From Moniliella sp. 'wahieum' (taxonomy: Eukaryota > Basidiomycota > Moniliellomycetes > Moniliellales > Moniliellaceae), in the NCBI GenBank assembly GCA_003971905.1, contig RSEE01000134.1, forward strand, positions 89,122 through 153,121: a stretch of 64,000 nucleotides of DNA, given 5' to 3'. Below the pieces are notes generated by a model. The model had not been told where the DNA came from. It was given only the letters and a program-made list of their open reading frames with translations, and ran no database searches. The position numbers were made by a program, and so were the translations under genes. Numbering within the stretch: the first letter of the stretch is position 1; each line of letters opens with the position of its first letter. Positions 1 through 64,000 of this stretch are shown piece after piece.

Positions 1-3000
1 CACGATGCGGCGCTCGGTCTGCGGCGCGTACAGCTTGCAATCCGACCTGGCCTCGGAGCAGGCCACGTCGACCTGTCTTCCTTTGACAAGGGTCTTACCG
101 ATTTCCGCATCGAGCGCGAATGGCGCTTCTTTGGGCCGATCGACCGTCTCTCTTACTCGGTCAACATCCTCACTGACCAGCCGCCACCCCGCCCGCCGGC
201 GCTTCCAAGGCGCCAACCCCACCCAAGCCTACCACCCTCAGATCGTGTCCGTCTCGGGCAGTCACGGGACCATGTGGCCGGCATTGTGGGGCCTACTTCC
301 CGCCTACCCACCCAGCCTCGGAGGGAGGCCCTCGGACGAGGAGGCGGCCAAGAACGGTGTCGCACCGCAGTGCGAAATTGTCACGTGCGCATTGGCGATC
401 CACGGGTGGGCACAATGGAGACGGGCCAAGCACTGCTGCGGCGGCACGGGCGTTGATTGACACCAAGTGCGATGTGGCCAACTTGTCGTTTGGTGAGGAT
501 GGCGCGTTTGGCGTCGAGGATCGCGGGTGCGTTTGCCAGGCGTTGCGCGACCAGGTCATCCGCGAACGCGATGTGTGATTTTTGTTTCGTCGGCAGGCAA
601 CAATGGCCCGGCACTCACCACCGTCGGCCAGCCCGGTGGCACCACCTCGTCAGTCCTGAGCGTCGGCGCGTACGTGACGGCGGAGCTATGCAGCAGGCGG
701 AATACTCGGTCATCGAAACGCCCCCGGACAATGTCACCACCTGGTCCTCCCGTGGCCCCACGGCCGATGGCGATCGTGGCGTTGGCATCTACGCCCCTGG
801 TGCTGCCATCACCTCCATCCCGCAGTACACGTTGCAGCAGACGATGCTGGCCAATGGCACGTCCATGTCCTCGCCCAATGCGGCGGGCTCGATCGCCTCT
901 GGTCTCGGCATGAAGCAAGAGGGCATTCCCATCACGCCGGCGCGTGTGCTCAAAGCGGTGCGGGACGCAGGCAAGGATGTGTCGGATGACTTGGGCGTGC
1001 CCTTCCTCCAAGTCGAGAAGGCATGGAACACTTGCAGCAGTGGAAGGAGCACCCGGCCGAGGATGCCGAGTTCCGCATCCAGGTCACTCCGCCTGGCAAG
1101 CCGCTGACCCACGCCGGGACCAACAAGCGCGGCATTTACCTGCGCGAACAGCCGAGACCAGCCGCCTGTCCCAGTTCCAAGTGACGGTCCAGCCTACGTT
1201 TAAGCAGAACGAGACGGAGCGTCGTTGGCACTGCAGCTGCCCGTGGCGCTGATTGCGTCCGAGTCGTGGATCCAGGTTCCCAGTTTCCTCTACTTGGGCT
1301 CCAACGGTCGCACTTGAGGTGCGCGTCGATCAGCTTCGTTGCAAACCGGGCGCACCACCACGCCACGTGGCTGGGTACGATACCGACATCGGGCCACAAG
1401 CTGTTTGAGGTGCCTGTCACCGTCGCCAAGCCCGACACGCCCACGTCGGCTACGGTGCGGTACACGGGGCTCAAGTTGGCCAAGGCCAGGTCACGCGCCG
1501 TTCCTTGCCGTGCCCGAGGGCGCGACCTGGGCCAACTCAAGGTGCGCACGTAAAACCATGCGTCGCCAGGCACGACGCGCGCTTGTGGCTGCACCTGGTC
1601 AACTCGAGCCGCAAAAGCGCTACATTCCGTCGAGACGGCACCTGTGCTGGCTGCAATGGAGAACGAGCCGACGATCAAAAGTTCCCCGTTCGCGTGGGGT
1701 CACGTTGGAGGTGGCCACGGCCGAGTACTTTATGGCAGACCAAGCGTTTGAGTTTGATCTGGACATTGATTCCACGGCATCCAAGTCACCCCATCGCAGT
1801 TGACGCTCGTTGGCGGCGAAGGTTTGGCGCGCATCGAGTGCCACTCGCTCCTTCGTCCCGAACCTTTCTCGCCACCATCAAGTTTGAGCACCGTCGCACG
1901 TACCTCCGTCCCACGCAGGCGTCCCTGCGCTCGATTGCGTCTGCCCCGACCGGCAGACGGACGGGCAAACCGCAACTGGAGTTGGTCACCTCGTACACGC
2001 TCAAGGTCACCGAAAAGGAGAGCACGGTCCAGCTCAGTCTGCCCACCAGCGGGCACGTGTACGACGCGGCGGTCCCGCTGCTGCTGCAAGTGTTTGACGC
2101 CAACAAGCGCCGTGTGCAGTTCTCGGACGTGTACTTGCACGAGGTGACGCTGCCCAAGGCGAGTACACGGTCCAGGCGCAGATGCTGCACGAGGACGTGG
2201 GCGGTGCTGACCAAGCTCAAGACGGCCGTTGACAGCGTACTTTAAGCTGGCCAAACCGGGCGACGTGACGCTGGACGTGTACGAAGACCAAGTCGAGCTG
2301 ATTGGCGCTGAGAAACCACGAGCTTGGCTGGGATCAAGCTGATGCCCGCGAACGTAAGGTGCTCGTGCTGGACACGCGCGCTGGCACAGGACAAGTTGCC
2401 CAAGGAGGCAGCGCCGGCGACGTGCTGAGTGGCACGCTGGTCTGGGCCAGGCCACCGTGCCGACTCAAGTACGTTGTGCCGCCGCACCCCAAGAAGGACA
2501 AGGACGACGACGCTGCTCCGACGAGGAGGAACAGACGATTGACCTGCTCGTCGAGGCCGGGTCCAAGATCAAGAACAAGGCGACAAGCTGGCGTTCTTGA
2601 CAAGCTGGCCATCGACCATCCGACGCACCTCGGTCTGCTCCAGGCCAAGCTCGAGACGCTCGCCGCCGGCCAAGCAGGCGGACAGGACAAGGCCGAGCAG
2701 GCCAAGGCCAGCACCGAGGACAAGAAGCGCACCGCGGCCGAGGTGGTCGCAGCGGCCGACGCGGTGCTGGCGCAGTGGACTTGTCGGCGCTGCGTCTGCA
2801 CCTGGGCACGAAGCGGCCGCCCGTGGCGGAGCAAGTCGGCTGGAGCGCAAGACGAACGACGCGATGGACAAAGCGTAAGGCAGCGGCCGTCGTGGCGCTG
2901 CACCGCAAGGCGCGTGCGCTGCCTGTCCGCCGACGGCGTCAGTGACGCATTCAGCGCAGCGTGGAAGAGTTACCGCACCTTCTTCCCGGCGGACTCGCAG

Positions 3001-3325
3001 GACGCGCAGCTCAACACGCTGTATGCGCAGTGGGCCGCAGCGAGCGGACGGTACGCCGTCGCGCTCGAGGCGGTGCTCAAGGCGGCGGACGAGCTGGGCG
3101 CCGGCACGGCCGACTCGGTGGGAGCGGCTCAACGAGCTGCGCGACGAGGCACTCGACCTGCTGGGGCCGTCCAAGCTGGGCTTCCTCGCCTGGGCCGCGT
3201 TACTGGGCGCGTGGCGCGTGCTGGGCCGTCCGAAGGAGCTGGAGCGTTCTGAGTGTGGGTGGCTGTCGTATACATATACATGTCGTGTGCTATTTATGCG
3301 ACAGACTAAAACTATAGCTGTATAG
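1..3325 (+). CDS. TPP2: Tripeptidyl-peptidase II (subtilisin family S8), 5'-truncated by the window, frame-broken
   Basis: Giant cytosolic serine peptidase that removes tripeptides from peptides released by the proteasome. The catalytic His block (GSHGT followed by HVAGIVG) lies near 255-290, an SAGNNGPA block near 595-610, and the catalytic Ser sits in GTSMSSPNA with its codon at 862-864. Long TPP2-type C-terminal regions follow to about 3265. The N-terminus and probably the catalytic Asp lie left of the window. The protein is spread over all three forward frames: GSHGT and HVAGI, for example, join if one C is restored in ACCAT. Breaks recur roughly every 100-300 bases, yet the active-site blocks stay intact, which favours sequencing error over a dead gene. 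The last ~60 residues are a poor guide to the true C-terminus, and a copia fragment begins directly after the stop. The family call is firm; exact exon limits are not. Confidence 0.85.
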
Positions 3326-3326
3326 C

Positions 3327-3669
3327 TCCCTCTTCCTTCGCAACATGATGTACGAGCTGGGCGTTTGTGAGGAGGAGACACCCATGCATCTGTTCTCGGA
3401 CAACCAGGCTGCGGTCCACCTTGCCCCAACAAACTCGGAAGCGTTGGAGCGATCCGAGAAGTTAACGTGGCTACCATGACGTGCGCGAGCGTATCGACAC
3501 CGGCGAGTTAATCGTACATCATCGTCCAGGAGAACAGCACCTCACAGTCATCCCTGACATTATGCTCACCAAGCCGGTAGGCAGGCAGAAATTGTCCTCT
3601 ACCTTGGAAGTCTTCGCATCTACTCTTCTTCCAGATCCAATCTTAGTTCTTCTGAAGAATGGCCCTTGA
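3327..3669 (+). mobile_element. Ty1/copia retrotransposon remnant: 3' end of pol (RNase H C-terminus)
   Basis: Two adjoining frames give LFSDNQAAVHLA, then RSEKLTW, then YHDVRERIDTGELIV and LTVIPDIMLTKPVGRQ. This is the usual order at the end of copia polyproteins: the DNQAA RNase H motif, an R-x-K-H-I-D-like block, the YH-V-RE helix, then the D-(I/M)-TKP terminus. One frame change separates the DNQAA part from the YHDVRER part. No integrase, reverse transcriptase or gag precedes it, since TPP2 coding sequence lies immediately upstream, so this is a 5'-truncated, inactive piece. It begins within a few bases of the TPP2 stop and may have replaced the native 3' UTR. Confidence 0.8.
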
Positions 3670-3750
3670 TTTTGTCCCTTCTCCTCGCACCCACCTCCAT
3701 GTTTTGTCTTGATTGTGGCCACTCTCTTTTCTGTTTCCTGGGCCCGGGGG

Positions 3751-3944
3751 TGTTGACCTCTGGTCATTTATGGCCATGGTCACTTCCAAGTGACGTCATG
3801 TGTGATGCGCGTGTGATGTTTTCTGACGTGGCGTTTCCGACTCCATGATGACTTGGATTCGCCACCGCCTTAGCAATTTGATCTCCATCGACCACCATTC
3901 CCATTTGCTGCTCTTTGAGCTTCCTGGGCGTTCATAGAGTTACA
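3751..3944 (+). repeat. Putative copia LTR (solo 3' LTR of the adjacent remnant)
   Basis: A purine-rich tract (GGCCCGGGGG, 3741-3750) is followed directly by TGTTGACC, and the block can be closed at GTTACA (3939-3944). That gives a TG...CA element of 194 bp about 80 bp after the pol stop, where a copia 3' LTR belongs. No 5' LTR is present, so ends and target duplication cannot be checked. The boundary is inferred. Confidence 0.45.
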
Positions 3945-4140
3945 ATCTGACTAGCTGGCCACGTGACGCCGCCTGCAATGTTCAACCAAGCCCGTCACAT
4001 GTCACAGGCGCGCGCTTACCTCAGCCGCCCCGCCCACCGCCCTCCACGTGGGCACTGCTGCATGCTGAATGCGCCCCGACACCACCACCACCTCCACCAC
4101 CACCACCACTACCTCCACCACCCCCATCCCCATCCCCCCC

Positions 4141-5341
4141 ATGTTCCGCCGCAAGCACAAGGAGCGGGACGCCGAGTCGCTCGCGCCCACACCCGCGCAG
4201 AGCAGCTCCACCTGCGCGTGTTTGGCTCCACCCACGCCGCCCGCTCGGCGCCCAACCTGGACGCCGCCAGCCAGGTGTCCACCTCGCGCCCACCCCCGAC
4301 CTCAGCGCCGCGCCCATGCCCACCGCCGGCCGCCCCGGCTTCCTCACCCAGCCCCAGCAGGCCACCCTCGACGCCTTCCGCGCCCGCGCCGTCGCCGCCA
4401 AGCTCTACGACCCGTGCCGCCACGACGATGCGTGTCTGTGCCGCTTCCTGCGTGCGCGCAAGTGGGACCTCGACGCTGCGTTTGCCATGTTTTCCGATGC
4501 CGAGCACTGGCGCCGCGAGTTCAAGGTCGAGGAGCTGTACCAGTCCTTCACCTTCCCGAGAAGGAGGCCGTCAATGCGCTCTACCCGCAGTTTTACCACA
4601 AGACCGACAAGGACGGCCGTCCCGTGTACATTGAGCAGCTGGGCAAGGTCGACCTCAAGGCACTGTACAAGGTCACCACCCCCGAGCGCATCCTGCAAAA
4701 GTTGGTGGTCGAATACGAAAAGTTCCAGCGCGAGCGGCTGCCCGTGTGCTCGGCCGAGCGGGAGGAGCTGATCGAGACGAGCTGCAATCATGGACTTGAA
4801 AAACGTGGGTGTGTCCCAGTTTTGGAAAGTGTCGAGCTACGTGCAGCAGGCGAGCAAGATTGGCCAGTACTACTCCCCGAGACGATGGGCAAGTTCTACA
4901 TCATCAATGCGCCCTACATCTTCACCACCGTCTGGTCTGTCGTCAAGGCCTGGCTCGACCCTGTCAGCGTCGAAAAGATCAAGATCTTGGGCAGCGCGCT
5001 ACGAACGCGAACTGGCCCAGCAAATCCCGCCTCACCACCTCCCGGCTTACCTGGGCGGCAAGTGCGCCTGCCCACAAGGCTGCTCCCTCTCGGACGCAGG
5101 ACCGTGGAGCACGCTTCGTGGCGAAGCCATCCACCAAGCCCACGCCGATCGCCAAGCCAACCTGCATCTGTTCCAGCAACATGGCGCCACCGCCGAAGCC
5201 GCGGCGGTCGTGGCCAAACAGCCCCTCGTACCCTCCCTCCCCTCGGTCGCCTCGGTCGGCTCCTCAACCCTCGCAGCCCCCGAAATCAAGTTGGACTCGG
5301 CCGCTTCCCCCGCCCCCAACGGTTCGGTAGCCGCGCCCTAA
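4141..5341 (+). CDS. SEC14: Sec14-type phosphatidylinositol/phosphatidylcholine transfer protein (CRAL-TRIO)
   Basis: Lipid-exchange protein that couples phosphatidylcholine metabolism to PI4P production at the Golgi. The start ATG at 4141 gives MFRRKHKERD. Joined frames then give LTQPQQATLDAFRARA, CLCRFLRARKWDLDAAF (CRAL-TRIO N-terminal helices), YPQFYHKTDKDGRPVYIEQL, ELIETSC, MDLKNVGVSQFW, ETMGKFYIINAPYIFTTVW, WLDPVSVEKIKILGS, YERELAQQIP and LPAYLGGKC, the order and spacing of yeast Sec14. A low-complexity tail ends at the TAA at 5339-5341. The coding frame changes about six times. Each change fits loss of one or two bases; for instance ACCTTCCC is one C short between FTFP and EKEAV. A CCA-rich leader (about 4078-4140) precedes the start. 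Confidence 0.88.
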
Positions 5342-7272
5342 GCTCCCCCCCCCCTATGGTCTTTCCTCTTCTTCCTGTCCCTCTCCTTCCCCTTCTTCCC
5401 CCCCATCCAGGGAAGGGATGACGGAACTCCACCGCGTTGCGTTGCGTTGTGCTTCGTTTTTGTTGTGATGCTTGCTCTATGTGCTGCATGGACGTTCGCC
5501 TTCTTTTGTACGTTGCGTGCCATATGCCCACGCTGCACCCTCGTCTTGCTCGCCGGGGGACCAGCGCAGCCCCAGTTCCCGACCGGTCCCTCTCCCCTGT
5601 CTTCTTGCCCACGCTCGTTCCCTTTTGCTTTTTTTTTTCTCCCCGTCTACCGCGACCGCCTACCGTCTACCGTCTACCCCGCCGGCCTGTTGCGCCTGCA
5701 CCTGCACCAACTAAAACAATTCAATCCATCTTCGGCCTTGGGGATGGTTGGGTGTGGCTGTGGCTAGGTTCAACTGGACTATGTAGGGTTTTGTACTCGA
5801 CAGGCACAAGCCGCACGTCCCTCGGCCCCGCTGGAAACGGTCCCCTGCGTCCGACCCCCCGTCTCACACTGCTTTTGGATCATTCTCGTATACTCTGGGA
5901 GTAGGGGTTACTGTTAGGGATCGGTCCCGGTGAGCACCACCCCCGCCCCGCTAATCGGAAAGCAGACGGTAGGCGGCGCAAGCGCGTAGATAGCATGATG
6001 CGATGGCTACTGTACTAGGTTGCCGCGGTAGATTCTCTGCCTCGTGCGTCGGTCGCTTTCAGGTGTGCGGGAAGTAGTAACGGTGGCAGGATGAATGGTG
6101 TGTTTGTTGCCCCAAGGACAAAACCTCTGCGCCGCCCAATGGGCTTTGCTTGGCTTTGCGTGCTGCCACCGTCGTCAACCTGATCAACGCCGACGTGATG
6201 CTCGCTGTCCTCGTACCAGGCCGGTTGGCCCTGTTTCGCGGCCCTCCCCAGAGACCCATACCACACCATAGCCCGGCAATGAGATAATGCATCGACAACA
6301 AGACGAGAAAACTTAAACGCAAGTCCCCGGCCATTTACGCTCAACATTCACCACCAAACCGCTTGGAGCAGACTGAACGTTGAACCGATCCCCTTTGTCC
6401 TATTGCGCACGGCGCAGCTCCCCTGGTGGGTCTCTGGCTCGTGCTGTTGCTCCTCTTCGCTCCCTCTCGGGCACAGGTCCCCTGGTCCCAATCGGGTCGA
6501 TCCAACCGGCACTCTGATTGGACTCCTCCCCCACTTCTTTCCTCTTGGACCCTCCAGCTCCTTCCTCTATCCTGCCCCCTAGTCTGGTCAGCTGGTGGGG
6601 TTCCTTGTTGGTTGCGTTCACTGGTTTCTTTCGCACAAACTGTCGTTCCTTCTCTTTCGTTCCAGCCTGCTCGTTTCGCTTCGCCTGCCCCCCAGTCTGC
6701 CCCGATCCGATTGGATTGCATGGGATTGCACGGGATGGGACTGCTATACGGCACCAAGCAAGGACTGCACTGGGCTCGTACACCTCGTCCCATACGGACC
6801 AACGTGCTATTACTCCACCGGGGCTCCTGCTAAGGCACCGCTTGGCCCTCGGTCCTCCTTCACCCAGGACAGGCAAAGGACACGCCCGCAACGCCAAAAC
6901 ACAAGAAAAGGGAATAGCACAGGGGCATGGGGGCGCGGTCTGAACTACATACTGTAGGAAGGGGACGGGGATATGCGCCAGGAGGGGCAGACAAAACAAT
7001 TCCAGTTCAAGTCCATGATGCATGACGAGGGGGAAGGGCAGAACCCTTGGTTTGGTTGCGCAGAGGCACACTGTCTGTTGATCGATCGTGTAACATGTGA
7101 TCGATGATCCTTGATCGAGATCCATCTCGTGCCTCGTGCACCACGGGCATCGCCCACGGTCGCTCTCCCACCCCGTACGGCTCGGGATCGGGACATGTGC
7201 CTGGCGCTGATCGTGCCCAGAGAGGGGGGGGGCGGGGGCCCCCCGACGAGGCCGGAGGCGGGCAGGGCGCGA
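5342..7272. other. Intergenic, no gene recognised
   Basis: Starts with the SEC14 3' flank, which is rich in C and T runs. Several overlapping open frames occur on both strands (for example minus 6400-7125), but none shows a family motif, a plausible signal peptide or splice-joined continuity. A short GAACGTTGAAC motif lies near 6377-6388. I see no RNA gene. Confidence 0.5.
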
Positions 7273-8104
7273 TCATGCGGGCAACTCGAATTTTTGTCCG
7301 TGCATCACCTTGGTAAAGTAGACTGGGCAAAGGATCATGTAAGCGTTAGAAGCCAAGAGGGGCAGAGCGGGCGCGCGGCAGCAGGGCAAGTAGACGAGGA
7401 AGGGAAAGCGGGGCGTACTGTAGAAAAAGTCGGCATAGAGCGCGGTCTGGACGAGACCGGCAACAAAGCCGTAGGCATTGAAGTGCTTAGTGCCGTGGAA
7501 GATCAGGATGTAGATCCAGTTCAACAGGTACAGTGCCCTGTATGCGCCCAAGGCAAAGATGTAGTGCGTGGTGATCGTTTCTGCCTCGCCCGTGCGCTGC
7601 AGCAGGAAGAGCTGGGGCAGGATGGCAACCGCCTCGAGGAAGATGGAGAAGGACCACAGCACTTCCAGCACCGTGAAGGCGGGGTGGAAGAGCAGGGCCA
7701 AGAGCGCAGAGGGGCCAATGAGATACAGCAGCGGGATGCTGTCGATGGACGGGTTGTGGGTTTGGCTGGCGCAGGCCGAAGAACACCCGCGTCAGCTGGG
7801 ACGGGGGGGGAGGACGGGAGTGGGGGGGGGGGGGGACATACCGGTACTTGTACTGCATCAGATACACGACCGCAGCGGAGGAGCCAATGAAGATGAGCTT
7901 CATGACGAAGAGGTAGAGGCGGAAGGCGCGGCTGAACTTGGACGAGGAAAAGAGGTCGAGGTAGCGGGTGACAAAGACGATCAGATAGAGCAGCTGGGAC
8001 TTGAAGCTGAGGCCGCGGGTGGTGCGGCGCTTGTGGATGGCGGTGAGGAGGATGAAGATGCTGGCCAGGTGCGAGCAGTCGGCGGCGATGCGGAAGATGT
8101 TCAT
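7273..8104 (-). CDS. ERD2: ER lumen protein-retaining receptor (K/HDEL receptor)
   Basis: Seven-helix Golgi receptor that returns K/HDEL-tagged ER residents in COPI vesicles. ATG at 8104-8102 gives MNIFRIAADCSHL. Then follow GLSFKSQLLYLIVFVTRYLD, FTVLEVLWSFSIFLEAVAIL, the hallmark TGEAETITTHYIFALG, YRALYLLNWIY and, at the end, YFTKVMHGQKFELPA. Two introns restore a continuous protein. Intron 1 (7766-7841, GTATGT...CAG) joins KYR to QTHNPSIDSIPLLYLI. Intron 2 (7323-7418, GTACGC...CTAAC...CAG) joins DFFY to IYFTKV. This is one of the few genes here that reads through with no frame break. TGACGTCA and TGACGTGG boxes lie about 100-120 bp upstream. Confidence 0.95.
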
Positions 8105-8201
8105 GGTGGGCGACGCGACGACGCGGGGGGCGGTGGCGGCAGCATCCGCGGTGGCTGCCGTGTCCCGTACGTGCCCCAGGCGGCGCACGTACTCTACCGG
8201 C

Positions 8202-8225
8202 TGACGTCAGCCGCTGCTGACGTGG
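8202..8225 (-). promoter_or_regulatory. bZIP/UPR-like sites upstream of ERD2
   Basis: TGACGTCA (8202-8209, a perfect CRE palindrome) and TGACGTGG (8218-8225, identical to the core of the metazoan UPRE bound by ATF6/XBP1) lie 16 bp apart, 98-121 bp upstream of the ERD2 start. Hac1/XBP1-type factors recognise related sequences. ERD2 is an ER-traffic gene, so unfolded-protein control is a reasonable inference. Confidence 0.45.
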
Positions 8226-8286
8226 CGCCAACCCTACCGGGGGCATCGGTGCAACCAACACAGCAACACCCGCGCCACAGACGGGG

Positions 8287-8296
8287 ATATATATAA
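8287..8296. promoter_or_regulatory. TATA-like element upstream of ERD2
   Basis: GATATATATAAG lies about 180 bp upstream of the ERD2 ATG. It reads as a TATA box on either strand (TATATATAAG on plus). No convincing plus-strand gene follows, so assignment to ERD2 is tentative. Confidence 0.3.
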
Positions 8297-10135
8297 GCCC
8301 CATCGTTAATCTGTTGGGTGCAGTGAGCAAGTATAGTAGGTTGCTACGACGCTCACCTCTCCCCTGATGGGATTCAAGTCGTCCATGGGGCAATCCAAGA
8401 ATGCCAATGTGTGGAGGGGCATATGTCCGACCGACATTGTTCCGCAGGAAGGATGCGTTGCGCAGAGTGTGTCGCCTTTGTACAGTGTCAACCAAAAGCA
8501 AGCTCACCACAGAGGGGACCGCGAGACGGTGTCCAACAGAATGGGTGGCTTGTACCACGGCTTATGCTCCACTACTACTCCAATCCGTTCTGATGACTGC
8601 GATCCTGTCCATGCCCAAAAAGAACGCGTGTTTCAGTGCCATGACTAAGCGTATCTTGACTGGAATCAAGCCGGTGCAAGCTCAAGCGTAGATAAAGGAG
8701 ATGCTTCCAGTCCCTTTTCTTAGTTCTGTGCAGGGTTGCATTCCGTCGACCCCCCCAAACAATTGTGCTCATTGAGCCATCGGCGCACCAAGCCCGGCTA
8801 TTTTTCCAGACGAAAAGGGCGAGACTGCCTTACGGCGAATCACGGATGGAAAGTCGCTTGGTTCATTCCCCTCGTATCCATTCACCATTCACCATTCACC
8901 ACATTCACACCCCACGAACAAAACGTACAAACAAGGCACGCGGTTTTACTGTGTACTCTCACCCAACTTAGTCAAGCATATTGCAGCGGGCTGTACCAAG
9001 CCCTCCTCGCCGCTTAGGGGGACTGAGCTATAGTAGCGCAGGCAGAGCGTCTTCTGGTACGACGGTGCTCCCATCATACGTCATTTTCTCTTGAACCCTT
9101 GCCCTTTATTGGTCGACATCATCGCCTCCTTCCTCCACCCCGGCGTTTTTGACGCTGGAGGGCGAAAAGAGCGGGCCGTTGTGCCCTTCCTCTGCTGTAC
9201 CATCTAAGGTGGGATTGCTGATGCGCTGATGAGGTCGTCAGAGCGCCATGCGCCCGCGGTAGTAGTCGTGCATGCACCGTCTCGAGTGGTTCACGTAGTT
9301 GTTGGAGACCGCCATCGACCATCCTTAATCAGCTTATTGATGAATCCTTTCCCAGAAAACGCGGATGGCAGCCCACTGGCCTCCAGAACACCATCTTCGG
9401 AGCTGTGGTGCGCACCGACTGTGAGCTATGGCGCGAAGCTTCTCTCGCTTGCCTCGCTCGCTCGCCCACATGGTGCGCGCTACGTACGTCACCGTCCCGC
9501 GTCCCGCTCTCCCCCCTGGTCCCCCCCCCCCCCATCGTTCGACCGTGGAGGCTGGCAGCCGTGGTTTTTTGTTCCGTCACACTTTGGCCCAGTGGCCGTG
9601 CAATTGCAATCCCCACCACCAAGGGACCTGTATTTCTCACCATCTCCGTGGTACTGCTACCCATTGGTCCTCACAGTTCCGGCCGCAGGCCTATTACCCC
9701 CTCTCACCGACACACGGTTTTTGTGTGCCGTCACGGCACAGCAACAATAGCCGCTTCGACGTCCGTTGTCCTACTGTGCTTTCTCGGTCATTCAGAGCAT
9801 ACATGTCCCAACCGCGGCATCGCGATTAGGATCCTACCCCCCCCCCCCCCCCGCGCGGCCTACTATTATTACTACTACTAGTGTGGACGGACACATGTCT
9901 CGACTGACAAAATTGATAGTTGAATCGAATATCCGATTGCAGAGTTGCGGGGGCAAGTCTCGTCTGTTCCCCCGGGACACGCTTTTCGACAGGTAACCTG
10001 GACCAGGCAGGCAGCCCAGCTGAGGGTAGCCTACCCTGTGGGCGTAGCGCCACTGTTGGGCCGAGGCGTCTTCGATCGAAAGAAACAGGAGCGAAGAGCT
10101 ATCCGGGCAGCTACGGGGAGTTCGGCCAGGCACGG

Positions 10136-10320
10136 GGATTGAGGATGGGGAATGAGGATCGCGGATTGGAGATTGGAGATTGAGGATGGGGGATCAGGGA
10201 TTGGGAATTGAGGATTGGAGATTGAGGATTGGAGAGTGAGGATTGAGGATTGAGGATTGAAGATTGAGGATTGGGGATTGGGGATTGAGGATTGAGGATT
10301 GGGGGTGGGGGATGGAGGAT
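10136..10320. repeat. Degenerate ~7-bp minisatellite (GGATTGA/GGATTGG)
   Basis: About 25 imperfect copies of GGATTGA, GGATTGG and GGAGATT run without a gap for roughly 185 bp. All reading frames are low complexity and no gene crosses it. Confidence 0.8.
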
Positions 10321-10668
10321 GATCCAAGAGACGCGGGATGCGCTCCCCTTTTTTCACGCAGTACAAAAAAAACGGCACAGACACAAGCGAACAAACGAGA
10401 ACAGAAGAGAACAGGAGGAGAACAGAAGAAGACAGGTAGGGAACAGGGACGGGCAGCACAGAGCGGACGGACAGACAGACTCGAGGGAACAATGACAAAC
10501 GAGAAAAAACATCAGAACAAGCAACAAGGATCCCGTCCATCAAGGAACAAGAACCCAATATTGGAACCCAGGACCTAGGGGCTAGTGCCTAGTGCCTAGT
10601 GCCTGCAGGACAGCACAGCACACTGAGGCCTGAGGATGCGGCATGTGGGGGTTGGGGGGTTGGGTACA

Positions 10669-10719
10669 CCCTGCCCCTGCCCCTGTCCCTGCCCCTGCCC
10701 CTGCCCTTGCCCTTGCCCT
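10669..10719. repeat. CCCTGC hexanucleotide repeat
   Basis: About eight copies of CCCTGC with CCTTGC and TCCCTG variants. It lies just 3' of the large minus-strand low-complexity gene and belongs to the same class of 6-bp repeats found inside it. Confidence 0.8.
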
Positions 10720-10757
10720 ATCATCCACCACCACCCGCCCGTGCCGGGTGAACTGCT

Positions 10758-11263
10758 TCAAATCGCAGTCCACAGACCATCGGGACCGGCAAACTGAGAA
10801 GGGGAGAGCTCAGCATCGGCTTCATGGGCATGGACTTGGGGTTGGGGTTGGGGTTGGGCTGCGTCGGGCAGGGCAGCGGACCACTCGCCCGAGCGCGGGG
10901 ACGGACGCGGGGTGAGGGGCGAGGTGGGGCGAAGGGTGTGGCGGGAGGGGCAGGAACGGCGTGTCTTCCACGGCGGGCGGCAGGGTGGCGAGACAGGGCA
11001 GTGAGGGCAAGTGGGGCAGCGTAGGCAGGCGAGAAGGTAGCTGCGGATGGCCCTGGAGCTTGTCTTGGCTCGTTGCACAAGCAAGCGCTTGGGAAGGCAC
11101 ATGTGCGCCCGCTGTTGTTGAATGCACCTCCTTGGCCCAGTCGGAACGCACACCGGCCGTCTTGCCCACCTCGGCCGCCCACTCGGTCCAGGGCGGACAG
11201 GGCTGGTCGTCGTCGTCCGACGCAAACGAGTCGGACGTGTCGGCAGACGGTAAGGGCGCATTC

Positions 11264-11315
<52 letters not shown>

Positions 11316-11976
11316 ATACCCATACCATACATCCTGTCCCGCAGCGCGCGCATCAGCCTTGGCCCCGACGTGCCCCAGCTCGCGCACGTGCATCGTCTTG
11401 GGCGCCGCGACGACCGGATCCACAGTCACGTCCCACCCGGCCTCAGGCTCTTCCCCGTCCCACTCGTCCTCAGCCAACAGCGCCGCCACTTCTTCCGGCG
11501 ACTCTTCCAGGATCACACTGTGATGCCGCACAGGCGTCCAGTACGACCCATCCTCGCTCTCGCCCGCCGCCGCGGCGGGGGGAAGCGGAAGTGGCACAGC
11601 CGGCGGCGCCGACTGCGCCACCGCCGCCTCACGCGACGGCACAGCAGGCAACTTTTCCGCCCCACCTGCCTGGTCCCAGCCTAACGGCATCCAAGCCGGG
11701 TCCTGTGCTTGTGCTTGTAAGTGTGCCTGTGCATGGCCCTGTGCCTGGGACTTCGACCCGTACCCCAACGCCAAATTCGGCGATTCGGCCGCGGACGCGC
11801 CCAGGTCCGTGCCCAGGTTCAAGCCCAGTCCCAAGCCCAGCCCGAGCCCGACCGTCTCGACCGCTCCGTCGCCATCGGCGCACCCAGCCCCGTACTCGAA
11901 CTCGTGGCCGTGGCCATGACCGTGGTTGTACTCGTGACCGTTCACTTGGCTGGCAGGGTCCAACTCACCGCCCTCG

Positions 11977-12065
<89 letters not shown>

Positions 12066-15000
12066 GACGCACGGCACCAACGTCGGCGTTAGCGACGCAC
12101 AGGGGCTAGCGGGTCGCGGGACATGCCGTTCCGCGCTCTGGGCCTGTTCGCGCTCCTGCTCCCGTTCCGCACTCGCGACGGACGCACCACGACCCGCGGA
12201 CGAAACCCACGTGCCGTTGGCGCCGGTGCCGGTGCTGGCGGCGTGGGCAAGACAGGGAGGTGCGTGCAAGGTACGGGCGGGGTGACGGTCACGACGGGCG
12301 TGCGCAGGCCACGGGGCACAGCGGTTGCTGGCCCAGCGGGAACGGGAGAGTGAGCAGGAGCAGGAGAGTGAGGGGGCGGGAGAGTGAGCGGGAGAGCGGG
12401 GGGAGAGTGGGCGGGAGAGGGAGTAGGGCCCGGGGAGAGTCCGGGGAGAGGGTGAGGCCCAGTGCGCCCGGGTGGGAAGGGTAGCCAGGCGCCGGCACCG
12501 AGGCAAAGGCGCGTGCTGAAGTGGGCGTGTGTGGGTGCAGGAGCGGGCTGGTACCGGGCCCTGGGACTGGACTTGGACCGTCGCGTGGCACGGCAGAGGC
12601 GGGGTGCGGCGCGTGGGGCGAGAGCGAGCGCAGGGCCAAACCCGAACCCGAACGCGAACCCGGAGCGGGAGCTGAAGCGGGAGCAGAAGCTGAAGCAGAA
12701 GCTGAAGCTGAGAGAGAGGGAGAGGGAGAAGCCGAAGCTGAGGTGGCAGTCGACGTGGGCGTCACGGTCCGTGGAGAAGGAGAAGAAGGTACAAGGCGGA
12801 GTGAGCAGCGCCAGTTGGCTCCGGCGCGACGAGGAACGACGAGACGATCGACGAACCGGTACGTCGTCCCACGCTTGGCCTGAAAACGCAGGTGAAGTGT
12901 CGGGTACCGCGGGCCACGCCCACGCAGTAGGCGGCGCAGTGGGCAGCCGCTTGTCACCCAACGGTAACGGCGACCGCCCGGGCGACGGTAACGACAATGG
13001 CGACCGCGCTGGCGACGACGACGGTAACGGTGACCGCGACGATACCGCTAACGGCGAGCGGGCCGGGGACGGTGTCGCGTGGCCTGCCGAGCGTGATGAG
13101 ACCGCGCGGACGGCGAGAGGCGCGGCGGCGAAGGCGAGGGCAGGACCAAGTCGTACTTTTCCGGGGGCAGGTGCGGGCTGCGCGGGCTGTGCGGACTGCG
13201 TTTGCTCTCTTCGCTGTGCGAGGGCGATACGGCGGAGTTGTGTGGTGTGGTGTGCGCGGGCGTAGGTGTAGCTGTGGATGTAGCTGTAGCTGTAGGGGTA
13301 GGTGTAAGTGTAGGTGTAGGTGCAGGTGCAGGCGCAGCCAGCCCACGCGTCCCGCTCGTTCCGTCCATGGGGGCTGGAGAGCGGCAAGCCGAACGGGACC
13401 GCAACGTCGACCGGGCCATGGGCTGCTCGGTGTCCGTCTGCTCCGTGGCCGCGTGGGCGTCAATGATGGTCGTGTCGCCGGCGCCAAGAGTGGTGTCCGC
13501 GACGGTTGTGTCGCCGGCGCCGATGGTGGCGTCCGCAATGGACGTGTCGAGCGTCTCCGAGACCGAGGTGAGGGAGGACTGGCCAGGGGGGTTGAACAGG
13601 CCCTTGCCCTGCGCCTGCGCCAAGGCGTCCTGCCAGTGCAGCCCGAAACTCAGCCGCGAAGTAAACGTGAGCAGCGGCGAGCCGGTGGTGGAGATGGCGC
13701 CTTGCACCAGAGGCCGATCGTTAGGCGGCGCAAGCATGTTCCCATCCGCGTGCCTCGTCGTCGTTCTTCTTGTTCTTGCTCTTTTTCTTGCTCGTGCTCG
13801 TGCTCGTGCTCTTGTTCTTGCGCTTGCTCTGGCGCAGTGCAATCCAAATCCAACCCGATGCCCAGTCCCAGGCCTAATGTGTCGCCCTCATGCAACGGTG
13901 GCAGCGGTAAGGGCTTGATGGACGAGCCGGCGCCCGATCCCGATCCCGAGCCCGAGCCGGGAGGGAGCGACATGGACACCGTTTCGGAAATCGTCGTGGC
14001 GGGGTGGAGGGCGCGACCGAGTCCGTGGGCTCCATCTCGGCTGCCCCGCAGTATGCACCGCACTGCTCATCGTCGTCGTTGTCAAGGTGCGTGCCGTCAG
14101 GCCCGGGGGCGAGGCATGAGCGTCCCCTGCCACATCGGGGCCCGCTGCGGTGCGCGACGGCGCCAGCGCCAGCGGCTGCGATAGTGGCTGACCGGCGCAT
14201 GGGAATGGGCATGGGCATGGGCATGGAATGGGAATGGGCATGGGAATGGGAATGGGAACTAGTGGGCGCAGCGGCAAGCAGTGGGTCGGGCTGGTCCTGG
14301 TTCAAGGAGGACGCGTTGGAGGTGGTCGGTCCGACGAGGGGAACGAGTAGCCGTGTTCGGTCCCGGCTGACGAGACCCAGGATAGGACCGATTGGCGTTT
14401 CTCTTGTGCGCTGAGCGTGGGCAAGGGGGAACGGAACGGGCCTTGGGCCGGCTGCGGCGACGCGCTGTCCAGCGCCGGCGAGGCGAGCCAGTGCGCGACA
14501 CAGGCGTCTATGCCATTGGCCGTGTGCGCCGTCGCAGTGGTGGCGGTGCTGATTCGCGTGCCTGCTTGCGCAATCGCGAGCGGAACAGTGGGCTGTCGCC
14601 CCGGGCTGGATTGGGCGACGGCGTCAGCTCCGAGCTGGGGCTCGCCGACCCAGCGGCGGCAGCGTCGGCGTAGCTTCTGTATCGTTGACAGTCGATGCTG
14701 GAGGTGGGACAGCGGCCGTACGCAGCAAGTCGAGCGGGCTGGGCGTCGGAGCTGGCAGTTGACGAAGGTGCGGTGTCAGCTCGGACGAAGGCGCCGGGGC
14801 AAACGCATCGTTCAACCGCACCCACGCACTATCCGACAGAGACGCCGAGGTGGACCCGTCGTCGATCCAAGGCGTGGTGGACGGGACATCTTGCGAGGTA
14901 GGCGGTAAGGGCCGCGTGTAGGCGCGGGCGGGAGAAGGCGTGGAGGAGGAGGAGGAGAGGTCCGAGGTGGAGCGGGCGGCCAAGGCGGCACCCAAGGAAC

Positions 15001-16074
15001 TCAACAGCGTTTGCGACGCAGGCGAGCATTTCCACCTGCTGGTGGTGGCGGGGGCACGGGGGATGGCCCGAGGGACGGAGGCGCGTCGGGATGGACCGCT
15101 GACAGGGGCGAATCGCGCGAGAGCCAACTGGTCACGGCGTCAAAATCGGCTGGGCTCCAACTGGGAGGAAGACAGGCTAGGGTGGGAACAACGAGGTCAG
15201 CTTTCCCTGACACACACAGGCGATGACGGAAGGGGGGGGGGGGGACGTACTGGCAAGAGAGGTGTAGCTGACGGAGCGGCTTCGTCGGCGGGTGTGGCGC
15301 AGCGAGGAGCACGAGTCGACGTCGGGCAGGGCCAGGAGCTTGGCCGGGGCAGAGGCGAGGCCGGGCGGGCCCGCGTTCTTGGCGGCAGGGGCGGCGGGCA
15401 GGCGGGCGGGGCACGCTGGGGGCGGGCCGGGGGCAGGCTGAGGGCGGGGGACGCGGGGTGGTGCTGGCGTTGGAGGGGGTATGGGTGTGGGTAGAGGAGG
15501 CGAGGGGGCGGGTAGACGCCGCGGTAGGCCTGCGGGGGCGAGGCGCTGGCCTCGGAGGGGGAGTAGAAGACGTGGCTGGTCTGGAGGCTGGTGGCCCAGC
15601 TGATGGCGCTGCCCTGGTGGTGTGTGCTGGTGTGGATGTGGGTGGGAGGGGGGGCACGGGGGGCATGGGTGCTGCTGCTGGGCCGAGGCGAGCAGGTTGG
15701 AGTCGGAGCGGGCCGAGGCGCGGCGGTAGAGGGCGGCGGGGGAGGTGCGGGGCGGGGTGAGGGGCGCGGGAGGGGGAGGGCGGCGTAGAGGGGCGTGGAG
15801 CGGGGTGGCGTAGATGGAGGCGGAGGTGGCGGTGGAGGAGGAGGGGTTGCTGGTGTGGCGCGGGGCGTAGTGCCGGTGGTGGTGGTGGTACTACTGCTGC
15901 TGTGCTGCTGCCGCCGAGCTTGTGGAAGAGGCGGGCGAGGCGGCCCGAGCCGGCGGAGCCGCTGGTGCGGCGGCCGGAGGGGGGCTGGGCGGGCGGGAAG
16001 GAGGGTGGGGGGGGGCTGGGGAAGGGCATGGGCATGGGCGCGGGCATGGACATGGGCATGGAGGGGCGCGACAT
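10758..16074 (-). CDS. Large low-complexity protein rich in dipeptide repeats, function unknown
   Basis: No known domain recognised. The likely start is the ATG at 16074 (MSRPSMPMSM), preceded by a CACCAC-rich leader. The likely end is the stop at 10758, after SPSQFAGPDGLWTAI. In between, protein-like segments alternate between frames: SGRLARLFHKLGGSST, SPADFDAVTSWLSRDSPLS, STPWIDD-like serine-rich stretches, LVPLVGPTTSNASSLNQDQ, LTFTSRLSFGLHWQDALAQ, GSYWTPVRHHSVILEESPEE and SDSFASDDDDQPCPPWTEW. Runs of two-residue repeats separate them: Met-Pro, Ser-His, Glu-His, Thr-Pro, Ser-Ala, Glu-Gly, Leu-Gly, Gln-Ala and Gly-Met, all from hexanucleotide DNA repeats. Total length could approach 1,700 residues. 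Repeated frame changes prevent an exact model. The composition suggests a largely disordered cytoplasmic or nuclear protein; it could also be two adjacent genes. Confidence 0.5.
11263..11329. repeat. CCCATA hexanucleotide repeat inside the large low-complexity gene
   Basis: About eleven copies of CCCATA on plus (TATGGG on minus). In one minus frame it encodes Gly-Met repeats running into NAPLPSADTSDSFAS. I first read it as an intron because GTATGG begins it, but no AG follows in a suitable place, so coding is preferred. Confidence 0.85.
11971..12065. repeat. CCCTCA hexanucleotide repeat encoding a Glu-Gly run on the minus strand
   Basis: About fifteen nearly perfect copies of CCCTCA. On minus they read GGTGAG/GGCGAG, giving an uninterrupted Glu-Gly repeat directly before GGELDPASQVNG. 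Confidence 0.9.
13262..13340. repeat. GTAGGT/GTAGCT hexanucleotide repeat
   Basis: Twelve or so imperfect 6-bp units (GTAGGT, GTAGCT, GTAAGT, GCAGGT). On minus the coding readings are Thr-Pro/Thr-Ala dipeptide runs followed by HTTPHNSAVSPSHSE. Confidence 0.75.
14197..14262. repeat. GGGCAT/GGGAAT hexanucleotide repeat
   Basis: About ten units of GGGCAT, GGGAAT and GGAATG. On minus one frame gives Ser-His repeats followed by MPMPMPIPM, the next gives Pro-Ile/Pro-Met. It lies between the DPLLAAAPTSS and RRSATIAAAGAGA segments of the large gene. Confidence 0.75.
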
Positions 16075-18628
16075 GGCGGGGAGGGGGGGGGGAGATGGTG
16101 GTGGTGGTGGTGGTGGTGGTGGTGGATGCTTTTCGGGCGGAGGCGCGTCGGACGGGGGGCGGCCGACTGGGACGCGTTCAACGTTGGATGCGGGCGGCAC
16201 AATTTGACAGGTGCGGTTGCATGCAAGCAGTAGATGCAGGGGGCGCAGCGCCATCAGCCATCGGCCACCGATCGCTCACCCATCGTGCTTGCTCCCGCGC
16301 CGCGGGCACGGGGCCACTCGTGCCGCCGCTCAACTCTACGCGGGTGCGCAGCACACTGGCGCGCTGCCGGGCGGCTGCTGCTGGAATGTGCGCTCCCACC
16401 GCGGCGCCCGCACAGGCGCAGTGTGGGGGATGCTGCGCCCGCGTGCCGGAGGCAGCTGCGTCGACAAGCGTGCCGCCAGCGTGGCAGCCCGGCGCAGCGC
16501 CTGCGCGCTGACCATGCACGGGGCATGCCCGGCGCATGCAGCCGATCGGCCCTCTGCGTGCCGATCGCGGCAGGCGGACTGGGCCAGTGCCTGAGATCTG
16601 AGATGTGAGTCTGAGGCCCAGGCGGATTGGCATGCAGTATGCACGCCCCCTGGCAGCATCTGCCCCCTGCCAAGCCCACCCGCCTGCCTGCGCGCCCGCT
16701 CTCATTCCCATTCCGATATCTCCTATTAGTGCCTCCATTGTCCGCGCCAGGCCACAGATCCCACATGCCACCTGCCACCTGCCGCCCACGTCCCCCTCCC
16801 GTGCGCGTCGCCTCCTGTCCCACCACCCGCACACCCCACCGTCACCTTCTCCATCCGGCATGCCCCCCCTCCGCCCATCAAACACCGCATCCATGTGCCA
16901 CGCCATGCCACGCACCGCGTCCGACACGTCGTCCTTCCCCTTCAGGATGCGCCCGCCGCTGCGGTCCATGCCATGCCATGCCACTCTGGCACGCGACACG
17001 TAACAGCTACCATTCTCGCTCTCCCTCCCACCAGCGGCGCAGCGATTCAACCGCACCCAGCACTGCGTACTCATCCGTACTCGTACTCAGTACGCTCTCT
17101 CATGCTCTCATACCCATCCATTCCCAGTGCCTGGTGATCTGGCACCCACACTCCTGGGTTTCGTCTACGTGACGGTGACGTGTGACGGTGACATGTGACG
17201 TTTGACAGCGGGGATCTGCATCTGACAGCCCCAGTCGGGCAGCAAGTAAAAAGACAGCGGTGCGCGGACGGGTGTGTGCGAGGTGCGCGAATGTGGTGCA
17301 CGCCTACGCCTAAGGCCTACCATCGATCGACAGAGAAACGCAAATGCCGTTTGCGGAAAGAAACTGAGAACAAGAGTCGCTGCATCTGGCAGAGGGTTAC
17401 GCCATAAGGACTAACGTCCTAACCCTTAAACGTTACACGTTGCACGTTACACCTTTTACACCTTAGCGTTTAACGTTAATGTTAGTTGCCTCTTCACATG
17501 CTTCACAGGGCGACCATTGCCCGCGCCGGGTGTTCGGTCAAGCTGACCTGACGCCCTGACGCCCTCGGCCTGACCGATTAGCAGTGGTCACCACTCCTAT
17601 ATGTCCACGTACTACTTGCCCTATTTTGGTAGATCGTTTTGTCCCTTCCAACTCCAGTAGTCCTTCCCGACCTATAGTCATAAGAACCTACTCTCCGCGT
17701 AACGCGTAACCGGTACCCCCTCCCGACTGAGATTTCCCTCTGGTTTTCGCCCTATCGGGCAAGGCAGGCCATGCTGTCTCGGTTTCTCATCATCAACTAA
17801 TCCACCGTGCCAAAAGCACGGTGTGACAGAGTCATCACTCTTGGATTCTTCCGTGAAAGGCAAGAGTGGAGTTATAACCTGTGAAAAACCAGAGAGTAGG
17901 CAGCGGAGGGTGGATTAAGGATTGCATTGCACACGAGCTACAGGCCGAGAGGCTAGAGAAGGTTCCTGCCGCCAGGAAGGAATCTTGCACGGTACGAACG
18001 TTCAAGCTTCAAGTCGGACGTTCAGTTGAGCCCAAAGCTTCCCCGCTTTGGGCCCCCGGGGGCGCCACTACAACGTTCCTTGTCACAGGCCTAGGTAGCG
18101 CCGCTGGCGAGGGGCCAGGAAGATGTGGCAGTCCATGCTAATTGAAGGAGAACTACTTAGACTCTATGGGCTCGGAGGTCAGCGGTTGAAGCTGGTGCAA
18201 GGTCCGAGACGCACTGCTTCGACACACTGAATGGATCCTCCTCGACACCGACACCGACATCGAGACACCAGACGCCCAATCCTCCCATGGAACGGACACC
18301 GTGGCCCTTGCCCCATCGGACGGGGGTCACCAGTCATGCATCCATCCATGCTGGACCGCGAAGGGGGGGGGGGGGGGGGTACCAGGCGCTATTACCCGCC
18401 CATGCGCGCGCGTCGGACTCACGATGGTCCACCAAGTGTCCCACGCCGGGAGGGGGTGTACGGGACGGATGGCTAGTTCTATAGAAGCAACTCTGTCTCG
18501 CAGCATTTTCGCTCTCTACCTCCCACGCGCCAAGAGAGCAAGAGGGCTAGGGGGGAGGGAGGGGCTATTGTACCAAAAGACCAAACGCCCGGGGGAAGGT
18601 ATTCTTGCTTGGTATGAATATGCCTTAC
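16075..18628. other. Intergenic, no gene recognised
   Basis: Left part (16075-17130) holds the promoter side of the large minus gene, with a GGT/CCA triplet run at about 16097-16125 and CATGCCATGCCA-type repeats near 16900-16985. The middle (17400-17480) is unusually AT-rich with clustered ACGTTA words. A GAACGTTCAAG word lies near 17997. A G run lies at 18364-18379. The rest is featureless to me. Confidence 0.45.
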
Positions 18629-19943
18629 CTATCTTGGTGCTGGTTCCACCGGCGCATCCTGTTCGGACGTTGGCGCTGGGGCCGAGCGGGTCCAGAGATC
18701 GGTTTTGCAAAACATGGCGAGCAGCATCACGGCGGGCAAATGCCAGAGGGAGGTGAGGAAACATTGGCGGGCCGACTTGTTGTCGGCGTAGCGGTAAAAG
18801 CGCCAGGAGGTGCGAAGGAGCGCCAAGTTGGGCAGGAGCGAGAGCGCAGCAAATGCCGGTACGACCGCGGGGGTCGTGCCGACCCAGGGGAGCGCGAGAC
18901 AGGTGGGGATGAGCACGAGCGCATACCGCATCGCCGTGCGCCGGTTCAGCCCCGGGTTCAGCACCGACATCATCCGGTACGCCCCCGCGCGCATAGTCCG
19001 AGCACAGCGTGTGGCTCAGCGCATTAAAGTGCGGGAACTGCCAGGCAAACAGGATGAGCGCCAGCATCCAGGCTGGCGCATCGGCAAGACTGGTCAAACT
19101 GCCGTTGGTCACCGCGGCCCAGCCCATGAGCGGCGGAATGGCGCCGACCAAACTGCCGACCCAGGTATTGACAATGTGCAAGCGCTTGAGCGGGGTGTAG
19201 ATGAACGAGTAGAGCACAATGTTGCCTGCGCCCAAGAGTGCGACGGTCGGATTGACCAGCGTGGCGAGCATCGTTACCCCGCTCACGGCGGTCGCAGTGG
19301 CAAACAGCGCTGCACGCAGGTGGGTCGTCTGCCGCGCCGGGAGGGGCCGGTTGCGCGTGCGCACCATCTGCGCATCGTACGGCGCTTCGAGAAACTGGTT
19401 CAACGCATTCGCCGCACAGGAACACAGGCCCATGCCAGCTGTCAACGACAGCAGCGTCGCCACGCTCGCCCCGGCACTCAGGCTGGCCGGCACAAGCGCG
19501 TACCCGGCCATGCCAGTCAACATCATCAGGAACGTCAGCCGCGACTTGGACAGTGCCTTGCATGCTCCAACACGCGCCGCGCCGTTGCGCGCGGTACGGG
19601 CACCCACCCGGGCGCGAGCGCTTGGCCGGGCACCGCCCACGCATGCGCATCGGGCCGATCGCCATGGTAGCCGACAAACGTGCGCTTGGGGTCGTTGGAC
19701 GGCGTTGCGTACGCGGCGCGCAAGGACGCCAGCAGCTCGGCGGTGCGCCGCGCGCTCCCCACGCCCGGCCGAGCGTGGGAGGAAGAGCTCGACGAGCCCG
19801 GGCTTGCGCGTGGAAGCAGGAGAAGGAGAAGAAGGAGGAGGCGACGAGGCGACGGACGAGAGGGGGCGCGACACGCACGGCCTAGGGAAGGCGGAGGAGA
19901 GGAGGCGGGCGGGCGGGTATAAGAGGGGCGCACGCCGCAGCAT
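18629..19943 (-). CDS. COX10: Protoheme IX farnesyltransferase, mitochondrial (heme O synthase)
   Basis: UbiA-family integral inner-membrane enzyme that adds a farnesyl group to heme B, making heme O for cytochrome c oxidase. ATG at 19943-19941 gives MLRRAPLLYPPARLLSSAF, an Arg/Ser-rich mitochondrial presequence. Then RTFVGYHGDRPDAH, KALSKSRLTFLMMLTGMAGY, the first Asp-rich region NQFLEAPYDAQMVRTRNRPL (matching N-x-x-x-D-x-x-M-x-R-T), YTPLKRLHIVNTWVGSLVGA, ILFAWQFPHFNALS, then GAYRMMSVLNPGLNRRTAMR and a further helix region. At least three frame changes (about 19780, 19600 and 18990) divide it. Arranged head to head with NCL1, 255 bp apart. Confidence 0.9.
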
Positions 19944-20198
19944 GCCTGCGCACAGCGTGGAGGTGGGGGAGAGAAGACAACAAGGCCGATGGCAGCGGCT
20001 GGGACAAGTAGTAAGTGCTTCGGCTGTGTCTGGGGGGGAACATCCATCCATCCATCCCACGGCCAGCCAATTTGCAATGTTCAATCTGCCTCGGCGGAAC
20101 GCCGGAACGACGCCCGCTGCGTTTGAAAGTTGCACCGCCGAGAGAGGAAAAAAAAACCAGAAAACGCTGCCCCCACAAAACACCTTCTCCGCAACACC
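19944..20198. promoter_or_regulatory. Divergent COX10/NCL1 intergenic promoter
   Basis: Only 255 bp separate the two start codons. It contains a CATCCATCCATCCATCC run (20042-20057) and no clear TATA box. The shortness implies a shared bidirectional promoter. Confidence 0.5.
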
Positions 20199-23325
<3,127 letters not shown>

Positions 23326-23571
23326 GACGTTCGGACGGAGCCCGAGCGCCGGCAAGCGGATGGGAATCAGATGCATTTGACATGTGAAATGGAGATCCAT
23401 CGTTAATCAGTGCAGTTGGTAAGGGCAGATAGCGTTCCGTGGACAAGGACAGAGCGTTCTACGTGCGAGGAGGTCCTGCTGTGTGGGGGGAGGGAAAGAG
23501 GGAGGGGGAGGGAAAGAGGGAGAAGGAGAGCAACTTGCTTCCTAATGCGATAGAGCCGTCTTGGTCGCTTT
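23326..23571. other. Convergent 3' flank between NCL1 and the carrier gene
   Basis: About 250 bp with a GGGAGGGAAAGAGGGAGGGGG purine tract (23478-23530). No terminator signal that I can name. Confidence 0.4.
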
Positions 23572-24907
23572 TCAAAACGTGACAAAGAGCGCGGCGTTGG
23601 CCGGCCGGGACGGCGCGGACGAGGGTGGTGCCGAGGCCACGGAAGAAGGCGCGCACGCCGCCGTCGCGGTACACCTGCTTGATGGCCGCCGCCATGCCGG
23701 GCAACTTTTGTCCCGCTTCCTCCGCCGCACACGACCCGCCAACGACCGGCGCCGCTTGCATCCGCGTCTTGACCACGTCCAGCGGAAACGTCGCGGTCCA
23801 ACCAATGCACGGCCCGCGCACCCGCCCGACAGCGCCAGTTCCAGTGGGCTGAGGTGCGACGCAGCCGAGCCCGGGGACAAGGGCGTGCCCGTCAGACCAC
23901 CCGTATGCCCGCCAACCACCGATTCATCAGCTCGTACGAAAAAAAGTACGGGCCGTAGCCTAGGTCGCGCAGCGCCGTGATGCCCAGCCCGCGGTACAGC
24001 ATCCGCCCCGCCCACGACGCCACCTCCACCGCCACCGGCTTCTGCACGCGCGAAGGCCGCCCAGAGGGTAGAGATGGTGCGGCAGGTATGGGCCCACTGC
24101 GCCGCTGCGGTGCGTGTCCATCGACGCCACGGGTGCACCGCGCCGGCTCCCGTGCCCGCGCCGCCGTCTGCGCGCGGCGCCAGCCGCCCAAAATCCATTT
24201 GCTCCTGGATCTTGATCAGGTCAATTGGCGCGGTGATGAACGCACACAGCACCCCGGACCCACACCCCGCAAGAAAAAATGTGCGCCAGACTGGGCTCGG
24301 TCAAGCCGGGTGTCATTGCCCCGCCTTGGCTTCCGCTTCCAGGTCCGAGGCCCAGTCCCAGTCCGTCCACGCGCCCGGGCGGACAGAGGTCTTGCACCGT
24401 GCGCAGACACAGCGAGTACGTGCCAAAGATGGCCGCGTTCATCAATGCCACCCCTAACAGCGGCGACGTCACGCCCTTGTACAGCCCGACCACTTTTTCC
24501 TCCTTGAGGATCACACGGAACGCATCCAGCGCGCCGCGGTATCTGTGCGGGGGGGAAGACACAGAGGGCACAGAGGGCACGGGAGACCCGGGCGCGGCGG
24601 CGGCGGCGAGGAGCGGGGTGCGCTCGGCGGTGCGCGGCAGGACGGGCGCGGACGCGGACGCGGACGCGGACACGGACACGGGGGTGGACACGCCGACGGG
24701 GTGCTGCGGCTGGGCCTGCAGACGCGTCTTGACGGTGTCGAAGGGGTGGGAGGCGAGAGGCTGGCAATGCCACCGGCGGTGCGGCGACAAAGTCGACCAG
24801 CGCCGAGGGCGCCGTCGAGGCCATGTCCGCCTGCGCCTGCGCCATCGCCACTGCGGACTCCAGCCAACGCACGTGCGAGCCAGGCGGGGCGACGTGGTGT
24901 CCACCAT
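23572..24907 (-). CDS. Mitochondrial carrier family (SLC25) transporter
   Basis: Inner-membrane metabolite carrier with three ~100-residue repeats. Each signature is visible: ASHPFDTVKTRLQAQ, ITAPIDLIKIQEQ and TFPLDVVKTRMQA (P-x-[DE]-x-x-[KR]-x-[KR]). Repeat I contains YKGVTSPLLGVALMNAAIFG, repeat II has YRGLGITALRDLGYGPYFFSYE, and repeat III has AFFRGLGTTLVRAVPA with the end NAALFVTF at the stop 23572-23574. The layout and G-(V/I)-x-S-P motif resemble the Ort1/Crc1/SLC25A45-48 branch, but the substrate cannot be set from this. The loop in repeat I is unusually long, with a Ser-Ala dipeptide run and a PSVPSVSS stretch. The start (ATG at 24907) is a best guess because the N-terminal frame is broken. 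Confidence 0.85.
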
Positions 24908-26057
24908 CGGAACCCCCCTTCCGCTGCCGGCTTCCGGGCCGCCTGCCACCCGACATGCATCGGTGCAACGCATCATCACCCCCACATCACATCTCCTATT
25001 TCGATACCAGAGGGTTACCAGAGAGGAGGCTGGTGGGGTACAATCCCTTCGGTGAGGACCACTCAAGGTAGTTTCGGGTTTGGGCTATTTGATAGAACCT
25101 AGTAGCCGAGGAGAAGCCTTTGGGCGTGAAGCCGTGACGGCCGAACGCGTGGCAAGGCTGCATATGCACCAGCTTGGGTCATAGTAACGTGTCTGAAGCC
25201 TATACGACGGGGCTTAGGGACGGGTAGAGGCAGTGGAGGACAAATACTGCCAGAGCTGAGGCAGGGCAGGGACAGCTGTCGACGTGGCTGGAAAGGAACC
25301 CACGCGATATACTGTGGTAGGGGGAGTCGACACCGCTGAAGGAAGGCTCGCGCGGCTGGGCGGATGGAGAGCTGGAGAACGAGGCTGGAAGATGAGGAGG
25401 GGAGGTAGCTAAGTGGAGACGAGGGGTTGCCTGTACCCAATCAATTGGCTGGAAACGGTCAGGAGTTGGACAAAAAGACGGGAAGTGCCGAGCCGAGAAT
25501 GGAAGTGGGATAAAGGATCCCAATTGATCGAGGATGCTGACTGTTGATTGACCCTTAGGCATCGCACTGGCATAGATGTTGACAGACAAGGCGTGAAGGC
25601 AAAGTGGCGAGCTACAAGTCTTCAAGCAACGTCTGAAGGGAAGGAGACAGGAGAGAGCGAAGGGAGGGAGCGAGCAGGACGTGCGCGGCCTGCAGCGGAA
25701 ACTCTTTCGACCGGCTAAGCGAGCGTCGCCGATCCCGCACTGAGACTGAGGGCCGTGCAAAGGCAACGTAGCACTACACTCCCACAGAACTTAAGCAAGC
25801 GGAGGCTGCGAAGGCACTCAGAATATCATCGGATAGCACTTGCTCGTGTCACATGTCCCTACGCGTTGCTAGCTATTGCTCCTCCCCTCGTGGGTTTGTC
25901 TGCCTGCTTCATCTCGTGTATGATCGATTAGGGTGGGCATGAACACAAGCCCAGCACAGGGAACCCGCGAATTATCACTAACTAGGTGGTGCACAGTTTG
26001 GCTCTCGGTATACATAACGCGTATAACGCGCAAGGCAAAACGCCAGCCCGAGCGCGC
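24908..26057. other. Intergenic, no gene recognised
   Basis: Lower GC than its flanks. The largest frame (minus 25200-25766) has no recognisable motif. It contains the upstream region of the carrier gene and the 3' flank of the 3-hydroxyacyl-CoA dehydrogenase gene. Confidence 0.45.
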
Positions 26058-27138
26058 TTACTTCTTGTAGCTGTAGAAGCCCTCGCCCGACTTGCGGCCG
26101 AGCTTGCCCTCGGACACGAGCTTGTCCAGCACGGGGTCGTCTCCACCACGTCCTCCGTCAGGCCCGACTTGCCAATGTACTCGGCCTTCCAGCCGTTGAG
26201 AATGTTGCGCACCGTGTCGAGGCCGACCATGTCGGAGAGCTCAAACGGTCCCATCGGGTACCCGGCACCCAGCTTCATCGCCGTGTCAATGTCCTCCTTG
26301 GTCGCGTCCCCGCGCTCGCAAGACGGATGGCGTCGGCCATGTACGGGATCAGCAGACGGTTGACAATGAACCTGACCACAAGCAAAGAACAAGAACCAAT
26401 CGCACGTCAGTATGGATCCCCTTGCAAGTCCACCTAAGGCTTTTCGCACGAAAAATTTACAGGCGCAAGTGTGGACGTACCCAGGGGTGTCCTTGCAGCG
26501 GGCCGGGACTTGCCCATGCGGCGAGCGACGTCGAGGAGGTCGTCAAACGTCTCCTGGGACGTCTGGTCGGTGCGAATGACCTCGATGAGCTTCATGCGCG
26601 GCACGGGGTTGAACGCGTGGAAGCCGGCAAACTTGTCCTTTTGCGGCACGGCCTCGGCAATGGCCGAGATGGAGAGGGAGGAAGTTTGGAAGCGAGGATG
26701 GTGTGCGACGGCACCGACTCGGCAATCGACGCAAACAGCTTGCGCTTAATCTCGACATTCTCCACAATCGCTTCCACCACCAAATCCGTCTCGGCGAGCG
26801 CGGGCTTGGCATCCGTCGTCCACGTAATCGAGTCGGCCACCTTGGCTGCCCATGCGGCCTGCTCCGCCTCGGGCATCTTGTTGTGGTGCGCGAGACGCTG
26901 CGCACTGGACAGCACAATGCCATGGCCCTTCTTGAGCGCGGCCTCGGACGTGTCGGCAATGGTGACTTGGAACCCGTTCTGGGCCATGACTTGGCCAATG
27001 CCCGAGCCCATCAGACCGGCACCAAACACGGTGACCTTGTTGACCTGGGCGGCCGGGCGGCGGAGGTGGCGAGCGTGCGGCGGGCGGCGAGGCAAGGGCG
27101 GCGCGGGGGGCGGTGCGGGCAGCAGCAAGGAAGACCAT
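26058..27138 (-). CDS. 3-hydroxyacyl-CoA (3-hydroxybutyryl-CoA) dehydrogenase
   Basis: NAD-dependent oxidation of (S)-3-hydroxyacyl-CoA, as in short-chain beta-oxidation; a mitochondrial location is likely. ATG at 27138 opens an Ala/Arg-rich presequence (MVFLAAARTAPRAALAS). Then the Rossmann motif VTVFGAGLMGSGIGQVMA, ITWTTDAKPALAETDLVVEA and GFHAFNPVPRMKLIEVIRT with the catalytic His in HxFNP. The intron at 26372-26480 (GTACGT...GTCAG) joins DTPG to FIVNRLLIPYM. After it come EDIDTAMKLGAGYPMGPFEL, and GRKSGEGFYSYKK before the stop at 26058-26060. Frame breaks occur near 27060, 26690, 26515, 26320 and 26145. A TATATATATATA box lies about 64 bp upstream of the start. The family is clear; chain-length preference is not. 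Confidence 0.9.
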
Positions 27139-27201
27139 GGGGGGGCAGAGGGAGGGAGGGAGGGTGGATGTTGGTGGTGGTGGGTGTTGCGCAGGGGGGG
27201 T

Positions 27202-27213
27202 TATATATATATA
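27202..27213 (-). promoter_or_regulatory. TATA box of the 3-hydroxyacyl-CoA dehydrogenase gene
   Basis: TATATATATATA, followed on plus by GACGG (CCGTC before the box in gene orientation), 64 bp upstream of the ATG. PCK1 shares the same CCGTCTATATATA context. Confidence 0.55.
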
Positions 27214-27808
27214 GACGGACGACGGCGGACAAAGGCCCGGGTGAGCGCGCCTTCGTCACGGCCCCTGTGCGGCGTTTGTGACGCGGCGCAAGGGGGCCCG
27301 TTGGGGGCGCAGGCGACTGGGTCGACGGTTGGACACGCTGGCCGCTGCGCCGAGGGCGGCGTGCGGGCCATGTTGGCCATCCAGCGTTGATGTCATTCCG
27401 GCGGCGGTGCACGTGCATCCGACACACCCCGGGCCATTGTAGCGTCGGCGGGACAGGCACGTGACGCGGTGCCACGTGGAGGGATGGGCAAGTCATGTGA
27501 CCTGGTCATGTGACTGGAGGTGCAATTTGCAATGCGGGGGGCTACCCACAGCTACTAGCTAACCCTGGCTGGCGTGCTGCTGGCTGGGCGCCACACCGGC
27601 CGTACTGGTCACTCACCAGTCACCAGTCACTCCACTCCCTCCGCGCCGGCCTCACCCGCTTGGAGCGTGTTGGTGCCTGCGCTTAGCATTGCCATTGCCA
27701 TTGCCATTGCCATAGCCATAGCCACCACCACCATCATCACCGCCATCCCCATCGCCATCGCCACCACCATTACCATCACCATCACCATCACCACCCCCAC
27801 CGGCTCCC
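27214..27808. other. Divergent promoter region with a CCATTG/CATCAC repeat leader
   Basis: Sits between the dehydrogenase (minus) and the gene starting at 27809. From about 27686 to 27800 it consists of GCCATT, GCCATA, CACCAT and CACCATCA repeats, ending at the start codon. Repeated CACGTGAC/CATGTGAC words occur at 27455-27515. No other gene seen. Confidence 0.5.
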
Positions 27809-30175
27809 ATGGCCAACCCCCCTCCCCCCGACACGTCCACCCGCAAGAAGGCCTCCTGGATCCTGCGCAAGTTCCGCCGCACCTCCGCTGCCCATGAGAC
27901 CGTGGCCAGCGCCGCCGCGGCCACCCACCAGGCGCACGCCCAGCCGCCCGCGCCTGCCCCCCCGCCCCCACTCCCCACGGGCACTGGCGCTGGTGCTGGT
28001 GCTGGTGCTGGTGCTGGTGGGTGTGCTGGTGCTGGTGCCGGCGCAGCGGCCGCCGCCGGCATTGGATCCAGCTCCGGATCCGGCCTCGGCTCCACCTCCG
28101 CCTCGTCCTCCGCCTCCCCGTCCACCTCCACCTCCGCCTCGGCCTCCACCAGCCCAGGCGTGGCATTGGGCCTGAGCGTCTGCGCTGGTGGCCCCGCCGC
28201 CGCTGCGGGACTCCCCGCTTCCTCCCGTCCCTCTTCCTCCCGCGCCCGTCCGGGCGACCGCTCCCACTGGGCGCCCACCCGCTCCACCTCGCGCGCCAAG
28301 GGCAAGCAGCGCGCCGTCGACCCGCCCGCCGACCACGCGCCCGCGCCCCTTGCCTCCCGCCTTGCGCGCCGCGCCGACAGCCGCCGCGCCCCGCCCGTCA
28401 GTCTTCCCCTCGTCGACTCGCCCTTCCGCCGCTCTTCCTGGGACTCGGCCTCGTCCCGCAGCAATGCGGGCCAATCGGGCGGGCTCGCGCTGCGTGCGGC
28501 GCCGACGGCGACAGGCACCGGCCCTGGCTCGCTGCGTCGCCCACAGAGCATGCTCTCCATTGGCTCCACCACGCCTTCCTGGGGCTTTGCGCGCGTGCCT
28601 TCCGGCTCGAGCCCACGCCACCCGTCCTTCCCGCCGCCGTCGCGTGTGCTCTGGTTTGACTACGACGACCCGGATCCCGACCACGACACGCCGCTCATGC
28701 GCCCGCGCAGCCTCAGCTTCTCCTTGGGACGACGCACCAGCCCCGAGCCCGAGGCGGACGCGCTCGAGACCAATTCCCTCTTCTCGGACCGCAGCCCCAG
28801 TCGGGCGAGCCGCGCGAGCACCAAACCCACCACGCTCCTCAGCTTTGACCCCGCTCCCAGTGCGTTTTTCCTTCCTACACATGCATGCCGTTTCGTTTTG
28901 CATTGCTGCCCCTTGTTCCTCTGCTCGACTGACCCCCCCCCGTCGCTGTTTGGTTCGCAGGCATCCACCATGCGCACATTGCCCAAGCCCCGCCGCCGCG
29001 CTTCCGCACCCGCCGCTCGTCCGATTGGGCGCATGCCCGCGCCGGCGGCACAGCGCCCACCTCGGCCATCCGGTTTGCCCAGCGCTTCTTTGGCGGCCAC
29101 GGCTCCACCGCCCAGCCGCCGCATGTCAGTCCCCCACCCCGCTCCCACCCAGTGGCAGTGCGCTTCCTTCGCCCCAATCCCCCTCCCTGCCTCGCCCCAG
29201 CCGATCGAGATGGGCGCAGCGGACCGCGAGCGTGGCGTGTTCCGCGTCCTGGTCACCGGTCAGACCGACTACGAAGCCCAGCGCGACCCAGAAGGCGTCA
29301 TCAGCGTCCCGGGCCACCACCGCCCGCACCCAGGCTTCAACCCGCTCCCGTCTTCCCTCCCAGCGGACAATGCGAGTGTGCTGACGCTCGCGTCGAGCAA
29401 CGCGGCGTACAGTGTCGCTGGTACCGTGCCCGGGACCGGCGCGGCCTCGTTCCGCTCCGTCTTGGGCGCGCTCAATGACGGTCGGTCAGTGACGAATGCG
29501 CGCCCGGGTTCGTTGGCTGGGTCACTGGGTGCTTCGGGTGCCGGGCCCCCTGCGCCTGCGCCTGCGCCTGCCCCCGGCTCTGGCCCACGTCCTACCTCGA
29601 TCGCATCCCACTCCTACTCGTACTCCTACCCCGACCCGTTCCGCGCCGTTGGCAGTTCGCGGTCCCAGCGCCCGTCCAGTACGGGCGGAGGCAAGTCCTT
29701 GACGCTGGGCGAGGGACCAAGGCGCTACTCGAGCGACACGCAGGCGTCGATGCGCGCCTTACCGCCTCTCAGCCGACGCGGGTCCGCCGCTAGCTCCACC
29801 ACGCGCACCAGTACCCATGCGCTGTCGCTTCGCTCTGATGGTCTCGTGCCCTCCCTCGCCGCTAGCGCCGTGTCCAACCCCCTCGACCTCTCGTCCCCGC
29901 TCGCGCTGGACCCGGCCGAACCGCCTCCGGCTCCGCTCCCCTCCGAGTCGGACGAGGCGCAGGCGGAGGAAGGTCATGCGCAACAGCTTCAACATCACCA
30001 TCACCATCACCACCACCACCGGCAACGGCAAGAAGCGCACTCGGCCTCGGTCGGATCCACTTCGGACCATGCCGAAGCGCGCACCACTACCCCCACCTCC
30101 CTTGCGCACCGGGACGAGACGGGTCCTTCCACCCCGCGCTCCAGCTCACTGGCGCGCCACTACGCGTCTGTCTGA
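27809..30175 (+). CDS. Ser/Pro/Ala-rich low-complexity protein, function unknown
   Basis: No domain recognised. ATG at 27809 gives MANPPPPDTSTRKKASWILR, then a Gly-Ala dipeptide run, a Ser/Thr/Ala-rich stretch, and conserved-looking patches such as GSLRRPQSMLSIGSTTPSWG, SRVLWFDYDDPDPDHDTPLM and ALETNSLFSDRSPSR. A likely intron at 28860-28960 (GTGCGT...TTCGCAG) leads to HHAHIAQAPPPRFRTRRSSD and TSAIRFAQRFFGGHGS. A base loss near 29210 then returns to the frame VFRVLVTGQTDYEAQRDPEG and GFNPLPSSLPADNASVLTLA. The C-terminus carries a run of nine His and the ending SSSLARHYASV. Serine-rich patches next to Arg suggest phosphorylation. Composition resembles fungal disordered signalling or cell-polarity proteins, but that is only analogy. 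Confidence 0.65.
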   Translation: MANPPPPDTSTRKKASWILRKFRRTSAAHETVASAAAATHQAHAQPPAPAPPPPLPTGTGAGAGAGAGAGGCAGAGAGAAAAAGIGSSSGSGLGSTSASSSASPSTSTSASASTSPGVALGLSVCAGGPAAAAGLPASSRPSSSRARPGDRSHWAPTRSTSRAKGKQRAVDPPADHAPAPLASRLARRADSRRAPPVSLPLVDSPFRRSSWDSASSRSNAGQSGGLALRAAPTATGTGPGSLRRPQSMLSIGSTTPSWGFARVPSGSSPRHPSFPPPSRVLWFDYDDPDPDHDTPLMRPRSLSFSLGRRTSPEPEADALETNSLFSDRSPSRASRASTKPTTLLSFDPAPSAFFLPTHACRFVLHCCPLFLCSTDPPPSLFGSQASTMRTLPKPRRRASAPAARPIGRMPAPAAQRPPRPSGLPSASLAATAPPPSRRMSVPHPAPTQWQCASFAPIPLPASPQPIEMGAADRERGVFRVLVTGQTDYEAQRDPEGVISVPGHHRPHPGFNPLPSSLPADNASVLTLASSNAAYSVAGTVPGTGAASFRSVLGALNDGRSVTNARPGSLAGSLGASGAGPPAPAPAPAPGSGPRPTSIASHSYSYSYPDPFRAVGSSRSQRPSSTGGGKSLTLGEGPRRYSSDTQASMRALPPLSRRGSAASSTTRTSTHALSLRSDGLVPSLAASAVSNPLDLSSPLALDPAEPPPAPLPSESDEAQAEEGHAQQLQHHHHHHHHHRQRQEAHSASVGSTSDHAEARTTTPTSLAHRDETGPSTPRSSSLARHYASV

Positions 30176-30873
30176 GAGGAGATGCGGTATGGGGGGGGCA
30201 CCCTGTTGGCTTTGGGGGTGACTTCGCTGCCTACTTTTTTTGGACCTTTTCTTTTACCTTCCCTTCCCTCCCTTTCCCTTCTTTGCTCTGCCCTTCTCTA
30301 CTCTGTCCTGTCCTTCCCCCCTCCCCTGAGCCACACCAAACCGGGCAATGAGCATGGCGTCGGGACTGCACGAACTGAGCTATACAAATGGGAGACCACG
30401 TAGCCCACCCATCTGCCCGCCACCCACCGGGGGGTTGGGTCGGAGGTACGTTGCGCTCGCTGGGCGGACGGTGGTGGGACCGAACGGTCGCGCAGGTAGT
30501 TGATCAGGGTCATCTCGCGGGGCAACAAGCCGACGCCCACCGAGGCCTGTCTTGTTTCCCCACGAATAGTCAGTCGTCTGCGTCGTAACCTCCCCCTGCA
30601 GCGCCGCAGCATCCTGGAACGCCCAGTTGACCGGGCCCATCGTGCGCTTCGCAATGGGCCGAGGGGGGGCAGATCGGCTGTCTGTTGCTCCGTCTTCGCT
30701 TTCCCGTTGGTCGGACCCGCCTCGGCACCGCATCCGGCCGCACACGGCCATGGGTCTCTACCTGCCTATGCAAAGCGGGACGCTTTCTTGCCAACCCGCG
30801 TGGCATCGGGGGATGCGGCTGAGGCTGCTAAGGTTGGTATTGTCACCGCCGTTCTCTGCACCGCCTCGCTGCC
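30176..30873. other. Convergent intergenic stretch, no gene recognised
   Basis: After the 27809 gene there is a T/C-rich 3' flank (30225-30330). On minus, two frames around 30430-30620 give protein-like text (for example GLLPREMTLINYLRDRS) with no family I know; it might be a C-terminal exon of the next gene or a small separate gene. Confidence 0.35.
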
Positions 30874-31549
30874 TCACCAGAACTCCGCGACGGACCGCAT
30901 GAGCGTCCGCCACGCTCTACTCAAGGCCACCCCAGCGTTCAGCGTAGCCCACCACCCGAGCTGGGGCGTCCTGCCAGTCCAGCGATGGAGTGCGGGGCGT
31001 GCCGCGGCCGCCTCCTTTGGACAGCTTCGGGATGCTATGTTTTCTTGAGCGACGTTCGCGTCGGTCGCGCGCTGCCTTGCGGCCGTGCCCGGACGCGGAC
31101 GCGGGCGGATCCGCCCCCGGCGCACCGGCTCTGCCTGCGTCTGCGCGTCCGTGTCCGCATGCTGGCGGACATGCGGGCGGTTCTGGTCGTGGTACCAGGC
31201 GGCGATTTCGGTGGCAATGTGCATGTCCCGCGCCGAGTCTTCCTCAAAGATCTGCTCCAGCATGCGGTCGGCGCGGCGCATCATGTACTCGATCGCCTGG
31301 AAGTCGCGCTTGCCGATCCGCCGCCCTGGGACGGATGCGCAAACGCATAGCGCAGGTACATGTGGAAGTGCGGCCTGGTTTCCTGCGCAGAGCAACGCCG
31401 AGCGCGGGTCAGCGTCAGTGGGGGGCCGACACAGAGGTTAGGGGGCTACGCAAACGCACCGCCGGCTTGGTCCGGATGGCGCGCAGGCCACGCCGGTACA
31501 GCGCCAGCACGTCCTTTGCAGCTGCGTCAGACGCCGCGGAGCAGACATG
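30874..31549 (-). CDS. SDH6: Succinate dehydrogenase assembly factor 1 (LYR protein, Sdh6/SDHAF1)
   Basis: Mitochondrial matrix LYR-motif chaperone that helps insert Fe-S clusters into the SDH iron-sulfur subunit. ATG at 31549 gives MSAPRRLTQLQ. One base loss later the frame gives KDVLALYRRGLRAIRTKPA, containing the LYR tripeptide. An intron (about 31384-31464, GTGCGT...CGCAG) leads to ETRPHFHMYLRYAFAHPS. A further break leads to GKRDFQAIEYMMRRADRMLE and EEDSARDMHI. This matches yeast Sdh6 in order (RL--LQK-VL-LYR; RKDF--IE-LLR). The family normally stops just after this point, while this frame stays open for about 100 more residues to 30874, so the true stop may be hidden by a lost base. Divergent from GTR2. 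Confidence 0.75.
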
Positions 31550-31908
31550 GCGGCGATGGAGGAACACACGCACACAACACCACTCCAATCCCACCGCCAC
31601 CCCCACCACCGCCACCGCCATCCATCCAATCACCCTTGCTGCCCCGCGGCCTCGCCAGGCGTGTCACATGTTCGTACCCCCACCTTCGAGAATTAACTAA
31701 TTCGCTCGCCAATTCCGCACCGGAGTGGGTTATTGATTGCCGTACATTGATCTGTCAGCATCGCCGTCGCCTGCCCCGCCCCATCCGCAAGCCCTCCGCT
31801 GCCATCTCCCGCGTCGTGCCCATCCACCTCTCTCGTCGTCGGCCCCGACTCTCCTTCTCCTTCTCCTTCTCCTTCTCCTTCTCCCACCACCACTACACGT
31901 AACCCACC
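31550..31908. promoter_or_regulatory. Divergent SDH6/GTR2 intergenic promoter
   Basis: 359 bp between the two start codons. It includes an AATTAACTAATTC AT-rich patch (31690-31702) and a CTCCTT repeat (about 31851-31885) just 5' of the GTR2 ATG. Confidence 0.45.
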
Positions 31909-33806
31909 ATGTTTACCTGGCTGCGCCGAGCGGTGGGCAGCGGCGATGGCGCCGCCCCTTCGCCGCCGCAGGACCCCGGCACCTCTTCTCCCAGTCGCGA
32001 GAGTGGCACGCGAGCGCCCTCGGAGGCGGCTGCGCCGCGGCGCCGGCGCCCGCCGAGCCGCTGCGGCACAATGTGCTGTTTGCCGGGCTGCGGCGGAGCG
32101 GCAAGACGAGCATTTTGAAGCGGGTGTACGAGAACCTCGAGTCGAACGAGACGCTGTACCTGTCGAGCGATACCACGAGCCGCAACAACCAGTGGATGGT
32201 CAAGCCGGTCGATGGCTTTGTGCCGCTGCGGCTGTGGGACGGCCCGGACCCGTACACGACCCCCGCGCGCCGCGCGCGAGCAAGGGTCGAGTTTGATGAG
32301 CCGCCGCCGGGCGTGGCGGCGGTATGGAAGGACCAGCAGTTGCGATGGGAAGACGTGGGCGGGGGTGTGTGTGATGATTCGCTCGACGTCTACACCCAAG
32401 CGCTGATGCGCTGCACCGAAGTCATCCTCACCAGCTTTGCGTTCACCCCAACATCAAGTACCACATTTTTGTCCACAAGCTCGACCAGGGCCCCGGCCGC
32501 GACACGAGCTTTGGCATGGAAGAGAAGCGAGGCGGTCAAGAGCATGGAAGGCAACATTCGCCAAGAACTCGCCGATGCGTCGACGCGTTCCAGTTCGCGC
32601 CGTCGGGCGCGGCGATGTGGGCGCGCGCAAGGCCGCAGAGAAGGCGCGCGTGGACCAGGCCAGTCGGCAGGCGCACGCCGAGGTCAGTCCCTTGGCCAGC
32701 AGCTCCACCGGCTTGGGCATCGAGGCCGGCGACTACTTTGGCTCCTCGGCGGGCCCGAGCGTGCGTCGGACTTTCTCGATCCGCACCACCTCGAGCCGCG
32801 CAGTCTCGGCCACTCGTCCTGGTCCGGCTCCGACTCGGAACGCATCATCCCGCTCGAGCAGGCAGTCGACATTGAGTTCCACGGCACCTCCATCTACGAC
32901 TCGTCTGTGCTGCTGGCCGTGTCCAAGGTGCAGCAGTCGCTGATGGAGCCGTACCTGCTGCGCGGCTCGAGTCGGCCGTGGCAGGCATCTCGGCCAACTG
33001 CCGCTTCGACGGCGCGTTCCTGGTGGATGTAGCGTCGAAACTCTACCTCGCCTCCAACCTGCCCTCGCCCACCGAGACGCCGTACGAGATTGTCAACGAG
33101 TACCTGTCGTTTATCATTGGCCCCTCGGCCATCTACGCCGAGCTGCAAGACCCCGACGTGCCGCCAGGTCAAGTATGATCCCGATGTGCCCATGCCCGTC
33201 CGCCGGGCGCGCGCCCGCGGCCCGAACGCCTCCCTGCCCCGCTCCCGACGGGCGAGAGCCTGGCCAGCTCCGCACGCCCGTCGCCCTCGTCGCCCGCTGC
33301 TGCCCTCGGGCGGGCCCTCGTCCACCTACCTCACCGTCACCCCCGCGTCCCCGCCCACCGCGCTGGGCAAACTCGCCTCGACGCCCTCCCAGGACGCCAC
33401 GCCCCAGTCCCAGTCCCAGTCCCAGTCCCAATCCCAGTCTCATTCGCGTTCCACCACCCGCAGCGTGTCCCGCGCAGCAAAAGTCCACCCCGCACGGGTC
33501 GGGCGGGACAAGTGTGCATCCGGCGCCGGCGCCTCGCGCGCCCGCGTCGTCAGCCGAGCCCGCGACGGTCAACACGGGCCAACTGACCCGGGGCAAGTAC
33601 AGCTACCGCACCATGGGATGGTGGGCGAGATGGGGCTGGCGTTTTACCAGATTGACAACCACTTTGCCCTGGTCGCCATCATTCGCAAGGATGCCCACGA
33701 ACAGTCGGTCGGCCTGATCCAGTACAACCTCTCCTGGTTCCGCCGCACCATCTCGGAACTCATCACGGTCATCCAGACCCAGCAACTCAAGTTGCAGAAT
33801 GCCTAG
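31909..33806 (+). CDS. GTR2: Rag-type small GTPase, RagC/RagD family (Gtr2)
   Basis: Partner of Gtr1 on the vacuole membrane that signals amino-acid sufficiency to TORC1. ATG at 31909 gives MFTWLRRAVGSGDGAAPSP. Then the P-loop NVLFAGLRRSGKTSILKRVY, NETLYLSSDTTS, LRLWDGPDPY, DDSLDVYTQALMRC, YHIFVHKLDQGPGRDTSFG, SMEGNIRQELADAST and TSIYDSSVLLAVSKVQQSLM. The C-terminal roadblock part follows: ISANCRFDGAFLVDVASKLY, PYEIVNEYLSFIIGP and GEMGLAFYQIDNHFALVAII. The stop is at 33804-33806. A long insertion near 33180-33590 carries a Ser-Gln dipeptide repeat (from CCAGTC units), not typical of Gtr2. Several base losses break the frame (about 31970, 32445, 32620, 32970 and 33175). Confidence 0.92.
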
Positions 33807-34066
33807 TGCCTTTCCCTTTCCCTTTCCCGCTCGCCCTCGCCAGCCCCCACAGCTGGCCGCGGGGTCTTCTTCTCTCGATACCTTGGGTGTGGTGTGGTGT
33901 GTTTGTGTTTTTGTTTCTGTCTTGTTCTATGGATCTAGAGTGGCCACCACGCACGTGCTAGCCTGCCGTGGCGCACTACAGATGAAGGGATGCGATGGGA
34001 TGAGATGGAATGGAATGGGATGGAATGGAATGGGAATTGGGCACAGAGCTAGCGATCACACGGAGG
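33807..34066. other. Convergent 3' region between GTR2 and the PHO81-like gene
   Basis: 260 bp holding a GATGGAATGGAATGGGA repeat (33990-34035). No gene. Confidence 0.4.
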
Positions 34067-37000
34067 TCACACGGGCTGTGGCGGTTTGCAGACCAAGATG
34101 GTCGGGGACGCAATGCCGTCGGGGCCCGTTTCGGGCGGCGAGCCCGTGTGGGTGGAGCCGACAATGGCGAGCAAGCCGGCCGCCTGGACGGCCGGGATGA
34201 GCGCCGGCATAGCGTCGGCCAGCGTGCGCGGCAGCACGAGCCCCAGCAAGTTGTCGTCGCGCGCAAACCGGCTCGCCTCGGCGACCGACGCACAGCGCGA
34301 GTCCTTCGCTTGCGCCCGCACGGCGCCAGGCCCGCCGCACGCGCATCCACCCCAAACGGCGCGACAAACAGCACGGCATAGTTGGGCTGCTTCCATTGAG
34401 CGCCGTGCACACCGCCGGATCGTCCGAGGAAAACATCAGGTTGCGCAGCTGCGCCCCGGCCGGCATCGCGCTCGGCACATACACCGCGCGCAGGATGGCG
34501 TCCACCGCGCGTTCACCTCGGCGCCCGCGCCCGCCGCCATGCCCTCCAGGCGGCACATGCACCGCCACCCCGACGCTCGCCGGCAACGTCGCCAGCAGAT
34601 CGTCCAGCGCAACCGTCTTGTCCTTCAGCGCCGTGTCCCATGCCAGAAGTGCGTCGCCTGCGCCGCCGGGAGGCGCCAGCGCCGCCACCTCGTCTCGACT
34701 CAGCGGCGTGCCCAGCGGCCCCGTCCAGGGACCCACCAGCACTTTCCCCCGCACGGCCGAAGGCAGAGCGCGCACCCCCACCCGCAGGTAGCGGCCCGGC
34801 ATGGACGATGCCGAAGGCACTGGCGACGCGGTGGCCGGCTCGCTGGGCAGCGCATTGCGCTTGTCCTCCTCGGGCGTGTCTTTGTGGTTATCAAAGGGGA
34901 ACGGCGTGACGACCTGCACCTCGACCGTCAGCGTACCATTGATCCCTGGCCCTCTGGTTCCCCTCCAGCGGCACCGTCACCGTCCGACTCGCGTTGGCGC
35001 GCCCCGTCACGAGCGGGTTGAGCGTCGCCCGCGCACAAACAACCGTTCTTCCAAACGGCGCAGACAGGGTGTGAACTCGAGATGCAGCCCGCCTCTTGGC
35101 TCGTCCGCCTGCGTCGGCACGCAGCGCGATCCGCTCGGTCCGCGCCAGCGGAAGCGTAATGTTCCATGGCACGCTCAGGCTCAAGGTGGAGGCACTAAGG
35201 GTAAGTTTGAGTGGCAAGGGCAGCGCAGCTACCACGCTCGAGGTAAGTGCTGTCGTCGAGGGCGGGGCCGCGTCGTGGCCACGCGCAAGAGACGGAGAAG
35301 GAGGGAGAGGAATCCGGACGGGATTGAGGTCATCGAGTGGCTGGTGAGCGTAAGACTGACCAGCGCTTGTTCCGGCGAGCCATCGCCGAGATCACCAAGG
35401 TAGCTTGCCCCGTACGTCCGGAAGGGCAAGATGGGAGGAGGAAGGGCGAGGCTGGGGATCGCGTGTCCGCCGCCTTGGGCGGGCGCACCGAGGGACAAGT
35501 CTGGCATCTCGTCGTCGAGCGACAGGGCAGGCACCGGGTCCGGATCCGGATCGCCTTCTTGGCCTTTTTCGACAGACGCGCCGTGACGGGGAGAGGGAGG
35601 CGTTGCTGTTCTGCTTGTGCTCGGCTGGAGCAGCAGTGCGCCACCTGGATTTTGCCTTCCCACGCGGCATAAAACGCGGGCGTCCTGTCCTTTTCGTCCA
35701 TCGCCAAAGCGTCGGCCCCCATGCGCCAGCAACCTCTCGGCGGCTTCCACATCGCCCTGCTCGGCAGCGAAAAAGAGCGGCGTCCACCCGCCGCGCAACG
35801 CATCTCGTCCCTCGGTCGAGGCACCCCACATCAGCAGGATGGCCAGGCACTCGGTTGACCCGGCCGCGGGACGCCGCCAGCGCAGCGGCACCCAACGCCG
35901 CCGACGCAGCTTCCCTTCGGCCGGGGCAGACAAGAGCAAACGCAGGATCTCGGCCCGACCACGCTCGGCGGCCAAGGTCACGGCCTGGGCCAAATCCGCC
36001 AGAGGCACCAGCGGGGTGGGCATGGTGCGAGGCCAAAAGTTGTCGCACCACCCCTTCGTGGTTCTCCTGTACGGCCACTGCAGTGCCGCACTCAGCCCGT
36101 CTTCGGCCTCTTGCTCCTTGGCGTCCGGAGAAGGTGAGCATGTGCGGCAACAGCACCGGCACCGCCGCTGCACACCCGCGCACAGCTGCGTAGCCCAAGG
36201 GAACGCGCGTGTAGGCGTCCTTGGCCCGCGTGGCGGCAGCCATGGCCTTGTCTTGGTCCGCCTTGTTCGGCCCCGCCGCCGAGGCAGCATGCGCCAGACC
36301 GGCACGAAGCAGATCGGCACTTTGATCGGTTGGCGTTACGCCGCCGTCGATCCCGGCGCCAGCGGCCATGTGCAGGCCTGGCGGGCATTGAGATCGTCCG
36401 CGTGGGAAAAGGCGACATCGGCCAAGGCCATGGCATCTGGGTCGGCAGCGTCAAGGTCACTACTGGATACGGCCGCGAGGACCGCGTCGGTTGCCGTGGT
36501 GGCCGCAGCCAGTTCGTCCCACAGCACGCGCCACAGCGCCGCTTGGACACAGGGTTCCTCCCCCTGGTCAAGAAGCAGCTGCGCTGCACAAGTCGCCGGA
36601 CCGCAGGCGGTGGCCAGCGGGCCTCTTTCCAGGCCAGGGGGCCTTGGAGTGCGTCGGCTTGGGACGCCGGCGTGGGGGCGGCGACGAGCGAGGTCAATTG
36701 GCTCGAGGCCGTCGCGGCGAGCGAGGCATGAGGTGCGATCAAAGCACGGCTGGATGTCCAGTTGGCGAGCCAGGTACAGCTCGCGCACTTGGCTTTTCGA
36801 CCGCTTGTCCCACTTCTTGAGGATCTTGCGCATGCCCACCGCGTTGAGCTCGACAAACTGTTCCAGGCGTGCCAGGGCGACCAGAACCGCCGCCCACGCC
36901 TCGCGCAGCGCGCGCACAGTCGGGCTCGAGGGGGCAGGCGAGCGGCAGCGGCGGCGGGAGATCCGCACTGTCCCACCTTCGTCGGCACTCGTGGGGGGGC

Positions 37001-37313
37001 GCAGGATCCGTGCCGGGTGCGGCGGCTGCTCGGGCGAGGCGGCGCGCGTGCAGCGAGGGTGTGGACGCGGTGCTGGAGCGCGCGCTGCTGCTCGAGGTAG
37101 AAGCATTGATCTTGTCCACCTCGCGGCCGAGGTCGAAAAAGGCGGCGCGGGTGCCGGGCGGGCCGGCGGGGCTGGCGGGCGGGGCGACGGGCGTGCCGGG
37201 GCTGGCGCCGGGCGGGAGCTTGCCGGCAATGATTCTCTTGAGGCCTTGTAGTCGAGGTAGTAGCGCGCCCAGGAGGGGCGCTGCTGGGAGAGCAGCTGCT
37301 TGCCGAACTTCAT
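34067..37313 (-). CDS. PHO81: SPX-ankyrin-GDPD-like protein, Pho81-type CDK inhibitor
   Basis: Phosphate-starvation regulator; in yeast Pho81 inhibits the Pho80-Pho85 kinase and senses inositol pyrophosphates through SPX. ATG at 37313 gives MKFGKQLLSQQRPSWARYYL, a typical SPX start. Then FFDLGREVDKINA, LARLEQFVELNAVGMRKILK and KWDKRSKSQVRELYL, with the Lys-rich phosphate-binding surface. Ankyrin repeats follow (YTRVPLGYAAVRGCAAAVPV, ALAAERGRAEILRLLLSA, GWTPLFFAAEQGDVEAAERL, TPAFYAAWEGKIQVA). A beta-rich middle part comes next (LSVPWNITLPLARTERIAL), and a degenerate GDPD-like end: NLMFSSDDPAVCTALN, KQPNYAVLFVAPFGV and ARDDNLLGLVLPRTLADAMP. That end is closer to Pho81 than to an active Gde1 phosphodiesterase. 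Stop at 34067-34069. Many frame breaks. Confidence 0.85.
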
Positions 37314-39520
37314 CCCCGGGGGGTGGGGGGAGAGGTGGTGGTGGTGGTGAGGGGGTGGAGGTGGCGGTGGAGGGGGTGGAGGTGGCGGTGGAGGCGATGG
37401 AGGCGGTGGTGGCGATGGAGATGAAGATGGGATGGAGGGAGTGTGGGGGCGGGTGCGGAAGCCCACGCTGGGCAAATATCGGCTGGCTGGCCGGCAGCCA
37501 GCCGAGTAGCAGCCGCCCCGCCGCCCCCGCACCACAGCAGCCTCCGCCCGACACATGCCACGTCCGCCAACCCCACCAGAGCAGTGTGTTGCGGGAGGGC
37601 GTGGCGCCAGTGTGCCACCCATCGTGCGCTGGGCACGTGCGCCCAGCACGCTCAGCTCCCGACGCTGCCCCACGGCTGTGTGGGCGCCCCTCTCTTCCCT
37701 CGATCTGCCCTCTGTTCAGCCCGATGCCAATCATTCTCACCCCCACACCTCACTGACCTGGCCAAGAATCGGGGATTAGCGCCGAGGATGGGTAACTGGT
37801 CGGGCAGGGCACCCCCGCCTTGGGGAGGAAGCAAGTTCCTTCTCTCTCCCAGCTCTTGGTGAGCCATGACAGGGAAGCCAACCGAGTCGCACCGTCGTCA
37901 CGGCCAAGCGGGGGAAGTGTGGGGTAGTGTATTAGGCCTTCCCGGACAGAAAGGCGGTGCTACAAGGCAGAGGTCACGCGGAGTTGAATATCTATTGGGC
38001 TCCAGTGCAATGGACAGATCCCTGGGGAACTCGCCGCGTGACTACTCTTCCTCGTGCCTAAGTACCTATTTGGCGGTGTTGCAGCATTGGAGTGTCCTCC
38101 AATTTTAGCGACTGTCCCTGGCGAAGGGTGCAAGGCTTTGTTGCTTTGCGCTTGATGGTCCATTCTTCAATGGCTTGTGTTCCCGCTCGGTATCCTTCTC
38201 TCTTCCATTCTTCTTGTGCGCCTTTCGGCGCACAAATGAGTGGCTAGCAGATATCAAACAGTGGCCACATATTCCGTTTGCCCATCAGCATCCCCTTAAA
38301 TTTTTTAGCCCTCTTCAATCAGTCGCTTCTTACATGCGTCCGCGCGGCTCCGTCGCCATCGCCCGAAGGGGATGGGGATTGACCTTCTCGACTGCCAGCA
38401 CCATTCCCTTTTCCAGGCAGTGGCGTCGCAAAAAAAAGCTCACTTGGACTAATGTCTCTGTATCAGGAGAGATCATTGAAATGTGGAGGATAACTAGCGA
38501 TATGCGCTCCAAGTAACAGCAGATGGGTTCTATCATACACGAGGAGACCACCGGGCCTACGGCCCGGTCTGCTGTGTCGCCACCCCCCCGTTCCCCCTCC
38601 GCCGTCGCCACCTTAGCCACCGTTCCACCATCGCCACCGTTCCACGCTGGAACCCTTCCACGCTGGAAAAACGAAATAATATCACCGATTGTTGCTGGTG
38701 GCTGGGACGGGTGGCTGCGCCACCCGGTGGCTGACGTGAGCCTTATGTAAAAAATGCCAGGCGTTTCCCATGGCTATATTCCTTAGGATGTAGCCAAGTG
38801 TTATACAAACAAGGTAGATATTCGCCTGATGGATCAGGAGGAGTATAGCAAGAGGGGAGTACATGAGGCATGAGGTTGTGACCACCTAAACTGGAGAGGT
38901 TTCAACACTGAGTTGAGCCAGTGTATAGTAGCCACCGCCATCACCATTCCATTTCGCTCCCCTTCACTTTTCCGAGGTTCCCACCATCTCACCCCAACAC
39001 GGTATTAAGTTCCTCCCGGCTTGCCCAGCCTACAGCCCCTTCCGCTTGCCCAGCCTCCCCCATGCTGCATGGTCAGAAAGTGTTGTAGTATAGAATGACG
39101 CTGTTACTGTGTGAACCAGGTCCATGCCAGTTTCACCAATCGTCAATCCTCGATCTATCCTCTGTTCCTATCCGGGCTATAAAACACCCCAACCATCCCC
39201 GAAGCTTCAATGAAATCCGCGGCCTCTATGCATCAGCACATTTCTGCTGGAGGATAAGGGTATGCTCCCGTAAAAAAAGGTTGTGTGCATTGGGCCGCAG
39301 GTACGCGAGGATACAAAGACGAGAAAAGCCAGCACAAACACGCCAGCGTTGTGCGGCGACTTTGGTCCCGTGAGGAGGAAAACTAAGCAGACAGGGATGC
39401 GATGCGAACGGTGGCAGCAAACAAAAGGGCACCCACCAGCCCAGCTGGTGAAAGCGCTCTCTGTGCAGCATGACACGACACGTGTATGGCCCAAAAGAAA
39501 AAAAGTGCCAATTAGGTGCG
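37314..39520. other. Intergenic; repeat-rich leader of the PHO81-like gene, then an AT-richer gene-poor stretch
   Basis: 37322-37440 is a GGTGGT/GGAGGT repeat (CACCAC leader in gene orientation). From about 37900 GC falls and only short frames remain. A perfect inverted repeat lies at 38550-38568, and two near copies of TTCCACGCTGGAA at about 38639-38667. No gene, TE domain or RNA recognised. Confidence 0.45.
38550..38568. repeat. Perfect 8-bp inverted repeat (hairpin)
   Basis: ACCGGGCC-TAC-GGCCCGGT: an 8-bp stem with a 3-base loop in an AT-richer stretch. No adjacent gene or T tract indicates a terminator. Confidence 0.5.
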
Positions 39521-40407
39521 TTAAATGAAGTGCCAGGTAGCACCCGACAAGCGGCCCAAGGACTGAGATGCCAACGCCGAGAAGGCCGACGGGCTCAAGT
39601 CCAGGTCGTAGTCGGCACAGCCTGCACTCGTCCACCGCTTCCACCGTGATCGTCTTGCCCTGGTACGTGAGCGCAATCTTCTTGCCACACAGCTGGTCAC
39701 TGTTGCTGAATCCGTATTGGGTATAGAGACCGTGCCCAATGGCCGCAATGTAGTCCGTGTCCGAGTTGGTCCAGCCACAAGCACCAAGACCGGTAGCATA
39801 GTAGGTGAGCTGACCCTGTGGGTACCCGCCGCTGCGCCGGTCAAGCCTGAGCTCGAGCCGGACCCCGACCCCGAGCTGGCCTTCGAAGAAGTGGGCGGTA
39901 GACGAGGGCGACGACGAGCTGGACGAGGCCTTGGCCGACGAAGAGGGAGACACGCTCGAGCGCCAATGGTTGCCACCGGTCGAAGAGGAGGCCTGGTCGG
40001 TACTAGACTTGCCGCCGCTCTTTTCGACGAGTAGTCAGACGAGTGGGCTTGGACGAAGGAGAAGACGCAGGCGAAGACGAGGGAGACCATGGCTTGTGGC
40101 TCTTGCTGCCCCAGTGCGGGGACGAGGCAGTGGGCGCCGACGAGCCAGAGAAGGGCTGGCACCACTGCCGGAACCAGAACCGGAACCGGAGCCCTGCGAG
40201 GCGGAGGAACAGCGGACGACTTGCGGCACCGACGGCCACGGCGCACATTGTGGTTCATGTTCGCGGGCAGCGAGGGGGACGTTGTGCTGGCTGCCAAGGC
40301 GCGCGCACGGCGCTCGACAGCCAGCGAGCGCTCATCCGCTTGGGCGCCAAGGGCAAGGGCCGCCAGGGCAACCGAGGCAGTAAGAAGGTGCGAGTAAACG
40401 AGACCAT
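39521..40407 (-). CDS. Secreted RlpA-like double-psi beta-barrel (expansin-like) protein 1
   Basis: Small secreted protein with one DPBB domain, the fold shared by expansins, barwin and RlpA. ATG at 40407 starts MVSF; one lost base later the frame gives YSHLLTASVALAALALGAQA, a good signal peptide, then Ala/Arg-rich sequence. A long Ser/Gly/Pro linker (SGSGSGSSSGLTGAAAG) leads to the domain: QGQLTYYATGLGACGWTNSD, DYIAAIGHGLY, LCGKKIALTYQGKTITVEAV and DECAGCADYDLDLSPSAF (the last with a break), ending GRLSGATWHFI at the stop 39521-39523. The expected Cys pairs (ACGW, LCGK, DEC-GC) are present. The second expansin domain is absent, as in fungal RlpA-like proteins. Paralogue of the gene at 42543-43194. 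Confidence 0.82.
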
Positions 40408-42542
40408 GCTGCGAGGGGGAGGTGGAAGGGCGGGGAATACAAGGGAGAGAGGAACGCTCAGCGCTCGAGCGGGGCGGGTGTGGACAGAGAGCCTGCACTG
40501 TCGGGGGAGAGAGAGGGGGGGCGTCGACGCTGTCAAAGCGAGCGAGGGGAGGGAGGGGCAAGGCGGTGGTGGTGGTGGCGGGCGCAGCGGGGGGGGGGGG
40601 GGGGCAGAACAGCGAGACTATATACAAGGCCAAGCGCCTCCTTTTCTGCGGCAGCTGCGGCGGCTGCGGGCACCCCGGCACTCGCCTACGCGCACACTGG
40701 CAGGGTGCCCCGCTGTCCCTGCCCTGCCACGGGGGCATGTGCCGCGGTGGGCGGCGCGGGTGGGCGCGGGGGCAGTGATGCGCGGCTCCGGTGGGTGGCA
40801 CTGCCCGGGTGCTGGGGATGGCGGGGCGCAGGGGCAGTGTAACGTGCCGGGGGATGGGCGCAGCAGGCACAGCAGCACAGCTCCACCCAGAGGATGTGCG
40901 CACCGGGGGCACCACGCCAGCCACGCCGCGCTGCGAAGAGCCGCGTGGTGGCTCAGCCCCAGCAGCCGCGGTCCTCCGGGCGCTGGTTCCTCGTGTCGGT
41001 GACTCGCACCAGCCTCTGACAAAACGGGGGGCTGTCACATGTCCCCCCCGTAGCATAACCGGTAACCACTGCGCCACGCTCTGTCAACCCTACTGCTGCC
41101 GCTCGCACCCCGCCGACGCCGAGCGTGGGGGTTACATGTTACTCCCCCCGCCCATCGCCACCACTATCGCTGCTCCCTCTACACTCACCCTGCACCAGTC
41201 TTCCACTTGCGGCCGAGCGTGGTGCCGGCAAGAGCACCGCGGCCGCAGCCTATATATCTCTGGCGCCTAGTAACTAGGAAGCGCCATCCCCTCTGTCCCA
41301 GAAGGATACGTTCGCAGCTGTGAACCGTACGACAGACACTTAGAATTGCGTAGAGGACCGCTGCAACAGAACCCCCAAACCACACGGATAGTTACCCCTC
41401 CAGCCCAACACCGTCCCAATGAAAACCCTGTCTGCAGGATCCATGCAACACACGTATTCGGTGTTGCGCGTGCAAAGGTTTTGCCTGTATATGTTGAGTG
41501 GATCAATTACCTGGAAATAGGCAGCTGGTGAACAAGAAATACGAACAGGGACGAAAATGGAAGATGGGGGCAGATCCCCACCAGCCAGGGGTACAGGGGC
41601 TAAATCCCAAAAGGGGAAACAGACGCAATAAAGCGGCGGTAGAAAGGGGGATATAAACTCGGGGGCTTGGTTACCATTAGTAGGCGCAACACAGAAAGAA
41701 AGAGGTAAACGGGGACGCGACGGCAATCTTCGCAAGAATACCGAGACGAGAGTCTTGTTGACCTCATTGTGGCCACCTACGTCAACTTGAACTGGGGCGG
41801 ACTATAGTCGGGGAGATGAGGCGTGGCCACTCGGGCCACCGTACATGCTATGACCAGCAAACGGTCAAATGTTGGACTTAGTTGGCAGCGCGCTCTACTG
41901 GGCATGTGGGTAAAGCAGCAGGACTCAAGCCTCAGCACGGGTCAGACCATCCCAGATCCGACGGGGCCCCTAACGATAAACATCATCGGCCAACCCCTGC
42001 TAACTCTGAGAGCCTGGATTGACCCCGGTATGCCACGGTTTCCCTGACTTCAATATACACACACCCACATCGTTCTCGATAACATGATGCCAACATCCTT
42101 TGACCTATATATAAATTGGCGCTGCGGTGCTCTACTGGTGATGCATGTGGCGCGTACCGTCGTATCGCTGTTTCTACTGATGTGCTTGTGGTGTTTGTTG
42201 TGGTCGAGACGTGCGTGACGCTATATTGAATATCCTAAGAAACGATTCGTCCTAATCACTTACATCGGTTTTTGGTCGCACACACTCCGTCGCCAAAAAG
42301 ACTATAATGCAACTGATGGAGACAGTTCGCGGAGTACTACAAGGAACACATGTGACGGAAGTGAGAATGCTACTTAATAACCAAAAAACAACCGTGTGGC
42401 GCCCATTAGTCTGACAGCTGTGACGACGCTCAACGCTCACAGCCTCAGCGGCACCAAAGAAGTAGCGGTGACAAAGGGGAAAGGGGGAAGAACACCCAAA
42501 AGCCAAAAGCAACCTGTGCTGGCTTGTGGTTGTTGGACCTTT
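40408..42542. other. Intergenic between the two DPBB genes
   Basis: GC-rich promoter side of DPBB gene 1 (40408-41270), including a G run at 40590-40604 and a tRNA/SINE-like segment listed separately. From 41270 it becomes AT-richer with only short frames; TATATATAAATT occurs at 42104-42115. No further gene recognised. Confidence 0.45.
40991..41090 (-). mobile_element. Possible tRNA-derived SINE or tRNA relic
   Basis: On minus, TGGCGCAGTGGTTA (about 41076-41063) fits a Pol III A box perfectly. About 55 bases later GGTGCGAGTCA matches the B-box consensus GGTTCGANTCC at 9 of 11 positions. The acceptor stem ends do not pair and the anticodon arm is poor, so it is not a working tRNA. A SINE head or decayed tRNA would fit; chance is possible. 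Confidence 0.3.
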
Positions 42543-43194
42543 TTACGACCAAGTGATCGGGAACACACTGTTGTATGTTTCCGGCAAAAAAGCATAAAAG
42601 AGTCAGTATACCTCCGTGCGCTCACGACAGGAAGTTTGTGTTTACGCACCCCTCGGCCAGGTTGTTGTTCGACAACGTCTTGAACAGCGCTTCGGACATA
42701 TCCAGCGACCCTGAAGCACAGCCAGGGCACAGGTCCACCACCTGAGCCGTCGCTGTGTTGCCAGTCTCCGTACTGGTGATCGTGACCGTCTTGCCGCACC
42801 AACTGCCAGAGTCGTACTGCGGCGCATTCATCGCCACGACGTATTGCGAATCAGTGTTGGTCCATCCACACGCACCTGAGGAGGAAATCATAACACACAC
42901 GGTCAGCTCCTGGTTTCTATTGGGTGAAAAAAGATCAGATGAAGGACTTACCCAATCCAACTGCCACAAGAACGACCGGCCACAACCACAGAGTCAAGTC
43001 ATAGGGTTAGTTCCTGGACACCACACTAAATCCGCATTCGGGCACCAGTGGGAGTAAGGCATACGCACCTGCATAGTACGTCGCTTGGCCCGAGTAGCTG
43101 CGCTTGGTGAGAGCCTGCTCAACAGGCGCGGGGCAGCCGAGATTCCGGTGAATGCAACGGTGGCGAGGAGAGCAATCTTGGTGAGAGAGAACAT
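42543..43194 (-). CDS. Secreted RlpA-like double-psi beta-barrel (expansin-like) protein 2
   Basis: Small secreted single-domain DPBB protein, about 120 residues. ATG at 43194 gives signal peptide MFSLTKIALLATVAFTGISA. After one lost base comes VEQALTKRSYSGQATYYA, with KR a likely Kex2 site. Three introns are supported by splice signals and protein continuity: 42961-43068 (GTGCGT...CAG), 42876-42951 (GTAAGT...CAG) and 42568-42649 (GTGCGT...CAG). The first two flank a 9-nt exon, 42952-42960 (TTGGATTGG), which rebuilds YYAVGLGACGWTNTDSQYVV, matching YYATGLGACGWTNSD in the neighbouring paralogue. The domain continues with APQYDSGSWCGKTVTITST and AQVVDLCPGCASGSLDMSEA. The last intron joins NNNLAEG to VFPITWS and the stop at 42543-42545. 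Confidence 0.88.
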
Positions 43195-45407
43195 GGCGAG
43201 CGTTTGCTAACAGTGATGGAGAACCGTGACCTTGAGGGGGGGAGGGGGGATTAGCGAAGTGGAAGATCCTGCTCTTGCTGTGTGGGTTGGTGAGGGAAGA
43301 AGTTGGATCGGAGCCGGCAAGGAAAGGGGGGTTTTATAGACATCCTGGGTCGATGCATCTATATTCACAGAATGTGGACGCTATGCATAGACGCTGCGTG
43401 AGAAGAAACAAGATGAAAACTGCCAAGAAGACATGTTGTAGGAACACGCGTGGATACCCAGGTTTCAGGGCGAGCCTGCCATTGGAGCCTGAGGATATTG
43501 GGGCCATAACATTAGACAACACTTCGATTACAAAAACAGACGGAGAAGAATACTACGGTGGTGCAACGCGGCGCCGTCAACTCCCTTCCACGTATCTTTC
43601 TTGTTGACATCCAACTGGGTGCGGAGGTGGAATCACTAGTCACTGCTACTGGCGTGATGCGAAGGGGGTTCCGGCCGACAACATATATTGAGGCCTCAGG
43701 CTGAGGGCCTCAGGCGCCTCTCCACGCCCCAATTTCAGACTGTGCGCGCATTGCTACGTTCTCAGACACAGGGCTTCGAAACTCGTTTCACACTGTGTGC
43801 TACCCTGGTTTTGGGTTTCCATCCACAGATATTCAATGAAAACACGCTCAGCGTCCAGACTCAGGCTCGCGCGCGCTCAGCGCCCAGAGCTCATCCCCGG
43901 TCCGACTGTCTCTATCCTCTGGCTACCGGCCGGCTACCCCCTACCCTACAGAGAAACAATGTCTTGGTACCGTGAATCATTAAACATTCAGTAATCATTA
44001 ATCGCCGGTAATCACGGATGTCCCAGAGTTGTCATTTCACGGTTTCTGTCTCATGATGAGCCTCAAACGAAGAGATAACATTATAACAGAGGAGCGGAGT
44101 TGATACGTTGACAGTTGATCGATGCTCGGTGATCGGTTAGAGGCTTAAGGCTTAAGGGTCCGAGGCGTGAGGTCTGGGAGAAAGGGAATTAGTAGGGATC
44201 TCATCCTACTGTGTGCCCCCCGTTTTCTCGTATACCATCAAACACCACATTGTACAGCCGCAGACGACATTCTCATATCTCTCCTCAGAATCGCTTATGT
44301 TTGGAACTGTCGAGAAGTTTTCCGAATCAGGGTAAGGACCTCGGAATCAACAGTACTCAGCCACATCTACGAACGAATTAGCGACAACCCCTACATTCTC
44401 CCTTCTCGGTCCCCTTGATGCCGTGTGTGGCGTTAGATAAAAGTACAAAAATGAGATTGACATGCTCCTCTGTTTGTGGCAATTCTCGTGGTATACTGCC
44501 GTGGGGATACTTATCGTGATGAAGCTAGAATATATAGAAAAGAGTCAAGAGCGATGGCTGGAAAACATGATTGTGGCGCATGGAGGGACACAGTCCACAA
44601 TACGCCTGCGGACCCTATTCTTTTACCTGTGTGGGGCATTCCACGTCTGTAGACCCCCGGTACTATCACGCACACGTGTCCTGCGTCATTATAGCACAGG
44701 GGACACGATGGAGGCCCATGTGTTCACTAGACATTATACGTCCCTGCATCACTGATGGTCACTTCGGGTTCAGAGTTTGTTCGGGGACTCGGGAGGAGAG
44801 AAGCTGGTTATCGACTATCGAGTAACGAGATCAGAAGAGAGTATCGAGTATTCTCCTGTGTATCCACATTGCTTGCCCTATCTCCTCTCTGCGTGGCGGC
44901 GATACTACCGCCACGGCGTGTCTCAAATCAGGGGAGGCAGCTGGTTTTGTCGGTTGGTTTTGCTCCTATATGCCCCTCCTCACCCGGGGAGCCGCGTCGA
45001 CTCGCCAGAAACACAAAGACACCCTGATTCGTCTTCTCATTCCCCTTGTTTGCGTCTGGTTTTCTTGGCCTCTGAATCTGAACATGGGATACGCTGAACG
45101 TTCAACTTGAACGTTCAAGTTGCATGCTGAACTGAACGCTACCCCCAGTACCTAGCGGCGTGAATGAAAGTTGCAAAGGCGGTGCGGGCGGCAGGAACGC
45201 ACTGAAAAAGAGCGGCTTGAAGCGCGAGGGAGCGTTGCTGCGGAACCGATGCTGCCCCCGGGCGGAACCGAGGGGCGCTGCGCCAGAGCTGTCCTGGCGT
45301 TCCTACTCGTGCCACAAAAAAATTCGACTTGGCCATCCTCGCCGACGTCGAGATCGTCGATCATCGATCATCTCGCCCCAGCGCCCCCGACTCACCACCC
45401 GCCCCCC
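43195..45407. other. Gene-poor AT-richer stretch, no gene recognised
   Basis: Only short open frames on both strands; none carries a recognisable motif. Contains TAATCATTAATCGCCGGTAATCACGG (near 43988-44013), a palindromic AACGTT cluster at 45095-45140, and the promoter of the methyltransferase gene. Confidence 0.45.
45103..45122. repeat. Perfect 20-bp palindrome with overlapping TGAACGTTCA repeats
   Basis: CAACTTGAACGTTCAAGTTG is its own reverse complement. The inner 10-mer TGAACGTTCA occurs at 45095-45104 and again at 45108-45117, a 13-bp phase. It lies about 285 bp upstream of the methyltransferase start. Confidence 0.8.
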
Positions 45408-46266
45408 ATGTCCGTCAACGGCGACTTTCGGCTGCAGAGCTACTGGGACCAGCGCTACGCGTCCGAGGGCATTGACGGCGAGTTTGACTGGTTCAAGAAG
45501 GTGCGTCGTGCTCGTCCTGCGCGTCGCGCGACCGATCGGTGGCCGGCGCCGATCCATTGACGCTGTTCTGATCCCCCCCCTTCTCCTCTGCTCTTCTGTT
45601 AGTACGACGAGATCAAGTAAGTCCGTCATCGCACGCACTCGGCGACGCCCTACTGACTGACACGCGCTCGCGCAGAGACGTGGTGCATGAGCTCATCCCT
45701 GGCAAGCAGAGCAAGGTCCTCATGCTTGGCTGCGGCAACTCCACCATGGGCTACGACATGGTCCAGGACGGTACACGCACATTGTCAACCTCGATTTCTC
45801 CAGCGTGCTCATCGAGCAAATGAAGGCCAATACCCCCAGCCCCAACTGACCTGGCACGAGATGGATGTGCGCCAACTCGCCGAGCATGCCGATGGCCCCG
45901 CCCTAGGGGTAGCGCGTCGTACGACGCAATCATCGACAAGGGCACCCTCGATGCCTTGACGGCGGAGACCAATGGATCCGTGTGGGACCCAAGCGAGCAA
46001 GTGAAGGATAACGTTCGTCGCGAGGTCGAAGGTGTTTTGCAGTACGTCCTCCCCCTCTGCCGTGCAATCTAACGCGAGGCAGAAATACTTACGCGTGCGC
46101 AGCCTGCTCAAGCCTGGAGGCAAATTTATCTACCTCACGTTTGGCCAGCCGCAGTTTCGGCTCAAGTACCTCCAACGGCCAGGCCAGTGGACTTTGAGAC
46201 ACGCGAGGTGGGAGGGGCCAGGCCACATTCCCTTACTTTCTTTATATTGGCACCAAGAATGCATAG
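45408..46266 (+). CDS. Class I SAM methyltransferase, METTL13/EEF1AKNMT-like
   Basis: Likely protein methyltransferase of the family that modifies elongation factor 1A; cytosolic. ATG at 45408 gives MSVNGDFRLQSYWDQRYASE, then GEFDWFKK. Three introns: 45501-45602 (GTGCGT...TTAG), 45617-45675 (GTAAGT...GCAG) and 46042-46102 (GTACGT...CTAAC...GCAG). Exon 2 is only 14 nt (45603-45616) and supplies YDEIK together with the next exon, giving IKDVVHELIP. The motif I SAM site KVLMLGCGNSTMGYDM is clear. One lost base leads to THIVNLDFSSVLIEQMKA. LTWHEMDVRQLAEH, YDAIIDKGTLDALTAETNG and LLKPGGKFIYLTFGQPQFRL follow, and the end FLYIGTKNA* at 46264-46266. The GCGNS, DKGT-DA and FGQPHF-like motifs are characteristic of METTL13-type enzymes. 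Confidence 0.9.
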
Positions 46267-46393
46267 TCGGTCTCGAGGCCAGTGTCACGCCGGCTGGCCC
46301 ACTGCTACACCTCTCTGGGACGAATGTCCCACTTGAAACCAAAATCGGGATACGCACCCATGATGATGTTGCGGACCAACGAAGATCCCCACT

Positions 46394-47420
46394 CTACGCC
46401 TTTGTCTGAGGATCGGGCGGGGCCGCTGTAGGTTGCCACCACTTCCGTTTGTACACTTGGACCGTGCGCATCCGTTGGGTTTGCCACAACTCTCCCACCA
46501 TGAATTCATCCTTTTCAATTCCAGTCGTTTCCTCGACCATAACCGCAGACGTCCTTGGTCCCCCTTCACTAGCTTGTTCGGGTTGGATGATTGGGTTGGC
46601 ACACCAATCGTGGATCTCATAGTAATTGGGGATCGTAGAGCCGATGGGGGTGGGAATCGCACCCTCCTGCTGGTTGTACCTTCTATGCCGTAGGATTTCA
46701 AAATACATTGAGACCACCGGGCTGCCCCGTCGCGCTCTAAGCACGCCAAGCCGCCGACGGCCACCTGGACTTGATCTTCGAAGGCCATCAGTTGGTCTCA
46801 AAGAAAGGCGGGAAAGCGGCTGAGTTCGCGTGTATCTCAAAGGATGCGGGTTAGCGGTTGAGGCTTGTCGCAGTGACGAAAACCCGACAAGAAACCGTCT
46901 AGCTCCGTCTTCGGTTCTCTGCGGCGCTTAAACCTCACCTGGGCGGTCGGGGTGAGGGCGGGGGGGAAGTAGATGCAGTATGGCCAACAGCGGGAGCTGC
47001 GATCATCAGGGACGCTGGACTGGCTTGTGCCAAGAACCAGATACCGACGTAGCGATCGGGAGACGTCGTGGCATCTCGCAGTTGCCACGTCAAGCGGCCT
47101 CGGTGGGCATTTGAGTGGGAAAGGTGAGACGCGGCCAGTGGCGGGGGTGGACTGGACGTTGACGCTGACGAGGATCATGCCCTTGTACGACGGCTGGACC
47201 CACCACGACTTGCGCCTGTCCTCCGCGGCATCAAGGGATCGAGCAGGCCGTCCCGCGGTCCTGCGGCGGTCAGACGTCCTGCCACGCCATGGCGACCGCC
47301 GGCGGTGGCTGCTCCCAGTGAGCAGGGAGCGTGAGCGTGAGCGTGGGCTGAGCGTGAGCGTGGGCGTGAGCGTGGGCGTGGGCGCCGAGTTGGCGTCGGC
47401 AAACCAAGCGCTAAGCACTT
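46394..47420 (-). CDS. Unidentified protein, at least two exons
   Basis: I do not recognise a family. Exon-like text VQPSYKGMILVSVNVQSTPA and (next frame) TWQLRDATTSPDRYVGIWFL precedes CIYFPPALTPTAQ. A good intron follows at 46836-46938 (GTGAGG...CTAAC...TTGAG). The next exon begins IHANSAAFPPFFETN, then, after a frame change, QLMAFEDQVQVAVGGLACLE and finally YFEILRHRRYNQQEGAIPTP, NYYEIHDWCANPI and MVEETTGIEKDEFMVGELWQ, ending near 46394. The splice signals and smooth protein text support a real gene. The start is unresolved: no ATG in the upstream frame fits, and a Thr-Pro/Thr-Leu repeat sits there. It is divergent from the histone-fold gene. Confidence 0.45.
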
Positions 47421-47564
47421 CTGAAATAATCCGCTCATGCTATTTGCGGGCGGGCTGCGCGTCGCGTCCCGCAACGAACGGGTCGCGCACTCAAAGCGGA
47501 ACGGAAGGATTGATTGCGTGGCAGGCGCCATCACCACCACCCCGACCCCCCTGCTTGCGTCTCC

Positions 47565-48392
47565 ATGGTGTCGCCCAGCACCAGCCCCGAATTTTCCGCC
47601 TGGCGCCTCGGCCTCGGCTTCTGCGCCGGCGCCTGTGCCTGCCACCCGTGATGAGCACAGCGACGGCCCTCCCGCTGACGACGGAGAGCCTGAGCCCGAA
47701 CAAGCTAGAGCACGACGAAGAGGAGGAGAGACGTTGAAGAAGAAAAGACGAGGAAGAAGAAGAAGAAGAAGAGTGCACGAAGATCACTCTGACGAGGAGG
47801 ACCACGCTCCCCTTCCTGACAAGGAAGAGGGGGCTGCGGTTGCTCCCCAAGAGAACGAGGGAGGCGAAAGGCAAGGGGAGTGCTAAGGGCACGGCTCGGC
47901 GCAAAGGTGCCCAGCCTCCCGCATTGGGATCCACTTCCTTCCCCCTTGCCCGGGTTACCCGCATCCTCAAGGCTGACGACAACCTGGAGCAGGTCTCGCG
48001 CGAAGCCACCTTTCTCATCACCATTGCCTCCGAACTCTTCCTCAAGACGGTCGCTGAGCGAGCGTACGCATTAGGTCGATTGGAAGGAGGCGCCACATTG
48101 CCTACCGCGACGTGCAGGAGGCCGTGGCCAAGGACAAGCATTGGGACTACCTCCGAGACGTGGTACCCGACCCCATCTCGTACAAAGACGCACTGGCCCA
48201 GCGCGAGCAGCTCGCCCAACAAAAGTCCAATGCTGCCGCCGACTTTTTCGGTTTACCCCCCGTTGTCGGCCTGGAGCGCTCCCCCTATGCGGAGGATATG
48301 AGCATGCCCCCTCCGCTCCCCATGGTGCGTATCCAGAAGACGGCGGGGCGCTCCTGTCAGGCGAGTCGGACGTGGAGATGAAAGAGGGTTAA
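47565..48392 (+). CDS. Histone-fold protein, Dpb3/POLE4/CHRAC1 type
   Basis: NF-YC/H2A-like histone fold, as in small subunits of DNA polymerase epsilon and the CHRAC remodeller; nuclear. Best start ATG 47565 (MVSPSTSPEF), followed by an Ala/Ser/Pro stretch and a strongly charged tail (GETLKKKRRGRRRRRRVHED, HSDEEDH). After a lost base the core reads GSTSFPLARVTRILKADDNL, REATFLITIASELFLKTVAE and RAYALGRLE. Another break leads to HIAYRDVQEAVAKDKHWDYL and RDVVPDPISYKDALAQREQL, the order of the Pol epsilon/CHRAC family (LP-ARV; IA-ELF; Y-D-A-AV; FL-D-IP). The C-terminal tail ends ESDVEMKEG at 48390-48392. An alternative start at 47651 in another frame was considered and is less likely. It may act in polymerase epsilon or in a chromatin remodeller. 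Confidence 0.82.
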
Positions 48393-49724
48393 GTCTCCCG
48401 CTCGGGTCATTGCATGCCTTTCTATGTCTCGCCCTCCAACCCATACAGATACCACTGTTGGTTCTCAGTCTCGCATTACGCAGGAAGGCGGAGAGGGCCT
48501 TGCAGATCCGCACAACACCCCGACGTGTTTCTCCTCACCCAACATCGTTGCGGCTCGAGGAGAATGACCGATAGGAGGTGGGGTTGCATTTCTTCCGCTT
48601 CAATCACCTTCCTGCCTGGCAGGAGCGGAGCAGGCACAGAACGTGGTAATGACCAGGTAGCCCAGCTTGCGCTAGTAGTCAGTCCAGGTTCGCTCATACT
48701 TGAAACTGCTTGTCGCTCATCCACATCCTTCGACCAATCCTCTGCTCCACATGCATGACACTCTGGTCCGCACCCCCCCCCCCCCCCAGTGGCAGGGCAA
48801 GACGTGATACCATGTCGTGTATCCTGGACACCACCTGTGGGTCCCACTGTGGATAGGGGAGGTGTCGAGAAGAGGGATCGCTGCGGCGTCTGTGTAGACA
48901 CCACGCACCTTCCCGGCATTGACATAGATGGTTCCACTATGGAGGGCGGGGGGCCATGGTCAGCGGGATCAGAGGCTGAATTGTCCACTGCTAAGAGGCA
49001 TGGGCGAGTCCGACACTACCACAATACCGATGTCGGACAGCTTTCATGTACGCAGCGACTGAGGTCGCGCTCTGTGCCCGCAGGGCTCATTGGCTGCCAC
49101 CTGGCGGGCGAGCTCGCGATGGCGCTTCCTCTCTTGTCTATGGAGAACGTATCTACGATCGATCGATGCCTACATACTAGGCGATTCCAACATGATGCTC
49201 TTTTGCCCACACTTCCGTCATGTGACCTACATGCTCTGTGCTGTGGAGGCCCGGCTTCCGGTCAAGCGCACGATCTCAGCTTGGCCCTGATATAGATATC
49301 ATAGCAGGTCCCGACAACTGGGGCGAACCCGGCCCTTGAGCAGTTCCAGCACCACGGGGCAGGACGTGAGACGCGAAGCCGAATGACGCGAATGACGGAG
49401 GGTGTGACTGAATTGAAGGAAGAACCACTGTAGTTTCCGCCTGGGCATGACAGACTGGAGTTCATGTTTGACCAACTGCACACGGTAGTCACGGAAGTGC
49501 TGCTGATCACCTCGCGCCGAGCTATCGAGCCCCACATTCAGTTCGACTATGACACGCATGGGTCTGGGTGCAGCACGCAGCAGACAGAGAACAAAATGGA
49601 TCAATCAATGTTGTGCATGTTTTATTGGGAGGCACGGTGGGCATCGTACGAGTATAGGAGGAGGTAGTATACATGGCGAACATGCCAGCGCTCTTCAAGC
49701 TGGGCGGTGAAGTGTCACATCATC
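48393..49724. other. Convergent intergenic, no gene recognised
   Basis: 3' flanks of the histone-fold gene and PCK1. A C run at 48773-48787. Short frames on both strands with no motif. GATCGATCGAT-like sequence near 49155-49166. Confidence 0.45.
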
Positions 49725-51437
49725 TCACACCTGCGGCCCGGCCTTGACCACCGCCGGCGACAGGTCCGAGTTGTAGCGGATCATCGCCTCGCCAAACTTG
49801 GAGGCGAGCGAGCGGATCTCGAGCTCAAACGCCTTGGCGTCCGGCCAGGCCTTGCGCGGGTTGAGCAGTTCCGACGGCACGTTCGGCACCGCCTTAGGCA
49901 CCTGCAGGTTGAACACCTCAAAGTTCTCGTACTCCGCCTTGGAGAGCGAGCCGTCGTGGATGGCATCAATGATCGCACGCGTGTACTTGAGTGGGCACCG
50001 CTTGCCAATCCCAAACTTGCCCCCCGTCCAGCCCGTGTTGACCAACCAGCAGTTGACATTGTGCTTGGCCATTCGCTCGGCCAACATGGCCGCGTACCGG
50101 CCCGGGTGCAGGACAATGAAGGGCTGGCCGTAGCACGTAGAGAAGGTGGGCGAAGGCTCCGAAATGCCATCCTCAGTGCCGGGCGTCTTGGATGTGTACC
50201 CAGCAATGAAGTGGTATTGGGCCTGTTCGGGCGTCAGCTTGGACACGGGAGGCAGCACACCGTACGCGTCACAGGTGAGCATGACAATGTTGCTGGGCTG
50301 GTTGGTGGACAAGCAAGGGATCTTGGCGTTGGGGATAAAGTCGATGGGGTACGCGCACCGCGTGTTTTCCGTGATCGAGACATCGTCGTAATCCGGCTCG
50401 CGCGTGTTCTTGTCGTACACGACATTCTCCAGAATCGAGCCAAAGCGGATGGCGCGGTAGAGCAAAGGCTCCTTCTCCTCGGTGAGCCCAATGCACTTGG
50501 CGTAGCAGCCACCCTCAATGTTAAACACACCCGTGTCCGACCAGACATGCTCATCGTCACCAATCAGCAGACGGTTGACATCGGCAGACAGCGTCGTCTT
50601 GCCCGTGCCCGACAGACCAAAGAAGAGCGTCACATCGCCCTTGGGGCCCTCGTTGGCCGACGAGTGAAGCGACAGCTGGCCAAACTTGACGGGCTGGAGG
50701 TATGCATGTAGGTAAACACACCCTTCTTCTCATCGCGTATTCGGTACCAAGAATGACCATCTCGCGGCGCTTGAAGTTCACCTCGACCGACGTGGGCGAG
50801 GTCATGCCGGCCGTGAACCGGTTGGCCGGGAACTGACCAGCATTGAAGATGGTCAAGTCGGGCTCGCCCCAGTTCTCCAGCTCCTCGCGCGAGGGACGGA
50901 TAAGCATGTTGTGCATGAAGAGCGCGTGGTAGGCACGGGCGGTAATGACGCGCACCTTGATGCGGTACTTGGGGTCCCAGCCGGCGTACCCGTCAAAGAC
51001 GTAAATGTCGTCGCGCGTGTTGAGGTAGTCAATCGCACGCTCGCGGTTGATCTCAAAGGTGTGCTCGTCCATCTTGATGTTGACAGGGCCCCCTGTATGC
51101 GACGCGGGTTAGTACACACGGCGGTAGGCATGGAGGGAGAAGAAACGAACCCAAACATCGTCCTTGGACGTCTCCTCAAAGACAATGCGCTTGTCCTTGG
51201 GCGAGCGGCCGGTCTTCTTGCCGGAGAAGTTGATCAGCGCGCACCATTGGCGGCAATGACGGCACCCTCCTTGGCCATGGCCTCCTCGTAGAGCTCGGCG
51301 GGGGATGCGTTGCGGCGGATGTTGACGCGGTTCATGTCAAAGCCGGCCTGGGAGAACATGGCGAGGTCCTTGCCAAGCAGCTTGTACTCGGGGTTGTGGG
51401 TGGGGAGTTCATCGTGGTGGTTGCCAGGGGACGTCAT
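49725..51437 (-). CDS. PCK1: Phosphoenolpyruvate carboxykinase (ATP)
   Basis: Cytosolic gluconeogenic enzyme (EC 4.1.1.49): oxaloacetate + ATP to PEP + ADP + CO2. ATG at 51437 gives [20 protein letters not shown]. Then [80 protein letters not shown] and [20 protein letters not shown]. The P-loop [20 protein letters not shown] lies near 50570-50630. [11 protein letters not shown] (metal site), [10 protein letters not shown] and [20 protein letters not shown] follow, with [20 protein letters not shown] further on. One intron at 51093-51150 (GTTCGT...TACTAAC...CAG). Frame breaks near 51240, 50725 and 50700 fit single base losses (GCGGAT to GCGAT; CATTAC to CATAC). A TATA box lies 57 bp upstream. 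Confidence 0.95.
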
Positions 51438-51493
51438 GATGGGGGCGAGGGAGGTGCGGGTGGCGGCGGGAGGAGGCGGGAGAATGGGTGCTC

Positions 51494-51501
51494 TATATAT
51501 A
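51494..51501 (-). promoter_or_regulatory. TATA box of PCK1
   Basis: TATATATA, followed on plus by GACGG, 57 bp upstream of the PCK1 ATG. The CCGTCTATATATA context (gene orientation) equals that of the dehydrogenase gene at 26058-27138. Confidence 0.55.
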
Positions 51502-53219
51502 GACGGCGTGCGTGTAGCTGAGGTGAGGCGGCTGGTTGGGCTGCTGAAAGCCGAATTGGGCAAGCGTGGGCAGGGCGGGCGAAGACGGGCGGGGGCACGG
51601 GGCACAGTCCACCCCGCGTCCGAGCGTTTCAGCGCGCGGCGGCGGAGGCACTACGCCGCACTGGGTGTTCTGCGCCCGGCGCACGGGCCGGGGTTTGGTT
51701 GGGCTGGGCGGGAGAGTGCTCTGGCTATCTTCGCTTGGCCCGCTCGGGCCGCCGCCGCCGATCACCGGTCACTCTGCCCCGCCCAACCCTAGCCGCCGCC
51801 GCAGCCAGCGCCGCTAGCCCCCGTCGGGGCGACCCGGGGCGGCGACCCGGGCGCGGCCGAGGCGGCGGCGGGCGCTGCGGGTAGGGCACAGGCGCACACA
51901 TCGGGCCATGCTTGTCAGCACGCCGTCAGCACACCCTGGCGCCCCTGGCAGCGCCGCCGAGGGCACAGGGCACAGGGCACAGTGGCGCGTGCACGCGGCT
52001 GCCCACTCGCACCGCACCCTTAGGCCTTAGGCCTCGGGCCCCCCGGAACATCGTGTGCGTCTGCCCGGGCCGCCCCGGCAGCAGCCGCGTAGCCTCGCGC
52101 GCCCCCCTCGCCCCTCGTCCTCCCAGCGTCGGCTCAGCGTCTCTGCCCCGATCCCGCCGGCAGGCAGCCGCCGGCCCACCCCCCACCCACCGGCCCTGCC
52201 CACCCCGCTCCGCCCCGGCCGGGGACCACAAAGACAAGAAACGCGAACGACAGCAGACTTACTTGCAGCAAACGTCGCTTTCGAGAGGGGTGAGATCTGA
52301 GATCGCCTCAACGACCCTACACAGCGACATCAACCAGCCAGTCGCCCACCCGGCCGCGCTGCGGAGCACGAACGACACCAAGGGACGACAACGGCTACAC
52401 ATCTGAACAGGCACTGAACCGACCGTGGGAACCGAGCTTGGCCACATGCACGCGCCCCCCACCTGGTCGCGCCAAGATACTGGGGGCTCACCGGCGTTAA
52501 CCCGCACAGCTGCGTCGTCTTTCTCCCTCTGCCTCTCCTTCACTCTCCCCCCTCTCTCCCTGCTCTGCTACGCACGTGTTTTCGCCACGCTCTCGTACCG
52601 CTTCGCCAAGAGGACGCTTCATGGACGAGAACCAGGAGGGTGGACCGGTCCACCGCCCGTGACGGTGGCCGCCCGGGACCGTTGGAACCGTGTCTGCGGT
52701 GGTAGCAGTTTCCGATCAAGGATAGTCAATTGCCCAGTGACCAAGGTGGCGACGACGGAACGGTTCCTGACAAAGGCCAAGAGGAAGGGACGAGGATGGC
52801 GACGACGGAACGGTGGCCACGATCGCCCAGCCGGACCGAAGGCGCAGTGGCTGCCGTGACCCTAAAGGGCACCCCACGAAGGAGCACCCCAGGCGGGGTA
52901 GGGGCCAAGCGGCGCGGCAGGTTGTCCACCGCGGCCTCCATCTACCCCTGGGTGTCCCATGCGAGCCATGCTTCTCTGCTACTGACTACAGAACGGTGTA
53001 CTATGCCGCGGCGAATGGGATGGAACGTTAACCTATGCTGCATGCCGTAGTGAAGGTCTCTCTGGATGATGGAAGAGCTTTCTACCTGCTCAAACAACCA
53101 CGATGGTCGCAGTAGGCGCCCGCTTACCCATCTATCACCGTTGCTCTCATGCTTCAGTGCAGCATCTTCCCCACAGAGGGGATGAACATCGAGGTAAGGT
53201 GAATGATGATATGCATTGC
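51502..53219. other. Intergenic, no gene recognised
   Basis: 51540-52250 is extremely GC-rich and compositionally flat (CGCCGCCGC, GGGCACAGGGCACAGGGCAC at 51960-51980). Open frames exist on both strands only because of the GC bias. 52250-53219 holds no motif that I can name. Confidence 0.45.
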
Positions 53220-53226
53220 TACGGTC

Positions 53227-53560
53227 CTACACATGGTTGACGTTGAAGACGGCGATGACATGCTTGAAGGTGTGGGTGCAGGCTGGAGATGGCGAGTACA
53301 GGCTTGATGGCGAGCACATGTTTGGGGATGGCGAACGCAGGTTTGGGGGTGGTGGGCACATGCTTGGAGATGGTCCGCACAAGGTTGAAGACGGTAGGAA
53401 CAGGCTTGATGGAGAACACATGGTTAAAGGCGGTGGGCACAAGCTCATGGTAAGCGCAGGCTTGAGCCGGCAAGCACACGCTTGGACGTGGCCGGCTCGC
53501 ATCTTAAGACATAGTCGGCACAACCTTGGACACGCCAGACACCGGGTTGACGCAACAGAT
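53227..53560. repeat. Degenerate ~21-bp minisatellite
   Basis: About 15 tandem units of 17-23 bp, each starting TTG(G/A)AG or TTGATGG and ending CACA(T/G)G or GCAGG (consensus near TTGGAGATGGCGAGCACAGGC). Within one plus-strand open frame (53216-53626) it gives 7-residue units such as LDGEHMFGDGERRFGGGGHM. No start context or domain supports a real protein. Confidence 0.65.
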
Positions 53561-56085
53561 TCCGTCAGGCGAGCGCAAGCGTGGAGGCGAAGACAGAGCA
53601 CCACGATGTGCACATCGCGATCTTGACCATTGCCGAGACGGCGGCAGATGGGTCACACAACCGTGTCAATGATAGAGGAGAGTGATGTGGTGATGGGCAA
53701 GAGGCTGGTACAAGAGCGGGTCAGAAGCAGGGCGGCATGGGATGGAATGAGATGACATGCTTACAGATGCGCGTGACGAGGTTGCACACGGCCCAGAAGA
53801 CGTTCGAGATGGCCAACCCAAGCAGGGCGACAGCAGGGGCGGTCAAGATGGTGCAGATGGACCAGCAGCGCGTGGGAATCGGGCGGCGTGGCAAGCTGCA
53901 CGGTGTGCTTAGATATGGGCGAGACAAGTGGGGAGATGGACGAGACGAACGTCCAGATGGCCAACTCAAGCGCGGTGGTGGTGGTGACAGGCAAGGCGGT
54001 GACGATGGATGGCCAGCGCGCCAGACTGAGGTCAGCAGGAATGCGCAATGACATGCACCATGACCTGCTTCCGCATGGGCGAGACGATGGTGGCGATGGC
54101 CGAGACGATGGCGGCGATGGCCGCATGAACCGTTCCGATGGCCGGGGCGTGTGCGGGAGGACGACGCACGGCAGTTGGGCAGGTGGGGACGAGACAGAAA
54201 AAGCCAAGGCGGGGGATGGAAAAGGCACAGAAGAGAGGGTCTTCGGAGGCCCGGGGGAGGGAAGACAAGGCGCGGGGACGCACAGGAGATGGGGAAAGGG
54301 CGCTGGGAATGGAGCCTAAAAGGGCAAGCGACCGTGGGAGGCAGAGGGCAACGCCGGCAGGGATGATGGGCGGATGACGGTGGCCAGAAGGCAGCATTCC
54401 GTAGTCAGCGTTCCGCCGCTGCTGGCTGACACTTTGAAAATAGCAATGCGCAGATCCGCAGCCACACTGTCTCAGCCCCGCTGTCTCCCACCCACAGCAC
54501 ACAGGCCCTGCGCCCGAGATGTCAGTTTCGCCAGACAGCAGCCGCCCCGTTTTGCCCCCTTCGCCCCGCCGTTCCAAGGGAGGACTGAATCGGGCGGAGG
54601 TCTGAAACTACACGGGGTGGAAGGCTGTCTCACTCCAATTGACCCTGGCCCAATCTCCAGCAGGATATATGGTTCGGTATCTTCCAGGCATCGTGTGGAG
54701 GTGTGTGAGTATTAGGCTCAATCGAAAGCTACGATGCTCACAGGAAACACGAGCTGTCTCGCTTTCGCCCGTCTACAATGTTGGCCGGGAGGTCCGAGCG
54801 CCAATCACCTCTAAGCCACATTGACCTGGTCAGTTTTCTGGATCTTGGGCCGTGACGCAAACGATTGCTTCTTGCGGATCGACGTGGACCCATAACGGCG
54901 TTGCGTCCTGCACCGTGTCTTTCAAGTGGTGCACTCGGTCACTGAGGCGGGACCGGGCGGGACGCCAATGGGGGCGCAGTTCGAGTGGGTGCTGTTGGCA
55001 TGCTAAGCGCGCTAAACTCATCCTGCTCTAGGTGTTTCGGGCAAGCGCCGAAAGACAAACGCTGCTGATCCGGGGAAGCGAGTGGAGGAGCGTGGCCTGG
55101 ACGCTGGCCATCGTGCCGCTGGGCTGCTGGGTTGCTCTGCTGGGGTCGACGGGAGCATGCCAATCAGCGCCTGCGCTTCCGCACGCCGAGGGCTGGGTCC
55201 AGGCGCCAGCACCAGCGGAACACCACAGCAGGCGGAATATCACGGGCCATGCCACAATGCACCGATCGGCGATAGGTGGGGTAGATGGCGTCTGAGCCGG
55301 TGCTACTAGTACTCCTCCCGCCGAAGCTATCATAATGTTGGTCCAGATGCAAAAGTGTTGTTGGGAGAGAAGCCTTCCGGTCTTGGATGTGCTCAATTCC
55401 CCCTTTCTCAAACCATGGGTTCCCCAACTGTGGCAGAGCGGCCCGATTCATGTGCTCACATTCATCCGCCACCGCAACCCGAGACAGATAACGTCTCTCG
55501 AGCGCCCATATGATAGGCAATACAAATTGAGATAACTAGGAACCAGTATTAGCCAACTATTATGGCAACTGCCTACATAGTACGCGCAGAACTCAAAGTG
55601 GGCACAACGCTCACGGTTCAGGCAAGACAAATTCCATTCGCTATGAGGCTCTAGATGGTTCCGGCTGGGATCAAGAACGGGGGATGAAGATGATCATGAA
55701 GATGAGAAGAAGATACTGAGCGGTTTGAATTCTGGACTCATCACAAGAATTCCCACCTGACCGCGACCAACTCTCCATGGCCGGGGAGGGTGGGAGTGTG
55801 TATGAACAAACCACAGGGCATACTGAGAAAGAGGCAATGGAGCGGAAAGAACTGAGCATGGATGGCGATGGGGAGATCTAGTTACAAGGCATATGTGGTG
55901 GTGGGAAAAAAGGGAGAAACGGAGAGAAGAATGAGTAAGAGATGAGCAACAGGACATGGCGAGAACAAGAACGAAACAAGAGATTGCGATCGAGCAGTGG
56001 GGGGGGCGAGTGGACGAGGCAAATTTAAGGCAGGACACTTTTGTGCGTGCGAGCACAAACCAACACATAGTATCCGTCCCCCTGT
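53561..56085. other. Intergenic, no gene recognised
   Basis: 53790-54140 continues a looser GATGGNCGAGACGATGG-type repetition. 54300-56085 is AT-richer with short unrelated frames. Minus frames at 55028-55520 give protein-like text without a family. No TE domain seen. Confidence 0.4.
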
Positions 56086-57301
56086 TTACCACGACATGTC
56101 AACGAGGAAGTTTTTGTCGATGTTCTCGTTGGGCCCCTCGTCACGGGGTAAAACGCTGCCAAAGATACGGTCCCACACACGCGTCTGTTTACCGTAGTTG
56201 CCCGAGTGCTTCCATCCACGGCGGTGGTGAATGTCGTGATCCTCCATGGTGATGTCCATGTCAAGCGGCTGCAGGAGGAACGGGAACGCCTGAAACGCAG
56301 TGAAGTAGAGTCGAACGCCGGCGTGCCCGAACATCTCGACAACCGTTACCATCGCAGTGCAGAACCACCATTCGTAAAAGTTGGGGCGCAGGAATGAAAT
56401 GGGAGCCATGGTGAGCCACGTCAGGAGTGGAATGCCTACCATGTCAAACTCTCCTGCTCATCGTCGGCAAACAGGGTGAGGAGCGTGTTGGGGTGGCGTG
56501 ACAAGTGATGGGTGCGGTGGTAAGGCCAGAGGGAATCCGACTCGTGCATGATCCGATGGTACCAGTAGTAGTAGAAATCGAGCGTCCACGTGTAGACAGC
56601 CATCTGGATGGGCAGTTGCCAGCGAACCGTGGGTTTCGAGTCGGCGTCCCACGTGGTCATGACCTCCATAAAGATCCGCTGGCACACGGTAGAAGAAGGC
56701 TGGCAGCAACCTTCCCGCCCATGGCATCGGGCACTTGGTCTCGTGGCGAAGCCGAGTCAAAGTACCCATACTTGACGCCGAGGTCGCGGCACTTCCAGAT
56801 CACCGCGATGCCCAAGTGGTAGTAAAACAGCATGTAGAACGGAATCGCGGCCCACTTGTTGATGCCTGCCTGGGAGACGGGCGACGGCTGGTCCTTGTAG
56901 AGCACGTCGTTGAACAGGTACGAGATGGCGTACTGGATGATGAAGGGGGGCGCAGCGCGCACCATGGCCCAGCGGAACTGGGTGAGAGGCGAAAGGTAGG
57001 GGACAGGCGCCTTGGGGTCGACGTACTTGGGCTCGTCCGCCAGAGGCCAAAGGTCGAGCAGAGTCAAGAGGTGGGCGGACCAGTCCTTGGGCGCGTCGGG
57101 GTTGGACCTCCATTCGGAGCGAAAGTTGGAGTTGCCCATGCTGATCTTGCGGACTTCGGCAATGTTCTCGTCGAGGTCCGCAGCGCGCATGTAGGCTGGC
57201 GCGTACTCGTCGTCGGCTGGGCGGGTGGCGGCGGCGCGGCGCGGAGTGGGAGGATGCTGCTCGCTGATGGCGGTGGCGGTGGCGGTGGCGGTGGCGGTCA
57301 T
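56086..57301 (-). CDS. Fatty-acid hydroxylase / sterol desaturase superfamily membrane enzyme
   Basis: Di-iron ER membrane oxygenase. The three histidine clusters are visible: HRIMH (within FYYYWYHRIMHESDSLW), HRTHH (YHRTHHLSRHPNT) and HDIHH (MEDHDIHHRRGWKHSGNYG). ATG at 57301 gives a Thr-Ala dipeptide run (MTATATATATAISEQ). Then ENIAEVRKISMGNSNFRSEW, TLLDLWPLADEPKYVDPKAP, WAMVRAAPPFIIQYAISYLF and IPFYMLFYYHLGIAVIWKC, then RIFMEVMTTWDADSKPTVRW. Another frame break near 56450 precedes VGIPLLTWLTMAPISFLRP and YEWWFCTAMVTVVEMFGHAG. The stop is at 56086-56088 after NFLVDMSW. Helices flank the His boxes as expected. The substrate (sterol or fatty acyl) cannot be set from this sequence. Confidence 0.85.
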
Positions 57302-58150
57302 GGCGGCGACTGGCGGCTGGGACAAGGGGGTGGGTGGGTGCAGTGGGTTACTTATCAGAGGGGCGAGCATGTGGGGACGCGAGCGCGCTGGGTGGGACAG
57401 GGCTGGGCAGCAGACGATACGAGAGGCAGGCAAGGCCAGCAGAAGGGCCCACCGCTGGGGCCCACCGTGGGGGCTGGGGTGGGAGCACGGCAGAGGGTGT
57501 TGAAAGAGCAAGAGCGGCTGAAAGAGGAACTTCCTCTTTCAACACATCAGATCCATCCCTGATGCGAGACTAGAGCCCTGGTGGACGTGGCTCGTAGTAT
57601 GCAATGCATTATAGTTGCTTTAAGCTGCCGGCCATTGTCGGTTGTAGCATTGCCATATACCCGGCCTTGCAGCTGGCTGGACAGGCGTTGGGGTGGAGTG
57701 GGACATGCGATGGGCGCTATATCCGACACATCCTAACCCAGTCCGCTCGGGGCGCCCGTCGTTGAGCCCACTATATTTCCTCTACTGAACGCTAATACAA
57801 TGGCAAACCCCAGGCAGGGCTCAGCCTGCCTCGGCCTGCCTCGGCCTGCCTCGGCCTCAGCCGGGGCGCGCAGGCACCCCGTCCGTGCCTCTGCGGGAGG
57901 GTGCCCACGCCCACCCAGCCCCCTGACGCCTGATGCCTGGGGCCGGACGCCTGACCCAGTGGCAAATGACGCGGACGTCCCAGAAGGACGCACGGGCGCC
58001 GCTCACTGCTGGCAACATCGTCTAGTTTTTCTTCGGCGGTTTGCGGCATCGGGGCGTCGGCGAAAGAGCATAAGACGCACGTGCCATCCAGCATCGTTTT
58101 GCCCTTCGTTTCCTCCCACACCGCCACCAACACCCCCTACCACATCCACC
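57302..58150. other. Divergent intergenic between hydroxylase and dehydrogenase genes
   Basis: Contains an inverted pair AAGAGGAAC-TTCCTCTTTCAACA around 57520-57545 and a CCTGCCTCGG tandem repeat (about four units, 57828-57862). The SDR leader is 58090-58150. No gene recognised. Confidence 0.45.
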
Positions 58151-59192
58151 ATGCCGTTCACAACCAAAGACATTCCCTCGCTGAAGGGCAAGACTGCCCT
58201 TGTCACCGGCGCCAACACGGGACTCGGTTACGAGACCGCCTATGCGTTGGCCCATGCCGGTGCCGATGTGTTCCTCGGTGCCCGCAACCCTGCCAAGGGC
58301 GAGGCTGCGCGTCAGAAAATTCTCGCGTCCAAGCCTGCTGGATCCGTGCAACTAGCCATCCTTGACCTCAACGATTTCGATAATGTTAAGGCCTTTGCCT
58401 CCGAGTTTGCCAAGACCCATTCTCATCTCGATATCCTAGTCGCCAACGCTGGTGTTTTGCTTCCAGAGCCTCCCGCCAAGACAGCACAGGGTGAGTATCT
58501 CGCTTCCGATTCCCCTCCTGTAGCCATACGGCATGCTGAGCATATACGGGTACTGACAAAACCACGGATGCACCACGCTTTGCCCGCATCGCACAGGTCA
58601 TGATTCCCAGTTTGGTGTCAACCACCTAGCACACCGCTGTGCTCATTGGAGAGCTGTTTCCACTGCTGAAGGCGACGCCCTCGAGCCGTGTTGTGCTCGT
58701 GTCGTCGCTCCTTCACAAGCGGGGCACAATTGACTTTGACGATCTGGACTGGAACAAACGTAAATACAGCGGTATGCAAGGGTATTACCAGAGCAAGCTT
58801 GCCAATCTGCTGTGGGGACGAGAGCTTGCCCGGCGAACAACCGACGCCGGGCTGAAGGCGCCGCTAGTGACGGTTGCCCATCCTGGGTTGACCATGACTG
58901 ATCTGCAACGGAGCTCGTTCTTGGTTTGGCTGGCTTGCAAGGTGTTCGCACAGAATGTTCAACAGGTGCTCTGCCGCAGATCTATGCTGCCACAGCACCC
59001 GGGCTGGAGCCTGGATCCTACTGGGGTCCTCAGAGTTGGATGGAGCAGTCCGGAGCCGTAGGACCCGCTTCGATTGCTCCTGTTGGACGGGACGAGGCCA
59101 CGGGGCGGAAGCTGTTTGACGTTACTGAAGAGATCACGGGCGTCAAGTTTGACTTTTCTCCTCCAGGGGACGCTTTAGCCTCCCGCCTGTGA
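58151..59192 (+). CDS. Short-chain dehydrogenase/reductase (SDR)
   Basis: NAD(P)-dependent oxidoreductase of the retinol-dehydrogenase/WWOX-like classical SDR group. ATG at 58151 gives MPFTTKDIPSLKGKTALVTG, then the TGxxxGLG cofactor motif in TGANTGLGYETAYALAHAGA, FLGARNPAKGEAARQKILAS, LDLNDFDNVKAFASEFAKTH and LDILVANAGVL (NAG motif). The intron at 58491-58596 (GTGAGT...CACAG) joins QG to HDSQFGVNHL. A short loss then leads to VLIGELFPLLKATPSSRVVL, VSSLLHKRGTIDFDDLDWNK (catalytic Ser region), GYYQSKLANLLWGRELARRT (YxxxK) and VTVAHPGLTMTDL. After one more break: YAATAPGLEPGSYWGPQSWM and the stop at 59190-59192. Substrate unknown. Confidence 0.9.
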
Positions 59193-60904
59193 GCATATGC
59201 GAGCAGCCATTAGCCCTTTTGGCGTGTGATGCCGGTCGCATCCATTGGAATCGAATGTACGCCCCCAGTACTAGTGTGTCTATTCCTGGTAGATCCCACC
59301 CGACCCGGATCTCTCGGTAGCATTTGGTATAGTATTAACTGTGAGCCATCTGTCGGTTTTCTGGTTGTCATATGTTCTGATTAATCGTGTCATCGTCTGA
59401 CTGATGGACTCGCTGCCATTTCCGATCTCTTCGTCCCGAGCGTCTTGCTCCTTCCCTGTGTTGTGCTTCGCACCGTGTTCTCTGTCCCCTTGCTTCTTCC
59501 CCACGAACGATTGCTACAACCCCTGACCTAGTCTCGATTCTGGTCTTCCTCGCCTTAGCCCCGACTGTGACAAATCGGGCGTGCCAAATTGAATGAAGGA
59601 TGAAGGGCGACGGTGCTGGGTATACTGCAATGGACGCGCGTCTAATACTTCTCCGGGTTCTACACTGAGTCTGAGGCCCTGAGGCCTGAATTCTTGAATA
59701 TTTACTGTTACGTTCACACCTTCACACCTAGCTCGGCCCTCCGCGGAAGGCCTCGGCCATCCTCGGCCAATGGCCAGTGGGCTGCATCTACGTCAGCTGG
59801 GCATCAATATCAATATGGTTGAGGCTGCGTGTTTGAGTTCACCCTGCTCCGCATCGGTGTTATTACCCGTTTGTCGATTGCCGGCGGGTAGTAGTACCCG
59901 TGGCTTGAGTCTTATCATAACCCTCCATATATTTTGCCTACTCGGTCTGATCTGCAGGGCCGTTCACCCGAATATATGCCAAAATTCAGCCGAATATCCC
60001 AATGGTTCTTCGTTCGCTCACCGCGCTCGGCGGTGCTCGGCCAAGAGACGGTGGGTGGCCATCTATCGCCACGAGCGGATCTCAGCCAGGTGGGGCAGGG
60101 GCAGCCGCCGTTGTCTGATACAACGCCCATGGAGTCGAATTCTCAGTGAAGAGAGATGCTCTGAGCGGGCTGACAGAAACGTCATGGCATGGACGTGTGG
60201 GCGTTGTGGTGTTTCTTCTTAACAGTTTCCATTGCTGGGCTGAAATGGGTCTCTGATGGATCTGATGCGGATATTGCCTCAGCGCATGAGTATAGGGCGT
60301 GGCACAGGGAAACAGTCTGGCTAATCTCCGGGCCTGAGCAAACACTTGCATAACCTCCGCCCTCTCCATGGCCCACATGCCAATAAGCTGACAGAAGGGG
60401 CGGGCGTATGATTTACAGAGCGAGCTAGTGTGTGTGGGGTGCGCGTACCGTATAGTAAGTCAGCGCGTGAATTAGACCCCTTGTCAACGGTTGCGACTTG
60501 GGGAAATTGGTTTTACGCTGTGGGGCATCAAGTGTTATATGACTTGCCAAGAAGACCCCGCTGGGACACAGCCGAAGGAGGCCGAGGGAGGTTGATCAGG
60601 GTGGCACTGCGGGGCAGAGAAGGGAAGAAAATGCCCCGCATCAGTCCGGGTGCTTCCTAAGGGTATTGGTTCTATACTGTCTACGTTACTGCGTGTGTCT
60701 ATCCCACACCCCATCCCACATCTCCATAGGCCAGAACCGCAGGCTCCCAGCAACTCTACCCCACCATCGAACCTTCTCTTCCGTGCCTTTCGGATCCAGC
60801 TCCCAGGCCTGAGCATTGTTCATTGCTTACCGCTAAGCGCTGGTCACAAGAGGCATCCGTCACCACCTGCGACGCTGTAACACCTCATTTTTGGCACACA
60901 CACA
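59193..60904. other. Intergenic, no gene recognised
   Basis: AT-richer, short frames only. GCGGGTAGTAGTACCCGT (59884-59901) contains a short inverted repeat, ACGGGTACTACTACCCG-like. Nothing else supported. Confidence 0.4.
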
Positions 60905-63900
60905 ATGCCATCCAACTCAGAGAACGCCCGCGCGACAGCGCACGAGGACACAACGCCGCTCTTACGCCGTCGTCGTCCCGCCGCTCAGCCTACGCACCGA
61001 CCGAGACAAAAAATGTATCGTGTCGGAGAACCGATTGGTTACTTGGCTGCGCGTGGTACACCTTACCAGAAGAAGTTCCTCAGCAAGAAACTTGGGTTCT
61101 GCCTGGTCGTGTTTTTCCCTCCAATTGCCGTGGTCGCTTTGGCCATCGCTCTTGTCCCTGTTTTCTGGGCCATCGGAAACCACACGCTCAATGTCGTTCA
61201 AATGAACATTGAACAGGCCAACTTGACCTCGCTTACCAACACTTCTCGTTTTCCCTCTCTTTATCTGGACGGGTACGTTACCGTTCCATTCGTTTCCTTC
61301 TGCTCTATAGTAGGCGTATCTGACCCCAATTCCACACAGAGCCTCAAGGCCGGCATTTTCCCTGCCTCGATCTATTTCCGCGACCCGCTGGATGTCTATT
61401 GGATGACTCCTCCCCCGGAGATGAAAGAGCTGCACTTGGGCACCTTCCCGATGGGACGCGTAAGTGTTGCTAGCGGCCACGGAAAGGTGATTCAGACGAC
61501 CAACTTCGCGATTACCGATGTGGATGGGTTTAGGATGTTTACCGAGTTCCTTGTTACTCAGCCACGGTTTACTTGGAGGTTGGTGTGCAACAACACTCAT
61601 ATTGAGGCGCTGGGCTTTATGCCGACGTACAAGAACTACCAGTTTCGGAAGCATGTCCAGTTTAACGGTTCGACAATTTTCATGATGTGCAGCTGGTCGA
61701 CTTTCAGTTGCCAGGGAACGACCCTCTGGGCGGCATCACGCTCCAGGCGCTTGCAACCTTATCAACCACCCATCGCCTTTCTCGGTGCAGCTAGGGTACC
61801 TCGAGTTGGATTTGTACTATCACGGTCTTTACATTGGTCCTAGCGCCACTTCCGGCCCGATCAACGTCACCTCGGGGCATAACACTATCCTTCTTGTCGG
61901 TCGCCTGCTGCCCCATAACACCAACCAGACCGAGCTCGACCTCATTGGCGATCTATTCACCAAGTATATCAATGGCGACGTCGTTCCTATCGTAGCCAAA
62001 GGTGTCTCGGCGACGTTAGAGGATGGGGAACAGGTCTCCTGGCTCGCTCAGGGGATTAAGCCTTGGCAATCAATGTGCCTCTCCAGACCAAGCCCATTAA
62101 CCCGATCAAGTCGATTACGATTGAGGAATTCAGCATCGCCTTTTCCGAAACATCTCCATGGCAGCTGACCGTTTGGTCGGACAGCCTTGCAGCACAACTC
62201 GGTCTACCGTTTGGATTTCAGCTCAACATTCTTGAGACTGAGGACACCATCCAGTTGATGTACAACAATTCGATCGTCGGTGTCGTGGAGGGGACCTACT
62301 CCAACTCATCTCTTTCCCTCAACGTGGTAAATGCCGGTGCGACCGAGGGAGCGTTGGCTCTCACCCTTTCCCCCTTCCCTCTTGGTGGTAGGGGGAAACC
62401 AATCAGCACAGGAACTCTGGACTCAATATGAGGATGAGCTTGTTTTTGGCGTCAACACCTCTACCCGTCTCATCGGCATATCCCACGCGTTGACCGACAC
62501 GCCCGTCGGACGCATCCTCCTCTCTCCCATCAACTTTGACGTCGAGTCGGGGCTTACGGGGCTGCAAGGCCTCAACAAGTACCCGACTGTGATCCACTCG
62601 GTGAATCTGCAGGGGGTACGCAGGAAGCACTGCAGCTCTCAATTCCGGTAACCATCGTTAACCCCTCGAACCTGAACCTCACCACGGTACGGTTCAATTC
62701 CAACTGGTCAATGATGTGGTGTTGGGGACCGTAACGATGCCCAACCTGCACCTTGATTTAGGTGCGAACAATATAACGGCGCAAGCTGATTTTAATCCTC
62801 GGGTGGGACCCACGGGTTACCTTACCATCAACCGGTTCTTGTCCGGCCTAGACACCCGGTTGTACATTAACGGGTATGGTAACTCTTCCCGATTGCTTCG
62901 CTCACCCGTCGCTGGAGAAGATTCGAATCAACACCATTCTGCCCGGGCTGGAGCGGCCATTGATTGTACAAGCGCAGCTCCAAGTGCCTGACACCATTGA
63001 CTCTAACAACATGACGAACATCTCGGTCACCATCGCCAACCCCTTCACCGCAGCATTGGACATCAAAACAATTGTGTCGACTCCCGGTATGTATATAACA
63101 ACAACTCGTGCTGTGCGGTGCACCGGAACTGATGACTGACATACCTCGGCAGTGTACAACAATCTGACCCTGGGAACCATCGACACCACTTGTCCTCTCC
63201 CATCCATGCAACTGGAAACGAGCACGGTGAGCCAGGAGCTCCCTTTGGCGCTCGCACGCACCCCAAAAAGCTGGTTCACCTGATCCTACAACTGGCTCAG
63301 GCGAGCCAAACCTCCCTCGGTCCTTGGCCTCCATTCCTTCAGAGTATCCTGGACTTGCCCGGAGATGCAGCAACACAAGTCAAGGGCGTACCGGGAGGTC
63401 CCGGGGCGCATCGTCCTGCCCCACGAATGGTGCATTTGACCTGCGAACGGCCATCCTCCAAGCTGCCAACAAATCGCTTTCTGTCAACGTCCCCCTCGAG
63501 GTGGAAGCGAGCGTTGAAGAGTACACCATGGCCCTCAATTTCACCCAGGGGCCTGTTCCCGTACAGACGGACACGTCACTGTTGAATTTGCTCGGTCCGG
63601 CGGGGGCGCCTTTGATTCAGACAATTGTTGATCAGGCGGTCCTGAGCTTTGCCCAGGGTAACATTACGAATGTGACGGACAACGGGTTTTATCGTGAACC
63701 TTCATGGCACACTACAGACAAACGCGCCAACCAATGCGTTGATCGTTTTCCCCATGCCGCTGGAGATCCGATGGAACGGGGCTTTCATTGCTACCATTAG
63801 CCTTCCTCCCATTTGCATTATTCCAGGACAAGGAGTGCCTGATTTGCTCATCACTGGCCAGGTGAATATCACGGACCAAGCTGGCTTCACTACCTTTGCC

Positions 63901-63983
63901 AAATATATTCTCCACAACAAGAGTTCACCTGGGAGATTGGGAGCCCCCATGTGAATGTCTTGGCTCTGGGCATGACTTTTTCC
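60905..63983 (+). CDS. DUF3712-type membrane protein, 3' end cut by the telomere
   Basis: Fungal single-pass membrane protein of unknown function. ATG at 60905 opens MPSNSENARATAHEDTTPLL. A basic stretch is followed by one long hydrophobic helix (LGFCLVVFFPPIAVVALAIA). A large extracytoplasmic part rich in Asn-x-Ser/Thr follows, with repeated DUF3712-like beta segments: AGIFPASIYFRDPLDVYWMT, TNFAITDVDGFRMFTEFLV, FSIAFSETSPWQLTVWSD, IGDLFTKYINGDVVPIVAKG and VNVPLEVEASVEEYTMALNF. Likely introns are 62327-62411 (GTAAAT...CACAG) and 63087-63152 (GTATGT...GGCAG, joining STP to VYNNLTLGTIDTT). The last readable residues are EFTWEIGSPHVNVLALGMTF and SG, then the telomere repeat supplies TTAGGG and an immediate TAG. 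Members normally continue past this point, so this copy is truncated. Several base losses interrupt the frame. Confidence 0.75.
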
Positions 63984-64000
63984 GGTTAGGGTTAGGGTTA
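63984..64000 (+). repeat. Telomere repeat (TTAGGG)n, right chromosome end
   Basis: GGTTAGGGTTAGGGTTA: nearly three units of TTAGGG, G-rich strand running 5' to 3' toward the right edge as required for a right telomere. It starts directly after coding sequence, with no subtelomeric repeat between. The array continues beyond the window or ends there; only 17 bases are visible. Confidence 0.8.

Follow-up and report, generated by a model that had tools for sequence, protein, structure and literature searches.

The DNA analysed here, referred to as the window, is a stretch of 64,000 bases corresponding to C134:89122-153121. Contig C134 totals 153,121 bases and its last base is also the last base of the window. 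At this right-hand end the 5′ part of a DUF3712-family gene runs into telomere repeats. The features involved are as follows:

60452 to 62619, plus strand: stretch common to C134 and C174, in two pieces (60452-60599, 85% identity; 60686-62619, 91% identity), from alignment.
60897 to 63984, plus strand: DUF3712-family gene, 5′ portion, with alignment starting near 60897 and the cut at 63984 (Pfam PF12505, homologues).
63787 to 63930 (C134:152908-153051), plus strand: final DUF3712 match, incomplete, covering profile positions 3-48 of 125 (genome profile search).
63913 to 63920, plus strand: one-base frame shift relative to C121, a deletion or a consensus error, placed by eye.
63984, plus strand: single G fitting both the gene and the telomere repeat, a possible 1-nt seed (comparison with C121 and C150).
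63985 to 64000, plus strand: telomere repeats GTTAGGGTTAGGGTTA, reaching the contig end (sequence reading and repeat count).

The gene was recognised by a PF12505 match above the curated cut-off in the frame 60881-61843 of the window, and a profile search of the genome returned matches at C134:150554-150790 and C134:152908-153051. A Pfam scan of the neighbouring frame, 56657-57538, gave no match. Window positions 59388-59576, about 4.4 kb before the junction, are occupied by a dispersed repeat of about 185 bp which is present with 84–86% identity at at least 17 other places, one of them partial. Up to 63984 the gene is 84% identical to C121:38168-41275 and 83% identical to C150:74521-77593, and pieces of C79 and C3 align with it at about 70–75%. 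Comparison with intact homologues past the residues TFSG, which the initial annotation had suggested as a check, finds that these relatives continue: beyond the junction point C121 and C150 read TTTTCCGAGGTGAAT (TFS-EVNLVKNV) and corresponding codons are present in C79 and C3. All four extend beyond the cut point, in agreement with the proposed loss of the C-terminus. In C121 a frame of 736 codons spans the junction, which falls at residue 156, within a DUF3712 domain covering residues 91-214. A C134 gene built like that of C121 would lack at least 580 codons. The relatives on C3 (601966-607283) and C79 (214666-220232) each align in two parts about 2.4 kb apart; DUF3712 matches lie within this gap, so that extra domains are likely there.

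At the junction itself the shared part ends in TTTTCCG, and base 63984 is the final position common to C134 and the related genes. Where the window has CCGGTTAGGG, the alignment gives CCGAGG in both C121 and C150, so only the G at 63984 can be gene-derived and the GG that had been thought to prime telomere addition is not a GG of the gene. The stop noted right at the join is indeed immediate, as TAG, but its origin needs correcting: it is telomere-encoded throughout, and the preceding glycine codon, GGT, is already two-thirds telomere, the gene supplying a single base. The tract measures 16 bp by direct reading (15 when counted by script from the first TTAGGGTTAGG). Within the 64-kb window TTAGGGTTAGGG occurs a single time, and it occurs in none of 100 shuffles. 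The TTAGGG repeats face outward, with the G-rich strand as in a true right-hand end, and non-telomeric DNA abuts them directly at the contig end, from which we infer a chromosome end. At the left end of the contig, telomere repeats were not found in the first 120 bases. The direct joining of the gene to telomere repeats had been claimed from the outset, and this telomere-capped gene truncation, with the PF12505 gene followed by 16 bp of repeats and the contig end, is confirmed at the assembly level.

The gene part does not, as had been believed, read without interruption. The frame shift nearest to the telomere lies about 65–70 bases before the repeats (by eye) and only the last 22 or so codons before the junction share one frame. 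When the 3.1-kb gene part is aligned together with its counterparts in C121 and C150, private frame-shifting indels appear in all three copies, 19 in the window, 5 in C121 and 42 in C150. Since C150 is 97% identical to C121 when gaps are set aside, its 42 shifts have the appearance of errors in the consensus. Judged by such indels, the consensus quality of the assembly is poor. The frame shifts in the window copy are likely to be mostly consensus errors; gene decay may be an alternative source.

This arrangement is probably a terminal truncation healed by de novo telomere addition. The chromosome end would have broken or eroded inside the DUF3712 gene, and everything distal, including the last 580 or more codons of the gene, would have been lost. 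Telomerase would have put TTAGGG directly onto the broken 3′ end, with at most one G as a seed. Many other ends of the genome may have undergone the same event, while on homologous arms the sequence would remain intact and probably make up for what was lost. The telomerase RNA-binding domain PF12009 is found above cut-off at two loci, on C1 and C25, one of which has an internal stop.

The assembly, probably of a fungus to judge by the DUF3712 family, comprises 69,493,810 bases in 223 contigs. Many contig ends bear short TTAGGG arrays; those at left ends lie on the minus strand, those at right ends on the plus strand. We compared 38 telomeric contig ends (L and R below denote left and right ends). 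A standard cap, the terminal CTATCTACCCTCGGCCCTCCCCTAGGG preceding the repeats, is present at 17 of them and absent from 21, referred to as bare. At C134 this cap, seen at other ends, is missing between gene and repeats, and the original statement that no subtelomeric filler intervenes is upheld in this sense. The genome contains the cap pattern, with up to two mismatches allowed, 31 times (control, 0), and all 14 of its minus-strand occurrences lie no more than 610 bases from a left contig end. Three of the bare ends (C88L, C94L and C102L) are cut within the standard element and 18 in other sequence, which is repetitive at some of them (C175L, C178L). An 18-bp telomere pattern finds 29 contig ends, 13 standard and 16 bare. 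These 16 include C35R, which, like C17R, is outside the 38 and lacks the cap by eye. Telomere-like ends on C52, C67, C80, C104, C179, C186, C194, C210, C222 and others, some of them maybe interior, fall outside these counts. It is the proportion of bare ends that is unusual, not the existence of such a junction. At the right end of C35 the repeats lie about 70 bases upstream of the 28S rRNA 5′ end (RF02543), on the ITS2 side, and an rDNA unit is cut there. Arrays of TTAGGG also occur inside C19 (775281-775298, at least 1.5 kb from the ends) and C75 (199297-199320, more than 150 kb from the ends), each either an interstitial telomere or a wrong join.

The shortness of the arrays, 12–33 bp at all 38 ends, indicates that the assembly stopped short of the true ends. 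It also brings up the leading alternative, an assembly or library artefact in which a chimeric or badly corrected read added a few telomere repeats to an ordinary contig break. A C134 array of just 16 bp, the many contigs that finish likewise and the poor consensus, with 19 private indels that shift the frame of the 3.1-kb gene part, would fit such an origin. However, the arrays point outward at 40 of the 40 contig ends fetched (the 38 together with C17R and C35R); had a true telomere end been attached by blunt ligation, they would point inward. Nor do standard and bare ends differ in tract length (means 21.2 and 21.9 bp; P 0.77). An artefact is unlikely because it would have to produce both the outward arrays at every one of these ends and the equal array length in the two kinds.

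Healing of a broken end is further supported by sequences that continue where bare ends stop, as do the homologues of the C134 gene on four contigs. Flanks of 140 bases from 17 bare ends were searched against the genome, taking the best 40 of 361 and the best 40 of 79 candidates. Among the matches listed, 11 of the 17 have a copy of at least 91% identity elsewhere. Copies were retrieved for eight of these, leaving out C175L (a satellite-like repeat), C178L and C189L. For C8L, C17L, C35L and C111R there is no copy among these matches (best 40 of 361 and of 79), and for C213L and C217L the copies listed reach 73–74% at most. In all eight ends with retrieved copies the copy reads past the telomere junction. 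Their identities in the search are 99% (C28L, C37L, C26R), 97% (C63L, C147L), 95% (C92L), 94% (C209L) and 92% (C116R), and realignment over 200 bases gives values from 165/166 (C26R) to 135/153, or 88% (C209L). In each of the eight, a contig end lies 1.3–31 kb from the best copy, which faces it. C37L has a further copy of its flank, on C59, which departs from this pattern by facing inward. The contigs bearing the copies would be the matching chromosome arms, as with C63 and C103, C37 and C90, or C26 and C112. C63L ends within a gene for an M41 peptidase (PF01434, E 4e-20), and its copy on C103 extends beyond the junction. By eye, C147L resembles a PDR-type ABC transporter and C35L a short-chain dehydrogenase, for whose peptide Pfam gave no match at E 0.01. 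An element of 5.05 kb begins 0.75 kb from the C63L telomere and is present with 99–100% identity at at least 25 other places.

For C134 itself, candidates for an allele were considered and rejected: the best copies are those of C174 (91% over 1.8 kb), C121 (84%) and C150 (83%), and none of these homologues, at just 83–91% identity, is its allele. A query with the distal part of the C121 gene found only C121, C150, C79 and C3 together with two short weak matches (C60 and C27), so that no C134-like remainder was seen. On C134 the 8.8 kb upstream has no near-identical copy among the best 40 of 463 candidates. With neither a distal remainder nor, among those candidates, a near-identical upstream copy, C134 itself is not comparable with an allele.

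The C174 copy stops at 62619 and gives way to the standard subtelomere element with its tandem repeat. This repeat, with a unit of about 40 bp (TCGCTATCGCCTCGGCATAACTCTCTCCCCTTCGGGTAGC), occupies C174:1-955 at the contig end and belongs to the standard element. Two contig ends thus cut copies of the DUF3712 gene, that of C134 bare, that of C174 carrying a subtelomere, and the C174 copy suggests that the standard subtelomere might be gained later by recombination. For ends of the C134 and C174 type the bare state would then have come first and the cap later. The same copy, ending 1.4 kb earlier at a standard element, and the relatives of the gene on several contigs are also what might be expected from telomere capture, in which break-induced replication copies a gene fragment or an end of another arm and the telomere is inherited. 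This appears very improbable, since the last 3.2 kb of C134 are near-identical to no other place found and the upstream 8.8 kb likewise gave no near-identical copy in the candidates considered.

If the repeats were instead added directly by telomerase, the junctions might retain traces of priming. Overlaps between flank and repeat, read by eye, are of 3 nt at C147L, 2 nt at C116R, 1 nt at C63L, C28L, C92L, C209L and C134, and 0 nt at C37L and C26R. An overlap of at least 1 nt is thus seen in seven of nine junctions (simulation, P 0.04; mean overlap, P 0.10); the statistics are weak and the counts are a hint of priming, no more. Programmed chromosome breakage followed by telomere addition, which occurs in ciliates and some nematodes and would yield many bare junctions within one genome, is scarcely credible here, as a simple word test of the terminal 60 nt of 19 junctions found no 6-mer in common more often than expected by chance, and no telomere-like or GT-rich seed tract precedes 18 bare junctions, whose last 100 nt, compared with 3000 random places, have neither longer telomere-like words (P 0.38) nor raised GT content (P 0.76).

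Healing of a terminal truncation by telomerase could be extended to the genome as a whole. Bare healed ends might be the rule: arms would repeatedly be cut about 1–30 kb into genes, be re-capped by telomerase within a few bases and later regain the standard subtelomere by recombination, redundant homologous arms would keep the lost genes, and nuclei of one culture might differ in their ends. We regard this general scheme as tentative and rather doubtful. What the genome offers is a readable, exact joint between a gene and what is probably the new chromosome end that truncates it, and this joint is one of 21 at bare ends in the 38 compared. If reads confirm these ends, the set could serve to measure the frequency, place and seed of telomerase healing as well as the regain of subtelomeres.

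A literature search covering titles and the openings of abstracts returned no account of this genome or of the C134 junction. Terminal deletions healed by telomere addition are known in human 16p and in Plasmodium, where repeats are fused to broken internal DNA. A close likeness is with Pyricularia (Magnaporthe) oryzae. There, 19 of 24 de novo telomere events used seeds of 1–4 nt (PMC7367193), and many telomere-adjacent sequences are subterminal in the reference strain, in a position and orientation that fit terminal truncation, while others are not (PMC7367193, PMC8381367). As at C134, repeats there are set straight onto non-telomeric DNA with a very short seed, and truncated rDNA ends are described, as at the right end of C35 (PMC7367193, PMC8381367). 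In contrast, much of the Pyricularia instability is linked to telomeric retrotransposons (MoTeRs), whereas the C134 window holds no second TTAGGGTTAGGG, and events there were followed in cultures, whereas ours are deduced from one 69-Mb assembly. In Cryptococcus hybrids 15 breaks healed by de novo telomere addition are reported (PMC7846113). Those events were deduced in hybrid progeny, with telomeric reads and read coverage as the evidence, whereas the present ones come from an assembly alone. The Cryptococcus authors deem the terminal losses tolerable since a homeologous chromosome remains (PMC7846113), which resembles the cover by homologous arms proposed here. By analogy, the C134 end would work in the same way as telomere healing in Pyricularia and Cryptococcus.
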